64,000 bases of DNA, from NCBI RefSeq assembly GCF_004120195.1, contig NZ_SCHN01000008.1, forward strand, positions 65,314-129,313. The letters are read 5' to 3'. A program made the position numbers and the translations under genes. Shown one piece after another: positions 1 to 64,000 of this stretch (position 1 is the stretch's first letter; every line of letters starts with the position of its first letter). This DNA comes from Enterovibrio baiacu (lineage in GTDB: Bacteria > Pseudomonadota > Gammaproteobacteria > Enterobacterales > Vibrionaceae). The notes under the pieces are model-generated. The model saw only the letters and a list, made by a program, of their open reading frames with translations, was not told the origin of the DNA and did no database searches.

Positions 1-1
1 A

Positions 2-1837
<1,836 letters not shown>

Positions 1838-1866
1838 ATAAATACTGTCGCTTCATGTTGAGCATA

Positions 1867-1893
1867 AACGCCAGTCTTTGACTGGCGTTTTTT
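1867..1893 (+). terminator. Rho-independent terminator of ligA
   Basis: A 9-bp perfect stem (AACGCCAGT / ACTGGCGTT) with a 5-base loop is followed by a T run, 30 bases after the ligA stop. Confidence 0.9.
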
Positions 1894-2294
1894 GTGCGCG
1901 GAAAACAACACATCAATAACGCCAATAATTCTTCTCGAGAAATATCATGACTCACCACTGAGTATCAGTGCTTTTATTGAGATTTAATTCTTTTGATTGG
2001 GATTGCTGTGTGTGAGGATTGTGCAGCTTTGATTATGGAGTTATTTATTTAAGTGATTGAATTAAATGGTTTTACATTCTTTGGTTTATGTTTTTATCTA
2101 AAATGGAGATCCTGATCACGAACATGGTTGGAACTTTGCACCGAGTCATATTTTTTTAATAACAAATAAAGTTCTCATTGATGTTTTTTCACGTGGAAGT
2201 AGGCTGAATACATCGGTTGAGGGAGAGTTCAATCGGTTTATAAAAATTTAAAGTGATGAATAATTTATCATTTTTTACGAACGAGTAATCAGAT
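1894..2294. other. AT-rich upstream region of porin 1, no gene seen
   Basis: About 400 bases without a credible reading frame between the ligA terminator and the porin leader. It is clearly more AT-rich than the flanking genes, which fits a regulated porin promoter with sites for OmpR-like or ToxR-like regulators, but I cannot place a -10/-35 pair with confidence. Confidence 0.5.
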
Positions 2295-2328
2295 CATTGC
2301 TTTCGGCGGCCAACCTTTAAAAGCAATG
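2295..2328 (+). promoter_or_regulatory. Conserved leader hairpin of porin 1
   Basis: A 9-bp perfect stem (CATTGCTTT / AAAGCAATG) with a 16-base loop that starts CGGCGGCCAAC. The same loop, the same stem position and nearly the same distance to the start codon (37 against 38 bases) recur before porin 2. One base pair differs by a compensatory change, so an RNA element in the 5' leader is likely. Confidence 0.7.
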
Positions 2329-2365
2329 GAATGACGTTTAGATATCCCTTTTAGGAGTTTATTCC

Positions 2366-3406
2366 ATGGAAAAAATGTTCAAACGTTCACTATTAGGTGC
2401 AGCAGTAGCAGTTGCAGCAGTTTCAGGTAGCGCAAATGCTGCGATTGAGTTGCACGGTCAGGCGGTTCAACTTTACGGGCAAGCTGCAGCTTCTTACCAA
2501 GTATGGGACCCATCAGCTTCTGGCGCAGAGACGAATGCGGGTGTTGAAGTTGAATCACGTATTGGTTTTAAGGGTGTTGTAGAGTTTGATGACTTTGCGC
2601 CTAACTTTGTTTGGCAAATCGAGTCAGGTAATGCGAACAACCGCGATAGTGGTACTGACCCTTGGAATAAATACCACGGTATCCTTGGTGGTCGCGATAC
2701 ATACGTTGGTCTTCAATTTGAAGATGTTGGTACAGTAACATTTGGTCGTCGTACTGTTGCAGTATACGACTACCTTGATTGGCCACATACAAACCCAGGT
2801 CTTGGTAACGTATTCGACTGGACCAATGCGATTGGGGCTGGCTACGAAGACCGCGCAGATAACGTTTTACGCTGGGATTCTGCGAACTTTGGCGGTTTCA
2901 ATTATCAAGCGACGCTAAGTGGTATGGGTTCTTCAACGGATGCTGCTGTTATCTCTCTTGCTGGTTCATACACCGGTGATAACTTTAGTGTTCATGGCGG
3001 CCACTACACGCAAGGCGAGTATGATGAAACTGCAGATGGCGCAACAACCCAGAAAGGCGACGTGAGCTATAGCTTGATTGGTGGTAGCGTATGGTTTGGT
3101 AAAGCAACCTTTACTGCTGGTTATAAAATGATGAGCAATGATCTTGCTAACGATGACCAAGATGCGATTTCTGTAACCGGTCAATACTGGCTAAGCGACA
3201 AGTGGCTAACTAAAGTTGGTTACGCGCAAACCTTCGAATCAGACCTAGGTACTGACAACGAGTCCACTGCAATCACTGGTCGTATTCTTTATGCACTTCC
3301 AAGCATGGTTTGGTATGCAGATGTACGTAACTATGAAATGCTGAATGACAAAGAAAATTCAGGAAGCGGTACTCGCTTCATGATCGGTACTGAATACTAC
3401 TTCTAA
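2366..3406 (+). CDS. Outer-membrane general porin, copy 1
   Basis: A trimeric beta-barrel porin for passive diffusion through the outer membrane (inferred from family features). The 346-residue product has a signal peptide cleaved after ...SANA, a mature start AIELHGQ, alternating amphipathic strands throughout, and the C-terminal aromatic signature YYF read by the Bam complex. The start ATG has the Shine-Dalgarno TTAGGAG. Roughly four residues in five match the porin at 6721, so the two are recent paralogues. It is followed by its own terminator and then a DUF2057 gene. Which named porin (OmpU, OmpT or OmpL type) it is cannot be told by eye. Confidence 0.9.
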   Translation: MEKMFKRSLLGAAVAVAAVSGSANAAIELHGQAVQLYGQAAASYQVWDPSASGAETNAGVEVESRIGFKGVVEFDDFAPNFVWQIESGNANNRDSGTDPWNKYHGILGGRDTYVGLQFEDVGTVTFGRRTVAVYDYLDWPHTNPGLGNVFDWTNAIGAGYEDRADNVLRWDSANFGGFNYQATLSGMGSSTDAAVISLAGSYTGDNFSVHGGHYTQGEYDETADGATTQKGDVSYSLIGGSVWFGKATFTAGYKMMSNDLANDDQDAISVTGQYWLSDKWLTKVGYAQTFESDLGTDNESTAITGRILYALPSMVWYADVRNYEMLNDKENSGSGTRFMIGTEYYF

Positions 3407-3443
3407 GCCGTGTTTCATTGAAGTTTAGAGAGTAGTCAAATAG

Positions 3444-3469
3444 AGCGAGCCGAACAGGCTCGCTTTTTT
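3444..3469 (+). terminator. Terminator of porin 1
   Basis: Stem AGCGAGCC / GGCTCGCT with a 5-base loop and six T. The same stem sequence terminates porin 2, part of the duplicated unit. Confidence 0.92.
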
Positions 3470-3594
3470 CTATCAACATTTTCTATTTAAATACGCTCAG
3501 GTAGATAGAGAGTTAGCAGTCGTGATGGTACAAACGCGTCAATCTTGCTGAAGACTAAGTCGTTCGGTTTTGAGTTAGCTAGAGGTTTTTCACA

Positions 3595-4245
3595 ATGAAT
3601 ATTATTAAAAGTGTTTTGGTATTAGCCGCACTATCTGTTTCTTCGGTTTCTTTTGCTGATGTGAACGTAAAATTGCATCGCGATTTAGAGTTTATGGTTA
3701 TCAATGGCGAAGAGCTTGGTTTTAATCTAGGTACGCAGAAAACGGCAACGGTACCTAACGGCCAGAATCAAGTGGTTATTCGAGTGAGTAAGCTTTTACC
3801 TAAGGGAAGTGCACACGAAAAATTTAACTCTCGTCCAATGGTTGTGACGTTTGATGCGAGCGACACAGAGCTAGAAGTAGTTCCAACACGCAGGATAGAA
3901 TCGTCTCGCGATGTGAGTGGCTTTGATCTAAAACCATCAATCGATATTAGAAGTTCAGGTGCAGTTGATTTTCATCAAGGTGTGTTGCAGCGAGGCCCTG
4001 GTGTTCTGCCCGATATACAACGGGATCTAGCGCTATTCAATAAAACAGAAAATATTCTGGTGGGCTCTGTTGCAAATCCCGATCTCGTTTTGAATGAACT
4101 TCCTATTGCTGCTTCAGTGCAACTGAAGGATAAAATTCAGGAAAAGAGCGGCAACCGTTTTATTTTGCTCCAGGCTGATTTTCTTAGAATGACACAAGAG
4201 CAACAGAAAAGCTTTCTATCGTGGGCTGTTCAAAATGTGCAATAG
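3595..4245 (+). CDS. DUF2057 (UPF0319/YccT-like) periplasmic protein, copy 1
   Basis: A 216-residue exported protein with a signal peptide ending ...SFA. The mature start DVNVKLHRDLEFMVINGEE is typical of DUF2057. The enterobacterial member YccT was reported to inhibit curli assembly (CsgI), but in Vibrionaceae the role is unknown. A conserved C-terminal block (FILLQADFLRM, then SWAVQNV) is shared with the copy at 7949. Each copy sits about 185 bases behind a porin, each with its own leader, so porin and DUF2057 may work together at the cell surface; that is inference. The leader just before the start is also conserved between copies (GTTAGCTAGAGG against GTTGGCTAGAAGG). Confidence 0.85.
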   Translation: MNIIKSVLVLAALSVSSVSFADVNVKLHRDLEFMVINGEELGFNLGTQKTATVPNGQNQVVIRVSKLLPKGSAHEKFNSRPMVVTFDASDTELEVVPTRRIESSRDVSGFDLKPSIDIRSSGAVDFHQGVLQRGPGVLPDIQRDLALFNKTENILVGSVANPDLVLNELPIAASVQLKDKIQEKSGNRFILLQADFLRMTQEQQKSFLSWAVQNVQ

Positions 4246-4276
4246 CATGTGACCGGAATGAATAACTTTCGATGAC

Positions 4277-4310
4277 AAAGAGGCTTTACTTGTAAGTAAA
4301 GCCTCTTTTC
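4277..4310. terminator. Strong terminator between convergent genes
   Basis: A 14-bp perfect stem, 4-base loop and T run on the plus strand. It lies between the ends of the DUF2057 gene and the minus-strand small-protein gene and could serve both. Confidence 0.9.
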
Positions 4311-4328
4311 CGTGTGGCTATTAATCTA

Positions 4329-4538
4329 CTATTGATTGCCCCAATTTCTCACGAAGGTACCATTTTCATATGTACACATCATAGACGGTACATAGTTTGT
4401 TGAGCCATCACTGTATGTGCATGTTACAAGCGGCCCCATTTGAGTTGCGGAGCCTCCGCTTCCATCGTTTGCATGTGCTGAGAAGTTGATCGAAAGCGAT
4501 AACGCTAGAATTGAAAACAAAGCCATCAATTTTTTCAT
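4329..4538 (-). CDS. Small exported protein, function unknown
   Basis: A 69-residue product I do not recognise. It has a clean signal peptide (MKKLMALFSILALSLS... to SAHA) and a mature part of about 45 residues rich in G, S, T and N. It has two cysteines, each in a C-T-Y context (TCTYSDGS and MCTYENGT), which suggests a duplicated mini-motif and perhaps one disulfide. The start is supported by the Shine-Dalgarno AGGAGAG seven bases upstream. It lies alone on the minus strand, convergent with DUF2057 copy 1 and divergent from gltX. Confidence 0.7.
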   Translation of the reverse strand: MKKLMALFSILALSLSINFSAHANDGSGGSATQMGPLVTCTYSDGSTNYVPSMMCTYENGTFVRNWGNQ

Positions 4539-4712
4539 TTGTTACTCTCCTATTGTTTAGCTCTTTGCGAGCCATATCACTTATCATGTTAGACGTATGT
4601 TGTGTTTTGTGATGAAAAATAAGATTTAATTTTATTCGTGATGATTCTAAGGCTTCTTTTTGGAGTATCGTATGGCGTTCCGTATGAGAAGATTCATGAA
4701 ACATTCTTATCA

Positions 4713-4741
4713 TTGTTCATGCGCGTCACACCGCTTACAAT
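4713..4741 (+). promoter_or_regulatory. Sigma-70 type promoter of gltX
   Basis: TTGTTC, 17-base spacer, TACAAT, about 60 bases before the gltX start. The rest of 4539-4801 shows no gene. Confidence 0.65.
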
Positions 4742-4801
4742 AGCGCCCTTACGGAGCTCTCTCCGCATCACTCTAATTTTGCCAAACGTAATAGGATTAA
4801 C

Positions 4802-6223
4802 ATGAACGTTAAAACACGTTTTGCTCCAAGCCCAACAGGCTTCTTGCATGTAGGCGGTGCTCGCACTGCACTTTATTCATGGCTTTACGCTAAACATACT
4901 GGCGGAGAGTTTGTCCTTCGTATTGAAGACACTGATATTGAGCGCTCTACTCAAGAAGCAATCGATGCGATCATTGAAGGTATGCAGTGGTTAGGTTTGG
5001 ATTGGGATGAAGGTCCTTACTACCAAACGAAACGCTTCGATCGCTATAACGAAGTGGTTGATCAGCTACTCGCCGAAAATAAAGCCTACAAATGTTATGC
5101 GCCAAAAGAGCTTCTTGACGAAATCCGTGAAGAGCAGATGGCTGCTGGCACTAAGCCGCGATACGATGCTAATCATCCGAGAGTCGTTGCGGCAAACGCT
5201 GAGGCCACAGAAAGTTCTCCTTTCTGTATTCGTTTCCGCAACCCGAAAGAAGGGACGGTAGTATTTGATGACAAAATTCGTGGCCGAATTGAAATCGCTA
5301 ACAGTGAGTTGGATGATTTGATCATCCGTCGTACCGACGGTAGCCCGACCTATAACTTCTGTGTTGTCATAGATGACTGGGATATGGGTATTACTCAAGT
5401 TGTTCGTGGTGAAGACCATATCAACAACACCCCTCGTCAAATCAATATCTACAAAGCGATTGGCGCAGCGGTACCTGAATTTGCACATTGCTCAATGATT
5501 CTGGGTGATGACGGTGCGAAATTGTCGAAACGCCACGGTGCAGTGAGTGTGATGCAATACCGTGATGAAGGCTACTTGCCGCAAGCGCTACTGAACTATT
5601 TGGTGCGTCTAGGTTGGTCTCATGGTGACCAAGAAATCTTCTCTCTAGAAGAAATGATCAGCTTATTCAGCCTTGAATCTGTGAGTAAATCTGCATCAGC
5701 ATTTAACACAGATAAGCTTCTTTGGTTGAACAACCACTACATCAAGACGTCTGAGCCAGAGTATGTGGCTAAATACCTTCAATGGCATCTTGATGCCAAA
5801 GGTATTTCAACGGAAAACGGTCCAGCTGTTGCCGATGTTATTGCTCTTGTGGGTGAGCGTTGCAACACATTGATCGAGTTGGCTGAGCAATGTCGCTACT
5901 TCTATCAAGATTTCGAAGAGTTTGAAGCAGGCGCTGCGAAGAAACACCTTCGCCCAGTTGCTAAAGAAGCGCTTGAACTCGCACTTGTTAAAGTAAAAGC
6001 GCAAGATGCATGGACAGTTGAAAACCTGCACGCAGTGATCGCCGATACGTGCAGTGAGCTCGATCTTGGTATGGGTAAAGTAGGGATGCCTCTGCGCGTT
6101 GCGGTTACCGGCCAAGGCCAATCACCATCGGTTGATGCTGTGATGGCATTGGTTGGGCAAGCACGCGTTGTTTCTCGTATCGAACAAGCTCTCGCATTTA
6201 TTGCTCAACGTGAAGCGCAATAA
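4802..6223 (+). CDS. gltX: Glutamyl-tRNA synthetase
   Basis: Charges tRNA-Glu with glutamate in the cytoplasm; essential for translation. The 473-residue class I synthetase has the usual length. The N-terminal FAPSPTG then HVGG (HIGH motif, residues 16-19) and KLSKRHG (KMSKS motif, near residue 240) are intact, as is the ...IEDTD signature. It has its own promoter and terminator and sits between the two porin-DUF2057 units. In Vibrio, gltX also lies near the flgT/flgOP locus, so the gene is in its ancestral place and the porin units are what was duplicated around it. Confidence 0.98.
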
Positions 6224-6257
6224 CGCCAGATAGCGACTAATTACAAGCTCGCATTCG

Positions 6258-6288
6258 AAAGCCTCTCGTTTTTACGAGGGGCTTTTTC
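6258..6288 (+). terminator. Terminator of gltX
   Basis: Stem AAAGCCTCTCGT / ACGAGGGGCTTT (one G-T pair) followed by a T run, 35 bases after the gltX stop. Confidence 0.88.
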
Positions 6289-6651
6289 TTTCTCTAATGC
6301 ATGCAGGCAAGTAAATCGTTTGTTTCTGCTGCAATCTGCAATTCTCTTCTTGAACGAATTATGCGTCCGAGCTCACTTTACGCAGTTTAGATTTTCGTGG
6401 TTATGGATTAGATATTTCTGCTTGAGAAGGAAGTGTGTGACGCACCTCTTTTTTATGAGTGGTTATCTAAAAATTACGCTGATTTATAAAAATTCACATG
6501 GTTGTAAGTTGTTGTTATTAAGAGTTATATATCGTTTTAGATGTTAACTTTGAACTAATTCAAACTTCATTCAGCTGCGTGTTTTTTTTTAATCGATACG
6601 AATTAAGCTGCACATCGTTGATATATCGAATCAATAAATAAACACCGGTGT
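6289..6651. other. AT-rich upstream region of porin 2, no gene seen
   Basis: About 360 AT-rich bases. A 75-codon open frame at 6320-6547 has no ribosome binding site and an implausible composition. The region corresponds to the promoter zone of porin 1 in position and base composition, but outside the leader hairpin I see no long shared sequence. Confidence 0.5.
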
Positions 6652-6682
6652 CGTTGCTCACGGCGGCCAACTAAGAGCAATG
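6652..6682 (+). promoter_or_regulatory. Conserved leader hairpin of porin 2
   Basis: An 8-bp stem (CGTTGCTC / GAGCAATG, one G-T pair) with a 15-base loop ACGGCGGCCAACTAA. Against porin 1 the loop core CGGCGGCCAAC is identical, and a T-A pair next to the loop has become C-G. Confidence 0.7.
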
Positions 6683-6720
6683 AACTCTTCACCGGGAATT
6701 TACTTTTTAAGGAGTTTTCC

Positions 6721-7767
6721 ATGGACAAAACTTTTAAACGTTCACTTCTAGGTATGGCAGTTGCTGTTGCAGCAATGTCTACTTCTGCTAACGCAGCGAT
6801 TGAACTACACGGACAAGCGGTACAACTTTACGGCCAAGCAGCTGCTTCTTACCAAGTATGGGAACCGGCAGGTGAAGGCGATACAAACGCAGGTGTGGAA
6901 GTTGAATCTCGCATCGGCTTTAAAGGCGTAGTTGAGTTTGATGATTTTGCTCCTAACTTTGTATGGCAAATCGAATCAGGTAACGCAAACAACCGTGATA
7001 GCGGCACTGACCCGTGGAACAAATACCACGGTATCCTAGGTGGTCGTGACACATACGTTGGTCTTGATTTCGAAAACATCGGTACTTTGACATTTGGTCG
7101 TCGTACTAACGTTGTTTACGATTACGTTGACTGGCCACACACAAACCCAGGTCTAGGTAACGTATTCGACTGGAACAATGCTATCGGTGCGAGCTACGAA
7201 GACCGTGCAGACAACATGCTACGTTGGGACTCTGCTAACTACGGCGGTTTCAACTACAAAGCATCTTTGAGCGGCATGGGTACAACAACTGATGCAGCTG
7301 TAATCGCGGTATCTGCATCGTACACTGGCGAAAACTTCAGTGTTCACGGTGGCCACTACACCCAAGGCGAATATCAGACAGACAAAGCTGATCCAACAAC
7401 TAAAGCGGGTAACGTAGATTACAGCTTGGTAGGTGGTAGCGTTTGGTTTGGTAAAGCAACCTTCACTGCAGCTTACAAAATGATGAACAACGACCTAGAA
7501 GGTAAAGTTGATTCTCAAGACGCTATCTCTGTGACTGGTCAATACTGGCTAAGCGACAAGTGGTTGGCGAAAGTAGGTTATGCAGAGTCTTTCGAATCTG
7601 ACAAAGCAACTGAAGACAACTCTTCAACTGCAATCACTGGTCGTATCCTGTACGCACTACCAAGCTGGGTACTGTACGCAGACGTTCGTAACTATGAAAT
7701 GTTGAACGACAAAGAAAACGCAGGAAGCGGTACTCGCTTCATGATCGGTACTGAATACTACTTCTAA
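6721..7767 (+). CDS. Outer-membrane general porin, copy 2
   Basis: A 348-residue beta-barrel porin, paralogue of the gene at 2366, with the same signal peptide plan (cleaved after ...SANA), the same mature start AIELHGQ, and the same end ...MIGTEYYF. Differences cluster in loop-like stretches (bases 6860-6890, 7290-7400 and 7590-7625), as expected for surface loops under diversifying selection. The start has the Shine-Dalgarno AAGGAG. The third positions are strongly biased to C and A, more than in copy 1, which fits very high expression. Confidence 0.9.
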   Translation: MDKTFKRSLLGMAVAVAAMSTSANAAIELHGQAVQLYGQAAASYQVWEPAGEGDTNAGVEVESRIGFKGVVEFDDFAPNFVWQIESGNANNRDSGTDPWNKYHGILGGRDTYVGLDFENIGTLTFGRRTNVVYDYVDWPHTNPGLGNVFDWNNAIGASYEDRADNMLRWDSANYGGFNYKASLSGMGTTTDAAVIAVSASYTGENFSVHGGHYTQGEYQTDKADPTTKAGNVDYSLVGGSVWFGKATFTAAYKMMNNDLEGKVDSQDAISVTGQYWLSDKWLAKVGYAESFESDKATEDNSSTAITGRILYALPSWVLYADVRNYEMLNDKENAGSGTRFMIGTEYYF

Positions 7768-7806
7768 GCTGAAATTTTTCAGATGTTAAGTAAGTGTTAA
7801 TATTAG

Positions 7807-7833
7807 AGCGAGCCTTCTTGGCTCGCTTTTTTT
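7807..7833 (+). terminator. Terminator of porin 2
   Basis: Stem AGCGAGCC / GGCTCGCT, loop TTCTT, seven T. The stem is identical to that of porin 1. Confidence 0.92.
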
Positions 7834-7948
7834 CTATATGTACCTGTGTTCAAAACTGGGTTGAATTTTAAAAGTCGATATTACATAGACGCGTGGATTT
7901 GTGTTAAAAGTTGAACGTTAGTTTTAGAGTTGGCTAGAAGGTTTTCTA

Positions 7949-8608
7949 ATGAAATTTTTAAAATATGTTTTCGCGCTAGTAGCGCTGTCAGTATCTTCAG
8001 GTGCGGTTGCAGATGTGACCGTCAAATTGCACCGTGACCTTGAGTTTATGGTGATAAATGGCGAAGAGTTAGGCTTTAACTTTGGCACCCAAAAAGAGCA
8101 AGTATTGCCTAATGGTCAAAACCAACTTGTCATCCGCATGAGCAAGCTTTTGCCTAACGGCAGTTCTCATGACAAATTCAACTCTCGTCCTATCGTTGTG
8201 ACTTTTGATGCGAGCGACACCAAGTTTGAGCTTGCACCAACACGTAGAATCGAGTCAGAACGCGATATTAACGGATTCGATCAAAAGCCTTCTGTTAAAA
8301 TTGAAGGTGCAAATCAAGTTGATTTTCATCAAGGGATTTTGTTAAGAGGCCCTGGCATTTTGCCTGACCTTGCTAGAGACTTAGCCCTTTACAACAAAAA
8401 GAATGGAATGCAAGGAAGCGTGCAAACCGTTGTTGAAGCCACAGAGGTTGCAGCTAAGACAAGCACTCCTGCCATTGCTACAAAAGCCGCATCAGCATCT
8501 TCGGTAGACACGAATAATTCTTTTATTTTACTCCAAGCTGATTTTTTACGTATGTCGCCAGAGCAGCAAAAAGCTTTCCTATCTTGGGCGGTACAAAACG
8601 TAAAATAA
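7949..8608 (+). CDS. DUF2057 (UPF0319/YccT-like) periplasmic protein, copy 2
   Basis: A 219-residue exported protein, paralogue of the gene at 3595, with a signal peptide ending ...AVA and a mature start DVTVKLHRDLEF. Before the shared C-terminal block it carries a divergent Ala/Thr/Ser/Val-rich linker (bases 8405-8515) that looks like a flexible tether and replaces a different linker in copy 1. The function is unknown. The gene follows porin 2 with the same spacing as in the first unit. Confidence 0.85.
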   Translation: MKFLKYVFALVALSVSSGAVADVTVKLHRDLEFMVINGEELGFNFGTQKEQVLPNGQNQLVIRMSKLLPNGSSHDKFNSRPIVVTFDASDTKFELAPTRRIESERDINGFDQKPSVKIEGANQVDFHQGILLRGPGILPDLARDLALYNKKNGMQGSVQTVVEATEVAAKTSTPAIATKAASASSVDTNNSFILLQADFLRMSPEQQKAFLSWAVQNVK

Positions 8609-8638
8609 CATTGATGGTTGAATAGTTCTTCGAGCAGA

Positions 8639-8664
8639 GGCTTTGTCATCGACAAGGCCTTTTC
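8639..8664 (+). terminator. Terminator of DUF2057 copy 2
   Basis: Stem GGCTTTGTC / GACAAGGCC (one G-T pair), 3-base loop, four T. Confidence 0.75.
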
Positions 8665-8791
8665 TAGATTAAGACTCTTGGTCATCAACGATGTAAGGCA
8701 AGATTAAAGTTGATAGCTGACGAAACTGTCATAGTAACTCAACGTCTAGTTATACCGCAGGGGTATTCTTTGAGTGTCAAGAGTTTGGAAA

Positions 8792-8867
8792 TGGCGCTCC
8801 CACAGGGACTCGAACCCCGATCGATCGCTTAGGAGGCGACTGCTCTATCCTGTTGAGCTATAGGAGC
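8792..8867 (-). tRNA. tRNA-Arg, anticodon CCU
   Basis: A full cloverleaf is readable on the minus strand: acceptor GCTCCTA / TGGGAGC, D arm GCTC / GAGC, anticodon loop CTCCTAA (anticodon CCT, reads AGG), T loop TTCGAGT, discriminator G, and an encoded CCA end. The length is 76 bases including CCA. Confidence 0.96.
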
Positions 8868-8870
8868 ATT

Positions 8871-8899
8871 GGCGCTGCAAGGTGGGATTGTGCAGCGCC
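8871..8899 (-). promoter_or_regulatory. Hairpin leader abutting tRNA-Arg
   Basis: A perfect 9-bp stem (GGCGCTGCA / TGCAGCGCC) with an 11-base loop ends three bases before the tRNA 5' end. There is no T run, so it is not an obvious flgT terminator. It would form the 5' leader removed by RNase P. Confidence 0.6.
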
Positions 8900-8906
8900 G
8901 AAATTC

Positions 8907-8934
8907 AGTATACCTAAATACGGGATCAGGTTAA
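8907..8934 (-). promoter_or_regulatory. Probable tRNA-Arg promoter
   Basis: On the minus strand TTAACC, 16 bases, TATACT. Transcription would start at about the first base of the hairpin leader. Confidence 0.55.
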
Positions 8935-8947
8935 GGGGTATCTGACG

Positions 8948-10081
8948 TTATTGAGTGTGTTTGGTCACCATATCACCAATTTGTACACTTGAACCGAGTT
9001 CCACTGGCGAGATAGAGATTTCTGACGAGTTTTCATACACGCGTGTGACGGTGAGTAGCATGTCACTTTTCTTGAGTTGGGTGCGGTGCGTACCGTATTG
9101 GTCGGTAAAAGACGCGTTATGCCACAATGACAACTCATCACCATACTTCACACCATGAACACGTCCGGCATTAATTTGCCCTCTCTGACCGTTAATTTGC
9201 ACGACTTCTGGTGTCGTTGCACGGCACGCCAAATGCGTTTCTAAATCTAGCAACACGTTTCTGCTCATTCGCTGCGCCATCTCTCCGTAAGCGGATGTCC
9301 AAAAACGGGCGGTTTTGGTATCGACTTTGCTGTGTCGCTCAAAAGGCCATTCGGCGATATCGCGATACAGGTTCTGATAAATCACGTCTCCCGACTTTCC
9401 GTCTATCACATCGACAGACAATGCCAATTGTCGGTTGGTTTTGTCTTTTCTTAATACCTTGGTGTCGATCGTTGCCGACATGTCAGTGATGTTTCCAACC
9501 AGCAAATATTGAGCGCCAGTGTCTTCGGCAATCATAGTGGCAACATCAGGCTGGGCAGGGGAGATGGCATGAGGCGTAATGCCTTGAACCACAAAGCTTT
9601 GTGCTTGCGTTTCAAACTGACGTTGAAGCAAAACGGTGAAGTCATCACCGAAGCGGAAAATACCGCCGAGTGCGGCATGATCCGGAGACACAATGTCAAA
9701 ACGCCCCATCACAAGCCCTTTTTTGTATTGGTTCTTGTGGCAAGCATTTGCCGTCGGGTAGATATCAACCCGAGCAGTCAATTTTATGACGCCATCAGAT
9801 TGCTTCGATTTCAATACTTGGATATGGCGGATTTCATTCCCGCTGAATTGATAGTCGTTGCGGGTCTCTTTGAGGTAAGGACGGATGGCTGTTAGGCCCG
9901 CGATGTCGGCACCAGAGAATTTTATTGCCTGATAAATGGCGTCTTCAAGCGCGCGTTCTCGTGCTTGGTCTTTGTTCTCTAAAATGGTGCTGACGCCAGT
10001 GACTTCATACCATGCCGCGTTGGCAAGCGGTGCTGAGAGTGCAATACAAGCAACCAATGGCTTAAGAATTTTTTTACGCAT
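8948..10081 (-). CDS. flgT: Flagellar H-ring protein FlgT
   Basis: A periplasmic protein that builds the H ring around the LP ring of the sodium-driven polar flagellum of Vibrio and helps place the T ring and stator (known for V. alginolyticus). The ATG at 10081 gives 377 residues with a signal peptide MRKKILKPLVACIALSAPLA cut before AWYEVTG. An in-frame TTG five codons upstream lacks a ribosome site. The N-terminal domain (ENKDQARERALEDAI) and the C-terminal beta domain (INAGRVHGVKYGDEL) are typical. It is divergent from flgO-flgP, as in Vibrio. Confidence 0.93.
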   Translation of the reverse strand: MRKKILKPLVACIALSAPLANAAWYEVTGVSTILENKDQARERALEDAIYQAIKFSGADIAGLTAIRPYLKETRNDYQFSGNEIRHIQVLKSKQSDGVIKLTARVDIYPTANACHKNQYKKGLVMGRFDIVSPDHAALGGIFRFGDDFTVLLQRQFETQAQSFVVQGITPHAISPAQPDVATMIAEDTGAQYLLVGNITDMSATIDTKVLRKDKTNRQLALSVDVIDGKSGDVIYQNLYRDIAEWPFERHSKVDTKTARFWTSAYGEMAQRMSRNVLLDLETHLACRATTPEVVQINGQRGQINAGRVHGVKYGDELSLWHNASFTDQYGTHRTQLKKSDMLLTVTRVYENSSEISISPVELGSSVQIGDMVTKHTQ

Positions 10082-10099
10082 AGCCCTGATATCCAATAG

Positions 10100-10117
10100 T
10101 AGGTATAAAAATTGCTA
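10100..10117 (+). promoter_or_regulatory. Weak sigma-54-like element toward flgO
   Basis: AGGTAT...TTGC with GG and GC exactly 12 apart (10102 and 10114). The -24 half is poor. It would give a leader of about 160 bases. Confidence 0.28.
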
Positions 10118-10185
10118 GACCAAGATACATCGCAGTAAAAGCGGCAACGCGGTTAGCAATACATTGCGCGAATAAACCGTATAGA

Positions 10186-10203
10186 TGCAAATAATGTTCC
10201 CAA
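10186..10203 (-). promoter_or_regulatory. Candidate sigma-54 promoter of flgT
   Basis: On the minus strand GGGAACATTATTTGCA: GG and GC are spaced 12 and the -12 is TTTGC. It lies about 105 bases before the flgT start. The rest of the flgT-flgO gap holds an inverted repeat ATTTCAC / GTGAAAT (10230-10255), a possible operator. Confidence 0.42.
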
Positions 10204-10289
10204 AAAATGGTGCGATAAATGGATTTGAAATTTCACACGTTTGATGTGGTGAAATATCAGGCGTTAAACGTATCCGGAGCCAGACGACA

Positions 10290-10925
10290 ATGAAAAACTG
10301 GATAGTGATATTACTGAGTCTCGCAACCGTATCTTGTGCGTACAACCCGATCTATAACGGTAAAGAACCGTATCCGGGGAGCCAATTTCTGTTGCAACAA
10401 ACACCTCGGCACACTCTCGACTATTTTCTCGATGGTTTGGCGACCGAGTTGCTTGAGACAAATAATTACCTGACGGCAAGAACGCCGATGGCGGTCGTGT
10501 CGTTTGTTGACGTCGAAGAAATGGATGAAACCAACTGGCTCGGAAACTCCGTGACAGAAGGCATGATCTACCAAATGCAGCGTCGTGGCTTTACGGTGAT
10601 TGATTTTAAAACCACCGGGGCCATTCGCGTGACGCCTGAAGGTGATTTCACCCTTAGTCGCAACTGGAAAGAATTGAACCCTGAGCAGCAAATTGATTAC
10701 GTGCTGACGGGCACCATGTTGCGCCAAGGCGGCGGGGTGTTAGTGAATGCACGTATCGTTGGCATGCGCTCACGCGTTGTGGTGGCTTCTGCGCAAGGCT
10801 TCTTGCCAGCAGATCGCATTGGTCGAGACATTGATACGCTGCGAAAAGTGCGCATTGTTGATGGCGTGATCATTCGTGGTGACAAACGTAAGCACATGTC
10901 GGACACCGTGACATTGAAGCCTTGA
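10290..10925 (+). CDS. flgO: Flagellar outer-membrane lipoprotein FlgO
   Basis: An outer-membrane protein needed for normal motility and flagellar stability in V. cholerae. The 211-residue product has a short lipoprotein signal ending SLATVSC-A (lipidated Cys at about 16), then the FlgO domain with NSVTEGMIYQMQRRG and the conserved VLTGTMLRQGGGVLVNARIV block. The next gene, flgP, starts 42 bases downstream, so the two are almost certainly co-transcribed. Confidence 0.93.
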   Translation: MKNWIVILLSLATVSCAYNPIYNGKEPYPGSQFLLQQTPRHTLDYFLDGLATELLETNNYLTARTPMAVVSFVDVEEMDETNWLGNSVTEGMIYQMQRRGFTVIDFKTTGAIRVTPEGDFTLSRNWKELNPEQQIDYVLTGTMLRQGGGVLVNARIVGMRSRVVVASAQGFLPADRIGRDIDTLRKVRIVDGVIIRGDKRKHMSDTVTLKP

Positions 10926-10967
10926 ACCGCGAAAAATGAATAAACAAGATTGATGAGTGGAGTTCAC

Positions 10968-11396
10968 ATGAAAATTTGGCTAATGCTGGCGATGGTAATG
11001 CTGCTTAATGCTTGTCAGCCTATTACACGTATTCGTTCAGATGACGTGCTTACTGCAGTAGGCACAGCGTCAGTCACTGCTCAGCGTGGTGACACCCTAG
11101 AAGAGAAACAGTTTCGCGCCATGCGGGCATCAAAACTCGAAGCATACAAAGAGTTGTCAGAGCAGGTTTACGGCATTCGAGTAAGTGGGCTGACACAAGT
11201 GGATGATCAAGCGCTAGGAATTGATAAAACCCACGGCGCGGTGGATGGCATTATTCGTGCTGCGGAAGTCGTGAGCACTTATCAGGTAGGCGACAGCTAT
11301 GTCACAGAGCTTGAGTTGAACCTACGCAAAATGAAGAAAATGACCGAGTATGGTGAATCTCACCATGTGCCACGTAACGACGCGATCCTATTCTAA
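10968..11396 (+). CDS. flgP: Flagellar lipoprotein FlgP
   Basis: An outer-membrane lipoprotein that in V. cholerae is needed for motility and colonisation; in other polar flagellates FlgP forms basal disks. The ATG at 10968 (142 residues) is preferred because GGAG sits just upstream. In-frame TTG and ATG codons at 10950 and 10953 lack such a site and would put extra residues before the signal peptide. The lipobox is LLNAC, followed by the LPP20-like domain (RAMRASKLEAYKELSEQVYG). Confidence 0.92.
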   Translation: MKIWLMLAMVMLLNACQPITRIRSDDVLTAVGTASVTAQRGDTLEEKQFRAMRASKLEAYKELSEQVYGIRVSGLTQVDDQALGIDKTHGAVDGIIRAAEVVSTYQVGDSYVTELELNLRKMKKMTEYGESHHVPRNDAILF

Positions 11397-11430
11397 ACAC
11401 GCCCTCAAGCTTTACATCATCGAATACGGA

Positions 11431-11455
11431 AAAAGCAGCCGCTGGCTGCTTTTTT
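11431..11455. terminator. Terminator between flgP and flgN (convergent)
   Basis: Stem AAAAGCAGCC / GGCTGCTTTT, 3-base loop. It has A and T flanks on both sides, so it can work in both directions. Confidence 0.88.
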
Positions 11456-11520
11456 CATGTGCTTTTTCTGCGGCGTTTTTGTTGGGAATGTGCTTTAGCG
11501 TGGAGAAGTTGGCTGCTAAT

Positions 11521-11952
11521 TTACGCTTTGATGTTGGTGCCGAGAGTGCGACTGCCAGACGCTTGGCCTTCGCTATCGTAGGTCATTTCACTTTTCCCTG
11601 CCGCTTCTTGAAACAAATTACGCAGCTTATGCATGCTGAGTTGTGCACGCTGAAGGGCGATACCATTCGCTTCGTTTTGCTGGTGGCATTGTTTTAGCGC
11701 ATCTTGAATGTTTGAGATCTGTTCTTTTGTTTCGTCAGAAGGAGAGGCAAGCTCGGGGCATCGAGCGAGATATTGGTCGCGTTGTTGAATGGCATTGATC
11801 AGAGAGAGTTTTTGTTTTGCAAGCGCGTCAATCTCTGTTGCTTTGCGAGAAGCAATGGCGGCTGTTTCGGCTTGCATCACATCAAGTAATGCGTTGACGT
11901 CCTCAGCTTGTGCGCCGAGTTGATTTTCGAACGTGAGCGTTTCGTCAGACAT
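11521..11952 (-). CDS. flgN: FlgN, export chaperone for FlgK and FlgL
   Basis: A cytoplasmic chaperone that escorts the hook-filament junction proteins to the export gate. The ATG at 11952 gives 143 residues. A TTG two codons earlier directly abuts the flgM stop and is less likely. The protein is almost all helical, with the FlgN pattern of a Leu-rich N-terminal helix pair and a C-terminal amphipathic helix (LSMHKLRNLFQEA). It is translated right after flgM, so coupling is likely. Confidence 0.88.
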   Translation of the reverse strand: MSDETLTFENQLGAQAEDVNALLDVMQAETAAIASRKATEIDALAKQKLSLINAIQQRDQYLARCPELASPSDETKEQISNIQDALKQCHQQNEANGIALQRAQLSMHKLRNLFQEAAGKSEMTYDSEGQASGSRTLGTNIKA

Positions 11953-11958
11953 CGTCAA

Positions 11959-12276
11959 TTACTTGATACTACGAAGCTCGTCTTCGTGCTTCATGATATT
12001 GGCCGCAAGGCGGTCAGCATCGACTTTGTAAGAACCGTTTGCGATGGCTGCTTTAATTGCAGCGACTTTTGCGCTGTCAAAATGTGCTTCGCTTGCCATT
12101 TGTTGATTCATAGCGCCAATCGCTCGACTCTCATCGCTCATTGAAAATGCATCACCACGAGTTTGGCGAACATCGTTCGTCGCGCCTGTCTCTGATGCTG
12201 TATTTTGTGTTTTGTTTTGATTGCTTCTGTTCGTGTTAATGGGTTGACCAGAACGCAAATGATCAATACTTGCCAT
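11959..12276 (-). CDS. flgM: FlgM, anti-sigma-28 factor
   Basis: Binds FliA and holds back late flagellar genes until it is exported through the finished hook (in Vibrio through the sheathed flagellum). It has 105 residues, with a disordered polar N-terminal half and a C-terminal sigma-binding half (KVAAIKAAIANGSYKVDADRLA), the family signature. It has its own sigma-28 promoter, so it is part of the loop it controls, and it is co-transcribed with flgN. Confidence 0.93.
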   Translation of the reverse strand: MASIDHLRSGQPINTNRSNQNKTQNTASETGATNDVRQTRGDAFSMSDESRAIGAMNQQMASEAHFDSAKVAAIKAAIANGSYKVDADRLAANIMKHEDELRSIK

Positions 12277-12316
12277 AATAAAGCCTTATAAATGCCCGAA
12301 CCTTCTGTTGCTCACA

Positions 12317-12343
12317 GTATCGGCCGTACTTATATGAACTTTA
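12317..12343 (-). promoter_or_regulatory. Sigma-28 promoter of flgM-flgN
   Basis: On the minus strand TAAA, 15 bases, GCCGATAC: a close match to the FliA consensus, between flgA and flgM and about 40 bases before the flgM start. Confidence 0.85.
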
Positions 12344-12361
12344 GCACTTAATTTCAGGAAA

Positions 12362-13060
12362 CTAGAATTTTACAATCACTTGGCCGACGGATGTGATTGT
12401 AGCATCGACGATTCGATTCGATTTACTGTTGCGTACTTTAATTTGTTCGCCGAGAGCACCGTCACTTAATGCTGTACCTTTTGCAATAATATTCAAGCCA
12501 TTACCTGTTGCGGTAATAACGACCTCATCACTCCGGCACACCATACAAATGTCGTCGCCTTGGACCGGCTGCCCAATACCCACCACGCGCTTAATACGAG
12601 AACCGACAACCGTAGACACATCTGTATACGTTTGACCGCGTTGGAAGCGTGCGTCGACCAGCTGAATGGTTAAATCGTCGTTCGTGAGCATGACACCGCG
12701 ATCTAATGGGCGCTTCGCGACAACGATGGGTGTAAGAAGGCTGATTTGAACAGGTACATACACCTGCCAATCATCTTCTTTACATGTGACCATCACCGTT
12801 ACGCTTTTGTTCAAAGATTGTCGCCCGGGCACGGACACCTCGAGAGGGGATGGGCAATTTGAAAGGCGCAATCGTGAATCAAGGTTTCCTGCTTGCACAT
12901 TCAGTTTTCCCTGCGCAGGCGGGGTTATCAAAGTCGTAACATATTCCTCAGCAGCAACTTTTACAGCTTCAAGTTGATTTGCCGGAGCAGCGGCTATAAT
13001 GGAGCTAAAGCCAATGAGAAATGTGCCGATAAAGAGACAAGCTAATCGTTGGTAACACAT
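12362..13060 (-). CDS. flgA: FlgA, P-ring assembly chaperone
   Basis: A periplasmic chaperone for FlgI during P-ring assembly. The 232-residue product has a signal peptide (CLFIGTFLIGFSSIIAAAPA) and a SAF-like beta-clip domain with KRPLDRGVMLTNDDL and RRVVG-type blocks near the middle and C-terminus. The gene order flgA-flgM-flgN matches Vibrio. The first codons overlap, antisense, a perfect sigma-28 promoter for cheV. No clear promoter of flgA itself is seen in 13061-13189. Confidence 0.92.
   Translation of the reverse strand: MCYQRLACLFIGTFLIGFSSIIAAAPANQLEAVKVAAEEYVTTLITPPAQGKLNVQAGNLDSRLRLSNCPSPLEVSVPGRQSLNKSVTVMVTCKEDDWQVYVPVQISLLTPIVVAKRPLDRGVMLTNDDLTIQLVDARFQRGQTYTDVSTVVGSRIKRVVGIGQPVQGDDICMVCRSDEVVITATGNGLNIIAKGTALSDGALGEQIKVRNSKSNRIVDATITSVGQVIVKF
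13006..13032 (+). promoter_or_regulatory. Consensus sigma-28 promoter for cheV, antisense inside flgA
   Basis: TAAAG at 13006 and GCCGATAA at 13025 with exactly 15 bases between TAAA and GCCG: a perfect FliA match. It points at cheV (start 13190) and lies in codons 10-18 of flgA on the other strand. Confidence 0.8.
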
Positions 13061-13189
13061 AAGTCACAAATTGGTTAGTATGTTAAACATAGCTGCAGTG
13101 TTCCACGAATTGGTTCGACGATGAAGTTTGTTGAGCCAATGTTTGCTGCAATACGATAAAAAAAATCAGGGCAATATGGAGTTTATCTT

Positions 13190-14122
13190 ATGTCGGGGAT
13201 TCTTGATACGGTCAATCAGCGTACACAATTGGTGGGTCAAAACCGCCTAGAGCTATTGACCTTCCGATTGATGCGAAAACAACGTTACGGCATCAATGTG
13301 TTTAAGGTAAAGGAAGTGCTCCAATGCCCTAAGCTGACCTCCATGCCAAATTTGCATCCGTTGGTCAAAGGTGTGGCACACATTCGTGGGCAAACCATTT
13401 CAGTGATCGATATGAGCTTGGCAACGGGTGGGTTACCAATCACGGACCCAGAAAACCGCTTTATTATCATTTCAGAATTTAACCGCTCCACTCAAGGCTT
13501 CTTAGTGGGTTCGGTTGAGCGCATTGTTAACATGCACTGGGAAGCGATCCTGCCTCCACCAGAAGGTACCGGTAGCTCGAACTACCTCACAGCTGTGACT
13601 GAGATTGAAGGCGAGCTGGTAGAAATTCTCGACGTAGAGAAAATCCTAAACCAGATTTCACCGGTGAACGAAGAAATTAGTGAGGAAGTGCTGGCCAACA
13701 AACCGGTATTTGAAGAAGGCAGCTCAGACCCAACAACTGTGCTCGTTGCTGATGATTCGAGTGTCGCCCGTCGCCAGGTAAAACGTGCAGTGGAAACTAT
13801 TGGCTATAATGTTGTACTCGCACATGACGGCCGAGATGCACTGGAAAAACTCCAGGTTATGGCGGCTGAAGGCACTATTAACGATCTTGCGCTCGTCATC
13901 TCGGATATCGAGATGCCAGAGATGGATGGTTACACCTTAACAACTGAAATTAAAAAAGACCCTAACCTCAAAGATATTCATGTAGTATTGCACTCGTCTC
14001 TCAGTGGTGTCTTCAATGAAGCTATGGTAGAGCGAGTTGGGGCAGATGCATTCATACCGAAGTTCGACCCAGATGAACTCGGCGAAGCCGTAATGAACGC
14101 GGTAAAAGGTCAAGAAAACTAA
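13190..14122 (+). CDS. cheV: Chemotaxis coupling protein CheV
   Basis: A hybrid adaptor that links receptors to CheA and can be phosphorylated for adaptation. The 310-residue product has a CheW-like domain (about 15-160; KVKEVLQCPKLT, HIRGQTISVIDM) followed by a receiver domain (about 185-305) with the acidic pair DD near 198 and phospho-acceptor D239 in VISDIEMPEMDG. cheR follows three bases after its stop, so the pair form an operon. A sigma-28 promoter lies upstream inside flgA. Confidence 0.95.
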   Translation: MSGILDTVNQRTQLVGQNRLELLTFRLMRKQRYGINVFKVKEVLQCPKLTSMPNLHPLVKGVAHIRGQTISVIDMSLATGGLPITDPENRFIIISEFNRSTQGFLVGSVERIVNMHWEAILPPPEGTGSSNYLTAVTEIEGELVEILDVEKILNQISPVNEEISEEVLANKPVFEEGSSDPTTVLVADDSSVARRQVKRAVETIGYNVVLAHDGRDALEKLQVMAAEGTINDLALVISDIEMPEMDGYTLTTEIKKDPNLKDIHVVLHSSLSGVFNEAMVERVGADAFIPKFDPDELGEAVMNAVKGQEN

Positions 14123-14125
14123 TCC

Positions 14126-14953
14126 ATGACGAATATAGCGATCACAGAGCAAGAGTACCGTGATTTTTGTAAATATCTCGAAAGTAAATGTGGCATTGTT
14201 CTTGGCGACAGTAAGCAATATCTCGTAAGAAGCCGACTTAGTCCGCTTCTTACGCGCTACAAACTCGCCTCGATGTCGGAGCTGTTTCAGCTTGTGCTGA
14301 CTAACCGTAATCGCGATTTGGCAGTTGCTGCTATTGATGCGATGACAACCAACGAAACGTTATGGTTTCGCGATACTTATCCGTTTGAAGTGTTAGCAAA
14401 CAAGCTGTTGCCAGAAGTCGCGGAAAGCAAACGTCCAATCAAAATTTGGTCTGCGGCAAGTTCATCGGGACAAGAGCCGTATTCCATCGCGATGACGATC
14501 CAAGAAGTGCTTGCTAAGCGACCGGGCCTGTTCCAAAGCGCACAGATCACAGGCACTGACATTTCTTCGACCATGCTGGATAACTGTCGTGCTGGGATTT
14601 ATGACAACTTGGCACTAAGCCGAGGTTTGTCCCCTGAGCGTAAGCGTAAGTTCTTCGAAGATGCAGGCGAAGGCCGCATGAAGGTGAATGACTCACTTAA
14701 GCGCATGGTGACATTCAAGCCTCAAAACTTAATGGAAAGCTACGGCTTACTTGGAAAATTCGACATCATATTTTGTCGAAATGTACTGATTTACTTCTCG
14801 CCGGAAATGAAAGCGAAGGTGTTAAATCAGATGGCATCAAGCCTTAACCCTGGTGGTTACTTATTGTTAGGCGCGTCTGAATCACTGACTGGGTTAACTG
14901 ATCGTTTCGAAATGATCCGTTGTAATCCGGGCATTATCTACCGCCTGAAATAG
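14126..14953 (+). CDS. cheR: Chemotaxis receptor methyltransferase CheR
   Basis: Methylates glutamates of chemoreceptors with S-adenosylmethionine, in adaptation. The 275-residue protein has the N-terminal helical CheR domain and the C-terminal methyltransferase fold: IWSAASSSGQEPYSIAM (SAM loop), TGTDISSTML-type acidic turn, and IIFCRNVLIYF. Full length; operon with cheV. Confidence 0.96.
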   Translation: MTNIAITEQEYRDFCKYLESKCGIVLGDSKQYLVRSRLSPLLTRYKLASMSELFQLVLTNRNRDLAVAAIDAMTTNETLWFRDTYPFEVLANKLLPEVAESKRPIKIWSAASSSGQEPYSIAMTIQEVLAKRPGLFQSAQITGTDISSTMLDNCRAGIYDNLALSRGLSPERKRKFFEDAGEGRMKVNDSLKRMVTFKPQNLMESYGLLGKFDIIFCRNVLIYFSPEMKAKVLNQMASSLNPGGYLLLGASESLTGLTDRFEMIRCNPGIIYRLK

Positions 14954-14972
14954 ACAAACATGTCCTCTACGT

Positions 14973-15003
14973 AAAAAGCGGCACAGAAGTTGCCGCTTTT
15001 TTT
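14973..15003 (+). terminator. Terminator of cheV-cheR
   Basis: 10-bp stem AAAAGCGGCA / TGCCGCTTTT, 7-base loop, seven T in all. Confidence 0.92.
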
Positions 15004-15104
15004 GTATCTGATGGAAAGTGAAAGCGTGAAAATATGACTGGAAGACCATTTAACTTATTGATTGTAAATGGTTGATTTTATTTTTTGATGGTGACCTGTA
15101 AAAG

Positions 15105-15121
15105 TTGGCATTCATATTGCT
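15105..15121 (+). promoter_or_regulatory. Sigma-54 promoter of flgBCDE
   Basis: TTGGCATTCATATTGCT: GG at 15107, GC at 15119, the correct 12-base period, 35 bases before flgB. Confidence 0.85.
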
Positions 15122-15155
15122 TTTCTATCAATAGGAAATTTTAGGAGGTTGCCAC

Positions 15156-15551
15156 ATGGCAATATCGTTCGATAAAGCGCTGGGTATTCATCAACACACT
15201 GTCGGTGTGCGCTCTCAGCGGGCTGAGACACTGGCAAGTAACCTCGCGAATGCGAATACGCCGGGTTACAAAGCTCAAGATATGGACTTCGAACGTGCGC
15301 TTCAAGCGGCAACTTCTGGGGCAAGCATTGGCCTGAGCCGAACTGATGGGCGGCATATTACTGCCTCTTCTCAAGTCGACGGCCAGAAAATGTACCGCGT
15401 TCCAAACCAACCTGACACCGGCGATGGCAACACCGTTGATGCGCAGGTAGAACGTAACTTGTTTATGCAAAACGCACTTGAATATCAGGCGTCACTGGAC
15501 TTTCTCGGTTCTAAGTTCAAAAACATGTCCAAGGCACTGAAAGGGGATTAA
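15156..15551 (+). CDS. flgB: Proximal rod protein FlgB
   Basis: Forms the first rod segment on the MS ring in the periplasm. It has 131 residues with the rod signature ASNLANANTPGYKAQDMDF near residue 30 and the C-terminal heptad helix (YQASLDFLGSKFKNM). The Shine-Dalgarno AGGAGG is strong. First gene of flgBCDE. Confidence 0.96.
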   Translation: MAISFDKALGIHQHTVGVRSQRAETLASNLANANTPGYKAQDMDFERALQAATSGASIGLSRTDGRHITASSQVDGQKMYRVPNQPDTGDGNTVDAQVERNLFMQNALEYQASLDFLGSKFKNMSKALKGD

Positions 15552-15554
15552 TGG

Positions 15555-15968
15555 ATGAGTCTATTTAATGTGTTCAATGTCACCGGTTCTGCCATGAGTG
15601 CAGAGTCAGTTCGACTGAATACCACGTCCAGTAATCTGGCGAACGCGAACTCTGTCAGCAGTTCTGCTGAAGAAACGTATAAAGCGCGTCACCCTGTGTT
15701 TGCTGCGGAATTGAACAAGTTCGCGTCGCAAGGCCAAAGTGTTCCTGTTCGTGTTGAAGGTATTGTGGAGAGCCAAAAGCCACTGCGTGCCGAGTTCAAC
15801 CCTGATCACCCAATGGCAAATGCGGAAGGCTACATTTTCAAACCGAACGTAAATGTAATGGAAGAGATGGCCAACATGATTTCGGCCTCCCGTTCCTATC
15901 AAACCAACGTAGAAGTGGCAGAGGCAAGTAAACAAATGCTGATGCGTACACTACAGATGGGTAAGTAA
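15555..15968 (+). CDS. flgC: Proximal rod protein FlgC
   Basis: A rod subunit exported without a signal peptide. It has 137 residues, the N-terminal SNLANAN motif and the C-terminal block MEEMANMISASRSYQTNVEV typical of FlgC. It starts three bases after the flgB stop behind an AGGGG site. Confidence 0.96.
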   Translation: MSLFNVFNVTGSAMSAESVRLNTTSSNLANANSVSSSAEETYKARHPVFAAELNKFASQGQSVPVRVEGIVESQKPLRAEFNPDHPMANAEGYIFKPNVNVMEEMANMISASRSYQTNVEVAEASKQMLMRTLQMGK

Positions 15969-15985
15969 GGTAGAAGGACGGCATT

Positions 15986-16738
15986 ATGAATCCGATTGAT
16001 GGCGCAGGTGGTGCAGGTGGCGGTAGCTACATTGACCAACTCAAAGCCCTACAAGAAAAGCAACGCACAGAGCGCGGCGATACGGGAGAAAAAGTCACAG
16101 GTCAAACAGACCTGAACCAAGAAGACTTTCTCTCACTATTGACCAAGCAGCTTGCGAACCAAGACCCGTTCAAACCGGTTGATAACGAACAAATGATTGC
16201 CCAAATGGCATCGTTCGCCACCGTTGATGGTATCGGCAAAATGAATGAACAGTTTGGTTCATTGAATGCCGCGATGACCTCAAGCCAAGCGCTTCAAGCG
16301 TCGTCACTGGTGGGACAAGACGTCTTGGTTCCTGGTAACGAAGGCTTCAAGTCAGCTGCGGGTGGCATTGCAGCCATGGTTAAACTGCCTCAAGCAATGA
16401 ATGACGTTATGGTACGTATTCAGAACGAGCAGGGTCAGTTGCTTAAAAACTTCAGTATTGGTGCGAAATCACCGGGCGACCACCGCGTAGAGTGGGACGG
16501 CTTGGATGACCGCGGCAATCCATTGCCGGAAGGCAAATACACAATGAACGTAAGCGGCTTTGTTGATGGAAAGTCTCAAGACTTCGAACTATCGACTTAC
16601 GCCAATGTAAACAGTGTCCTACTGGGTAACGGTGATGGCAACGTCATGCTAAACATCGCAGGTTACACATCACCGGTGAAACTCACCGAAGTGCTTGAAG
16701 TAGGTAATGCTAACGTCGGCGGCGCGAGCAAAGGCTAA
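15986..16738 (+). CDS. flgD: Hook cap / scaffolding protein FlgD
   Basis: Caps the growing hook and is discarded later. 250 residues: N-terminal export region with DFLSLLTKQLANQDPFKP, central hook-cap domain, and Tudor/FnIII-like parts with the FLIG-type stretch VEWDGLDDRGNPLPEGKYT. The start is glycine-rich (GAGGAGGGS). Third gene of flgBCDE. Confidence 0.95.
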   Translation: MNPIDGAGGAGGGSYIDQLKALQEKQRTERGDTGEKVTGQTDLNQEDFLSLLTKQLANQDPFKPVDNEQMIAQMASFATVDGIGKMNEQFGSLNAAMTSSQALQASSLVGQDVLVPGNEGFKSAAGGIAAMVKLPQAMNDVMVRIQNEQGQLLKNFSIGAKSPGDHRVEWDGLDDRGNPLPEGKYTMNVSGFVDGKSQDFELSTYANVNSVLLGNGDGNVMLNIAGYTSPVKLTEVLEVGNANVGGASKG

Positions 16739-16758
16739 AGGATAGAGGAGTTCCAGCA

Positions 16759-18066
16759 ATGGCATTGAATATCGCACTGAGTGGCCTAGCGGCAGCTCAA
16801 AAGGACATGAATACCACCAGTAACAACATTGCGAACGCCAACACTTTTGGCTTTAAAGAATCGCGTGCAGAATTTGGTGATGTTTATTCGGCGTCGATTT
16901 TCTCGAACGCAAAGACCACCACGGGTAGTGGTGTCCAAACCTCTATAGTGGCGCAACAGTTCCACGAAGGTTCAAGCATCTACACCAACAACCCGCTTGA
17001 TCTTCGCGTAAGTGGTAACGGCTATTTTGCGGTAGCGAACGACAAGTTGGCGACACAAAACAACGTATTAACCCGTAACGGTGCTTTCCATCTGGATAAA
17101 GACAACAACATCGTTAACTCAGAAGGCCAGTTCTTATTGGGCTATAACGTTGATACTGAGAGCGGCCAAGTGGGTTCGTTTGAGCCAAAATCACTTCAAG
17201 TGCCCGATCAATTTGGTCAGCCTCGCGCTTCCCAGAACGTTGATATTGGTTTGAACCTACCAGCGGGTGGTGCTGAAAAAGATCCAACGCTGTTCAATCC
17301 AGAAGATCCTGATACTTATAACAAAGCGACATCAGCGACGATCTTTGACTCACTAGGTCAGCCATACAAACTGACAACCTATTACGTGAAAGACAACGTC
17401 ACACCGAACAAGTGGGCGGTATACTACACAGCAACAGATCCAGAGGGTGAGAAACCTGTTAGCTTAACGGCGGGTGATTTCACCAGTGCTGGTGGTCATG
17501 TCGGTCACTCTATTGAATTCAACAGTGACGGTTCAGTGAACACGGTGAACGGTGGTCAACCGATTCAAACCGTTGAGTTTGGGCCTAACGGTGCCGGCTT
17601 AGAAATGAACGGTGCAGATGGTGCACAATCGCTTGCGATTAACTTTGAAGAGCCAACGCAGTACGCGTCACCGTTTGAAATGCGTAAGTTTAATGAAGAT
17701 GGTGCAACCACGGGTTACCTAGCAAAAGTCGATATCGACCCGAAAGGGACCATCATGGCGACGTACAGCAACGGTGAAAACGTTGCACTAGGCCGAGTGG
17801 CGCTGGTGAGAGTGTCTAACCAACAAGGTTTGTCACAGGCAGGTAATACCCAATGGAAAGTCACGCAGCAGTCTGGTGACGCGGTATGGGGTGAAGCAAT
17901 GCAAGGTGCCTTTGGTAAAGTGAAAAGCGGTACCATCGAGCAATCAAACATTGATATGACCCAAGAGCTGGTGGATTTGATCACCGCTCAACGTAACTTC
18001 CAAGCGAACTCGCGTTCACTGGAAGTGGGTAACCAGATGCAACAGACTATCCTTCAGATCCGTTAA
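16759..18066 (+). CDS. flgE: Hook protein FlgE
   Basis: Main subunit of the flexible hook joining rod and filament. It has 435 residues with the N-terminal SNNIANANTFGFKESRAEF motif, a variable central domain, and the conserved C-terminus ELVDLITAQRNFQANSRSLE. Last gene of the flgB transcript; an inverted repeat and a new sigma-54 promoter follow. Confidence 0.96.
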   Translation: MALNIALSGLAAAQKDMNTTSNNIANANTFGFKESRAEFGDVYSASIFSNAKTTTGSGVQTSIVAQQFHEGSSIYTNNPLDLRVSGNGYFAVANDKLATQNNVLTRNGAFHLDKDNNIVNSEGQFLLGYNVDTESGQVGSFEPKSLQVPDQFGQPRASQNVDIGLNLPAGGAEKDPTLFNPEDPDTYNKATSATIFDSLGQPYKLTTYYVKDNVTPNKWAVYYTATDPEGEKPVSLTAGDFTSAGGHVGHSIEFNSDGSVNTVNGGQPIQTVEFGPNGAGLEMNGADGAQSLAINFEEPTQYASPFEMRKFNEDGATTGYLAKVDIDPKGTIMATYSNGENVALGRVALVRVSNQQGLSQAGNTQWKVTQQSGDAVWGEAMQGAFGKVKSGTIEQSNIDMTQELVDLITAQRNFQANSRSLEVGNQMQQTILQIR

Positions 18067-18089
18067 TCGGCTCATTGAACGATACGTGA

Positions 18090-18118
18090 AATTGCCGCTT
18101 GCAAGTCAAGCGGCAATT
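18090..18118 (+). terminator. Hairpin after flgE, weak terminator or processing site
   Basis: A 12-bp perfect stem (AATTGCCGCTTG / CAAGCGGCAATT) with a 5-base loop but no proper T run, so termination may be partial. Confidence 0.55.
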
Positions 18119-18201
18119 CATTTCCGATAATTCCTCTCCCTCCTCCTTCTGTTATTGTGTGTTTATTGCACTAACACTATGTAAATCCGCGTTATTTTAA
18201 A

Positions 18202-18218
18202 TTGGCACTCTTCTTGCT
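18202..18218 (+). promoter_or_regulatory. Sigma-54 promoter of flgFGHIJ
   Basis: TTGGCACTCTTCTTGCT: a near-perfect -24/-12 element (GG 18204, GC 18216), 35 bases before flgF. Confidence 0.9.
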
Positions 18219-18251
18219 TTATGTCTTGCATAAGCGACAGGAGAACGTCAA

Positions 18252-19001
18252 ATGGATCGCGCATTATTCCTCGCCATGAGTGGCGCAAAACAAGACATGC
18301 AAGGCATGCAATTACGTGCCAACAACTTGGCTAACGTAAGCACCACAGGCTTTCGTGCTGATTTAGAGCAGGCGCGAGCAATGCAGGCCTATGGTGAAGG
18401 TTTGCCAACGCGCGTATTCAATATGACTGAGCGTCCAGGGCACAGCTTTGCTCAAGGTTCAACCATCACAACAGGTCGTGAACTTGACGTTGCCATTAAA
18501 GGTGACGGTTGGTTGGCGGTATTAGACGGAACGGGTCAAGAAGGTTACACCCGCGTGGGTAACTTGAAAGTGGACCAAACCGGCATGCTGCAAAATGGCC
18601 ATGGCCATTTGATCCTAGGGGAAAGCGGCGCACCTATCTTCTTACCGCTGCCGGTGTCGAAAATTGAAATCGGCACGGATGGCACTGTGTCTGTGTTGCC
18701 GCAAGGCGCACCACCAGAAGCCATGGAAGAAGTGGACCGCATCAAACTTGTTCGTCCTGACAACAATGATTTATTCAAAGATAAAAATGGCGTGTTCAAG
18801 CCTGTCAATCCAGGTGCCACGTATGCCGCTGATGCAGGAGTTACGCTGCTTACCGGCGCACTAGAAGGCAGTAACGTCAACGCCATTGGTGAAATGACAG
18901 GTCTGATTGACCTTCAGCGCCACTTCGAAATGCAAGTCAAACTCATGAAGACCGCCGAAGAAATGGATCAAGCATCCAACTCTTTGCTGCGCCTGGGTTA
19001 A
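18252..19001 (+). CDS. flgF: Proximal rod protein FlgF
   Basis: A rod protein between FlgC and FlgG. It has 249 residues with ANNLANVSTTGFRADLEQAR at the N-terminus, FlgF/G-type middle (DVAIKGDGWLAV) and the C-terminal helix MTGLIDLQRHFEMQVKLM. First gene behind the second sigma-54 promoter of the flg region. Confidence 0.96.
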   Translation: MDRALFLAMSGAKQDMQGMQLRANNLANVSTTGFRADLEQARAMQAYGEGLPTRVFNMTERPGHSFAQGSTITTGRELDVAIKGDGWLAVLDGTGQEGYTRVGNLKVDQTGMLQNGHGHLILGESGAPIFLPLPVSKIEIGTDGTVSVLPQGAPPEAMEEVDRIKLVRPDNNDLFKDKNGVFKPVNPGATYAADAGVTLLTGALEGSNVNAIGEMTGLIDLQRHFEMQVKLMKTAEEMDQASNSLLRLG

Positions 19002-19017
19002 TTAAGAGGGAATCATT

Positions 19018-19806
19018 ATGCATCCAGCTTTGTGGGTGAGTAAAACGGGCCTAGACGCTCAGCAAACCAACATTTCGACGATTTCGAACAACTTGGCAAA
19101 CGCCTCGACCGTTGGTTTCAAAAAATCCCGTGCCGTGTTTGAAGATTTGTTCTATCAAAACATCAATCAGCCGGGCGGTCAGTCTTCTCAAAATACCGAA
19201 CTGCCGAGTGGTTTAATGCTAGGTGCGGGTGCCAAAGTGGTGGCAACACAACGTGTGCACAGCAACGGTAATGCGCAAACCACCAACAACGCCCTCGATC
19301 TGATGATCGAAGGTGACGGTTTCTTCCAAGTACTCTTGCCGGACGGCAACATTGGTTACCAACGCAACGGCCAATTCACGCTGAACGATGAAGGTGTGAT
19401 TGTCACGACGGGTGCAGGTTACTCTCTAGAGCCTGAAATCGTCGTGCCGCCTGATGCGATCCAAGTGACTATCGGTACTGACGGCGAAGTCTCTGCTCGA
19501 CTGCGTGGCCAAACGGCTAACGCCGTGCTGGGGCAGATCACCACGGTAGATTTCATCAACCCGGGTGGCCTAGAGCCTATCGGTCAAAACCTTTACTTGC
19601 CAACGGGTGCCAGTGGCGACCCACAAGAAGGTGTACCGGGGCTTGATGGTTTGGGCAGTATTCGTCAATCAATGTTGGAAACGTCCAACGTAAACGTAAC
19701 TGAAGAGCTGGTTAACATGATCGAAGCGCAACGCGTTTATGAAATGAACTCGAAAGTTATTTCTTCTGTCGATCAGATGCTGAGTTACGTGAACCAGCAA
19801 CTTTAA
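19018..19806 (+). CDS. flgG: Distal rod protein FlgG
   Basis: Forms the distal rod that crosses the LP ring. 262 residues, usual length, with SNNLANASTVGFKKSRAVFEDL, DLMIEGDGFFQV, and the C-terminal LVNMIEAQRVYEMNSK. It lies 16 bases after flgF. Confidence 0.97.
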   Translation: MHPALWVSKTGLDAQQTNISTISNNLANASTVGFKKSRAVFEDLFYQNINQPGGQSSQNTELPSGLMLGAGAKVVATQRVHSNGNAQTTNNALDLMIEGDGFFQVLLPDGNIGYQRNGQFTLNDEGVIVTTGAGYSLEPEIVVPPDAIQVTIGTDGEVSARLRGQTANAVLGQITTVDFINPGGLEPIGQNLYLPTGASGDPQEGVPGLDGLGSIRQSMLETSNVNVTEELVNMIEAQRVYEMNSKVISSVDQMLSYVNQQL

Positions 19807-19821
19807 CGGAGTAAAGCGCGG

Positions 19822-20607
19822 ATGAAGAAGTTACTAATAACAAGTTTGATGCTGGCGACTGTATCGGGTTGTAGCTTGATGGATCCAGAAGCGCTACTTG
19901 CGCAAAACGAAGTGGCGCAAGCCACCACAGAGACTGATGCCGTCGAAGGCAACACCGAGCCGCAAGGCGAAGGCTTGATTGGATTGCTCCGTCAGCGTGA
20001 AGATGCGGTCGCAGGGGATCCTTCTTGGTCTCCGTTACATCCGCCGCGTCAACCTGAGCATTACACGACAGCCACAGGTTCGCTGTTCAGTGTTGCGCAG
20101 GCGCAAGATCTTTATGATGACACCAAACCGCGCGGCATTGGCGATATCGTCACCGTGCTGTTGGAAGAAAAAACACAAGCGAAAAAGAGCGCCAGCACCG
20201 ATGCGAACAAATCGAGCGATTTGAGCATGGATCCGCTTGAGATGGGTGGTCAGGAAGTCACGATTGGTGATTCCAACTTGTCTTACGCTGCGGGGCATGA
20301 CAACAAAACCAGCGGCTCAACCAGTGCCGACCAGAGCAACAGCATTAGCGGCTCGATCTCTGTTGAAGTGATTGATGTGTTGGCGAACGGCAACTTGATC
20401 ATTCGTGGTGAAAAATGGCTGACGCTGAACACGGGCGACGAATATATTCGTTTGAGCGGCACCATCCGTCCTGATGACATCAGCCAAGAAAATACCGTGG
20501 CTTCAACGCGTATTTCGAATGCGCGCATTCAGTATTCTGGTACTGGCGATCGACAAGATACGCAAGATCAGGGCTGGTTGGCACGATTCTTCAATGTTGT
20601 TCTGTAA
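19822..20607 (+). CDS. flgH: L-ring lipoprotein FlgH
   Basis: Forms the outer-membrane L ring. 261 residues with the lipobox VSGC (Cys17), then a linker of about 40 residues rich in acidic, Ala and Thr residues, then the FlgH domain ([33 protein letters not shown]). It is somewhat longer than the enterobacterial protein because of that linker. Confidence 0.96.
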
Positions 20608-20634
20608 ACGTAATGACGTTGTCGGAGATTTGAC

Positions 20635-21726
20635 GTGAAGAATTGGCTAACGCTTTTATTGATTGCTGTACTGGCAAGCCCTATTGCCCATGCTGCCCGC
20701 ATTAAAGATGTGTCGGAAGTGGCGGGTGTGCGCAGTAACCAATTGGTCGGGTACGGCTTGGTCGTCGGCCTTGCAGGTACAGGGGAAAGCACGCCTTTCA
20801 CCGATCAAAGCTTTAATGCCATGCTGAAAAACTTCGGCATACAGTTGCCGCCTGGCACCAAACCGAAAACCAAAAACGTGGCTGCCGTTGCCGTGAGTGC
20901 AGAGCTTCCGGCGTTTGCCAAGCAAGGTCAGAAAATTGACATCACAGTGTCATCGATCGGTTCTGCGAAAAGCTTGCGCGGTGGCACGTTAGTCCAAACC
21001 TTCATGAAAGGCCTTGATGGTAAAACCTACGCCGTGGCGCAAGGTAACCTCATTGTGGGCGGTTTCAGTGCGGAGGGGGCTGATGGCTCAAAAATCGTGG
21101 GCAATACGCCGACGGTAGGTCGAATCACCAATGGCGCGACAGTAGAGCAAGAAGTGCCGTCTCCGTTTGGTCGTGGCGACCATATCACCTTCAATCTCTT
21201 TGAATCAGACTTTACGACAGCGCAGCGTATGTCAGATTCTATCAATAGCTTTCTTGGCCCTAACACGGCTGCTGCGATGGATGCGACCTCGATTCGTGTA
21301 CGCGCACCCCGTGATTTATCTCAGCGTGTCGCCTTCTTATCAACCATTGAAAACCTCGAATTTGTGCCTGCCGATGCTGCCGCGAAAATTATCGTGAACA
21401 GCCGTACCGGCACCATCGTTGTTGGTCAAAATGTACGTCTTCGCCCTGCGGCGATTACCCATGGTGGTATGACTGTCACGATCAATGAAAACCTACAGGT
21501 GAGTCAGCCGGGCGCATTCTCAGGCGGTGAAACCGTTGTGGTGCCTGATTCTGGTGTAGAAGTATCAGAAGAAGATGGACGTATGTTCCACTTCAAACCG
21601 GGCGTCACTTTGGATGACTTGGTACGTGCGGTTAACGGTGTCGGCGCAGCGCCGTCGGATTTGATGGCCATCTTGCAAGCACTCAAGCAAGCAGGGGCGA
21701 TCGACGGTCAACTGATAGTGATTTAA
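20635..21726 (+). CDS. flgI: P-ring protein FlgI
   Basis: Forms the P ring in the peptidoglycan layer; FlgA is its chaperone. 363 residues with a signal peptide ([17 protein letters not shown]), start GTG, then [20 protein letters not shown] and GLAGTGEST typical of FlgI, and an end [21 protein letters not shown]. Confidence 0.97.
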
Positions 21727-21730
21727 GCCT

Positions 21731-22711
21731 ATGAAAACGCCGATTGATACTGGATTTATTCATGACCTTAGCCGCTTAGACGCATTGCGTCAGAAAGCAT
21801 CGAACGGCGACGGCGAGCAATCAGATGAAGCCATGCGTGCAGCGGCAGAGCAATTTGAAGCGATTTTCACGCAGATGTTGTTTAAGTCGATGCGTGATGC
21901 CAATGACGCCTTCAAATCTGATTTGATTGATAACCGTACATCAAAATTTTACGAGCAAATGGCGGATGAGCAATTGTCGAGCGCATTGTCTCGTGAAGGT
22001 TCGCTCGGGCTTGCGGATTTGATCGTACAGCAATTCAAAGGCGCACAAGGTGAGCCGATGGATGTGGGCGCGAACACGGCAAGTGGACGCATTGATTTAT
22101 CGCCAACCTTGCGCATACCGCCAGTGAATACTGATGAAGAGCAAGTGCTGCCAAATCTCGAAGAATTGGAACAAGCCATTAAACCAATCGTTGAGGCGCA
22201 GCCACAGCAAGGTGCCTTTGCGCCTGAAATGAACACCAAGCCTTTTGAAACGCCGGATGAATTTGTTTCGCGACTCACGCCTTACGCACAGCGCGCAGCA
22301 AGAAGCTTGGGCACTGATCCTGCGATGTTGATTGCACAAGCGGCCTTGGAAACGGGCTGGGGTAAGAAAGTGATCACCAATGCACGTGGCAATAGCCATA
22401 ACCTCTTCAACATCAAAGCCGACCCGCGTTGGGCTGGGCAAAAGGTCGCTACCCAAACGCTCGAGTTCCACAATGATATTCCTGTGCAAGAAATGGCGTC
22501 GTTTCGATCCTATTCTTCCTATCAGGACAGCTTTGATGATTATGTCCGCTTTTTGAATACGAACCCTCGCTATGCGACGGCCCTTGAGCAGTCAGAACAG
22601 CCCGAGCAATTTATTCGAGGCTTACACAAAGCGGGGTATGCAACCGATCCGCAATACTCTGACAAAGTGATCAGCGTATTCAATCGCGTGAAAGGGTTGA
22701 TGGACCAATAA
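21731..22711 (+). CDS. flgJ: FlgJ, rod cap and peptidoglycan hydrolase
   Basis: Bifunctional: the N-terminal domain (about 1-105; FEAIFTQMLFKSMRDA) caps the growing rod, and the C-terminal glucosaminidase domain (about 175-325) opens the peptidoglycan. The likely catalytic Glu is in AALETGWGKK near residue 206; HNLFNIKA and FRSYSSYQDSFDDYV follow. 326 residues. It starts five bases after flgI. Confidence 0.96.
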   Translation: MKTPIDTGFIHDLSRLDALRQKASNGDGEQSDEAMRAAAEQFEAIFTQMLFKSMRDANDAFKSDLIDNRTSKFYEQMADEQLSSALSREGSLGLADLIVQQFKGAQGEPMDVGANTASGRIDLSPTLRIPPVNTDEEQVLPNLEELEQAIKPIVEAQPQQGAFAPEMNTKPFETPDEFVSRLTPYAQRAARSLGTDPAMLIAQAALETGWGKKVITNARGNSHNLFNIKADPRWAGQKVATQTLEFHNDIPVQEMASFRSYSSYQDSFDDYVRFLNTNPRYATALEQSEQPEQFIRGLHKAGYATDPQYSDKVISVFNRVKGLMDQ

Positions 22712-22723
22712 TTCCAGACGTTA

Positions 22724-22755
22724 CGTCTCGCTCGGCCTAAGGCATGAGCGAGACG
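22724..22755 (+). terminator. Hairpin after flgJ
   Basis: 10-bp perfect stem CGTCTCGCTC / GAGCGAGACG, 12-base loop, followed by CTGTTTT. Probably a modest terminator. Confidence 0.6.
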
Positions 22756-22789
22756 CTGTTTTAGCGTTAGTGACTGAAAGGCAACGAGC

Positions 22790-23239
22790 ATGCTAGAACA
22801 GAAAAAAGACGCGACACATCAAAACAGCGAAAGCATACAAATGCTTAAAACGGGTTCGATCCGACGCGACCCATTCATTCGCGCCTTCCTCGAAAAGATC
22901 CCTTCTGATGTCGAAAAGACCTTCACCGATGCGCAATTGCTGCAAGTGAAAATCATGTATGGCACACGTGCCAAAGCCAGCCACATGGTGGATATTCGAA
23001 CCGTGGTCGGGGCATGGAATTGGCAATACTATCTCGTGTTTTTGTTTGGTCGTAACCGCCGTGATTTAACCCGCGCTGAACAAACGATTTCCAATATCTC
23101 GCGCGTGTTAATCCTCCTTCTTGGCACTTTTGTACTGTTTTGCGTGGTCACGGTATCGCTGTATTTACTCAAGTCTTTTGCCGGCATAGACATACTGCCG
23201 AACTTTTCCTTTGGCCTCTGGCATCAGCTCTCCGCCTAA
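22790..23239 (+). CDS. Conserved membrane protein of unknown function between flgJ and flgK
   Basis: 149 residues. No signal peptide; residues about 1-105 are cytoplasmic-looking and polar, followed by one hydrophobic span (ISRVLILLLGTFVLFCVVTV...) and a short tail. The motif order FLEKIPSDVEKTFTDAQL, then a basic patch, then HMVDIR and YYLVFLFGRNRR resembles a small domain I have seen in many proteobacterial proteins of unknown function, so it is a real gene. The place between flgJ and flgK suggests, but does not prove, a flagellar link. Hairpins lie on both sides, so it may be a separate transcript. Confidence 0.75.
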   Translation: MLEQKKDATHQNSESIQMLKTGSIRRDPFIRAFLEKIPSDVEKTFTDAQLLQVKIMYGTRAKASHMVDIRTVVGAWNWQYYLVFLFGRNRRDLTRAEQTISNISRVLILLLGTFVLFCVVTVSLYLLKSFAGIDILPNFSFGLWHQLSA

Positions 23240-23240
23240 C

Positions 23241-23261
23241 GGCAAGCCCTTGCCTGTTTTT
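23241..23261 (+). terminator. Short terminator after the unknown membrane-protein gene
   Basis: Stem GGCAA / TTGCC, loop GCCC, then TGTTTTT, directly behind the stop codon. Confidence 0.55.
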
Positions 23262-23325
23262 GTGTGAAAATTAAACAAATCACTTCATAAACCCGCCGTA
23301 TTGCCGATATAGAGATATCAAGGTT

Positions 23326-23342
23326 ATGGCACGATTCTTGAA
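23326..23342 (+). promoter_or_regulatory. Sigma-54 promoter of flgKL
   Basis: ATGGCACGATTCTTGAA: consensus -24 (TGGCACG), period of 12 to TTGA, i.e. the -12 has GA instead of GC. 55 bases before flgK. Confidence 0.7.
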
Positions 23343-23397
23343 TTGAAGATCGTATTAGAAGTTTTATCGGCTATGCATTACCGCATACGGGGGCTGA

Positions 23398-25275
23398 ATG
23401 GGTTTTGATTTGCTGGCGCTGGGTGCTCAAGGCGTCCTAACAGCACAACGACAGCTGAATACAACGGGCCACAATATCTCTAACGTGAACACGGAAGGGT
23501 ATAGTCGCCAGTCTGTAGAGCAGCGCGCGAACGACACTGCCTATTGGTCTGCAAACCAGTGGGGGCAAGGTGTACACGCGGCGTCGGTGCGTCGTAATTA
23601 CGATAAGTTTGCCGCCAACGAATTCAGTATCTCCACCTCTGCGCTTAGCCATGCGACAACCCGCAACAGCCAGCTCACCATGCTGGATGACATGATGTCC
23701 CACTCCGCCAAGAAAATTCCTGAAAACATGAATGAATTCTATGGTGCAGTAAAAGGCCTGACAGACAGCCCGAGTGACATGGGCGCACGTAAAGTGGTGC
23801 TCGAAAAATCCCGCTTGGTTGCTGCGGGTCTCAACGACATGAACAACATTCTTCAATCGCAAGAGATGGATACTTCCGTTGAAATCGATGCCACGCTGAC
23901 GCGTATGAATGATATTGGTGCGGAAATCGTCGACATTCACAGGGCCTTGTTAAAAAGCCAAGCCGTTGATAACGATTTGCTAGATAGACACCAAAGCTTG
24001 ATTAACGAGCTGTCCGAATTTACCCAAGTGAGCGTGAACCAACGTGATGATGGTTTGTATAACGTCATTATTGGTAGCGGGCATACCTTGGTATCTGGTT
24101 TACATGCCAGTGAATTGAAAACCGTCCCTGGTGATCCAGACCACCAAAAACGCCGATTGGCACTGGTGGAAGGCAAAACCCTCAAAGCCATTGATAATGA
24201 TGATATTCGCGGCAAATTGGGCGCGATGTTTGAGTACCGTGATAGTACATTAGGCCAAGTGCGCGACGAGTTAGGGCGACTGGCGGCGGGTTTTTCCATG
24301 TCGCTGAATGACATGCAATCCCAAGGTTTTGATTTGAGTGGCGCGATTGGTGAGAAAATCTTCACGGATTTCAACGACGATAGAATCTCTCGAGATCGCG
24401 TCATCAAAGGCTCAAACTCGACGGCAGATATCAAAGTCACGATCGAAAACTTGTCCGCGCTTAAAATTGGTGATTACCAACTGAAGTTCGACGGCAGCCA
24501 ATACACCTTAGTTGACCCAGAAAAGAACACGGTAAATGTCACTCCTACAGGCACGCCACCTGCGTTTGAATATGATGGTTTGAAAATCCAAGTTGATGCA
24601 GGACTTGCTGCTGGCGAGCGCGTGATTATCCGACCGCTTCGACAAGCGGCAGGGCAAATTGGCGTCACCATGGAAGACCCGGCAAAAATTGCCGCCCAAA
24701 GCTACGTGAGCTCCAAATCCAACATTACTGGCCAAGGCGATGTGAAAATACTGACGCAAGGTGCGCAGCAAGAATTTCAAGTCGCGATCTCGCCAGATGC
24801 CACCCAGTTCGCTGTGTTGGACATGAAAGGGAACATTCTTGTTGCACCGCAGGCATACCCGCCTGCTGGGGCTGTGAATGTGAATGGTACTGTGTTTGAG
24901 CTTTCTGATGGTGCTGCGCCGGAAGATGTCTTCGCCATTAGCCTCCAACCCGCAGATGGAGAGAACGGCAACCTGATCCGCATGCAAAAGCTGCAAACGC
25001 AGAAACTGATGGACGGTGGTCGCTCGAGCTTGATTGACGTGTATGAAGGCTTGAACACTGACATTGGTGTGCAAAAGGCCTCGTTTGCGCGCTTGGAAGA
25101 CGTAAGCCGCGTTGAACATGATGCCGCAGCCGGGCGCGTCGCAGAAATTTCTGGCGTTAACCTCGATGAAGAAGCCGCAAACATGATGAAGTTTCAACAA
25201 GCGTACATGGCTTCCTCACGCATCATGACCGCAGCCAATGAAACCTTTGAAACTCTGTTGAGTGCAACCCGATAA
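23398..25275 (+). CDS. flgK: Hook-filament junction protein FlgK (HAP1)
   Basis: First junction zone between hook and filament; client of FlgN. 625 residues, with NTTGHNISNVNTEGYSRQSV at the N-terminus and the C-terminal GVNLDEEAANMMKFQQAYMAS typical of FlgK. Full length. The stop is 11 bases before flgL. Confidence 0.97.
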   Translation: MGFDLLALGAQGVLTAQRQLNTTGHNISNVNTEGYSRQSVEQRANDTAYWSANQWGQGVHAASVRRNYDKFAANEFSISTSALSHATTRNSQLTMLDDMMSHSAKKIPENMNEFYGAVKGLTDSPSDMGARKVVLEKSRLVAAGLNDMNNILQSQEMDTSVEIDATLTRMNDIGAEIVDIHRALLKSQAVDNDLLDRHQSLINELSEFTQVSVNQRDDGLYNVIIGSGHTLVSGLHASELKTVPGDPDHQKRRLALVEGKTLKAIDNDDIRGKLGAMFEYRDSTLGQVRDELGRLAAGFSMSLNDMQSQGFDLSGAIGEKIFTDFNDDRISRDRVIKGSNSTADIKVTIENLSALKIGDYQLKFDGSQYTLVDPEKNTVNVTPTGTPPAFEYDGLKIQVDAGLAAGERVIIRPLRQAAGQIGVTMEDPAKIAAQSYVSSKSNITGQGDVKILTQGAQQEFQVAISPDATQFAVLDMKGNILVAPQAYPPAGAVNVNGTVFELSDGAAPEDVFAISLQPADGENGNLIRMQKLQTQKLMDGGRSSLIDVYEGLNTDIGVQKASFARLEDVSRVEHDAAAGRVAEISGVNLDEEAANMMKFQQAYMASSRIMTAANETFETLLSATR

Positions 25276-25286
25276 GGATATGACTG

Positions 25287-26480
25287 ATGATTAGCCGTAT
25301 TGCCAGTTTCCACAACTATCAGTCTGTCTCGAATGATTTGATGCGCCAGCAGGTCAAACTGCAAGACAACCAAGACCAGCTTGCAACAGGTAAGCGCGTG
25401 CTCACCTCGGGCGATGATCCTGTTGCGTCTATCTACATTCAGAACTTCCGTCAGCAAGACAAGCAACTCGATCAGTACATTGATTCGATCACGCTGGCGC
25501 GTAACCGCCAAACCCGCGCTGAAATCGCGATTGATGATTCGGAACAATTGATCGATAGCGCCAAGCGCACCACGATGGAAATGATCAACGGCTCGCTTTC
25601 AGACGACGACCGTGCTGCGCACAAGCAAGACATGAAAGGTTTGTACGATAACTTCATGAACTTGGTGAATGCCAAAGATGAGTCCGGCAATTTCTTGTTC
25701 TCGGGCACGCAAGCGAGCAAGCAGCCGTTCTACCGTGATAACGCGGGCAATGTACGTTATGCCGGCGACAGCTATCACCGTACGGCACAAATTGCTCCTG
25801 CAGTCGAAGTGCAAACCAGCGATCCGGGTGATGAAGTCTTCATGGAAATCAAAAACCCATTTGGTGATTATCAGCCTGACTATGCATTGGAAAGTGGTTC
25901 TCTGTTGTTATTAGCGTCAGCGACCAACACCAACAATGCGGATACGTCCGACTATGCGGTGAATTTCAGTGTCGATGGCAATGGCCAAACGCTGTACGAA
26001 CTGACGCAAAATGGCGCGATGGTGAGTTCGGGCGTTTACGACCCAGCCACCGGTGTGCAATGGGGAACGCTAAGCGCGAGTTTTGAAGGCGAAATGCTGG
26101 ATGGCGATTCCATCACATTGGCGCGCCAAGACACCTTCAACGTGTTTGATGCGTTTAGAAAAGGCATGGAGTTGTCTGAAGAAAGTATCTTCAATGCATC
26201 AGCGACTGCAGAGCTGCACCAAGTGACAGAACAGTTTGCGGCGGCGTTTAAGCATTTGAACAAAGCACGTTCGGAAGTGGGTACGCGCTTGAACACGCTC
26301 GATCGCCAAGAGAGCATGCACCAAGATTTCAAACTGGTGCTAAACCGTTCACTCGGAACGATGGAAGACTTGGATTACTCGACGGCCGTGATAGACATGA
26401 ATGAAAATCTGCTGGCACTGCAAGCGTCGCAACAAGCGTTTTCAAAAACCAAAGAGCTGTCGCTGTTTAACTACATTTAA
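25287..26480 (+). CDS. flgL: Hook-filament junction protein FlgL (HAP3)
   Basis: Second junction protein, binding the first flagellin layer. 397 residues; N-terminal flagellin-like helix (RQQVKLQDNQDQLATGKRV), a variable middle, and C-terminal SQQAFSKTKELSLFNYI. Co-transcribed with flgK. The accessory segment begins right behind it. Confidence 0.96.
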   Translation: MISRIASFHNYQSVSNDLMRQQVKLQDNQDQLATGKRVLTSGDDPVASIYIQNFRQQDKQLDQYIDSITLARNRQTRAEIAIDDSEQLIDSAKRTTMEMINGSLSDDDRAAHKQDMKGLYDNFMNLVNAKDESGNFLFSGTQASKQPFYRDNAGNVRYAGDSYHRTAQIAPAVEVQTSDPGDEVFMEIKNPFGDYQPDYALESGSLLLLASATNTNNADTSDYAVNFSVDGNGQTLYELTQNGAMVSSGVYDPATGVQWGTLSASFEGEMLDGDSITLARQDTFNVFDAFRKGMELSEESIFNASATAELHQVTEQFAAAFKHLNKARSEVGTRLNTLDRQESMHQDFKLVLNRSLGTMEDLDYSTAVIDMNENLLALQASQQAFSKTKELSLFNYI

Positions 26481-26511
26481 TCAAGATGGCGAGAAAGAGC
26501 AGTTTCTAGAC

Positions 26512-26556
26512 GCGAGATAAAATCAAAAACACTGTTAAGGTCGTTATTTATCTCGC
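26512..26556. other. Inverted repeat behind flgL
   Basis: GCGAGATAAA / TTTATCTCGC, 10 bp perfect, 25-base loop. It could end flgKL transcripts or the araC transcript from the other side; no T run on the plus strand. Confidence 0.45.
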
Positions 26557-26596
26557 TAAAAATTGGTGGACTGTCGCTCTAAACAGCTAAGATTTT

Positions 26597-26659
26597 CTCG
26601 CTTCTCGCTTCTCGCTTCTCGCTTCTCGCTTCTCGCTTCTCGCTTCTCGCTTCTCGCTT
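26597..26659. repeat. Nine perfect tandem copies of CTCGCTT
   Basis: A 63-bp microsatellite with a 7-bp unit and no mismatch, ending two bases from the stop codon of the minus-strand araC-type gene. It is intergenic, so copy changes do not shift a frame. Perfect repeats like this slip readily and can vary between strains. Confidence 0.97.
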
Positions 26660-26661
26660 CG

Positions 26662-27546
26662 CTACAAAAACTGCTTTCTAAACGCCATCGGCGTCATGTT
26701 CTTAATCGCTTTAAATTGGCGATTAAAATTCGACAGATTTGAAAACCCTACCTTTTCAGCCACCACGGCTATGGGCGTTTTTGTGCGCATCAGCAGTTCA
26801 CACGCTTTGCCTAAGCGATAGCGTTTTAGGTGATCAGAAAAACTCTCTGAGAAATGTTTTTCGAACATGCGGTACACCGAACTTTCACTCATATGCAAGT
26901 GGCGACACATATCATCCACGCCGAGAGGTTTATGATAGTGGTCTGCAATGAACTGCTGTGCTTTCTCAAGCTTGTCATTAATTGGCGAGTCTTTGGCGAC
27001 GTAAAAACAGTAAGGCCTTGATGTGAGGGGCTTGGCGGCTTTGTCTTCGCACAGTAGCAGTAAGATGTCGATGACATGTGAGAACTGAACGGACGGTTTC
27101 AAATCACAGGCATCACGCATCAATGCATGCAGTTTCTCACCGGTATCAGGCGAAAATTTGAGGCCTTTGTGGGCGCGGACCAACAACGCTGAAATAGGGG
27201 ACAATTCAGGCACGGTTGCAATCAGCGATTCTAGCCAGCATTGATCGAGCCAAAGTACGTGTGAACTGGCGGGGTGCTCTTCTGTTGCGGATGCCGTGCT
27301 GCTAACCATATGCGGCAGCCCCGGGCCCATGAGGTACGCACAGTTGTGTTCCGCATCGCCAATGTAGTCACCCAGCACGGTTTTGGCGCTCACCACCCCA
27401 TGTGGGTCTTGATATACCACGAGTTCAATTTCGTTGTGATAGTGCCAACCGCAGTGGGACTCTCTCACCGTATGATCGCAGTGATAATCAACGAAATGCC
27501 AAGACAAACTTGTCGATTTATCAACGGGTTCAATGGTTGGCTTCAT
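26662..27546 (-). CDS. AraC-family transcription regulator
   Basis: 294 residues. The N-terminal cupin-like sensor domain (about 15-110; HCGWHYHNEIELVVY, LMGPGLPHMV) probably binds a small molecule. The C-terminal AraC DNA-binding domain (about 190-294) has two helix-turn-helix motifs: LGVDDMCRHLHMSESSVYRMF and IAVVAEKVGFSNLSNFNRQF. It is divergent from the sugar transporter at 27732 with a CRP-like site between them, so it most likely controls that gene in response to a carbohydrate. The ligand is not known. Confidence 0.9.
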   Translation of the reverse strand: MKPTIEPVDKSTSLSWHFVDYHCDHTVRESHCGWHYHNEIELVVYQDPHGVVSAKTVLGDYIGDAEHNCAYLMGPGLPHMVSSTASATEEHPASSHVLWLDQCWLESLIATVPELSPISALLVRAHKGLKFSPDTGEKLHALMRDACDLKPSVQFSHVIDILLLLCEDKAAKPLTSRPYCFYVAKDSPINDKLEKAQQFIADHYHKPLGVDDMCRHLHMSESSVYRMFEKHFSESFSDHLKRYRLGKACELLMRTKTPIAVVAEKVGFSNLSNFNRQFKAIKNMTPMAFRKQFL

Positions 27547-27640
27547 CTTGCGTGCTCTTTCATCAAATTGGCGGTATTCGCATCAGTTTTTACGCATGTT
27601 GTCAGTGAAAAGAAAGATGTTGAAGGAATAGTATTAGTTA

Positions 27641-27662
27641 TTGCGTGATATTTATCACATAT
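27641..27662. promoter_or_regulatory. CRP (cAMP receptor protein) binding site
   Basis: GTGA, six bases, TCAC at 27645-27658, embedded in TTGCGTGATATTTATCACAT: a good symmetric match to the CRP consensus, in the 185-bp divergent gap between the regulator and the transporter. Confidence 0.7.
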
Positions 27663-27731
27663 GCAATGTGTTTGTTTCTAAAATTCACTACGTAAATTAA
27701 GTGCACCCGTTTTAGATAGAGAGAATTTGAG

Positions 27732-28949
27732 ATGAGAAATTACGGTCGTTTTTTAACGCAAAAAACGCCTTTGGGTTACCTGCTTGTATGCCTCTTTGCT
27801 GGGCTTGGAAGCGGCTTTTTCTACCCTCTGTCAGGCCTATTTGTGGTTGATGCGCTGGGTGCATCGCCTTTACAAATGGGGATTTTTCTCGCGTTTTCTA
27901 TTTTGAGCGGCGTGTTGGTTTCACAGCGCATTGCTAAGCGATCTGACCTCGGTTTAGACAGACGCAAAATCATCTTGGCATCGCAAATGAGCTTTATTGT
28001 TGTCATGGTGCTGTTTCTGTTTATCCGAAACTATTACTTAGCATTGGCGGTGATGGTGTGCATTTCCAGCTTTAGCGCCGCGGCAATGCCGCAAACCTTT
28101 GCCATTGGTCGCGAGTACGCAGACAAAGAACTGGGAAATAACGCCACGCTTTTTCTGTCATTGATGCGCGCCATGATGTCGTTGTCTTGGGTGATTGGTC
28201 CACCGTTAGCGTTCATCGTGAAAGATGCGGTCGGCTTCAACGGGGCATTTGTGTTTGCGGGCACCATGATGAGTATTTCTGTGATGATCGTTTGGCGTTT
28301 GTTCCCGTCAGTGACCATCAAGAAAGAAGAAACAGCAGCGCCTGTTGTTAATCACTCATGGCGACGTATTGACGGTGTACCCATGTACATTGCCGCCGTG
28401 TTCATGCTGTTCTGGGCGAACAACATGTATGTCACCACGATTCCATTGTACGTGTCGAAAGAACTGGCGATGAATGGTGCGGTGGCAGGGCAATTGTTGG
28501 GGCTGGCAGCCTTCGTTGAAATCCCTGTCATGATTTTGGCCGGACTATGGGCAACGCGTGTTGACCCACAAAAGCTGATGATCCTTGGCGTTACTGCGGC
28601 GTGTTTGTTTTACACCTTGCTGTGGGGCGCAGAAGAACTGTGGCAAATGTATGCCCTTCAATTGTTAAACGGCACGGCAGTTGGGATTTGTGCGGGCCTT
28701 GGCATGGTGGTTATCCAAAACAAAATGTCGACCCAAATGGGTGTGGCGACCACCTTGTTTAACAATGCCATCATGGTGGCAAGCCTGATTTCGAGTGTGA
28801 CCGTGGGGGTGATTGCGCAGTTCTTTGATTATCACTCCGTGATTGGCGCAATGATCATGGTTGGGCTGGTGGCGCTGTTGCTCTTGATGCTTTCTGTCAG
28901 AGAGAAAAAACAGCCTTGTCCACCTGAAGCATCGGTTGAGGTGCATTGA
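27732..28949 (+). CDS. MFS sugar efflux transporter, SetA/SetB-like
   Basis: An inner-membrane exporter with about 12 hydrophobic spans (405 residues). The sequence RNYGRFLT...GSGFFYPLSGLFVVDALGASPLQMG, then a loop with RRKI between spans 2 and 3, and RAMMSLSWVIGPPLAF look like the SetA/SetB sugar efflux family, which removes sugars or sugar analogues. The substrate cannot be read. The divergent AraC gene and a CRP site support a carbohydrate role. No flagellar relation is visible; it is an insertion between flgKL and the flagellins compared with the usual Vibrio order. Confidence 0.85.
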   Translation: MRNYGRFLTQKTPLGYLLVCLFAGLGSGFFYPLSGLFVVDALGASPLQMGIFLAFSILSGVLVSQRIAKRSDLGLDRRKIILASQMSFIVVMVLFLFIRNYYLALAVMVCISSFSAAAMPQTFAIGREYADKELGNNATLFLSLMRAMMSLSWVIGPPLAFIVKDAVGFNGAFVFAGTMMSISVMIVWRLFPSVTIKKEETAAPVVNHSWRRIDGVPMYIAAVFMLFWANNMYVTTIPLYVSKELAMNGAVAGQLLGLAAFVEIPVMILAGLWATRVDPQKLMILGVTAACLFYTLLWGAEELWQMYALQLLNGTAVGICAGLGMVVIQNKMSTQMGVATTLFNNAIMVASLISSVTVGVIAQFFDYHSVIGAMIMVGLVALLLLMLSVREKKQPCPPEASVEVH

Positions 28950-28992
28950 TTCACGTATCGTGAAAGCGAAGAGAAGACAGCGAATAAAAGAG

Positions 28993-29021
28993 AAAAGGTC
29001 AGCGGATGCTGACCTTTTTTT
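28993..29021. terminator. Terminator between the transporter and TPR-glycosyltransferase genes
   Basis: 11-bp stem AAAAGGTCAGC / GCTGACCTTTT, loop GGAT, T run; usable in both directions. Confidence 0.92.
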
Positions 29022-29049
29022 GTTTTTGTCGCGGGTAACGTCGTGTGAA

Positions 29050-31152
29050 TTATTTCAAGCGTGCTTGCACGTGTTTCGCCATGGATGTTAACAGCGGGTA
29101 CTTGTCTTCAAGCATTGGCGGATAGAAATAGCCGTACTCGTTTTCGCAATAAATGTCTGCGGGCTGATCAAAGCGAGATTCTGTCGTACCTGCAAAGAAG
29201 ACATGACAAGGCGTGCCGACGGCGGTTGTTAAACGGTGAACGGCGGTACCTGCGGTGACCACAGCATCTAAACCCGCGATGACGGCCGCGGTTCCATCGA
29301 AATCGTCACGTAAATCTAGCCCTTCAAGCTGCACAACGTGAACACCTGAAAGCTTGTGAATCTTCTTCAACTCTTTACTGCACTCGCCGTATTGAAGGTT
29401 GATGAAGACGGCATTGGGGAATTGCTTCAACAAATACGCCACTTCTTCGGCGACCAAGTAATGCATGTTACGCGTTGCCGCTGCCAAACCACTTCGCCAA
29501 CACAATCCAATCAGCGGTGCGCCTGGGTTGTTCGTACGGATGTCATCTAAACGCGATTGCCATTGTTGCTTCAATGCATCTGGCGTTTTGACATAGCCAG
29601 ATTGAAAAACATGTCTGCCGTACTGCTCAAAACACAATGCCGCCAAACTTCCCCCGGGAATCCAACTGGTGATGTCAGCCAGGACCTCCTGTGGCAATGT
29701 GATGTCTGTGTTGTCTGTGCGCTTCACGGGCACCATGATGGCGTCTGGGAAGGCGTTACTGAGCACGCTCTCAAGGCGAGGGTCGCAGGCCACGTACGCT
29801 TTCTGACAGTTGTCCAATACCAATTGCAGGTTGTGGAAGTAGAGAATTTCATCCCCTACACCTTGCTCCGGCATCACCAACACGATGTCGTCTTTAGGAC
29901 GGTTCAAATTCCATTGTGGCAATTCGCCCTTGTAACGCAGACGTCGACCACAGGTAATACCGAGCTCATTGGCCTTGTAATACTTGTCCCACTCTTCGAG
30001 GGTGCGGTACACGAAACTGACGTTAAAGCCCGCATCAATGTCATTCGGGAAGCGCGTTAAATACTCTTCGAGCAAGTGCTTGGATTTTTCTGCGTCACCT
30101 TTGTACCAAAGCACTTCGGCGAGGTAGGTAGACAGGCGCTCTTTGTTTTCTTCATTCGCCATTTCCGCTGCGCGTTCGATGTGCTTTTGGCACTCGATAA
30201 TGGCTGACGGTGTGAAATTGTGTCGGGTTCTGAGCAAGTTAAAACTCGCGGTGGCAAGGCGATAACGTAAATCCGCGTCTTTGCCATGTTGTTTGATGCT
30301 TTCCGTTGCCGCGCGATAGGCTTCAAGCCAGTTTTGTTCTTTCTCGTAGCTTTGAACAAGCAGGCGGCAAAGGATGGAATCTTCCGGCCAGTGCTTCATG
30401 CCTGCAAGGCATAACTTGCGGGCAGAGGCGAATTGCTCAAGCTTGATGTCGCAGTGGCTAAGGAGAACAACCACGTCTTTTTCTGGCGCGTGTTCAACGT
30501 AGGCGCGCATCAAAAATTGACGCGCCAAACCCACGTTGTCTGCTGCAAGCTCCAACCTTGCCAGCCCAACCAAGGCTGGGATGACATTTCCCGCCACACT
30601 GATCAGCGCTTGGTAAAGTTGTTTGGCTTGTTCTGTGTTGCCCGATGCCATCATTTGTTCAGCGAGTTCGAGGGTTTGCGTGACTTCATCGTTCATGGCT
30701 GACGATTTTTGCTGTTGCAACGATGCCATTTCTTTTGCTGTACGACGGCTTTCGCCGCGTTGACCGATTGTCGCGGTCAGTTGTTGCCGCATGGCAAGCA
30801 ACTCTTCATGGTCTGGCAACACGCCCAGCAAGCTATCAACGATCTCTAGCGCATCTTTGTTCATGCCTTGCTGCGCCAGAATATTGGCTTTATCAAACAA
30901 GAGTGACGCGTTTCCCGGCTCCACGAGCAGTGCGCGATCGAGTTTTTTGATGGCCTCTTGCCACAAACCGTCCTCCACATCGAGCACGGATAAGACTTGC
31001 AGCACAGGGACGCTGTCAGGCGCAACAACTAGGATCTGCTCAAAGACTTGTCGTGCTTCTATTTTCTTTTCGTGTTGATACAGGAAAACGCCATGTTCGA
31101 AGGCTTGTTCTATCGACATGGTGCCGTCGTTGGTTTGTGAGGTATCGGTCAT
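29050..31152 (-). CDS. TPR protein with C-terminal glycosyltransferase-like domain
   Basis: 700 residues, no signal peptide, so cytoplasmic. Residues about 1-400 are tetratricopeptide-like helical repeats (for example AIKKLDRALLVEPGNASLLFDKA). Residues about 420-700 look like a GT-B fold transferase of the heptosyltransferase/OGT-like group: PEQGVGDEILYF near 430, PLIGLCWRSG, and near the end a DAVVTAGTAVHRLTTAVGTPCHVFF donor-site block. TPR plus GT proteins commonly glycosylate other proteins. The gene stands head to head with the flagellin locus and has its own near-consensus sigma-54 promoter, so flagellin or hook glycosylation is my inference. LPS or another protein as acceptor remains possible. 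Confidence 0.75.
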   Translation of the reverse strand: MTDTSQTNDGTMSIEQAFEHGVFLYQHEKKIEARQVFEQILVVAPDSVPVLQVLSVLDVEDGLWQEAIKKLDRALLVEPGNASLLFDKANILAQQGMNKDALEIVDSLLGVLPDHEELLAMRQQLTATIGQRGESRRTAKEMASLQQQKSSAMNDEVTQTLELAEQMMASGNTEQAKQLYQALISVAGNVIPALVGLARLELAADNVGLARQFLMRAYVEHAPEKDVVVLLSHCDIKLEQFASARKLCLAGMKHWPEDSILCRLLVQSYEKEQNWLEAYRAATESIKQHGKDADLRYRLATASFNLLRTRHNFTPSAIIECQKHIERAAEMANEENKERLSTYLAEVLWYKGDAEKSKHLLEEYLTRFPNDIDAGFNVSFVYRTLEEWDKYYKANELGITCGRRLRYKGELPQWNLNRPKDDIVLVMPEQGVGDEILYFHNLQLVLDNCQKAYVACDPRLESVLSNAFPDAIMVPVKRTDNTDITLPQEVLADITSWIPGGSLAALCFEQYGRHVFQSGYVKTPDALKQQWQSRLDDIRTNNPGAPLIGLCWRSGLAAATRNMHYLVAEEVAYLLKQFPNAVFINLQYGECSKELKKIHKLSGVHVVQLEGLDLRDDFDGTAAVIAGLDAVVTAGTAVHRLTTAVGTPCHVFFAGTTESRFDQPADIYCENEYGYFYPPMLEDKYPLLTSMAKHVQARLK

Positions 31153-31205
31153 ATCTGATCCATCTATTTTGTATCTGCAGCAAGCGGCAGCATTAAAGAA
31201 AATGC

Positions 31206-31222
31206 AGCAAATACCGTGCCTA
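31206..31222 (-). promoter_or_regulatory. Sigma-54 promoter of the TPR-glycosyltransferase gene
   Basis: On the minus strand AGGCACGGTATTTGCT: one base off the consensus TGGCACG-N4-TTGC, with a period of 12 between GG (31220-31219) and GC (31208-31207). About 55 bases before the start codon. Confidence 0.78.
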
Positions 31223-31383
31223 TTGCCTATAACTAATAATAATGTGTCGCTATTGAGTGATTTGTTTTTAGATAAAGAGACATTGCGCTCATTAATGGTA
31301 TCGCTTTTTTGATCAGTAAAGCAGGTTAAAGAAGTGGGGGCACGCAGGGGATATGAATTGCCGTTCTTATTTGAAAAAGTGGT

Positions 31384-31410
31384 TAAATCTTTGCCGCTTT
31401 CGGCCGATAT
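31384..31410 (+). promoter_or_regulatory. Sigma-28 promoter, distal promoter of flagellin 1
   Basis: TAAA, 15 bases, GCCGATAT: a near-perfect FliA site about 205 bases before the flagellin start and 50 bases upstream of the sigma-54 element. Confidence 0.72.
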
Positions 31411-31458
31411 CTCCGCGTTTAAATTTGTAAGCCTTTATAAAGTAAGACTTTCCTAAAG

Positions 31459-31475
31459 TTGGCACACAACTTGAA
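31459..31475 (+). promoter_or_regulatory. Sigma-54 promoter, proximal promoter of flagellin 1
   Basis: TTGGCACACAACTTGAA: perfect -24, period 12, -12 with GA instead of GC as at flgK. It gives a leader of about 130 bases that contains a hairpin TTTCGC / GCGAAA just before the ribosome site AAAGGAG. Confidence 0.75.
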
Positions 31476-31615
31476 TAGGTTTGGGCATGTAGGTATCAAT
31501 ACTGTTTGGTACCGTCCCCAATAACGAACTGAAGCTGGCCCCGCTAAGCAATCGGACTAATCTTGTCGCGGGTAGGCTGTTTCGCAAGAATACGCGAAAG
31601 TCAAAGGAGAGCAAA

Positions 31616-32758
31616 ATGGGTGTAACAGTTAACACCAACGTGTCTGCGATGACTGCGCAGCGTTACCTGAACAAATCGACCAATGATCTTAATACGTCGA
31701 TGGAACGCTTGTCGTCTGGTAGTCGAATCAACAGCGCAAAAGATGACGCTGCGGGTCTGCAGATCTCGAACCGACTCATTGCCCAAACCCGTGGCTTAGA
31801 TGTCGCTATGCGTAATGCGAACGATGGTATCTCTATCGCGCAAACTGCTGAAGGTGCAATGCAAGAATCCACCAACATACTGCAACGTATGCGTGATCTT
31901 TCTCTGCAATCAGCGAACGGCGCGAACGGCAGTTCTGAACGTATCGCGATTCAGGAAGAAGTGGCAGCCCTGCAAGATGAATTAAACCGTATTGCAGAGA
32001 CTACGGCTTTTGGTGGACGTCGCCTGTTGAACGGCTCGTTCGGCGAAGCATCCTTCCAAATTGGTGCGGATTCCGGTGAAGCGATCATCATGGGATTAAC
32101 CAGTATTCGTGCTGATGATTACCGCATGGGGGGAACCGAGTTTGTTGCCGCCAATGCAAAATCTGCAGGCTGGGAAGTGTCAGGGAGTGCAGCGTCATTG
32201 ACGATGGACTTCGTCACCAAAGACGGAAAAACAGTCAGCATTGATATCGCCACAAAAGCAGGCGATGACATCGAAGAGGTTGCAACCTACATCAATGGTC
32301 AATCTGATGAGATGGTGACAGCATCCGTTGATGAGAATGGCCAACTGCAAATCTTCGTCGCAGAAGAGAAGCTGGCAGGCAATGTCACTTTCGGTGGCAC
32401 ATTGGCCGCATCACTTGGCATGACCACGGGCGCAGGCTCGGCAGTGACCTCGAAAGACATCGACGTGAGCACCGTGGGTGGCGCACAGATGGGCGTGGGT
32501 ATCATTGACTCAGCGATGCAGTACATTGACAGCCAGCGTGCTGACTTGGGTGCGAAGCAAAACCGCTTGAGCCACACCATCAGTAACCTGTCGAACATTC
32601 AAGAGAATGTGGCTACGTCTAACAGCCGTATTCGCGATACAGATTTTGCGAAAGAGACGACCGAACTTACGAAAGGTCAGATCCTACAGCAAGCAAGTAC
32701 CTCGATCCTGGCGCAGGCCAAGCAGATGCCACAAGCAGCCCTCAACCTGCTTCAATAA
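31616..32758 (+). CDS. flaA: Flagellin 1
   Basis: Filament subunit, 380 residues, with the conserved N-terminal D0/D1 ([38 protein letters not shown]) and C-terminal D1/D0 ([31 protein letters not shown]). The middle 170-290 is variable. In V. cholerae the first flagellin of this locus, FlaA, is the sigma-54 dependent one essential for the filament; promoter and position agree, and the symbol is given on that basis. A terminator directly follows. Confidence 0.95.
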
Positions 32759-32777
32759 CGGCATTCACTACGTTTAT

Positions 32778-32807
32778 AAAAAGCGGCAATCACTTGCCGC
32801 TTTTTTT
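32778..32807 (+). terminator. Terminator of flagellin 1
   Basis: 12-bp stem AAAAAGCGGCAA / TTGCCGCTTTTT, loop TCAC, then T. The rest of the 443-bp gap to flagellin 2 shows only its promoter. Confidence 0.93.
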
Positions 32808-33095
32808 ATGCCTGTTGAAACGACGCCGTGACGGCTTTTCTTTCCGGCTCTCCCTTCTTATTTTCTGATTGATTTCTCCTCGAACCTCACCTTTTTTGTG
32901 CCTTTAAATGCGCGTTCCTCTCCTGTGTTACCACCGCTACAGCCCTTGTTTTACGCACTTATCGTGTTGTTTTGGCGAGAAAAACAAATTCATCACTAAA
33001 GTTTTTTCTGTCGAGGGCGAAAACCTTGTTAGCACCATGATTTTACGGCCATTCACCAGCATTACTTGGGTGTAAAAAAAACGGAAAAAAAAGTG

Positions 33096-33122
33096 TAAAG
33101 GTTTTTCCAACGGTGCCGTTAC
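33096..33122 (+). promoter_or_regulatory. Sigma-28 promoter of flagellin 2
   Basis: TAAAG at 33096 and GCCGTTAC at 33115, 15 bases between TAAA and GCCG. About 80 bases before the start. Confidence 0.78.
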
Positions 33123-33201
33123 ATGGTTTGTAAGAGATTTAGAACTGGTTTTCCCTAGATAGCTGGGCGGAAGCCGGACTTAGTACTAAAGGAGAATAGT
33201 T

Positions 33202-34335
33202 ATGGCTATTACAGTAAACACTAACGTGCCTGCAATGACCGCTCAGCGTTACTTGAACAGTTCAACAGACTCGCTGAACGCATCAATGGAGCGTTTGTCT
33301 TCAGGTTACCGCATTAACAGTGCAAAAGATGACGCAGCAGGTCTGCAAATCTCTAACCGTTTGATTTCACAGAGCCGTGGTCTTGACGTTGCAGTACGTA
33401 ACGCCAACGACGGTATCTCAATGGCACAAACCGCTGAAGGTGCGATGGAAGAATCCACCAACATCCTGCAGCGTATGCGTGACCTATCGCTACAATCAGC
33501 TAACGGTGCAAACGGCACTGAAGAGCGTAAAGCGATTCAAGAAGAAGTTGTTGCACTGCAAGACGAACTTAACCGTATTGCAGAAACAACATCATTCGGT
33601 GGTGCGAAACTACTGAACGGTACTTACGGAACCAAGTCTTTCCAAGTAGGTGCTGATGCGGGTGAAGCCGTAATGATGGAGTTCAAAAACATCCGTGCTG
33701 ATGAAGCTATGATGGGTGGTAGCACCTTTACCTCTACGGCTGGCGTATCAATGGCAGATTGGACCGCAACGGGCGGCGCTTCTCTGAACATGACCATCGT
33801 CGATGCAGATGGCGTATCTTCAACAATCAATGTTTCAGCAAAAGCTGGCGATGACGTTGAAGAAGTCGCGACTTACATCAACGGTCAAGCTGACAGCAAA
33901 GTCAGTGCATCTGTGACTGAAAACGGCGAACTACAAATCGTTGCTGCTTCAGGTTCTGATGTGACGTTTGCTGGTGCACTAGCAACGTCTCTAGGCATGG
34001 CGGGTGCAACCAAAGTTGCTGAAACGGTTAAAGATGTTGACGTGAGCTCCGTTGGTGGCGCACAGAAAGCCGTTGGTCTTGTGGATAACGCGATGCAGTA
34101 CATCGACTCACACCGTGCTGAGTTGGGTGCGAAGCAAAACCGCTTGAGCCACACCATTGCTAACTTGGACAACGTTAACGAGAACGTTAGTGCATCTAAC
34201 AGCCGTATCCGTGACGTTGACTTCGCGAAAGAGACTACGCAGTTTACGAAATCTCAAATCCTGCAGCAGTCTGGTACGTCTATACTTGCGCAAGCGAAGC
34301 AAGCACCGTCAGCAGCACTGAGCCTGTTAGGATAA
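33202..34335 (+). CDS. flaC: Flagellin 2
   Basis: 377 residues, paralogue of flagellin 1 with nearly identical ends ([50 protein letters not shown]) and a different middle. The ATG has AAAGGAG upstream. The sigma-28 promoter makes it a late, auxiliary filament subunit, like flaC-type flagellins in Vibrio; the symbol rests on position only. Its last codons form one arm of a hairpin with the flaG ribosome site. Confidence 0.93.
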
Positions 34336-34391
34336 TAGAGATGTAGCCAGAATGACGGTGAGATTGCCACTCGCCGTCATAAGCTAACAGG
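34323..34391 (+). promoter_or_regulatory. Nested hairpin over the end of flagellin 2 and the flaG ribosome site
   Basis: The outer stem CCTGTTAG (34323-34330) pairs with CTAACAGG (34384-34391), 8 bp perfect, and overlaps the start of the flaG Shine-Dalgarno. The inner stem of 11 bp (34352-34362 with 34370-34380, one G-T pair) has a 7-base loop. No T run, so not a usual terminator. Confidence 0.65.
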
Positions 34392-34403
34392 AGGTGAACA
34401 GCA

Positions 34404-34826
34404 ATGGACATATCATCCGTTTCCACGTCATCCCTGTCTCATGTGACTCCACAGTCAGGCACGAAAGTTGCTAGCAGTAATCAATCTGTGGGGGGGACTC
34501 AACCCGAAATCACACACCAACAACAGATGGCAGAGAACGCTGAAAAGCTTCAAAAGCGCCGAGTAGAGCAAGTTAACCAACTCGCAGACACTCGTAAACT
34601 TCAGCAGGAACAGCTTGAAATGTTGGTCGACCGACTGGATGAGTTTGTGTCTACCTTTAATAAAGGCTTGTCATTTCGACTCGATGAGGACTCTGGAAAA
34701 AGTATCGTAACTGTTTATGAAATGAGTAGCGGCGATATTATTAGACAGATTCCTGAGAAAGAAATGTTAGAGCTGGCACAGCAACTGTCTCTTCATGCGA
34801 GGGGGCTAGTAGCAGAAAAGGTATAA
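34404..34826 (+). CDS. flaG: FlaG
   Basis: Small cytoplasmic or exported protein of the polar-flagellum locus; in several bacteria flaG mutants have altered filament length. 140 residues with a polar, Gln-rich N-terminal half and the conserved FlaG C-terminal block LSFRLDEDSGKSIVTVYEMSSGDIIRQIP. Strong ribosome site GGAGGTG. fliD begins 17 bases after its stop. Confidence 0.92.
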   Translation: MDISSVSTSSLSHVTPQSGTKVASSNQSVGGTQPEITHQQQMAENAEKLQKRRVEQVNQLADTRKLQQEQLEMLVDRLDEFVSTFNKGLSFRLDEDSGKSIVTVYEMSSGDIIRQIPEKEMLELAQQLSLHARGLVAEKV

Positions 34827-34842
34827 CTGAGGTGAGTAAAAT

Positions 34843-36210
34843 ATGGGTTTGAGCGCAGCCGGTCTCGGCAGTGGAATGGACATCAATTCCATGGTCAGCA
34901 AAATTGTTGATGCTGAGCGTGCGCCCAAGCAGGAGCGCATCGTTAAGCGCATGAATGATGTTGAAACTAACATCAGCGCTTACGGTAGACTCAAAGACTC
35001 TCTCGATACGATGAAAGGCTTGATGTATGACTTTCGCCGTAATAATACCTTTGCAGCAAGGAGCACGGCTTCCGATAATCCGGAAGCCGTCTCTGCGTCT
35101 GCAGACCACCTGGCTGTTACCGGTGTGTATTCCATCGATGTACAACAGCTTGCTCAATCCCACAAATTGGTGTCAGGCGGCTTAGACGCAGATAGCGACT
35201 TCGGCGCCGGACAATTGGTCATCAGCCTCGGTGGACGTTCAACCACCATAGATATCGCCCAAAACAGCAGTGAGTTGCTGGATATCGTTCGTACCATCAA
35301 CAGCCATCCTTCTAACCCTGGTGTAAAAGCCTCGGTGATTAACGATGACAGTGGTGCGCGTTTGATTCTAGGGGGAGACAAAACGGGGGCTGACAACCAA
35401 ATCGCTGTGACGGTAAATGCGCCACTCACAAGCCCACTACAGGGCTTGGCGTACAACCCAACCAGTGACTTCAATGCCATGAACGAAATGCAAGCAGCGA
35501 AAGATGCGCGCATTTTGATTGATGGTCTGGCATCTGTTTCTAGCGCCACCAATTCCTTCACCGACGCGATTCGTGGCGTAAGCCTCGATGTTTCCCAAGT
35601 TACCACGCCCGAAGAGGGGCCAGTAACGGTCAATGTTGATGAAGACCGTGATGCGGTGAAAGCCTCGCTAGAAAAATTTGTCGATGCCTACAACGCATTT
35701 TATCAAGTTACCAAAGCACTCTCTAAGTACGATCCTGAAACACAGCAAGGTGGACCACTGGTGGGTGATAGCGTGATTCGCTCTGCCACCAGTCAAATGC
35801 GCAGTCTCTTTTCAACACCCGTTGAAGGCGCACCAGACTCCATTCGCACACTCAGTGAACTAGGTATCTCGACCACCATGGATGGCCGCTTAGAAATCAA
35901 TAGCCGTATGCTGGACAAACAGCTGTCGCAGAATTTCTCGGCGTTAGAAGGGTTCTTTGGTGGCAATGACGGTTTTGCCAAAAAAGTGGAAGATACGATC
36001 CATTCTTTTACGGGTATCACCGGTACGATTCGCAACCGTGAAAACAGCCTGAGCGATCAAAAAACACGTTTACGCGACGAACAACAAACGCTCGATCGTC
36101 GTATGACTGATCTTCAAGACCGGACGTTGAAGCAGTTCTCTACAATGGATAACGCCATGGCGGAGATGCAATCTCAACTGTCCGCTATGATGAATATTAT
36201 GCCTTCATAA
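34843..36210 (+). CDS. fliD: Filament cap protein FliD (HAP2)
   Basis: Caps the filament and folds incoming flagellin. 455 residues, N-terminal GLGSGMDINSMVSKIVDAERAPKQ and C-terminal coiled coil (LSDQKTRLRDEQQTLDRRMTDL...) typical of FliD. It is close to the enterobacterial length, shorter than FliD of several Vibrio as I recall them. Ribosome site GAGGTGAG. Partner chaperone candidates flaI and fliS follow. Confidence 0.95.
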   Translation: MGLSAAGLGSGMDINSMVSKIVDAERAPKQERIVKRMNDVETNISAYGRLKDSLDTMKGLMYDFRRNNTFAARSTASDNPEAVSASADHLAVTGVYSIDVQQLAQSHKLVSGGLDADSDFGAGQLVISLGGRSTTIDIAQNSSELLDIVRTINSHPSNPGVKASVINDDSGARLILGGDKTGADNQIAVTVNAPLTSPLQGLAYNPTSDFNAMNEMQAAKDARILIDGLASVSSATNSFTDAIRGVSLDVSQVTTPEEGPVTVNVDEDRDAVKASLEKFVDAYNAFYQVTKALSKYDPETQQGGPLVGDSVIRSATSQMRSLFSTPVEGAPDSIRTLSELGISTTMDGRLEINSRMLDKQLSQNFSALEGFFGGNDGFAKKVEDTIHSFTGITGTIRNRENSLSDQKTRLRDEQQTLDRRMTDLQDRTLKQFSTMDNAMAEMQSQLSAMMNIMPS

Positions 36211-36221
36211 GGGATGCATGC

Positions 36222-36515
36222 ATGTCTCCTCTCTTGGTGAAGCTAGAACGTATCGATAAACATTTGCTGGCTGTGCTAACAGCAGATGTGGTTGACGATG
36301 GTGAAATGGCACAGTTATTGAATGAAAGAAAACACTGTTTAACCGACATTACGATGTTGCCGGAACCGCCGGAAAAAGAGGCTTGGTCAACTGCTGTTAG
36401 CAGAACCCAGCAAATAATGACATTGATAAAAGAACATCGTGATAGTGCTGCCGCCCAAGCAAGTCGATTTATCAAAGGGCGTAAGTCAGTGCAACTTTAC
36501 AAAAAATTCGAGTAG
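36222..36515 (+). CDS. flaI: FlaI, small FliT-like chaperone candidate
   Basis: 97 residues, mostly helical and charged, placed between fliD and fliS as flaI is in Vibrio. Enterobacterial fliT (chaperone of FliD) occupies the corresponding slot, so a chaperone role is likely but not shown by any motif. Two in-frame or nearby ATG codons precede; the third, at 36222, opens the frame. It ends directly before fliS. Confidence 0.8.
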   Translation: MSPLLVKLERIDKHLLAVLTADVVDDGEMAQLLNERKHCLTDITMLPEPPEKEAWSTAVSRTQQIMTLIKEHRDSAAAQASRFIKGRKSVQLYKKFE

Positions 36516-36527
36516 GTGAGGAATGTT

Positions 36528-36932
36528 ATGAGAGGGTCACTTCAGGCCTACAAAAAAGTCTCCGTAGACAGCCAGCTAAGCGCGGCATCACCACACAAGG
36601 TGATCCAGATGTTGATGGCGGGGGCAATTGAACGTTTGATTCAGGGCAAAGCAGCCATGCTGCAAGGTGACATTGCTATGAAGGGCGAACGTCTAGGCAA
36701 AGCCTTGGATATCATTATTAGTCTTAGAACATGCTTGTCGATGGACGAGGGTGGCGAAATTGCATCCAACTTAGATGCACTGTACGACTTTATGATCCGT
36801 CAAATTTCCGAAGCAAACCGCGATAATTTGGACGCACCTATTGATGATGTCATCGATATTTTGCGCGAAATTAAATCAGCTTGGGATCAAATACCCGCCG
36901 AATATCACAATATCACTCAAGCAGGCGCATAA
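36528..36932 (+). CDS. fliS: Flagellin export chaperone FliS
   Basis: Binds flagellin in the cytoplasm and prevents early polymerisation. The ATG at 36528 (134 residues, MRGSLQAYKKVSVDSQLSAASPHKVIQMLM) has GAGGA five bases upstream and fits the Vibrio start; the GTG at 36516 would put that site inside the gene. The YDFMIRQ block near the C-terminus is conserved. Last gene of the flaG to fliS run. Confidence 0.93.
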   Translation: MRGSLQAYKKVSVDSQLSAASPHKVIQMLMAGAIERLIQGKAAMLQGDIAMKGERLGKALDIIISLRTCLSMDEGGEIASNLDALYDFMIRQISEANRDNLDAPIDDVIDILREIKSAWDQIPAEYHNITQAGA

Positions 36933-36967
36933 AACGCGTCTACTTTCACTACAATCTTAATTGTCTT

Positions 36968-37005
36968 GGCACTGGAGTCACAGCTTTACTGTGTCTCCAG
37001 TTGCC
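36968..37005 (+). terminator. Hairpin between fliS and flrA
   Basis: An imperfect stem of about 14 bp (CTGGAG / CTCCAG and CACAG / CTGTG with one T-T mismatch, outer GGCA / TGCC), loop CTTTA, followed by TTATA. Probable terminator of the flaG-fliS transcript. Confidence 0.55.
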
Positions 37006-37106
37006 TTATATCAAGCAACAATTACAATAGCTGGATTATTCTGTTGTTGCCGCTACTATATGCGCGCTGACAATAAAGATGGTTTTGGGGCAGATATATC
37101 TCACAC

Positions 37107-38582
37107 ATGCAAGGTTTAGCGAAGATACTTGTTATCGAGGATGATGAAAAATTTCGTCACGATTTAGGCGTTATCTTGGAGTTTATTGGTGAGCAATACC
37201 TGCTATGTTCAACCACTGAGCTCAACGAGATGCATTGGAAGCAAGCTGAGGGAGCTTGTTTTCTTGGTAATATTCACTCTCCCCAACGTTTATCACAGGT
37301 TCTAGAAAACCTGGCTATCAATAACCACATTCCGGTTATTGCGCTTTCAAAACATAAGACTGAATTATCAGGGCTGGCTAACTTTGTTGGCGAGCTAGAA
37401 TTGCCGTTAAACTATCCACAATTGGCGGATGCATTGCGTCATTGCCAAGAGTTTTTGGGCAAGAACTCAATCAACATCCCGCAGCTGAGCCGCAAGAACA
37501 CCTTGTTCCGCAGCATGGTCGGGCGCAGTGACACCATCAGTGATGTGCGTCATTTGATTGAGCAAGTTGCAGGTACAGAAGCCAGTGTGTTGATTCTTGG
37601 CGAATCAGGCACGGGTAAAGAAGTCGTTGCACGTAACATCCATTACCACTCAAACCGTGGTAAAGGGCCTTTTGTGCCAGTTAACTGTGGTGCTATCCCT
37701 CCTGAGTTGCTTGAAAGTGAGCTATTCGGTCATGAGAAAGGGGCATTTACAGGCGCGATCTCGGCAAGAAAAGGGCGTTTTGAACTCGCAGAAGGTGGCA
37801 CGCTGTTCCTCGATGAAATCGGAGACATGCCGCAGCCTATGCAGGTCAAACTGTTGCGTGTGCTGCAAGAACGAAACTTCGAACGTGTGGGTGGCAATAA
37901 GACCATTCAGGCAAATGTACGCGTGGTTGCAGCGACACACCGCAACCTCGATACCATGATCCAAGAAGGTTCGTTCCGCGAAGATCTGTTCTATCGCTTA
38001 AATGTATTCCCAATTGAAATGCCAGCGCTTCGTGAGCGCATTGAAGACATTCCACTTCTTATCCAAGAGCTTATGGCGCGTTTGGAAGCAGAAGGTGGAA
38101 ACATGGTTCACTTGACACCACGTGCGATCACCTCGCTCATGGAGCACGAGTGGCCAGGTAATGTCCGTGAATTGGCGAATTTGATTGAGCGATTGGTCAT
38201 TCTTTATCCTTCGCAAATGGTCGACGTGAACCGTCTTCCTAAGAAATACCGTTACAGCGACATCCCTGAGTTCCAGCCTGAAATGCATGGTGCATTTGAA
38301 GACAATGAAGAACTCGAGCGTGATGCGTTAAGCGCGGTATTCGCGATGGACGACCTTGATGATGAAGAGCAACCTGGTTTTGGCCCGCAACCTTCGGGGC
38401 TTCCGCCTGAAGGGGTTGATCTGAAAGCCATGTTGGCCGATTTGGAAGTCGACATGATTCGACAAGCCTTAGAAGCGCAGATGGGCATCGTCGCGCGTGC
38501 TGCCGACATGCTCGGCATGCGTCGTACCACCTTGGTCGAGAAAATGCGTAAATATGGACTGAATAAAGAAGGCATTGTCTAA
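37107..38582 (+). CDS. flrA: FlrA, master sigma-54 activator of flagellar genes
   Basis: Top regulator of the polar-flagellum cascade (FleQ family); activates sigma-54 promoters of class II genes. 491 residues: an N-terminal receiver-like domain (FleQ type) without the usual phospho-acceptor (LGNIHSP where an Asp stretch is expected), AAA+ domain with GESGTGKE (165-172) and the sigma-54 contact loop GAFTGA (212-217), and a C-terminal Fis-like helix-turn-helix (about 455-485, [21 protein letters not shown]). Followed by a strong terminator. No sigma-54 site of its own is seen, as expected for the top of the cascade. Confidence 0.96.
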
Positions 38583-38610
38583 GCATTAATCAGTCTGTTG
38601 GCGATAAAAG

Positions 38611-38642
38611 AAACGAAGTCATTTTTTTGACTTCGTTTTTTT
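38611..38642 (+). terminator. Terminator of flrA
   Basis: 11-bp stem AAACGAAGTCA / TGACTTCGTTT, 6-base T loop, T run. Confidence 0.92.
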
Positions 38643-38683
38643 ATGGCCAAACGCATAACACCTTGAAATATATTAATTAATAA

Positions 38684-38700
38684 TTGGCACATATTCTGCT
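38684..38700 (+). promoter_or_regulatory. Sigma-54 promoter of flrBC
   Basis: TTGGCACATATTCTGCT: GG 38686, GC 38698, period 12, about 35 bases before flrB. Confidence 0.85.
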
Positions 38701-38732
38701 TAGTGACACTCAGCGTCAGAAAAACGAGCTGA

Positions 38733-39794
38733 ATGTATAGGATTATGGTAGCCAAAGACTCGCCACTCGGAACCGTGGATCAACAGGTTCTCCGTTACAA
38801 ACAAGTCCTCGATGTAATGCCTGCTGGCGTTATCTTGCTCGATCCCTATGGCCGTGTCGCCGAAGCGAACCCAGAAGCGCGTCGCCTGTTGGGCGAACCG
38901 CTCGACCAAGTGCGTTGGGTGGATGTGATTAACCGTGCTTTTTCGCCACGCGAAGATGACGGTCACGAAGTGTCATTGCGCGATGGTCGTCGCGTTAAAT
39001 TGGCAATTTCCGCGTCCGATTCTGGCCAACTTATTCTGATTACTGACATGACTGAAACACGTTTGTTGCAGTCGCGATTCAGCGATCTTCAACGTTTATC
39101 ATCACTCGGTAAAATGGTGGCATCACTCGCGCATCAGGTGCGAACGCCGCTCTCGAGTGCATTGCTTTACGCTGCAAACCTTGCCGCCCCCAACATCAAT
39201 GAGCCTACCCGTAAGCGCTTCCAAACCAAATTGGTCGACAGACTGCATGACCTTGAAAAGCAGGTGAATGACATGCTGCTGTTCGCCAAAGGTGGGGACA
39301 ACAAAGTGGTGAACTTGTTCACGATTGAGAGCTTGCTGAACGAATTCGAGCCCATGGTTGAAGCCCTTGTCAGCAGCCAAGATATCGATTTTGAAATCAA
39401 CTGTGACGACGAATCTTTAGCGCTGCTAGGGAACGTTAATGCGCTAGCAAGTGCGCTTTCTAATTTGGTCGTGAATGCGATTCAAGTGGCGGGTAAAGGC
39501 AGCAAAGTGGTTGTCGATGCGCGTGCAATGAACGAGCAACTGTTTTTATCCGTGGCCGATAACGGCCCCGGTATTCCTGAAGAACTTCAAAGCAAAATAC
39601 TCGAACCGTTTTTCACCACGCGTCAACAAGGCACAGGTCTTGGCCTAGCCGTTGTACAGATGGTCTGTCATGCCCACAAGGGAAGGCTGACACTGCAATC
39701 ACAACCAGGCCAAGGCACCTGCTTTACGCTCAGCCTTCCATTGGCAGAAAACAGCGATGCTGAGGAGCACGCGGCATCAGGAGAAACACAATGA
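38733..39794 (+). CDS. flrB: FlrB, sensor histidine kinase
   Basis: Cytoplasmic kinase that phosphorylates FlrC. 353 residues without membrane spans: PAS domain (about 20-115, AGVILLDPYGRVAEANPEARRLLG), dimerisation helix with H134 in AHQVRTPL, and an ATPase domain with N (VVNAIQVA), DNGPGIP and GTGLGLAVVQ boxes. An ATG four codons downstream is possible but has no better ribosome site. It overlaps flrC by four bases. Confidence 0.95.
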   Translation: MYRIMVAKDSPLGTVDQQVLRYKQVLDVMPAGVILLDPYGRVAEANPEARRLLGEPLDQVRWVDVINRAFSPREDDGHEVSLRDGRRVKLAISASDSGQLILITDMTETRLLQSRFSDLQRLSSLGKMVASLAHQVRTPLSSALLYAANLAAPNINEPTRKRFQTKLVDRLHDLEKQVNDMLLFAKGGDNKVVNLFTIESLLNEFEPMVEALVSSQDIDFEINCDDESLALLGNVNALASALSNLVVNAIQVAGKGSKVVVDARAMNEQLFLSVADNGPGIPEELQSKILEPFFTTRQQGTGLGLAVVQMVCHAHKGRLTLQSQPGQGTCFTLSLPLAENSDAEEHAASGETQ

Positions 39795-41272
39795 ACCAGA
39801 GCAAAGTACTGATTGTTGAAGATGATGCGGGCTTGCGTGAAGCCCTCGTTGATACCCTTGCGTTAGCGGGTTATCAGTGGCTAGAGGCAGAAAGTGCCGA
39901 GCAAGCCTTGTTACTGCTGAAAAACGAGCAGGTTGATATTGTTGTGTCTGACGTACAAATGGCAGGTATGGATGGGCTTGGGTTGTTACGCAGCTTGAAA
40001 GTGAACTACCCCAAACTGCCTGTATTGTTGATGACGGCTTACGCCAACATTCAAGATGCGGTTTCAGCGATGAAAGAAGGCGCGATTGATTACATGGCAA
40101 AGCCCTTCGCACCAGAAGTCTTACTCAACATGATCAGCCGTTATGCGCCAGTGAAAGCTGACACCAGCGACGCTGTGGTTGCTGACCCAAAAAGTTTGGC
40201 GCTGCTTGCGTTGGCGGACAAAGTTGCCAAAACCGATGCGAACGTGATGATCCTTGGCCCGAGTGGTTCAGGTAAAGAAGTCATGTCTCGTCACATTCAT
40301 CGCCAATCCCAACGTGCTGACGGTCCATTTGTGGCGATCAACTGTGCGGCCATTCCGGAAAACATGCTGGAAGCCACCTTGTTTGGTTACGAGAAAGGCG
40401 CGTTTACCGGTGCTGTTCAAGCATGTCCGGGGAAATTTGAACAGGCGCAGGGCGGAACCATATTGCTGGATGAAATCAGCGAGATGGACTTATCCCTTCA
40501 AGCCAAGTTGCTGCGTGTTCTTCAAGAGCGCGAAGTCGAGCGTTTAGGCAGTCGTAAAAGCATAAAACTGGATGTGCGCGTCTTGGCCACCAGTAACCGT
40601 GACCTGCGTAAATACGTTGAAGAAGGCTGCTTCCGCGAAGATTTATATTATCGCCTCAATGTGTTTCCAATCTCTTGGTTGCCGCTGTGTGAGCGCCAAG
40701 GCGACATCATTCCATTGGCGGAACATTTGCTACAGCGTCATTGCTGCAAAATGGGTGAAGCTGTACCTCACCTACAACCGCAAGCTGCAAAGAAGCTGCT
40801 TACTTACCGCTGGCCGGGCAATGTTCGTGAGTTAGACAACGTCATGCAGCGCGCGCTGATCTTGTGTGAACAAGGCCAGATCCAAGCATCAGACATCTTG
40901 CTGGAAGGCATTGATTGGCAAGACGCGGGCAGCCTACAAAATCTGGTATCGGCATCTGCTGTGGCGACGCCGTCGCTAACTACCGATGCCAAGCATCAAA
41001 CGCCAACGTCACCGCAATATTCTTCCCTGTCTGAGGCTTCGCCGTCTGCGCCTATCAGCGATGCAGAACAGGGTATCAGCAGTGCACCGAATGCGATGCC
41101 GGAAAGCCTAGGTGGGGAGCTCCGTGAACAAGAATTCGCCATTATTCTTGAAACCATTCGCGCTTGCGAAGGGCGTCGAAAAGAAGTGGCTGAGCGTTTA
41201 GGCATCAGTCCTCGAACCTTGAGATACAAATTGGCCAAGATGCGCGATGCAGGCATCGATATTCCCCAGTAA
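39791..41272 (+). CDS. flrC: FlrC, sigma-54 response regulator
   Basis: Activates class III sigma-54 flagellar genes after phosphorylation by FlrB. 493 residues: receiver domain with acceptor D54 (VVSDVQMAGMDG) and MTAY / KPF, AAA+ domain with GPSGSGKE (156-163) and GAFTGA (203-208), a Ser/Thr/Pro-rich linker, then a C-terminal helix-turn-helix (RKEVAERLGISPRTLRYKLAKM). Coupled to flrB. Confidence 0.96.
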   Translation: MNQSKVLIVEDDAGLREALVDTLALAGYQWLEAESAEQALLLLKNEQVDIVVSDVQMAGMDGLGLLRSLKVNYPKLPVLLMTAYANIQDAVSAMKEGAIDYMAKPFAPEVLLNMISRYAPVKADTSDAVVADPKSLALLALADKVAKTDANVMILGPSGSGKEVMSRHIHRQSQRADGPFVAINCAAIPENMLEATLFGYEKGAFTGAVQACPGKFEQAQGGTILLDEISEMDLSLQAKLLRVLQEREVERLGSRKSIKLDVRVLATSNRDLRKYVEEGCFREDLYYRLNVFPISWLPLCERQGDIIPLAEHLLQRHCCKMGEAVPHLQPQAAKKLLTYRWPGNVRELDNVMQRALILCEQGQIQASDILLEGIDWQDAGSLQNLVSASAVATPSLTTDAKHQTPTSPQYSSLSEASPSAPISDAEQGISSAPNAMPESLGGELREQEFAIILETIRACEGRRKEVAERLGISPRTLRYKLAKMRDAGIDIPQ

Positions 41273-41308
41273 ATCGATGATTTTTGGCGATTGTCTGCGA
41301 TATAATTA

Positions 41309-41325
41309 CTGGCTTGATAATTGCA
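41309..41325 (+). promoter_or_regulatory. Sigma-54 promoter of fliEFGHIJ
   Basis: CTGGCTTGATAATTGCA: GG 41311, GC 41323, period 12, 75 bases before fliE. The -12 half resembles the one at fliK (TGATAATTGC in both). Confidence 0.8.
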
Positions 41326-41398
41326 TATTTGTTAACCATAGCGTCTTGAAAGCCTTATAAGGCATGATTTGCCAAAGTTTTGACAGTGAGGATGACCA

Positions 41399-41710
41399 AT
41401 GAAAATTACCCCAATGCAGCATGAAATGCAGACCATGGCATTAGAAGCACAAAATGTGGGTCGTAACGCGACGGGTCAACAGGTCGGCCAAGATTTTGGT
41501 GAACTACTGTCATCCGCAATTCAGACGGTAAATGGAATTCAAAAAACATCAGGTGAACTTGCAACCCGTTTCGACCAAGGCGACCGCAGTGTCAGCTTGT
41601 CAGACGTCATGATTGCAAGAAACAAATCTAGCGTCGCGTTCGAAGCGACGGTACAGACGCGCAACAAGCTAGTTGAAGCGTATAAAGAACTGATGAACAT
41701 GCCTGTTTAA
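41399..41710 (+). CDS. fliE: Flagellar hook-basal body protein FliE
   Basis: Joins the MS ring to the rod. 103 residues, the usual size, with a Gln/Met-rich N-terminus and the C-terminal SVSLSDVMIARNKSSVAFEATVQTRNKLVEAY block of the family. First gene behind the fliE promoter. Confidence 0.96.
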   Translation: MKITPMQHEMQTMALEAQNVGRNATGQQVGQDFGELLSSAIQTVNGIQKTSGELATRFDQGDRSVSLSDVMIARNKSSVAFEATVQTRNKLVEAYKELMNMPV

Positions 41711-41725
41711 TGTAGGAAATGAACT

Positions 41726-43489
41726 GTGGCGGAAGATAACAACAACACTCAAATTGCAGTATCAGACGGTGCGGGAGCACTGCCTGTTGCTGGGGATTCG
41801 AGTTCGTTGCATGACCCTGACATGATGGAGCGTGATGTCACGCCATCATCAGGTGTGCTCGGCGGGGTCGATGTTGCCCGCCAACTTATTCTTGTCGCTG
41901 CTGTCGCTATCTGTGTTGCGTTGATCGCATTGCTGTTTGTGTGGGTTCAAGAGCCAGAAATGCGTCCACTCGGTACGTATGAAACCGAAGAGCTAATCCC
42001 TGTCCTCGACCACCTTGATGCGCAAAAAACCGAGTACCAACTTGAAGGCAACACCATCCGTGTGCCTGTTAAAGAATATTCGACGATCAAACTGAACCTT
42101 AGCCGTGCCGGCTTGAATGCACCGCGAGAAGCGGGTGATGACATTCTGCTGAATGACATGGGCTTTGGTGTGTCGCAGCAATTAGAGCGTGAACGCTTGA
42201 AGTTGAGCCGTGAACGTCAGCTTGCTGCCGCTATCGAAAAAATCCGCAGTGTAAGCAAAGCGCGCGTGTTGTTGGCCATGCCAAAACAAAGCGTGTTTGT
42301 TCGCCACAATCAAGAAGCCACAGCCACTGTTTTCCTTACCGTGCGCGGCACGACCATGCTAGGCCAAGAAGAAGTGGATTCCATTGTTGATATGGTGGCG
42401 TCTGCAGTGCCGAGCTTGAAACCGTCACGTGTCACCGTGACCGATCAACATGGCCGTTTGCTCAGCTCTGGTAGCGAAGATGCAATGGCATCTCAGCGCC
42501 GCAAAGAATACGAGCTAGAACGTAAACAAGAAGCTGCGCTACAAGATAAGATTAATTCCATTCTTATCCCTGTTCTTGGGTTGGGTAACTTCACCTCACA
42601 AGTCGATGTGACCATGGATTTCAGTGCGGTGGAGGAAACGCGTAAACGTTTCGATCCTTCAACCCCATCAACGCGCAGTGAATACACGCGTGAAAACTAC
42701 AACAACAGCGATCTTGTTGCGGGCATCCCTGGCGCGCTCAGTAACCAACCGCCTGCAAACGCCGCAATCCCTGAAGATGTGCAAGATTTGAAAAACGGTG
42801 GCGTGGGCGACAAGGGCACGCTTAACCGTGAAGCAACGCGTAACTACGAATTGGATACCACCATCAGCCACCGTCGTGCGCAAACAGGTGTCGTCTCACG
42901 TCAAACAGTGTCAGTTGCGGTCGATTACCTCGAAAATATCAATGTCGAATCCGGCGAAACAGTGCGTGTACCCGTGGGTGACGCGGAGCTTGAGAAAATT
43001 CGTCGCCTCTTGATTGGTGGCGTTGGCTATTCTGAGTTGCGTGGTGATGTGCTGGAAGTGATTTCTGTGCCGTTTGTTGTGCCAGAAGTTGAAGTGCTCG
43101 GTGACGTGCCTATTTACGAGCATCCTAACTTTAATGACTGGGTACGTTGGCTGGCGGCGTCGCTTGTGTTCATCGTGGTGATTTTTGCACTGATTCGTCC
43201 AGCATTGTCGAAACTGCTCAATCCTCACAAAGACGAAGACAGCATGTTGGGCCCGAATGGCGAAATGCTTGGCCCTGATGGATTGCCGCTCAGCCCTGAT
43301 GATGACATCGGCTTGATTGGCTCCGATTTGGATGGTTCTGGCAACTTCTCGATGGGGTCTTCGAACCTCAACCTGCCAGACTTACATAAAGATGAAGACT
43401 TGCTGAAAGCAGTCCGCGCCTTGGTTGCAAATGAACCAGACCTTGCAGCACAAGTCGTGAAAAGTTGGGTGAATGACGGCGATGGCTAA
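41726..43489 (+). CDS. fliF: MS-ring protein FliF
   Basis: Inner-membrane platform ring on which the flagellum assembles. 587 residues from a GTG (AGGAAA upstream). Two hydrophobic spans: near 48-70 (LILVAAVAICVALIALLFVWV) and near 470-490 (LAASLVFIVVIFALIRP). The C-terminal cytoplasmic tail that binds FliG has an inserted MLGPNGEMLGPDGLPLSPDDD stretch before the conserved VRALVANEPDLAAQVVKSWV. Its end overlaps fliG. Confidence 0.96.
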   Translation: MAEDNNNTQIAVSDGAGALPVAGDSSSLHDPDMMERDVTPSSGVLGGVDVARQLILVAAVAICVALIALLFVWVQEPEMRPLGTYETEELIPVLDHLDAQKTEYQLEGNTIRVPVKEYSTIKLNLSRAGLNAPREAGDDILLNDMGFGVSQQLERERLKLSRERQLAAAIEKIRSVSKARVLLAMPKQSVFVRHNQEATATVFLTVRGTTMLGQEEVDSIVDMVASAVPSLKPSRVTVTDQHGRLLSSGSEDAMASQRRKEYELERKQEAALQDKINSILIPVLGLGNFTSQVDVTMDFSAVEETRKRFDPSTPSTRSEYTRENYNNSDLVAGIPGALSNQPPANAAIPEDVQDLKNGGVGDKGTLNREATRNYELDTTISHRRAQTGVVSRQTVSVAVDYLENINVESGETVRVPVGDAELEKIRRLLIGGVGYSELRGDVLEVISVPFVVPEVEVLGDVPIYEHPNFNDWVRWLAASLVFIVVIFALIRPALSKLLNPHKDEDSMLGPNGEMLGPDGLPLSPDDDIGLIGSDLDGSGNFSMGSSNLNLPDLHKDEDLLKAVRALVANEPDLAAQVVKSWVNDGDG

Positions 43490-44522
43490 AGAAGATAGAG
43501 AAGACGGCAAGTCCGACTTTGATGTATCAACCCTGTCGGGTTTTGATAAAGCAGCCATTTTGCTGCTGAGTTTGACCGAGCAAGATGCGGCGGCGATCAT
43601 CCGCCACCTTGAGCCTAAGCAGGTTCAAAAAGTCGGTGGTGCAATGACCATGATGACTGACTTGAACCAAGATAAGGTGAATGCTGTTCATCGTACGTTC
43701 TTAGAAGAAATTCAACAGTTCACGGCCATTGGTATGGGCAGTGAAGACTTCGTCCGGAATGCGCTTGTGGCAGCACTGGGTGAAGACAAAGCAACGAACT
43801 TGGTTGACCAAATCTTGCTGGGCAGTGGCTCAAAAGGCCTCGATTCCCTCAAATGGATGGACCCACGCCAGGTGGCGTCAATCATCATCAACGAGCACCC
43901 GCAGATCCAAACCATTGTTCTGTCTTACTTAGAACCAGAGCAATCTGCAGAGATTTTGACCCAGTTTGCTGAGCGTGATGCGCTCGACTTGGTCATGCGT
44001 ATTGCCAACCTTGAAGAAGTTCAACCAGCGGCACTTCATGAGCTTAATGAGATCATGGAGAAACAGTTCGCGGGTCAAGCCGGTGCACAAGCCGCGAAGA
44101 TTGGTGGCCTGAAAGCCGCTGCCGATATCATGAACTACATGGACAACGCGCTCGAGTCTGCATTGATGGAACAAATCGAGCAGAACGACGAAGAAATGGC
44201 ATCGCAAATTCAGGATCTTATGTTCGTCTTCGACAACCTTGCCGAAGTGGACGATCGTGGTATTCAGGCCATCCTCAAAGACGTTCCTCAAGAAGCGCTT
44301 CAAAAAGCCCTCAAAGGTGCAGAAGAAGGCCTTCGCGAGAAGATTTTCCGCAACATGTCGAAGCGTGCGGCCGAAATGCTGCAAGACGACTTGGAAGCCA
44401 TGGGCCCCATTCGCGTTGCCGATGTGGAAGCGGCACAGAAAGAAATCCTGTCTGTTGCGCGACGTTTGTCCGATGCTGGCGAAATCATGCTCAGCAGCGG
44501 TGGCGCGGACGAGTTCTTATAA
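43482..44522 (+). CDS. fliG: Motor switch protein FliG
   Basis: Rotor protein that receives torque from the stator. The ATG at 43482 gives 346 residues with GGGTGA nine bases upstream; an ATG three codons earlier is directly behind that site and less likely. Conserved parts: AAILLLSLTEQDAA, NEHPQIQTIVLSYLEP, and the C-terminal charged torque helix (KRAAEMLQDDLEAMGPIRVADVEAAQKEI). It overlaps fliF, so the two are translationally coupled. Confidence 0.96.
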   Translation: MAKEDREDGKSDFDVSTLSGFDKAAILLLSLTEQDAAAIIRHLEPKQVQKVGGAMTMMTDLNQDKVNAVHRTFLEEIQQFTAIGMGSEDFVRNALVAALGEDKATNLVDQILLGSGSKGLDSLKWMDPRQVASIIINEHPQIQTIVLSYLEPEQSAEILTQFAERDALDLVMRIANLEEVQPAALHELNEIMEKQFAGQAGAQAAKIGGLKAAADIMNYMDNALESALMEQIEQNDEEMASQIQDLMFVFDNLAEVDDRGIQAILKDVPQEALQKALKGAEEGLREKIFRNMSKRAAEMLQDDLEAMGPIRVADVEAAQKEILSVARRLSDAGEIMLSSGGADEFL

Positions 44523-44586
44523 TCATGAAAATGTCCGTTTTGCCCTCAGAAAGCATGATGTCTGCGCTATCGCGTAAGGTTGCTGC

Positions 44587-45678
44587 ATGAGCTTAGATCG
44601 CCGTCGTGGTTACATCCGATCAACGGAACAGGAAGAAGGCGTTTTAGAGCGCTGGTCCATTCCGAATTACGATCCCAACTCGGCCTTGCCGAAAGAGACC
44701 GCGCTTAATTACGACCCAAGCTGGGAACCGTCTGATATCGAGGAGGAGCCAGAAGAGCCCGAAATCGATTTCAAAATGCTTACGCCCGATGCGTTAGAGC
44801 AAATCCGCCACTCTGCCTATGAAGAAGGCATGGAAGAAGGGCGAGAAGCAGGGTTCACTGAAGGCCGTGACGCGGGGTTTGAAGAAGGTAAAACCGCAGG
44901 GTTTGATGCTGGCAAAGAAGAAGGCTTTCAAGAAGGCTTAACCGAAGGTCAGCAACTGATTGAAAACCGCTGTCAGCATCTTGACGCTATTGTCGAAAAA
45001 CTCGCCTTTCCTTTGACGCAAGTGGACCATCAGGTGCATCAACAAATCATGGAGATGGTGATTCAGTTGACGAAAGCGGTCATTCAAACCGAGGTGTCGA
45101 CCAATTCTCAAGTGATTCTCAACACCTTGCGTGAAGCGGTGTCGGCCTTGCCAATGGCGGGACGACAGATTGCCATCTACCTGCATCCTGAAGACATGGA
45201 TGTGGTGATGGAAGCGCATAATGCGGAATCTCTGCAAGACCGTCAGTGGAAACTGTTCTCTGAACCATCGCTTAACCGCGGTGATATTCAAGTTGCGTGC
45301 GGCGACTCTGTGGTCGACTACCGCATGGAAGATCGCATCAAACAATTGCTGACGCGCTTTGTCGGTCAAAATCTTACGAGCGAGCCTGAACAGCCAGAAG
45401 ATGGCGTGGGCGCAGATGTGCTTCGCAATGTGGATATCAGCGACATTCCTGCAGAAGAAAGCAAGCCTGAACCAGAGCTAGCAGCTGGTGATGTGCAAAC
45501 AGACGATGCACACGTCGATCAGACGGAAAGCGACAGCGATACGGACGCCGTAAACATGGCTGAGCAGACAGTCGCTGAAACAAGCGAAGACACTGAACCT
45601 CAAGATATGCATTCGACCAGCGAACCTGATCCATCGCCTGTAGACGATGCGGGAGACGAAGATGGTCAGCTTGTCTGA
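44587..45678 (+). CDS. fliH: Flagellar export regulator FliH with a long acidic C-terminal tail
   Basis: Binds the ATPase FliI and brings it to the C ring. 363 residues, about 100 more than usual. GxxxG-type repeats at about 81-121 ([19 protein letters not shown]) and a helical core to about 264 ([13 protein letters not shown]) are normal. Residues 265-363 are a Glu/Asp/Ser/Thr-rich low-complexity tail, not part of the usual domain. It overlaps fliI by 17 bases. Confidence 0.94.
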
Positions 45679-46981
45679 ACGCCTAAATACCCTCAAATTT
45701 GAAAACCTTGCTACACGTCCGGTTGCATCAGGCAAGCTTGTGCGTGTGGTGGGGTTAACCCTCGAAGCCATTGGTTGCCGCGCGTCGATTGGCAGTTTGT
45801 GCAGTGTGGAAACATTGCATGGCAGCATTGAAGCGGAAGTGGTCGGCTTCTCCGGTGACACGCTTTATCTCATGCCAAGTGAGCAAATCTCGGGTGTTTT
45901 GCCTGGTGCGCGTGTCACGCCAATCTCAGAAGAGCAAGGCATTCCTGTCGGCCTTGAATTATTGGGCCGAGTGATTGACGGCGTTGGTAATCCTCTTGAT
46001 GGCTTGGGCGATATTTTCACGGGTCAAACCGCGCCTTTTGTGCCTGCAACCATCAACCCGCTCGCAAGAAAACCCATTGATACGCCCCTTGATGTGGGCA
46101 TTAAAGCCATTAATGGCTTGCTGACCGTGGGCAAAGGCCAGCGTATTGGCTTGTTCGCGGGTTCCGGTGTTGGTAAATCGGTCACCTTGGGCATGATGAC
46201 CCGAGGCACGACGGCGCAAGTGGTTGTCGTTGGCTTGATTGGTGAACGTGGACGCGAAGTTAAAGAATTCATTGATGAAATCCTCGGCAAAGAGGGGCGT
46301 GAGCGTTCTGTCGTGATCGCAGCACCGGCTGATGCCTCCCCTTTGATGCGTTTGAAAGGCTGCCAAACCGCTCTCACCATCGCAGAGTACTTCCGCGACC
46401 AAGGCTTAGACGTTTTGTTACTGATGGATTCACTGACGCGCTTTGCCCAAGCGCAGCGTGAGATAGCGTTGTCAGTGGGTGAACCGCCAGCGACCAAAGG
46501 TTATCCGCCCTCGGTATTTGCCAAGCTACCGGCGTTGGTTGAACGAGCGGGTAACGGCAGTGACGGACAAGGTTCGATCACCGCGTTCTTTACCGTATTG
46601 ACGGAAGGTGATGACCTTCAAGACCCCATCGCGGATGCCGCACGTGCGATCTTGGATGGTCACATTGTCCTCTCTCGTGAAATGGCCGATGCAGGGCATT
46701 ATCCCGCGATTGATGTGGAGCGCTCGGTGAGCCGTGTGATGCCAAATATCGTGAACGACGAGCACATGTTGATGTCTCGCGCGGTGCGGCAAATTTTGTC
46801 CGTTTGTAGGAAAAATCAGGATCTTGTGTCTATTGGCGCGTATAAGCCGGGCACCGATCAGGGGATCGACCAAGCGTTCACGTTAAAGCCACGCCTTGAC
46901 GGTTACCTTCAACAAGGTATGAAAGATGTGGTGCCTTACGACATGTGCGTCAACATGTTGCGTTCAACGCTGCAGGGGTAA
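45662..46981 (+). CDS. fliI: Flagellar export ATPase FliI
   Basis: Hexameric ATPase of the flagellar type III export apparatus. The ATG at 45662 gives 439 residues and has GGGAG at a good distance; an ATG five codons upstream lacks it. Walker A GSGVGKS (167-173), the Walker B region [17 protein letters not shown], and DEHMLMSR are intact. Confidence 0.97.
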
Positions 46982-46988
46982 CTAACGT

Positions 46989-47438
46989 ATGTCTGATAAC
47001 GCCATGTCCCTGTTACTCGAGCAAGCGAAAGGCCTTGAGCATAAAGCCCAACTTGCCTTGGTGTCAGCGCAACAAGAGTTACAAGGCTACTACGTTCAGC
47101 TTGAACAGATTGAACGCTACCGTTTGGATTATTTCCGCCAAATGTCGGAGCGCGGCAAAGAAGGGCTGAGCGCCAGCAGCTATGGTCACCTCAACCGATT
47201 TATCGTTCAACTCGATGAAACGTTGGCAAAACAACGCCAGGCGGCAATCGACTTTGAAGACAACGTTGAACGTTGCCAAGAGCATTGGCAGCAATGTCGA
47301 CAAAAAACGCGTTCACTCGAATGGCTCATAGAAAAACGCCAGAAAGAAGCAAAAATGCGGGCTGAAAGGCAAGAGCAAAAGCAGATGGACGAGTTTGCGA
47401 CACTGAGTTTTTCCCGACAACAACGCAATTCCTACTAG
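46989..47438 (+). CDS. fliJ: FliJ, export chaperone / stalk
   Basis: Coiled-coil stalk inside the FliI ring that links it to FlhA. 149 residues, almost all charged helix (LEQIERYRLDYFRQM; EWLIEKRQKEAKMRAERQEQKQ), as in the family. Last gene of the fliE operon; the next promoter overlaps its 3' end. Confidence 0.93.
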   Translation: MSDNAMSLLLEQAKGLEHKAQLALVSAQQELQGYYVQLEQIERYRLDYFRQMSERGKEGLSASSYGHLNRFIVQLDETLAKQRQAAIDFEDNVERCQEHWQQCRQKTRSLEWLIEKRQKEAKMRAERQEQKQMDEFATLSFSRQQRNSY

Positions 47439-47439
47439 C

Positions 47440-47456
47440 TTGGCCTGATAATTGCT
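47440..47456 (+). promoter_or_regulatory. Sigma-54 promoter of fliKLMN
   Basis: TTGGCCTGATAATTGCT: GG 47442, GC 47454, period 12, directly after the fliJ stop and 75 bases before fliK. Confidence 0.88.
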
Positions 47457-47528
47457 TCAAACTTTTTAACGATTCGCCAGCAGCAGTATGACTGGCAAAA
47501 CCGATAAAGTATCCGAAGCGGGATCATT

Positions 47529-49475
47529 ATGAACCAAACCAGTTTCTTACTTTCCGATGTGTCATCTAAGAAAGCGCTGATAGGCGAGACCAAAGGCGTA
47601 CTGTCGCCTGAAACCTCCAGTGCTGATGGCGAAGGCTTCTTTGCACAACTTGCTCAACTTGTCTCTGGCGACGGAGAAGGCACCGCAGAAGTCTCTGCGG
47701 AAAACCTTGTATCCGGAGATGCAATGGCGAGTGAAGAGGCTATTTCTGATGCGCTACTCGAGAGCGTGGCAGCGTCAGGTGATGGCGAAGAAGTGTTACT
47801 GGACGGTGAGTTAGTGGATGACGCGCTGCTTGAAGGTGAAAGCCTCGCGTCAGACGGCGCTAAGGCGACAGGCCTCGAATCAGAAAGCCAAGATGTGCTT
47901 CTGGCTCAAACCGCAAAACACGTTGACGGTGAATTCCTTCAACCTGAAAGACAGCATCTCGCCAAGCAAGACGGTGAAGCCCTGTTACAGCGCTTGAATG
48001 AAGCCAATGCGGTGTTAAAACCGGTTGAACAGTCTGTTTCTCTCAGCGACGAAAAAATGGCGTTGCTGAATGATGATGCGCCTGTTGTTGCTGGCAAAGC
48101 ATTGCCGTTACTGCAGGACGACGAACTGAAAGCGGATGAGCCTGCAATCCGTCATCAAGGTATGCAAAACGTAGAGACTGAAGAAGTTAAGCTTGCACAA
48201 CAGCACGTTGATGCCGTCTCCGAAAAATTGGGCGTTGCCCCTGAAACATTAAAAACCTTGTCTGATGCGGAACTGGTCGCACTGCTGAAAAAAGCACAAC
48301 CTGCCTCACCAGATGAAGCGGTCAGTGAAGATGCACTCGCCTTGGCGGTGGCCATTCAACGCAGTGGCGTGAAGCCTGAAGAATTATTGTCTGATGCCCC
48401 TAAGATGACACGACGTATTGTGGCGCAAGATGCATCAGACATAGATAACGACGTACTAAATCCAACACTGGCATCTGTTGCCGCACTGAACGCTGTGCAG
48501 CCTCAAGCTCCTCTGGTGGATGGCGAAGTAACGCCTGAGATGCTTGCTAAAGCAGGGGCAAACCCTGAATGGCAAGGTAAAGCGGGGCAAGAAGCCATGA
48601 TGCGAATGCAGCAGGCGGCACAAATTGTTGCCCCCACCATGGCGGAGGGCGATGCTCAAGCCACGCTTAATGACATGGCAGCACGCGGCCTCGCGCCCCA
48701 AGCCACCATGAATCAAGCGGCCTCTGCCGTCCAAGCTGCCGTAAACCCGCAAGCACAGGCATCAACGCCGTTGAGTGCTTTCGCTGCGATTCCATGGACC
48801 CCTGCAAACATGCAGGCCGACCCAACGCTGACGCAATCGGCATCGAGTGCTGCGTTGCTTGATGCTACCGCCGCCAAGACATTGAGTGAGACGGGGAAAG
48901 CCGGCAAAGAGGTGAAAGCTGAACATCTCGCACAGCAGTTGGCGTCGAGCTTGGGGAATCAAAGCACGACGACGGCAGCCAAATTAGACAATGCCGTGGC
49001 ACAAACCCCACTGCAAATGAGCCAAAACCAAGCCGAAGCGGCAAATGCCTTGTCGGAACGCGTCAACATGATGCTGTCGAAGAACCTCAAACACGTAGAT
49101 ATTCGTCTTGACCCACCAGAAATGGGTCGCATGCAAATCAAGCTGTCGATGAATCAAGACCAAGCGACCGTGCAGTTCACCGTGGCAAACACACAGGCAA
49201 GAGACCTGGTTGAACAATCTATGCCACGCCTTCGTGAAATGCTGCAGCAACAAGGTTTGCAGCTTGCGCAGTCGTCTGTTCAACAACAAGATGCGGGTGG
49301 ACGACAAGCCTTCACAGGCAACCAAGCACAAGGTAATGAACAAGGCGGACAGAGCGGTCAACAAGGTGGTAATCGCTCTGGACGGAATGATTTGGAACAA
49401 GACACAGATCTCAATGGCATAAATCGCGATGTTTATGTTAACGCGTCAAAAGATCGTGTTGACTATTATGCTTAA
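47529..49475 (+). CDS. fliK: Hook-length control protein FliK
   Basis: Molecular ruler exported to measure hook length; its C-terminal domain then switches FlhB to filament export. 648 residues, long and disordered in most of its length, rich in Ala, Gln, Glu and Asp. The C-terminal domain (about 500-590) has ELRLDPPEMG-like LDPPEMGRMQIKLSM and RDLVEQSMPRLREMLQQQGL typical of Flg_hook. The very end is Gln/Gly-rich. The first 120 residues carry repeated DGE and GDG acidic clusters. Confidence 0.93.
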   Translation: MNQTSFLLSDVSSKKALIGETKGVLSPETSSADGEGFFAQLAQLVSGDGEGTAEVSAENLVSGDAMASEEAISDALLESVAASGDGEEVLLDGELVDDALLEGESLASDGAKATGLESESQDVLLAQTAKHVDGEFLQPERQHLAKQDGEALLQRLNEANAVLKPVEQSVSLSDEKMALLNDDAPVVAGKALPLLQDDELKADEPAIRHQGMQNVETEEVKLAQQHVDAVSEKLGVAPETLKTLSDAELVALLKKAQPASPDEAVSEDALALAVAIQRSGVKPEELLSDAPKMTRRIVAQDASDIDNDVLNPTLASVAALNAVQPQAPLVDGEVTPEMLAKAGANPEWQGKAGQEAMMRMQQAAQIVAPTMAEGDAQATLNDMAARGLAPQATMNQAASAVQAAVNPQAQASTPLSAFAAIPWTPANMQADPTLTQSASSAALLDATAAKTLSETGKAGKEVKAEHLAQQLASSLGNQSTTTAAKLDNAVAQTPLQMSQNQAEAANALSERVNMMLSKNLKHVDIRLDPPEMGRMQIKLSMNQDQATVQFTVANTQARDLVEQSMPRLREMLQQQGLQLAQSSVQQQDAGGRQAFTGNQAQGNEQGGQSGQQGGNRSGRNDLEQDTDLNGINRDVYVNASKDRVDYYA

Positions 49476-49546
49476 TGTAGCATTCTTGCTCCGCATGTTT
49501 AGGGGATGAAACCCCACAATGGATTGACTTAGGGCTGAGGTGAAAT

Positions 49547-50050
49547 ATGGCAGATGAAGATATCGAAGCAGGCGAAGGCGGCGGTGGTGGTAAAAAGAAA
49601 CTTATCATCATTATTGTGGCGGCTTTGCTGCTGTTAGGTGGCGGTGGTGGTGCTGCATTCTTCATCATGTCTGGTGGCGATGAGCCTTCGCAAGAAGACA
49701 TCGTTATCGAAGAGCCCGATCCGGTGAGTCTCCAAGCGATTTACGTGACGCTGCCGCAACCGTTTGTGTTTAACGTCACGGGTGACATGCAACAACGACT
49801 GGTACAGGTAAAAGTGCAGTTGATGGTGCGTGGTGATAGTAATGAAGTGATGGCGAAGCAGAATTTGCCATTGGTTGAACATAGCCTTCTGACCACGTTC
49901 GGGGCTGCAACCGTTGAGCAACTGCGTACGCCACAAGGGCAACTGGAAGTCCGAAAGCAAGCCGTCGATACCGTTCAGGCGGCGATGGAAAAAGTCACCG
50001 GCAAAACTGTGGTTGAGCGGGTGTTGTTTACTGGCTTTGTAATGCAATAG
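49547..50050 (+). CDS. fliL: FliL, flagellar basal body-associated membrane protein
   Basis: Inner-membrane protein that surrounds and supports the stator; important in polar sodium motors. 167 residues: a short cytoplasmic acidic/Gly stretch, one span (KKKLIIIIVAALLLLGGGGGAAFFI), then the periplasmic domain with LPQPFVFNVTG and QLEVRKQAVDTVQAAM. A ribosome site GAGGTGA precedes the ATG. Confidence 0.95.
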   Translation: MADEDIEAGEGGGGGKKKLIIIIVAALLLLGGGGGAAFFIMSGGDEPSQEDIVIEEPDPVSLQAIYVTLPQPFVFNVTGDMQQRLVQVKVQLMVRGDSNEVMAKQNLPLVEHSLLTTFGAATVEQLRTPQGQLEVRKQAVDTVQAAMEKVTGKTVVERVLFTGFVMQ

Positions 50051-50057
50051 GTGCAAT

Positions 50058-51119
50058 GTGACCGATCTTCTCAGTCAAGACGAAATTGATGCGCTTCTCC
50101 ATGGTGTCGACGATACAGAAGAGGAAGAGCCCGAATCGGGTGGTGGGGATCTCGCCTCCGCATCCAATTTCGATTTTTCTTCACAAGACCGTATCGTTCG
50201 TGGGCGAATGCCCACGCTGGAGCTGATTAACGAGCGATTCGCACGTCATATGCGTATCAGCTTGTTTAACATGCTGCGTAAAACCGCAGAAGTGTCTATC
50301 AACGGCGTACAAATGGTGAAATTTGGTGAATACCAAAACACCTTGTTTGTACCCACCAGTTTGAACATGGTTCGCTTCCGTCCGCTAAAAGGCACGGGGC
50401 TGGTTACCATGGAAGCGCGACTGGTCTTTATTTTGGTAGAGAACTTCTTCGGTGGTGATGGCCGTTTCCACGCCCGTATCGAAGGTCGTGAGTTTACGCC
50501 AACTGAGCGTCGCGTTATTCAAATGCTGCTTAAGCTGATCTTTGAAGATTACAAAGATGCTTGGGCACCCGTCATGAAGGTGGAATTCGAGTATTTAGAC
50601 TCTGAAGTTAACCCTGCCATGGCAAACATTGTGAGCCCGACGGAAGTGATCGTCGTGAGTTCATTCCACATCGAACTCGATGGCGGTGGTGGTGATTTCC
50701 ACATCGTGATGCCGTATTCGATGGTTGAGCCAATTCGTGAATTGCTTGATGCGGGTATCCAAAGCGACAAGATGGATACTGACCTTCGTTGGTCAAAAGC
50801 CTTGCAAGACGAAGTGATGGACGTGGAAGTGGCGCTAACCGCAAAGCTGCTTGAAACCACGCTGTCTCTGCGCGACATGATGGAATTGGAAGTGGGTGAT
50901 GTCATTCCAGTGAAAATGCCTGATGCATGCACTGTGTATGTTGAAGATTTGCCAACATTCCGCGGTAAAATGGGGCAATCGAATGACAACCTTGCGATAA
51001 AAATAACGGAAAAACTAAAGCGTCCAGAAGTACAAAAAAGTGATGTGGTACAGATGGATGACGACATTCCTGCATTGGAGCTATTGGAAGACAATAGCAA
51101 CAGTGGCGATAGTAAATAA
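50058..51119 (+). CDS. fliM: Motor switch protein FliM
   Basis: C-ring subunit that binds CheY-P and sets rotation direction. 353 residues from a GTG with AGGTG just upstream. The CheY-binding peptide LLSQDEIDALLHG is at the extreme N-terminus, then the central CheC-like domain and the C-terminal SpoA-like domain (VEVALTAKLLETTLSL). Close spacing in fliK-fliL-fliM-fliN indicates one transcript. Confidence 0.96.
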   Translation: MTDLLSQDEIDALLHGVDDTEEEEPESGGGDLASASNFDFSSQDRIVRGRMPTLELINERFARHMRISLFNMLRKTAEVSINGVQMVKFGEYQNTLFVPTSLNMVRFRPLKGTGLVTMEARLVFILVENFFGGDGRFHARIEGREFTPTERRVIQMLLKLIFEDYKDAWAPVMKVEFEYLDSEVNPAMANIVSPTEVIVVSSFHIELDGGGGDFHIVMPYSMVEPIRELLDAGIQSDKMDTDLRWSKALQDEVMDVEVALTAKLLETTLSLRDMMELEVGDVIPVKMPDACTVYVEDLPTFRGKMGQSNDNLAIKITEKLKRPEVQKSDVVQMDDDIPALELLEDNSNSGDSK

Positions 51120-51138
51120 CGATGTGTGGTAGATAATC

Positions 51139-51528
51139 ATGAGTGATGTAGAAGACGATTGGGCTGCAGCGCTTGCTGAACAAGCAGAAGTTGAAGGTGG
51201 TGATGACGTTCAAACTGCGCCTTTAGACGAGTTGGTGGACGAAGCGCCGCCGATGAATGCTGATGAGCAGCGTAAACTCGATGCGATCCTCGATATTCCT
51301 GTCACCATTTCAATGGAAGTCGGTCGCACTAACATTAACATTCGTAACTTGCTGCAATTGAACCAAGGTTCAGTGGTAGAGCTCGATCGCCTTGCGGGTG
51401 AGTCGCTGGATGTGTTGGTTAACGGCACATTGATTGCGCACGGCGAAGTGGTTGTCGTGAATGACAAGTTTGGTATCCGCTTAACGGACGTTATCAGCCA
51501 AACTGAACGTATTAAGAAACTGCGTTAA
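51139..51528 (+). CDS. fliN: Motor switch protein FliN
   Basis: C-ring base subunit; also docks FliH. 129 residues with an acidic N-terminus and the SpoA domain (IPVTISMEVGRTNINIRNLLQL, FGIRLTDVIS). A strong terminator lies behind it. Confidence 0.96.
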   Translation: MSDVEDDWAAALAEQAEVEGGDDVQTAPLDELVDEAPPMNADEQRKLDAILDIPVTISMEVGRTNINIRNLLQLNQGSVVELDRLAGESLDVLVNGTLIAHGEVVVVNDKFGIRLTDVISQTERIKKLR

Positions 51529-51602
51529 TTCGATGTTTCCCTGATAATTAGCGCATTGCCACACACGTTTGTTTGTGCATTTTTAGCCATGCGCTAAGGC
51601 TC

Positions 51603-51634
51603 AAAAAGCGCCTCTATTTAGAGGCGCTTTTTTT
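51603..51634 (+). terminator. Strong terminator between fliN and fliO
   Basis: 12-bp perfect stem AAAAAGCGCCTC / GAGGCGCTTTTT, loop TATTTA, seven T. It divides the operon that is continuous in the usual Vibrio gene order. Confidence 0.93.
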
Positions 51635-51706
51635 AGGCCTGAATCTTGCTTAACCCCTCTTTACGTCATGCATTTTACTCTTATCCAACTTTCAATGGAC
51701 GTCACA

Positions 51707-52138
51707 ATGGCAAATAAACGACTGGCAATAGGAAGCGCATTGTTCGCGCCAACTGCATTCGCCGCGCCCACTTCAAGTGAGAGCCTGGCAACGACCCTGG
51801 CGGCGTTGCTCGCAGTCATTGGTTTGATCTTTGCGTTGGCGTGGTTGCTAAAGCGCATGAAAGTGCCCGCGCTCATGGGCGCAAAGCCAGGTTTGAAGGT
51901 GATAAGCCAACTTCCGCTAGGGCAAAGAGAGCGTGTCATGGTGCTGGATGTGAATGGCGAGCAAGTCTTGATTGGGGTGACATCGCAGCAAATCACACTG
52001 CTGAAATCGCTTGATACGCCGATGGGAGATGCTCAAAGCGATGCGAAATCCACGAATGCCAGCCCTAAAACGTCTGACGCCAACAGCGCGTTTTCATCTC
52101 AACTCAACAACATTTTGAAGAACAATGATGCGTCTTAA
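51707..52138 (+). CDS. fliO: FliO, export-gate assembly protein
   Basis: Helps assemble the FliP core of the export gate. The ATG at 51707 (143 residues) is more likely than that at 51668, which adds 13 residues before a hydrophobic N-terminus. One membrane span ([23 protein letters not shown]) is followed by the conserved cytoplasmic [18 protein letters not shown]. The stop overlaps fliP. Confidence 0.92.
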
Positions 52139-52970
52139 ATCCGTCACTGCCATTTTTCTGGCGCTTTGCTGTTTTATTGTCACTCCGTTTGCTTACGCGG
52201 AGGCAGAGCCTGCGCCAACGCCGTCATCTGAAACGATCACCGAAACCTTGATCAACGACGCGGGCGAAGCGTCAATGATGCAAGCGAGAAATGGGGGAGG
52301 CGGCATTCCAGCGCTGACCATGACAGTGAATCCTGACGGCACGGAAGATTACTCGGTCACGCTGCAAATTCTCGCGTTGATGACAGCGCTGGGTTTCTTG
52401 CCCGCCATTGTTATCTTGATGACTTCGTTCACCCGTATCGTCGTGGTCATGTCGATTCTTCGTCAGGCTATGGGTTTGCAACAAACGCCGTCAAACCAAG
52501 TCATCATCGGCATTTCGATGTTCCTGACCTTTTTCATCATGTCGCCTGTGATTGATCGCATGAATGTGTCTGCGGTGCAGCCGTACATGAACGAAGAGAT
52601 TTCCTCGAAGGAAGCCTTTGAGCGTGTGCAGGTGCCACTGCGAGAGTTCATGCTCAAACAAACGCGTGTGAAAGATCTCGAAACCTTCGTGAACATGTCG
52701 GGCTCGGATGCGACTGATCCAGAAACCGTGCCGATGTCAGTGCTTATTCCCGCGTTCATCACGTCAGAGCTCAAAACCGCGTTCCAAATCGGCTTCATGT
52801 TGTTTTTGCCGTTTTTGATTATCGATTTGGTGGTGGCATCAGTCCTGATGGCAATGGGTATGATGATGCTCTCGCCCATGATTGTATCCTTGCCGTTTAA
52901 GCTCATGTTGTTCGTGTTGGTGGATGGGTGGAACCTCATCTTGTCGACGCTTGCTGGCAGTTTTGGGTAG
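52125..52970 (+). CDS. fliP: FliP, export-gate core protein
   Basis: Pore subunit of the type III export gate (five copies with FliQ and FliR). 281 residues: cleaved signal peptide ([20 protein letters not shown]), then spans with [21 protein letters not shown] and [35 protein letters not shown] typical of FliP. It overlaps fliO by 14 bases. Confidence 0.96.
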
Positions 52971-52979
52971 GAGTCGGTC

Positions 52980-53249
52980 ATGGCACCAGAAGCGTTTGTC
53001 GAACTGTTTCAAGATGCGCTCTACCTGATCATTATCATGGTATGCGCCATCATTATTCCCGGTTTGCTGGTGGGTCTGATTGTCGCTATTTTCCAAGCGG
53101 CGACCTCTATCAACGAACAAACCTTGAGTTTCTTACCCCGTTTGATTGCCACCTTGCTCGCGCTGATGCTCTTTGGGCATTGGATGACCCGTATGCTCAT
53201 GGAGTATTTCTTCCGCCTGATGGAAGAGATACCGCATTTGCTGTACTGA
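52980..53249 (+). CDS. fliQ: FliQ, export-gate protein
   Basis: Small subunit with two spans (LYLIIIMVCAIIIPGLLVGLIVAIF and LIATLLALMLFGHW). 89 residues, with the family motif QAATSINEQTL between the spans. Confidence 0.96.
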   Translation: MAPEAFVELFQDALYLIIIMVCAIIIPGLLVGLIVAIFQAATSINEQTLSFLPRLIATLLALMLFGHWMTRMLMEYFFRLMEEIPHLLY

Positions 53250-53262
53250 CGAGCCTCACCGT

Positions 53263-54060
53263 ATGGAATACCCAGCCAGCATCATCCTCGAGTGGTTAGC
53301 CCAGTTCTTCTGGCCGCTGACCCGCATCTCGTCAATGATGATGACAATGACGTTTTTCGGCGCACGTTTCGTGCCGGTTCGTGTACGTTTATACCTGTCA
53401 CTTGCGATTACGTTTGCCGTCATGCCGTCCATTCCTCGTGTACCCGACACGGTGGAGTTGGTGTCGCTTGGCGGCGTCATCATGCTGGCACAACAGATTT
53501 TGATTGGCGTGGCGATGGGTACCGTCACCCAGTTCATCATTCAAACCTTCGTGTTGTTAGGTCAGATTCTGGGTATGCAATCGAGCTTGGGTTTTGCCTC
53601 CATGGTGGACCCCGCCAATGGTCAGAACACGCCTTTGCTTGGTCAGCTCTTTATGTTTGTGGCTACCATGATTTTTCTCGCGACTGATGGGCACTTACAA
53701 ATGCTGAACCTGGTGGTGATGAGTTTCAAAAGCCTCCCCATTGGCGAATCGCTGCAATCCGCGGATTTTCGGGCCATGGCTTCTTGGTTCGGCATCATGT
53801 TCAGCGTGGGACTTGGTATGTCGTTGGCAGGGATTATTGCGCTGCTCACGGTTAACCTTTCTTTCGGTATCATGACGCGTGCCGCGCCTCAGTTAAACAT
53901 TTTCTCGCTTGGTTTCTCCTTTGCATTGCTGGTGGGTTTATTGATCTGCTGGTACATCCTCAGTGGCATCTTGCCGCATTACTTGAATCACTGGGATACG
54001 GGTCTGAATACCATCTGTGACTTGATTCGTCTCGACTGCGCTAACGGCGGAGGTGCCTAA
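53263..54060 (+). CDS. fliR: FliR, export-gate protein
   Basis: Closes the FliPQR spiral in the inner membrane. 265 residues with about six spans; GLQ-type region LGMQSSLGFASMVDPANGQNTPLLGQ is conserved. The stop codon overlaps the flhB start by one base. Confidence 0.96.
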   Translation: MEYPASIILEWLAQFFWPLTRISSMMMTMTFFGARFVPVRVRLYLSLAITFAVMPSIPRVPDTVELVSLGGVIMLAQQILIGVAMGTVTQFIIQTFVLLGQILGMQSSLGFASMVDPANGQNTPLLGQLFMFVATMIFLATDGHLQMLNLVVMSFKSLPIGESLQSADFRAMASWFGIMFSVGLGMSLAGIIALLTVNLSFGIMTRAAPQLNIFSLGFSFALLVGLLICWYILSGILPHYLNHWDTGLNTICDLIRLDCANGGGA

Positions 54061-55193
54061 TGGCAGAGAACGACGGTCAAGAACGCACAGAAGACGCCAC
54101 ACCCCGAAGGCGGGAGCAGGCGCGGGAGAAAGGTCAGGTTCCGCGCTCAAGAGAATTGGCATCGGTTGCAGTACTGGTTCTTGGTGCTGTTGCGCTGATG
54201 TGGTTCGGGGGTGGGCTTGGCGAAGCCTTGCTGGAGGTGATGCGAAAGTTCTTCACGCTAACGCGAGGAGAGATATTTGACGTCACGTCGTTGGGCAACA
54301 TTATTTATGGCGCGATCTTCCATCTCGTGTTGCCACTCATGCTGATCCTACTGACACTATTTGTCGCGGGGCTAGTGGGGGCTGCGGCCTTAGGCGGCGT
54401 ATCCTTTTCGTGGGAAGCTGCACGCCCTAAGTTATCGAAGATGAGCCCATTGCAGGGTATTAAGCGCATGTTCGGTAAGCAGAGCATGGTAGAGCTTATC
54501 AAGTCGATTCTGAAAGTCGCCCTGGTGTCTGGCGTCGCTTTCTACTTGATGTGGGCGAGCTTAGAAGACTTCTTCCAGCTCAACATTGAAACCTTCCCCG
54601 CAAACCTTTTTCACGCGCTCGATATTCTCTTGAACTTCGTGCTTTTGATCAGTTGTTCGCTGCTGGTTGTGGTCGCGATCGACGTGCCATTCCAAATCTG
54701 GCAGCACAATGATCAGTTAAAAATGACCAAGCAAGAAATCAAAGACGAATACAAAGACACCGAAGGTAAGCCTGAAGTAAAAGGCCGTATTCGTATGCTC
54801 CAGCGTGAAATGGCGCAGCGACGTATGATGTCTGAAGTGCCTTCCGCCGACGTGGTGATCACCAACCCGGAACACTATTCTGTCGCGCTGCGCTATGACA
54901 GCAAGATAGACAAAGCCCCCGTAGTGGTCGCCAAAGGCTCTGATTTCCTCGCGTTAAAAATCCGAGAAATAGCCGCAGAGCACGACATCATGATTGTCCC
55001 TGCGCCGCCTCTTGCACGTGCGGTTTACTATAGCACTGAACTTGAGCAACAAATTCCCGACGGCCTGTTTGCTGCCATCGCACAATTGCTTGCGTATGTT
55101 TTCCAGTTGAAGCAATACAAGAAAGGGCGTGGGCGTAAGCCTAAGCCTCTTGTCGAGCAGCAAATGCCCATACCGACAGAATTACGTCGCTAA
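54060..55193 (+). CDS. flhB: FlhB, export substrate-specificity switch
   Basis: Membrane part with four spans (about 30-220) and a cytoplasmic domain that cleaves itself and switches export from hook to filament. 377 residues. The autocleavage site reads NPEH with Asn269 and Pro270, where Salmonella has NPTH; this leaves the N-P bond in place. GVAEAENQE-type N-terminus is replaced by EDATPRRREQAREKGQVPRS, the family signature. Confidence 0.96.
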   Translation: MAENDGQERTEDATPRRREQAREKGQVPRSRELASVAVLVLGAVALMWFGGGLGEALLEVMRKFFTLTRGEIFDVTSLGNIIYGAIFHLVLPLMLILLTLFVAGLVGAAALGGVSFSWEAARPKLSKMSPLQGIKRMFGKQSMVELIKSILKVALVSGVAFYLMWASLEDFFQLNIETFPANLFHALDILLNFVLLISCSLLVVVAIDVPFQIWQHNDQLKMTKQEIKDEYKDTEGKPEVKGRIRMLQREMAQRRMMSEVPSADVVITNPEHYSVALRYDSKIDKAPVVVAKGSDFLALKIREIAAEHDIMIVPAPPLARAVYYSTELEQQIPDGLFAAIAQLLAYVFQLKQYKKGRGRKPKPLVEQQMPIPTELRR

Positions 55194-55247
55194 TCGTTCA
55201 ACAACTGTACAGTTTGCGTAATAAACTGATTAAAAAGACAAAAAAAC

Positions 55248-55264
55248 ATGGTTCGTTTTTTGCT
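55248..55264 (+). promoter_or_regulatory. Sigma-54 promoter of the flhA-flhF-flhG-fliA-che operon
   Basis: ATGGTTCGTTTTTTGCT: GG 55250, GC 55262, period 12, 42 bases before flhA. The -24 lacks the usual CAC but the pair is well placed. Confidence 0.65.
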
Positions 55265-55305
55265 AGATAGGGTGTAGTGATTTAGCCCGAGACGACAGAC
55301 AAACC

Positions 55306-57408
55306 ATGAAGCTCTCTTTGCCGTTCTACGACAAGGTCCAAAATAAACTCCCTTTCAAGGTTGGCGTTATGCCTGCGATTGGCGCACCTGTGTTGGTGTT
55401 GTCAGCGCTCGCCATGGTTGTTCTTCCTGTTCCCGCTTTTTTGCTCGATATGTTCTTCTCGTTCAACATCGCCTTGTCGCTTGTTGTCCTTTTGGTGACC
55501 ATCTACACCCGTAGGCCCCTCGATTTTGCAGCGTTTCCCACCGTTCTTCTTATAGCCACACTTTTACGCTTGGCGCTGAACGTTGCATCTACCCGTGTTG
55601 TTCTATTGCATGGTCATGAAGGCCCAGGCGCTGCAGGTGAGGTGATTGACGCGTTTGGTTCTGTGGTTATCGGCGGTAACTACGCGGTAGGTCTGGTGGT
55701 GTTCCTGATCTTGATGATCATTAACTTCATGGTTGTGACCAAAGGTGCGGGACGAATTTCCGAAGTAAGCGCGCGCTTCACCTTGGATGCCTTACCGGGT
55801 AAACAAATGGCCATCGATGCGGATTTGAATGCTGGCCTGATAAACCAAGACCAAGCAAGAACGCGTCGTCAAGAAGTGACGAAAGAAGCGGATTTCTACG
55901 GTTCGATGGATGGTGCGTCAAAATTCGTTAAGGGCGATGCCATCGCGGGTATTTTGATTCTTGCCATCAATATCATCGGTGGTCTCTCCATCGGTATGAT
56001 TCAACACAACGTGAGCTTCTCTGAAGCGATTGAAATCTACACCTTGCTGACCATTGGTGACGGCCTCGTTGCTCAAATCCCATCGCTACTGTTGTCGATT
56101 GGTGCGGCAATCATGGTAACGCGCCAGAACACCGACGAAGACATGGGTCAGCAGTTGGTGTTCCAACTGGTCGATAACCCTAAAGCGTTAATTATTGCCA
56201 CGGGCATTTTGTTCGTGATGGGTATTGTGCCGGGCATGCCGCATGTGCCGTTTCTGGCACTCGCCTTAATTTGTGGCGGCTTTGCCTATTGGAAAGTGAA
56301 GACACAAGAAAAAATCAAAGCGGCAGAACTGGCGAAACCGAAGCAAGAAATCGTGGCACCAAAACCAAAAGATTTGTCTTGGGATGATGTTCAACCTGTT
56401 GATGTGATTGGGTTGGAAGTGGGGTATCGCTTAATCCCTATGGTTGACAGAGACCAAGGTGGCGAGCTGCTTGATCGCGTGAAAGGGGTGCGTAAGAAGC
56501 TTTCGCAAGACTTTGGTTTCCTTATTCCGCCGGTACATATTCGTGACAACCTTGAATTGCCGCCAAACAGCTACCGCATCACCTTGATGGGCGTCGCTGT
56601 CGGTGAAGCTGATATTCGTCCTGACAATGAATTGGCGATTAACCCCGGGCAAGTGTTTGGCCCCATTGATGGTGAGCCAACGATTGACCCTGCGTTTGGT
56701 TTGGAAGCGGTGTGGATTGAAAAGTCGCAGCGTGAACATGCACAAGCATTGGGGTATACCGTGGTGGACTCCGCCACTGTATTGGCGACGCACCTTAGTC
56801 AAATGTTAACCAACAACGCTGAGCGTCTGCTGGGACATGAAGAAGCGCAGAACTTGGTTGAGCTTCTGTCGAAACAAGCTCCTCGCTTGGTTGAGGGTTT
56901 GATCCCCGATCTTATTTCGCTGGGCGTGGTGGTGAAAGTGATGCAGAACTTGCTGAATGAAGCCATTCCTATTCGCGATGTACGAACTATCATACAGACA
57001 CTTTCTGAGTACGCGCCGAAGAGTCAAGATCCCGACATTTTAACTGCCGCTGTGCGAATTTCATTGAAGCGTTTAATCGTTCAAGAAATCAATGGTATAG
57101 CGCCAGAACTACCCGTTATCACTTTGGTTCCTGAGTTGGAACAGATATTGCATAAAACTATGCAGGCATCAGGGGGAGAGTCCACTGGCATTGAGCCAGG
57201 ACTGGCAGAGCGTTTGCAACAAAGCCTGTCAGAGGCGACGCAACAGCAAGAATTGCAGGGTGAGCCTGCCGTGTTGTTAACGTCAGGTGTATTACGCTCA
57301 ACCCTAGCCCGATTTGTGAAGAACACGATTCCGACGCTTCGCGTACTCTCTTACCAAGAAGTGCCGGATGAAAAACAGATAAGAATTGTGAGAGCGGTTG
57401 GCAACTGA
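55306..57408 (+). CDS. flhA: FlhA, export-gate protein
   Basis: Ring-forming inner-membrane component of the export gate that receives chaperone-substrate complexes. 700 residues: about eight spans in the first 330 residues (motifs RRPLDFAAFPTVLLIATLLRLALN and GAGRISEVSARFTLDALPGKQMAID), then a cytoplasmic domain to the end. First gene of the flhA operon. Confidence 0.97.
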   Translation: MKLSLPFYDKVQNKLPFKVGVMPAIGAPVLVLSALAMVVLPVPAFLLDMFFSFNIALSLVVLLVTIYTRRPLDFAAFPTVLLIATLLRLALNVASTRVVLLHGHEGPGAAGEVIDAFGSVVIGGNYAVGLVVFLILMIINFMVVTKGAGRISEVSARFTLDALPGKQMAIDADLNAGLINQDQARTRRQEVTKEADFYGSMDGASKFVKGDAIAGILILAINIIGGLSIGMIQHNVSFSEAIEIYTLLTIGDGLVAQIPSLLLSIGAAIMVTRQNTDEDMGQQLVFQLVDNPKALIIATGILFVMGIVPGMPHVPFLALALICGGFAYWKVKTQEKIKAAELAKPKQEIVAPKPKDLSWDDVQPVDVIGLEVGYRLIPMVDRDQGGELLDRVKGVRKKLSQDFGFLIPPVHIRDNLELPPNSYRITLMGVAVGEADIRPDNELAINPGQVFGPIDGEPTIDPAFGLEAVWIEKSQREHAQALGYTVVDSATVLATHLSQMLTNNAERLLGHEEAQNLVELLSKQAPRLVEGLIPDLISLGVVVKVMQNLLNEAIPIRDVRTIIQTLSEYAPKSQDPDILTAAVRISLKRLIVQEINGIAPELPVITLVPELEQILHKTMQASGGESTGIEPGLAERLQQSLSEATQQQELQGEPAVLLTSGVLRSTLARFVKNTIPTLRVLSYQEVPDEKQIRIVRAVGN

Positions 57409-57439
57409 TGCCAAGCATCAGTAAATCAGGACAACGATT

Positions 57440-59128
57440 TTGAAGATTAAACGATTTTTTGCCAAAGACATGCGAACTGCACTAGCCGAAGTGAAAGAAG
57501 CTTTGGGTGCGGATGCAGTCATCATGTCAAACAAGAAAGTGACTGGCGGCGTCGAAATCGTGGCGGCTGTCGACACTGAAACGCCAACTCGCGACACGCG
57601 CCAAGACGCGGCGCGTACACAAATGGCGCAAAGCATGGATCGCGTTCACCAGCAACGCCGCTTGGTGGAAGACAAAGTGCACGTGCGCCGTGACATCAAC
57701 AAAGAAACGGCGAGAAGACCTTTGGGTGGTGCGCTTGGGAGTAAGTTCTCTAGCTTGCTCGACCGTTATCAGTCTCAGTTACCTGAGAGTCAAGTTGATG
57801 ACGAACCAGGCCAAGAAATGGATTCGCTCACTGCATTATTGGCTCGTCAAAAAGATGCGCGACTACGCCAAACTGAAACGGCGTATGCAGGGCAACCTTC
57901 TTCAAACCGCCGCGAAGCAAATGCTTCACAAGGTTACGGCAACGCGCCACAACAATCTTCACAAAGTAGCCAAAGTCGCAGTGGTTATGGCGCCTCGCAA
58001 GGCTATGGCTCGTCCCAAAACACCAGCCAACATGCGCGTAACCAACAAGCCAAAGGGCAAGAACTTGACCGTCTGTATCGTCAAAAACGTGACGAGGCAG
58101 ATCGCCGCGACATGCGTAGCAATGGTCGCCAAGAAAATAGACTCGACGCAACCCGCGTTGAATCTCGTAAAAATGCACCACGTCAAACTGACGAAATGGA
58201 GGCCATGCGCAAAGAAATGGCCACCATTCGCGGCCTTTTAGAACACCAATTATCAGGTTTGATGTGGCAAGAAGTTGAACGTAAAGAACCGCTTCGCGCG
58301 ATGCTGATTAAACGGTTAGAGAAGATGGGTCTGTCCCCTGTTCTTGCTGATCAATTAGCAGGCTATATCCCTGAGGATACACCCCCGAACGAAGCCTGGA
58401 CGGAGTTGCTTGATTTGGTTGCAGATCAAGTGATTACGACCGACGAAAACCTGCTAGAAACAGGCGGTGTGATTGCGTTGTTAGGCCCAACGGGCGTAGG
58501 CAAAACCACCACCATTGCAAAATTGGCAGCGAGAGCAGCAATGGACTTTGGTCCGGAAGACATAGCCCTCGTTACAACAGATACATTTCGTATCGGTGCG
58601 CACGAGCAATTAGCAACCTACGGCCGAATTTTGGGCTGTCCAGTAAAAGTTGCTAAAGATGCCGAGGCACTGGCCGATATACTGTATCAGTTACGTCATC
58701 GACGACTGATTCTGTTAGACACTGCAGGAATGGGGCAGCGGGATCTTAGGTTATCCGAACAGCTGGACACGCTCATTCAAAGCAGCGGTTCACATATCCG
58801 AAGCCTACTCGTGTTACCAGCGACATCTCAACGTCGCGTGTTGCAAGAGACGATTGACCATTTCCGACGCATTCCACTCTCCGGATGCGTACTGACTAAG
58901 TTGGATGAATCCCTCAGTCTTGGGGAATTACTCAGTGTGACCATTGAAAACGCACTGCCTGTGACTTACTTGGCTGACGGCCAGCGAGTTCCAGAGGACA
59001 TCCGACAGGCGAGCGGAAGGTATTTGGTCAACAAAGCCAGTGAATTAATGGCACAGGATTCAGAGCAGCAAAACCATTTCTGGAGTCATGATGTACCAGA
59101 GTCGAATGCGGCGGACTTTTATGATTGA
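57440..59128 (+). CDS. flhF: FlhF, SRP-type GTPase setting flagellar pole and number
   Basis: Polar landmark GTPase that recruits FliF to the pole. 562 residues from a TTG (AGGA about eight bases upstream; MKIKRFFAKDMRTAL is the Vibrio start). N-terminal B domain, then a long disordered region with a Q/S/G/Y-rich part at about 154-208, then N and G domains: P-loop GPTGVGKTTT near 352, DTFRIGAHEQL, LDTAGMGQRD, TKLDE. The disordered part is longer than I expect for the family. Confidence 0.95.
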   Translation: MKIKRFFAKDMRTALAEVKEALGADAVIMSNKKVTGGVEIVAAVDTETPTRDTRQDAARTQMAQSMDRVHQQRRLVEDKVHVRRDINKETARRPLGGALGSKFSSLLDRYQSQLPESQVDDEPGQEMDSLTALLARQKDARLRQTETAYAGQPSSNRREANASQGYGNAPQQSSQSSQSRSGYGASQGYGSSQNTSQHARNQQAKGQELDRLYRQKRDEADRRDMRSNGRQENRLDATRVESRKNAPRQTDEMEAMRKEMATIRGLLEHQLSGLMWQEVERKEPLRAMLIKRLEKMGLSPVLADQLAGYIPEDTPPNEAWTELLDLVADQVITTDENLLETGGVIALLGPTGVGKTTTIAKLAARAAMDFGPEDIALVTTDTFRIGAHEQLATYGRILGCPVKVAKDAEALADILYQLRHRRLILLDTAGMGQRDLRLSEQLDTLIQSSGSHIRSLLVLPATSQRRVLQETIDHFRRIPLSGCVLTKLDESLSLGELLSVTIENALPVTYLADGQRVPEDIRQASGRYLVNKASELMAQDSEQQNHFWSHDVPESNAADFYD

Positions 59129-60008
59129 GACAACCATGCATGATCAAGCAAGCGGCCTCCGCCGCCTGACCAACCCGACTCGCACCAAAGTGATTACCGT
59201 CACCGGAGGTAAGGGGGGCGTTGGTAAAACAAACATTACGTTGGGCATCGCTGCTTCCATGGCGAAACAAGGCAAGAAAGTCATGGTCTTGGATGCCGAT
59301 TTGGGTCTTGCCAATGTTGACGTATTGCTTGGCCTTCGAGTGGGCAAGAATTTGAGCCACGTAATGCAGGGGCTGTGTGACCTAAAAGACATTATTGTTG
59401 AAGGTCCTCACGGTATGCGCATTATTCCTGCGTCGTCAGGAATGCGAGGCATGACAGAACTTAGCACGGCTCAACATGCAGGACTTATCCGCGCATTTGG
59501 TACCTTGGATGAAGAAGTGGATGTGTTGCTGGTGGATACCGCAGCCGGCATTTCTGACATGGTGTTGAGCTTCTCCCGTGCAGCGCAAGATGTGGTTATC
59601 GTGGTGTGTGACGAACCCACATCCATCACAGATGCTTACGCGCTCATTAAATTATTGAGCCGTGAACACGGTGTAACACGCTTTAAAGTCGTCGCCAACA
59701 TGGTGCGCAGTTATCGTGAAGGTAGAGACTTATTTACAAAATTAACGCGAGTAACTGAAAGATTTTTAAATGCTAATCTAGAATTAGTAGCATGTGTCCC
59801 ATTAGATGAACGTGTGCGACAGTCTGTGAAGAAGCAAAAAGTGGTTGTTGATGCGTTCCCAAGTTCACCTGCGGCGTTGGCATTGAATGCGCTAGCGAAT
59901 AAGGCGCTGACTTGGCCAGTACCACGAAATCCAGGTGGTCATTTAGAATTTTTTGTTGAAAGACTGCTCGTGAGAGACGAGGCAGCGGGGGATTACCTCA
60001 GTGAATAG
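59121..60008 (+). CDS. flhG: FlhG (FleN), MinD-like ATPase limiting flagellar number
   Basis: Antagonist of FlhF and FlrA; keeps one polar flagellum. The ATG at 59121 gives 295 residues (MIETTMHDQASGLRRL) like Vibrio; farther ATGs lie inside the flhF 3' end and are less likely. The deviant Walker A GGKGGVGKT (about 29-37) and DADLGLANVDVLLG are intact. It overlaps flhF by eight bases and fliA by eight. Confidence 0.96.
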   Translation: MIETTMHDQASGLRRLTNPTRTKVITVTGGKGGVGKTNITLGIAASMAKQGKKVMVLDADLGLANVDVLLGLRVGKNLSHVMQGLCDLKDIIVEGPHGMRIIPASSGMRGMTELSTAQHAGLIRAFGTLDEEVDVLLVDTAAGISDMVLSFSRAAQDVVIVVCDEPTSITDAYALIKLLSREHGVTRFKVVANMVRSYREGRDLFTKLTRVTERFLNANLELVACVPLDERVRQSVKKQKVVVDAFPSSPAALALNALANKALTWPVPRNPGGHLEFFVERLLVRDEAAGDYLSE

Positions 60009-60723
60009 AGCGCTCACCTACAGCAGGACAGGCGCATCCACTGAGACGGTGATTGAGCAGTACTCTACGCTTGTTAAGCGTATTGCTCACCACTTGATCT
60101 CACGGTTGCCCCCGAATGTTCAGGTCGAGGATCTAATTCAAGCCGGCATGATCGGTTTGTTAGAAGCGCAACAAAACTATGACCCTTCCAAAGGGGCGAG
60201 TTTCGAAACCTACGCAGGTATCCGAATTCGTGGCGCGATGCTTGATGACATTCGAAAGGGTGACTGGGTACCGCGTTCTGTTCACAAGAACAACCGTCAG
60301 ATCAGTGACGCCATTGCACACCTAGAAGGTGAGTTGGGTCGCGATCCAAACGACAAAGAAATTGCAAAACGTCTAGGCATGAGCCTTGAGCAATACCACA
60401 ACGCATTAAACGACATCAATTCAGGGCGTTTAATCGGGATGGATGACCTAGGCGTTTCAGAAGATGCTTTCGTGATTGAAAGCCATCGAGAAGAAAATCT
60501 TCCCTTCCAGGAAGTGGAGGAGGATAGCTTCAAGGTTCACTTGGCAAAAGCTATCACCGAGCTTCCTGAAAGAGAGGCTTTGGTGCTCTCTCTCTATTAC
60601 GATGAGGAACTTAACCTCAAAGAGATTGGTGCCATTATCGGGGTCAGTGAATCCCGAGTTTGCCAGATACAAAATCAGGCAATGCAGCGGTTACGGACTA
60701 AGCTATCCGCTTGGTCAAAGTAA
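60001..60723 (+). CDS. fliA: FliA, sigma-28 factor for late flagellar genes
   Basis: Directs transcription of flagellins, flgM and chemotaxis genes; held by FlgM. 240 residues from a GTG that overlaps the flhG end. Region 2 (VEDLIQAGMIGLLEAQQNYDP, FETYAGIRIRGAMLDDIRKGDWVPR) and region 4 (LREREALVLS-type ELPEREALVLSLYYDEELNLKEIG, ESRVCQIQ) are intact. Confidence 0.97.
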   Translation: MNRALTYSRTGASTETVIEQYSTLVKRIAHHLISRLPPNVQVEDLIQAGMIGLLEAQQNYDPSKGASFETYAGIRIRGAMLDDIRKGDWVPRSVHKNNRQISDAIAHLEGELGRDPNDKEIAKRLGMSLEQYHNALNDINSGRLIGMDDLGVSEDAFVIESHREENLPFQEVEEDSFKVHLAKAITELPEREALVLSLYYDEELNLKEIGAIIGVSESRVCQIQNQAMQRLRTKLSAWSK

Positions 60724-60760
60724 GTTTTAACAATTATAAGGGACCTCACCGGAGGCAACT

Positions 60761-61141
60761 TTGAACACAAACATGAAAATCCTCATTGTTGATGACTTCT
60801 CAACAATGCGCCGTATCGTTAAGAACCTCCTTCGTGATCTGGGTTTCAACAACACTGTTGAAGCTGATGATGGCCTAACAGCTCTGCCAATTCTCAAGAA
60901 AGGCGGAATCGAGTTTGTCGTCACTGACTGGAACATGCCTGGCATGCAGGGCATTGATTTGCTCAAGAACATCCGTGCAGATGATGAATTAAAACATCTT
61001 CCTGTATTGATGATCACTGCGGAAGCCAAGCGTGAGCAAATCGTTGAAGCTGCTCAAGCGGGTGTAAATGGCTATATCGTTAAGCCGTTTACCGCTGCAA
61101 CGTTAAAAGAGAAGCTGGATAAGATTTTCGAGCGCATGTGA
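60761..61141 (+). CDS. cheY: Chemotaxis response regulator CheY
   Basis: Phosphorylated by CheA; binds FliM and changes motor rotation. 126 residues. The TTG at 60761 is chosen because GGAGG stands five bases before it, while the next ATG (60773) is 17 bases from it; the encoded [18 protein letters not shown] agrees with Vibrio CheY. Acidic pair at 11-12, acceptor D56, T/S in MITAEA, and K108 in KPF are all present. Confidence 0.97.
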
Positions 61142-61176
61142 TCTGCTTCTTCGCGCAGTGAAGGAATATTTAAACG

Positions 61177-61899
61177 ATGATAACACTCGACCAAGCTAAA
61201 GAGCTGGTCAGTTTTCTCGAAGAAGGGAATCAGGAAAGTGCGAATGAATTGCTGCTAAAAATCAGCAGTGAGAGTCGCAATCCGCTCTTCAATGAGGTGG
61301 GGAAACTGACCCGACAACTGCATGATTCGTTGTCTAATTTCCGCTTGGATCCGCGCGTCAATGATCTCGCTAACAGCGAGATCCCTGATGCAAAAGATCG
61401 CCTTAACTTTGTTATGGAAAAAACGGAACTTGCCGCCAACCGAACCATGGACGCAGTCGAAGCGACGTTGCCCATTGCTGATAATCTTCAGGAATGCCTC
61501 GCTCAAGTTCGTCCTCAATGGAACAACTTGATGGGAGGGCGGATTGACCTCGTGAGTTTTAAAGACCTGTGTCACCAGATCGACGGACTTTTGACGCAGG
61601 TGGAAGGCGACACGACCAAACTGCACGGTCAATTGACTGAAATACTTATGGCGCAAGATTTCCAAGACTTAACAGGTCAGGTCATTCGACGCGTTATTGA
61701 GTTGGTGCAGGAAGTAGAAAAACAACTGGTCGAAATCTTAACCGCGTTTGGGTTGGAAGACGATCAGCAAGAAGAAACAGAACAAATATCTGGCATCGTG
61801 GCTGAAGGTCCGGTCGTCACTGAGGAACAGCGTCAAGAGAAAAACGTGATGCAGAGTCAGGACGATGTGGACGACTTGCTTTCTAGCCTGGGCTTTTAG
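61177..61899 (+). CDS. cheZ: CheY-P phosphatase CheZ
   Basis: Dephosphorylates CheY-P. 240 residues; long helical hairpin with the catalytic region DFQDLTGQVIRRVI (Gln in this stretch is catalytic in E. coli) and the C-terminal CheY-binding tail DDVDDLLSSLGF. An acidic/Gln-rich linker joins them. Confidence 0.95.
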   Translation: MITLDQAKELVSFLEEGNQESANELLLKISSESRNPLFNEVGKLTRQLHDSLSNFRLDPRVNDLANSEIPDAKDRLNFVMEKTELAANRTMDAVEATLPIADNLQECLAQVRPQWNNLMGGRIDLVSFKDLCHQIDGLLTQVEGDTTKLHGQLTEILMAQDFQDLTGQVIRRVIELVQEVEKQLVEILTAFGLEDDQQEETEQISGIVAEGPVVTEEQRQEKNVMQSQDDVDDLLSSLGF

Positions 61900-61908
61900 G
61901 GGTGCGTT

Positions 61909-64000
61909 ATGAGCTTTGAAATGGATGAAGAAATCCTGCAGGACTTTTTGATCGAAGCAGGTGAAATTCTGGAGTTATTGTCTGAGCAGTTAGTGGATCT
62001 GGAAAAATCGCCAGAAGACCGCGATTTGCTGAACGCAATATTCCGGGGATTCCACACGGTTAAAGGTGGTGCTGGCTTCTTATCGCTCAAAGAGTTGGTA
62101 GATACCTGCCACGGTGCGGAAAATATTTTCGATAATCTCCGCAATGGCGGTCGCGAACTGACACCTGAGGTGATGGATATCATCCTTCAAGCGCTCGACA
62201 CCGTTAACGAACAGTTTGCGTGTGTTCAGCAAAGCGAACCTGCCCCAGCGGCCGATCCAGCATTGCTGGACGCGCTGCACAAATACAGCCGCCCCGCGTC
62301 TGAAGACGAAGCGTCGGCAGAGCCAGAACCAGAGCCGGAACCCGAGCCAGAACCAGAACCTGAGATAGTCGCGGAAGCGCCTGCTGAGGAAGGTGATGCG
62401 ATCGCCGGTGATTCCGTCGATGAAATTACCGATGACGAATTTGATCGTTTGCTTGACCAACTTCATGGATCAGGCAAAGGGCCACAAGTAACAGAAAAAC
62501 CTGCAGCGGAAGCGCCTGCGGCGGGATCGGACAGCGGTGACATTACGGACGACGAGTTCGAAAAACTGCTTGATGAGCTGCACGGTTCAGGCAAAGGGCC
62601 ACTTGATGGAGACGCGGCTGCGCCACCTCCTCAAAACGCTGCGGTAGAAAGTCCGAGTGGTGATGACATCACTGACGACGAATTTGAAAAGCTTTTGGAT
62701 GACTTGCACGGTAAAGGCAAAAGCCCTATCGACAATGCACCGAAAGCCGAAGCACCAAAAGCGGAGCCAGCGCCTGCGCCGAAGCCAGAACCTAAGCCTG
62801 TGCCGAAAGCCGAAGCGCCAGCAGCAAAACCGCCAGCGGTTGCCGCTAAGCCACCTGCAAAAGCAGACGACAAGAAACCACCTGTTCCTCAAGCTGAGCA
62901 GACAGTGCGTGTAAACACCTCAACGCTCGATACCATCATGAACATGGTGGGTGAGTTGGTGTTGGTGCGTAACCGTTTGGTGAGTTTGGGTGCCAACAGT
63001 GAGGATGAGAACATGGCGAAAGCCGTGACCAACCTCGATGTGGTGACTGCTGACTTGCAAGGTGCGGTCATGCAAACACGCATGCAGCCTATCAAGAAAG
63101 TATTTGGTCGTTTCCCTCGCGTTGTTCGAGATTTGGCGCGAAGCCTTAAAAAAGACATTGTGTTGGAAATGCGTGGTGAAGAAACCGATTTGGACAAGAA
63201 CTTGGTGGAGGCATTGGCCGATCCCATGGTCCACTTGGTGCGTAACTCGGTCGACCACGGCATTGAAATGCCAGACAAGCGTGAGCAAAACGGTAAACCT
63301 CGTGTGGGTACCGTTACCCTTGCTGCATCGCAAGAAGGTGACCATATCCTGTTGACCATCGAAGATGATGGCGGCGGTATGGATGCTGAGAAGCTTCGTG
63401 GCATCGCGGTAGAACGTGGTGTGATGGATGCAGATGCTGCAGCGCGTTTGACAGATACCGAGTCATTCAACCTGATTTTTGCGCCTGGTTTCTCAACCAA
63501 AACAGAAATTTCGGATATCTCTGGTCGTGGTGTGGGGATGGATGTGGTGAAAACTGCGATCACCCAGCTCAACGGCACGATCTCCATCGATTCAGTATTG
63601 GGTCGCGGTACGATCATTTCGATCAAAGTGCCACTGACGCTCGCCATTCTGCCAACCTTAATGGTCGGTATTGGCGGCAACCCATTTGCTTTCCCACTTT
63701 CTAACGTTAATGAAATCATTAGCCTAGATTTGGCGAGAACCAATACGGTTGATGGTCAATTGACCTTAATTGTTCGCGATAAAGCCATTCCATTGTTCTA
63801 CTTGCAAGATTGGCTGTGTAAGAAGCGTGCGTCGAAGAAAGACTCTGGGCATGTCGTCATCATTCAGATGGGTCATCAGCCTGTTGCCTTTGTTGTTGAT
63901 TCACTCATTGGTCAGGAAGAGGTGGTCATTAAACCTCTTGATGAATTGCTGCAAGGTACGCCGGGTATGGCGGGTGCGACAATCACCAGTGATGGTCATA
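61909..64000 (+). CDS. cheA: Chemotaxis histidine kinase CheA, 3' end outside the window
   Basis: Receptor-coupled kinase that phosphorylates CheY. 697 codons visible. The P1 domain has H49 in FHTVKGGAGF. Then comes an unusual linker (about 115-330): a PE-rich run, three copies of a short motif, and an Ala/Pro/Lys-rich stretch; no standard P2 domain is seen. P3 (VNTSTLDTIMNMVGELV), P4 ATPase (HLVRNSVDHGIE, EDDGGGM, GRGVGMDVV) follow, and the P5 regulatory domain begins before the window ends. 9 bases after cheZ. Confidence 0.96.
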   Translation, partial: MSFEMDEEILQDFLIEAGEILELLSEQLVDLEKSPEDRDLLNAIFRGFHTVKGGAGFLSLKELVDTCHGAENIFDNLRNGGRELTPEVMDIILQALDTVNEQFACVQQSEPAPAADPALLDALHKYSRPASEDEASAEPEPEPEPEPEPEPEIVAEAPAEEGDAIAGDSVDEITDDEFDRLLDQLHGSGKGPQVTEKPAAEAPAAGSDSGDITDDEFEKLLDELHGSGKGPLDGDAAAPPPQNAAVESPSGDDITDDEFEKLLDDLHGKGKSPIDNAPKAEAPKAEPAPAPKPEPKPVPKAEAPAAKPPAVAAKPPAKADDKKPPVPQAEQTVRVNTSTLDTIMNMVGELVLVRNRLVSLGANSEDENMAKAVTNLDVVTADLQGAVMQTRMQPIKKVFGRFPRVVRDLARSLKKDIVLEMRGEETDLDKNLVEALADPMVHLVRNSVDHGIEMPDKREQNGKPRVGTVTLAASQEGDHILLTIEDDGGGMDAEKLRGIAVERGVMDADAAARLTDTESFNLIFAPGFSTKTEISDISGRGVGMDVVKTAITQLNGTISIDSVLGRGTIISIKVPLTLAILPTLMVGIGGNPFAFPLSNVNEIISLDLARTNTVDGQLTLIVRDKAIPLFYLQDWLCKKRASKKDSGHVVIIQMGHQPVAFVVDSLIGQEEVVIKPLDELLQGTPGMAGATITSDGH
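62419..62727 (+). repeat. Three copies of an acidic 22-residue motif in CheA
   Basis: Residues 171-192, 210-231 and 252-273 of CheA share D-ITDDEF--LLD-LHG-GK-P (positions 62419-62484, 62536-62601, 62662-62727). Spacer sequences between them are Ala/Pro/Gly-rich and unlike each other. Confidence 0.92.

Follow-up and report, generated by a model that had tools for sequence, protein, structure and literature searches.

What does a glycosyltransferase (GT) joined to tetratricopeptide repeats (TPR-GT) do beside the flagellin genes of Enterovibrio baiacu? The window, the whole stretch of 64,000 nucleotides that was analysed, is the polar flagellar region of this genome and carries flgK, flgL, two flagellins, flaG, fliD, fliS, FlrA- and FlrC-like proteins, a sensor kinase, and fliE. 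The TPR-GT gene, an open reading frame on the minus strand (29050..31152), encodes a protein of 700 aa (P0001). We read it, with a probability of roughly 0.8, as an FlmG-like flagellin nonulosonic acid (NulO) glycosyltransferase that is expressed from a sigma-54 promoter.

Architecture and fold of the TPR-GT

The first-pass annotation had described a 700-codon minus-strand gene with TPR-like repeats and a GT-B-like C-terminal domain, which is borne out by the open reading frame, Pfam TPR matches, and structural matches. An N-terminal TPR superhelix (residues about 14-400, 29953..31113, minus strand), predicted by analogy with FlmG to be the flagellin-binding part, is joined to a C-terminal GT-B domain (residues about 416-700, 29053..29907, minus strand), the arrangement of an FlmG-type transferase. 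Searches of P0001 against Pfam, NCBIfam, and PDB sequences return essentially TPR matches and no significant curated family for the GT part. Glyco_transf_9 is absent among the Pfam matches up to E 0.1, and the Maf/MptE-like domain PF01973 is not among them either. The nearest database protein, from E. norvegicus, is 96% identical across residues 375-700, and such proteins are named “tetratricopeptide repeat protein” or similar. The G+C content of the gene is 0.51 versus 0.49 for the window.

Comparison of the fold with GT41 and with heptosyltransferases, which had been suggested as a check, favors the latter. Structural comparison gives the modeled GT domain a GT9-like fold, and its best alignments are to GT9 enzymes and TibC, the latter titled a heptosyltransferase in the PDB. 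The resemblance to GT41/OGT is largely confined to the TPR part. For the GT domain, a relationship to GT41/OGT was rejected, although SPY and OGT rank top when the whole model is searched with Foldseek.

Across 13 aligned GT domains, Caulobacterales FlmG included, 19 positions are invariant. Among them is the EQG-GDE motif, present in P0001 as EQGVGDE (residues 429-435, 29848..29868, minus strand), in which every residue except V432 is invariant. From the likeness of this motif to the surroundings of Asp13 in WaaC, D434 is a candidate for the catalytic base. The NLQYGEC motif (residues 585-591, 29380..29400, minus strand) aligns with NLQYGDC in FlmG.

The flagellar locus and its predicted sigma-54 promoter

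The start of the TPR-GT gene lies 463 bp from the oppositely oriented gene of flagellin 1 (31616..32758, plus strand), which precedes that of flagellin 2 (33202..34335, plus strand); both flagellins are predicted acceptors. On the same strand lie flaG, fliD, a 97-aa open reading frame with no Pfam match at E 1e-8, and fliS (34404..36932), as well as the genes of an FlrA-like protein with FleQ and sigma-54 activator domains, a sensor kinase, and an FlrC-like response regulator (37107..41272). The FlrA-like and FlrC-like proteins are likely activators. The other flank of the locus is formed by flgK and flgL (23398..26480, plus strand), before which a 149-aa open reading frame (22790-23239) has no Pfam match at E 1e-8. 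The genes of an AraC-type regulator and an MFS transporter (26662-28949) separate flgL from the TPR-GT gene, and a terminator between the MFS and TPR-GT genes (28990..29021, plus strand) is predicted on both strands. In most other-genus loci read among 11 further carriers, flgL directly adjoins the TPR-GT gene.

Upstream of the TPR-GT gene lies the -24/-12 element AGGCACGGTATTTGCT (31206..31221, minus strand), a GG-N10-GC arrangement in a TGGCAC/TTGC context that deviates from the consensus at one base and has the right spacing, as had been claimed. It is kept in orthologs and marks a predicted sigma-54 promoter. Computed from the element's spacing, transcription would start near 31195, leaving a leader of about 43 nt. 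Loose matches (at most two mismatches) occur 24 times in the window against 16.4 expected, which is near chance; conservation is the stronger argument. The 11-position core occurs twice in the window (0.10 expected) and four times genome-wide (two for the reversed control); the second full core in the window, GGCACGAAAGTTGCT at 34458-34472 (plus strand), lies inside flaG.

The element forms a conserved island within a fast-changing stretch. All 11 positions are kept in 14/24 Vibrionaceae orthologs and at least nine in 20/24, a level that 0.7% of mononucleotide-shuffled regions reach; nine of the 11 are kept in the seven loci examined among the 11 further carriers. Fewer than nine are found in G002 and G014 (3.6-3.7 Mb), G004 (2.1 Mb), and G020, and the TPR-GT gene is open in all four. 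In G002, G014, and G004, whose genomes are smaller than those of most congeners, the element is unrecognizable although the gene is open.

A sigma-54-like element with two mismatches to the consensus, TGGCACACAACTTGAA (31460..31475, plus strand), faces the divergent flagellin gene, so that the intergenic region resembles a bidirectional sigma-54 unit. The stretch between both elements (31222..31459) contains TTGCCG at 31358 and 31391 and may hold a shared activator site. CGGCAA/TTGCCG is frequent in the intergenic region (31153-31615): 62 copies in 10.8 kb across 24 genomes that are related to one another, an enrichment, noticed post hoc, of 18-fold over the mononucleotide-shuffle expectation (3.4) but of only about fivefold over the whole-window rate (1.23 per kb; about 13 expected). 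The hexamers are a possible activator site; literature searches for the FlrC site gave nothing usable.

Distribution and gene order

The TPR-GT is present in 24/37 Vibrionaceae genomes of a first set and in 35/197 of a wider set that includes those 24. All 35 carriers have it in a flagellin locus: a flagellin start lies on the same short locus in 23 and about 2.6 kb away in G004, and the loci of the 11 further carriers were read. In two of the latter (G512, G530), the gene is divergent from flgK-flgL-flagellin genes and is followed by a 226-232-aa open reading frame and by genes for a LegI/NeuB-type synthase, a PseF-related protein, and a NeuC-like protein. Two genomes from other families within the order, G046 and G060, have a 24%-identical relative whose locus also contains flagellin, flaG, fliD, and a complete pse operon. 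In G363, a relative is surrounded by pseB, C, G, I, flagellin, and fliD.

Six of the 35 copies (G001, G005, G029, G031, G445, G449) fall into two reading frames; the break is in the TPR part in five of them and in the GT part in one, and G029 has three further stops. Phase variation was rejected as an explanation, as no run of six A/T or five G/C lies within 60 bases of the four breaks viewed; the split copies may reflect assembly error or decay. A Maf gene is found in three congeners, where it lies about 1 kb from a second flagellin that is shorter, with open frames of 285-294 aa (G001:C36, 36-38 kb; G003:C67, 160-162 kb; G017:C79, 16-19 kb). In these genomes, the TPR-GT remains beside the polar-type flagellins, and each flagellar system apparently has one transferase.

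Relatives of the GT domain occur in 52/369 Gammaproteobacteria, very long open reading frames with several GT domains included. Of the 20 best regions, one from each of the top-scoring genomes other than the host genome, five contain flagellin genes; five of the 20 contigs are shorter than 9 kb. As a whole, then, the family is not specific to flagellin, and the case has to rest on gene position. G178:C344, G293:C226, and G390:C110 (L200-L202) each carry a single open frame of 2069-2730 aa that comprises three or four GT domains of this family, and the stretches fetched around them contain no flagellin genes.

Nonulosonic acid pathways and co-occurrence

In the host genome, a single operon flanked by the hisIE and MTA/SAH nucleosidase genes contains pseB, C, F, G, H, and I; it lies elsewhere on the same contig as the TPR-GT gene. 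All six pse genes score above NCBIfam cut-offs. A search of the 250 bp upstream of the pse operon in five genomes gave no convincing sigma-54 or sigma-28 element. Maf was ruled out as the flagellin transferase of the host genome, as a search for PF01973 gave no match there.

A strong NulO synthase (PF03102 at E 1e-30 or better) is found in 94/197 Vibrionaceae: in 35/35 TPR-GT carriers and 59/162 others. The one-sided Fisher value of about 1e-13 is inflated by kinship, with 17/35 carriers from one genus. NulO has other uses, since 59 non-carriers possess the synthase. The co-occurrence is also seen within genera. In genus g1, 17 genomes have both TPR-GT and synthase and G012 has neither. In genus g7, the synthase accompanies all six TPR-GT carriers; at least nine genomes (G023, G036, G432, G436, G440, G444, G452, G455, G458) lack both, and at least six (G470, G476, G480, G492, G504, G541) have the synthase only.

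A PseI-type enzyme is present in 21/24 first-set carriers. Pseudaminic acid (Pse) is not universal, as three (G022, G031, G032) have only Leg/Neu-type synthases; in G022, LegC-, NeuC-, and NeuB-type genes are over the cut-off. Five further g7 carriers (G448, G472, G482, G512, G530) have Leg/Neu-type genes, beside the TPR-GT in G512 and G530, and Leg clusters are found in G448, G472, G482, and G433 (g9; second synthase untyped). G429 and G441 (g9) have pse operons. Typing covered all 24 first-set carriers, with no clear type for the extra synthases of G009, G011, and G025, and eight of the 11 further carriers (all but G437, G445, and G449); in G433 and G448, one synthase each was typed and not the second. 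These pairings suggest a change of donor at a constant locus.

A natural comparison is offered by two small genomes, G004 (2.1 Mb) and, less firmly, G012 (2.6 Mb), that match the anglerfish symbionts of PMC6020299, both of which retain motility genes according to that paper. G004 has kept its TPR-GT together with the pse operon. In G012, flagellin, flgK, flgL, flaG, and fliD are present without the TPR-GT or any NulO synthase, and tblastn for a TPR-GT remnant in the flagellar locus of this genome gave no match below E 0.05.

Proposed function and alternatives

A flagellin glycosyltransferase under sigma-54 control, as the first-pass annotation had proposed, is supported in silico as the best reading by the conserved -24/-12 element, the flagellin locus and the NulO synthase in 35/35 carriers each, and the similarity to FlmG. 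For the hook or rod as a possible substrate, nothing was found in support. From this evidence, we infer location, donor, acceptor, activator, and chemistry as follows. P0001 would be an O-glycosyltransferase that is soluble and located in the cytoplasm. The TPR superhelix at its N terminus would bind newly made flagellin, and its GT9-fold GT-B domain would move NulO from a CMP-activated donor to flagellin Ser/Thr before export. The donor here would be CMP-pseudaminic acid from the pseBCFGHI operon. Transcription would proceed from the sigma-54 promoter, which is oriented opposite to that of the flagellin, with FlrC or FlrA as the probable activator, so that enzyme and flagellin would appear at the same time.

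Because the GT domain folds like GT9 heptosyltransferases, with GT9 enzymes and TibC as top matches, the enzyme might instead load flagellin with heptose, GlcNAc, or the sugar of another nucleotide sugar. This is unlikely given the NulO synthase in every carrier and the loci that relatives share with pse or leg/neu-type genes. Moreover, FlmG, which is Pse-dependent according to PMC7591256, has the identical best GT9 match.

The gene might also sit in the flagellar locus by chance and act on LPS, capsule, or another secreted protein. The TPR-GT family is large, many members were not seen near flagellin genes, and the GT9 fold is typical of LPS enzymes. Set against this are the flagellin-locus position kept across genera, the sigma-54 element, and a divergent position that is the same as for FlmG, which leave such a target a slightly smaller chance than a different sugar. 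TPR proteins often act as chaperones and the GT activity of P0001 is predicted, so the GT domain could be inactive and the protein could serve flagellin as a noncatalytic chaperone or regulator; the 19 invariant GT-domain positions with the EQG-GDE motif and the tracking of NulO synthesis make this the least probable reading.

If P0001 is a flagellin NulO transferase, 35/197 sampled Vibrionaceae, including the match to a bioluminescent anglerfish symbiont (2.1 Mb), put sialic-acid-like sugars on the polar filament. A second lineage would be available in which to study flagellin recognition by the TPR part and the choice between Pse and Leg by the GT domain, and natural genome pairs are at hand for such tests. 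More tentatively, and somewhat against the odds, Vibrionaceae polar flagellins may be modified by a separate TPR-GT branch whose donor changed more than once at one sigma-54-timed locus, with Pse in Enterovibrio/Grimontia and Salinivibrio and Leg in Veronia and Photobacterium-like genomes (genus guessed). The transferase alone, not the sugar pathway, would be under flagellar control and would thus time glycosylation, and flagellin loci would have acquired TPR-GTs in several independent events across proteobacteria.

Comparison with known systems

TibC and WaaC/WaaF share the GT-B fold of the GT9 kind with P0001 but use heptose donors, are 7-14% identical to it in structural alignments, and have no flagellin locus. 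O-GlcNAc transferase and SPINDLY (GT41) likewise combine a TPR superhelix with a GT-B domain, whereas the GT domain of P0001 matches GT9 better and GT41 donors are UDP-GlcNAc or GDP-fucose. Maf flagellin glycosyltransferases transfer NulO to flagellin, as described in PMC13317340 and as proposed for the TPR-GT, but belong to a different family (PF01973).

The closest known system is FlmG of Caulobacter crescentus, a TPR-GT that glycosylates flagellin in a Pse-dependent manner (Ardissone et al. 2020, PMC7591256). The earlier statement that no member in this position had been described does not hold, as flmG also lies divergent from flagellin genes in Caulobacter. P0001 and FlmG are each other's single convincing match, and hhalign (99.96 over 514 columns) establishes their sequence relationship. 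Both have an N-terminal TPR part, a C-terminal GT-B domain, common motifs, a divergent gene next to a flagellin cluster, and a NulO pathway in the genome. Maf is absent from the host genome by profile search and, according to PMC7591256, from Caulobacter. The two differ in that identity is 26% in the GT part only, P0001 has the longer TPR part, and its gene has a sigma-54 element whereas FlmG is described there as cell-cycle regulated. FlmG has been characterized experimentally by the same account, whereas P0001 is known here from sequence and model. In a midpoint-rooted 57-row tree, the Vibrionaceae plus the long-branched G046/G060 rows split off at 100/99, and FlmG groups with two alphaproteobacterial rows at 100/99, apart from them. 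Due to this separate branch, which falls short of strict orthology, P0001 is called FlmG-like and not FlmG.

Kint et al. are said to have described, in EMBO J in 2023, FlmG orthologs specialized for Pse or Leg in Caulobacter and Brevundimonas. Related TPR-GTs are likewise paired with a Pse or Leg pathway here, although in Vibrionaceae, unlike for those orthologs, the pairing is read from gene content. The literature matches listed, which mostly do not cover subscription literature, contain no description of a TPR-GT flagellin transferase of Vibrionaceae. TPR-GT flagellin glycosylation is known from Caulobacter, and P0001 would, judged by its sequence, add a Vibrionaceae lineage of this known kind.
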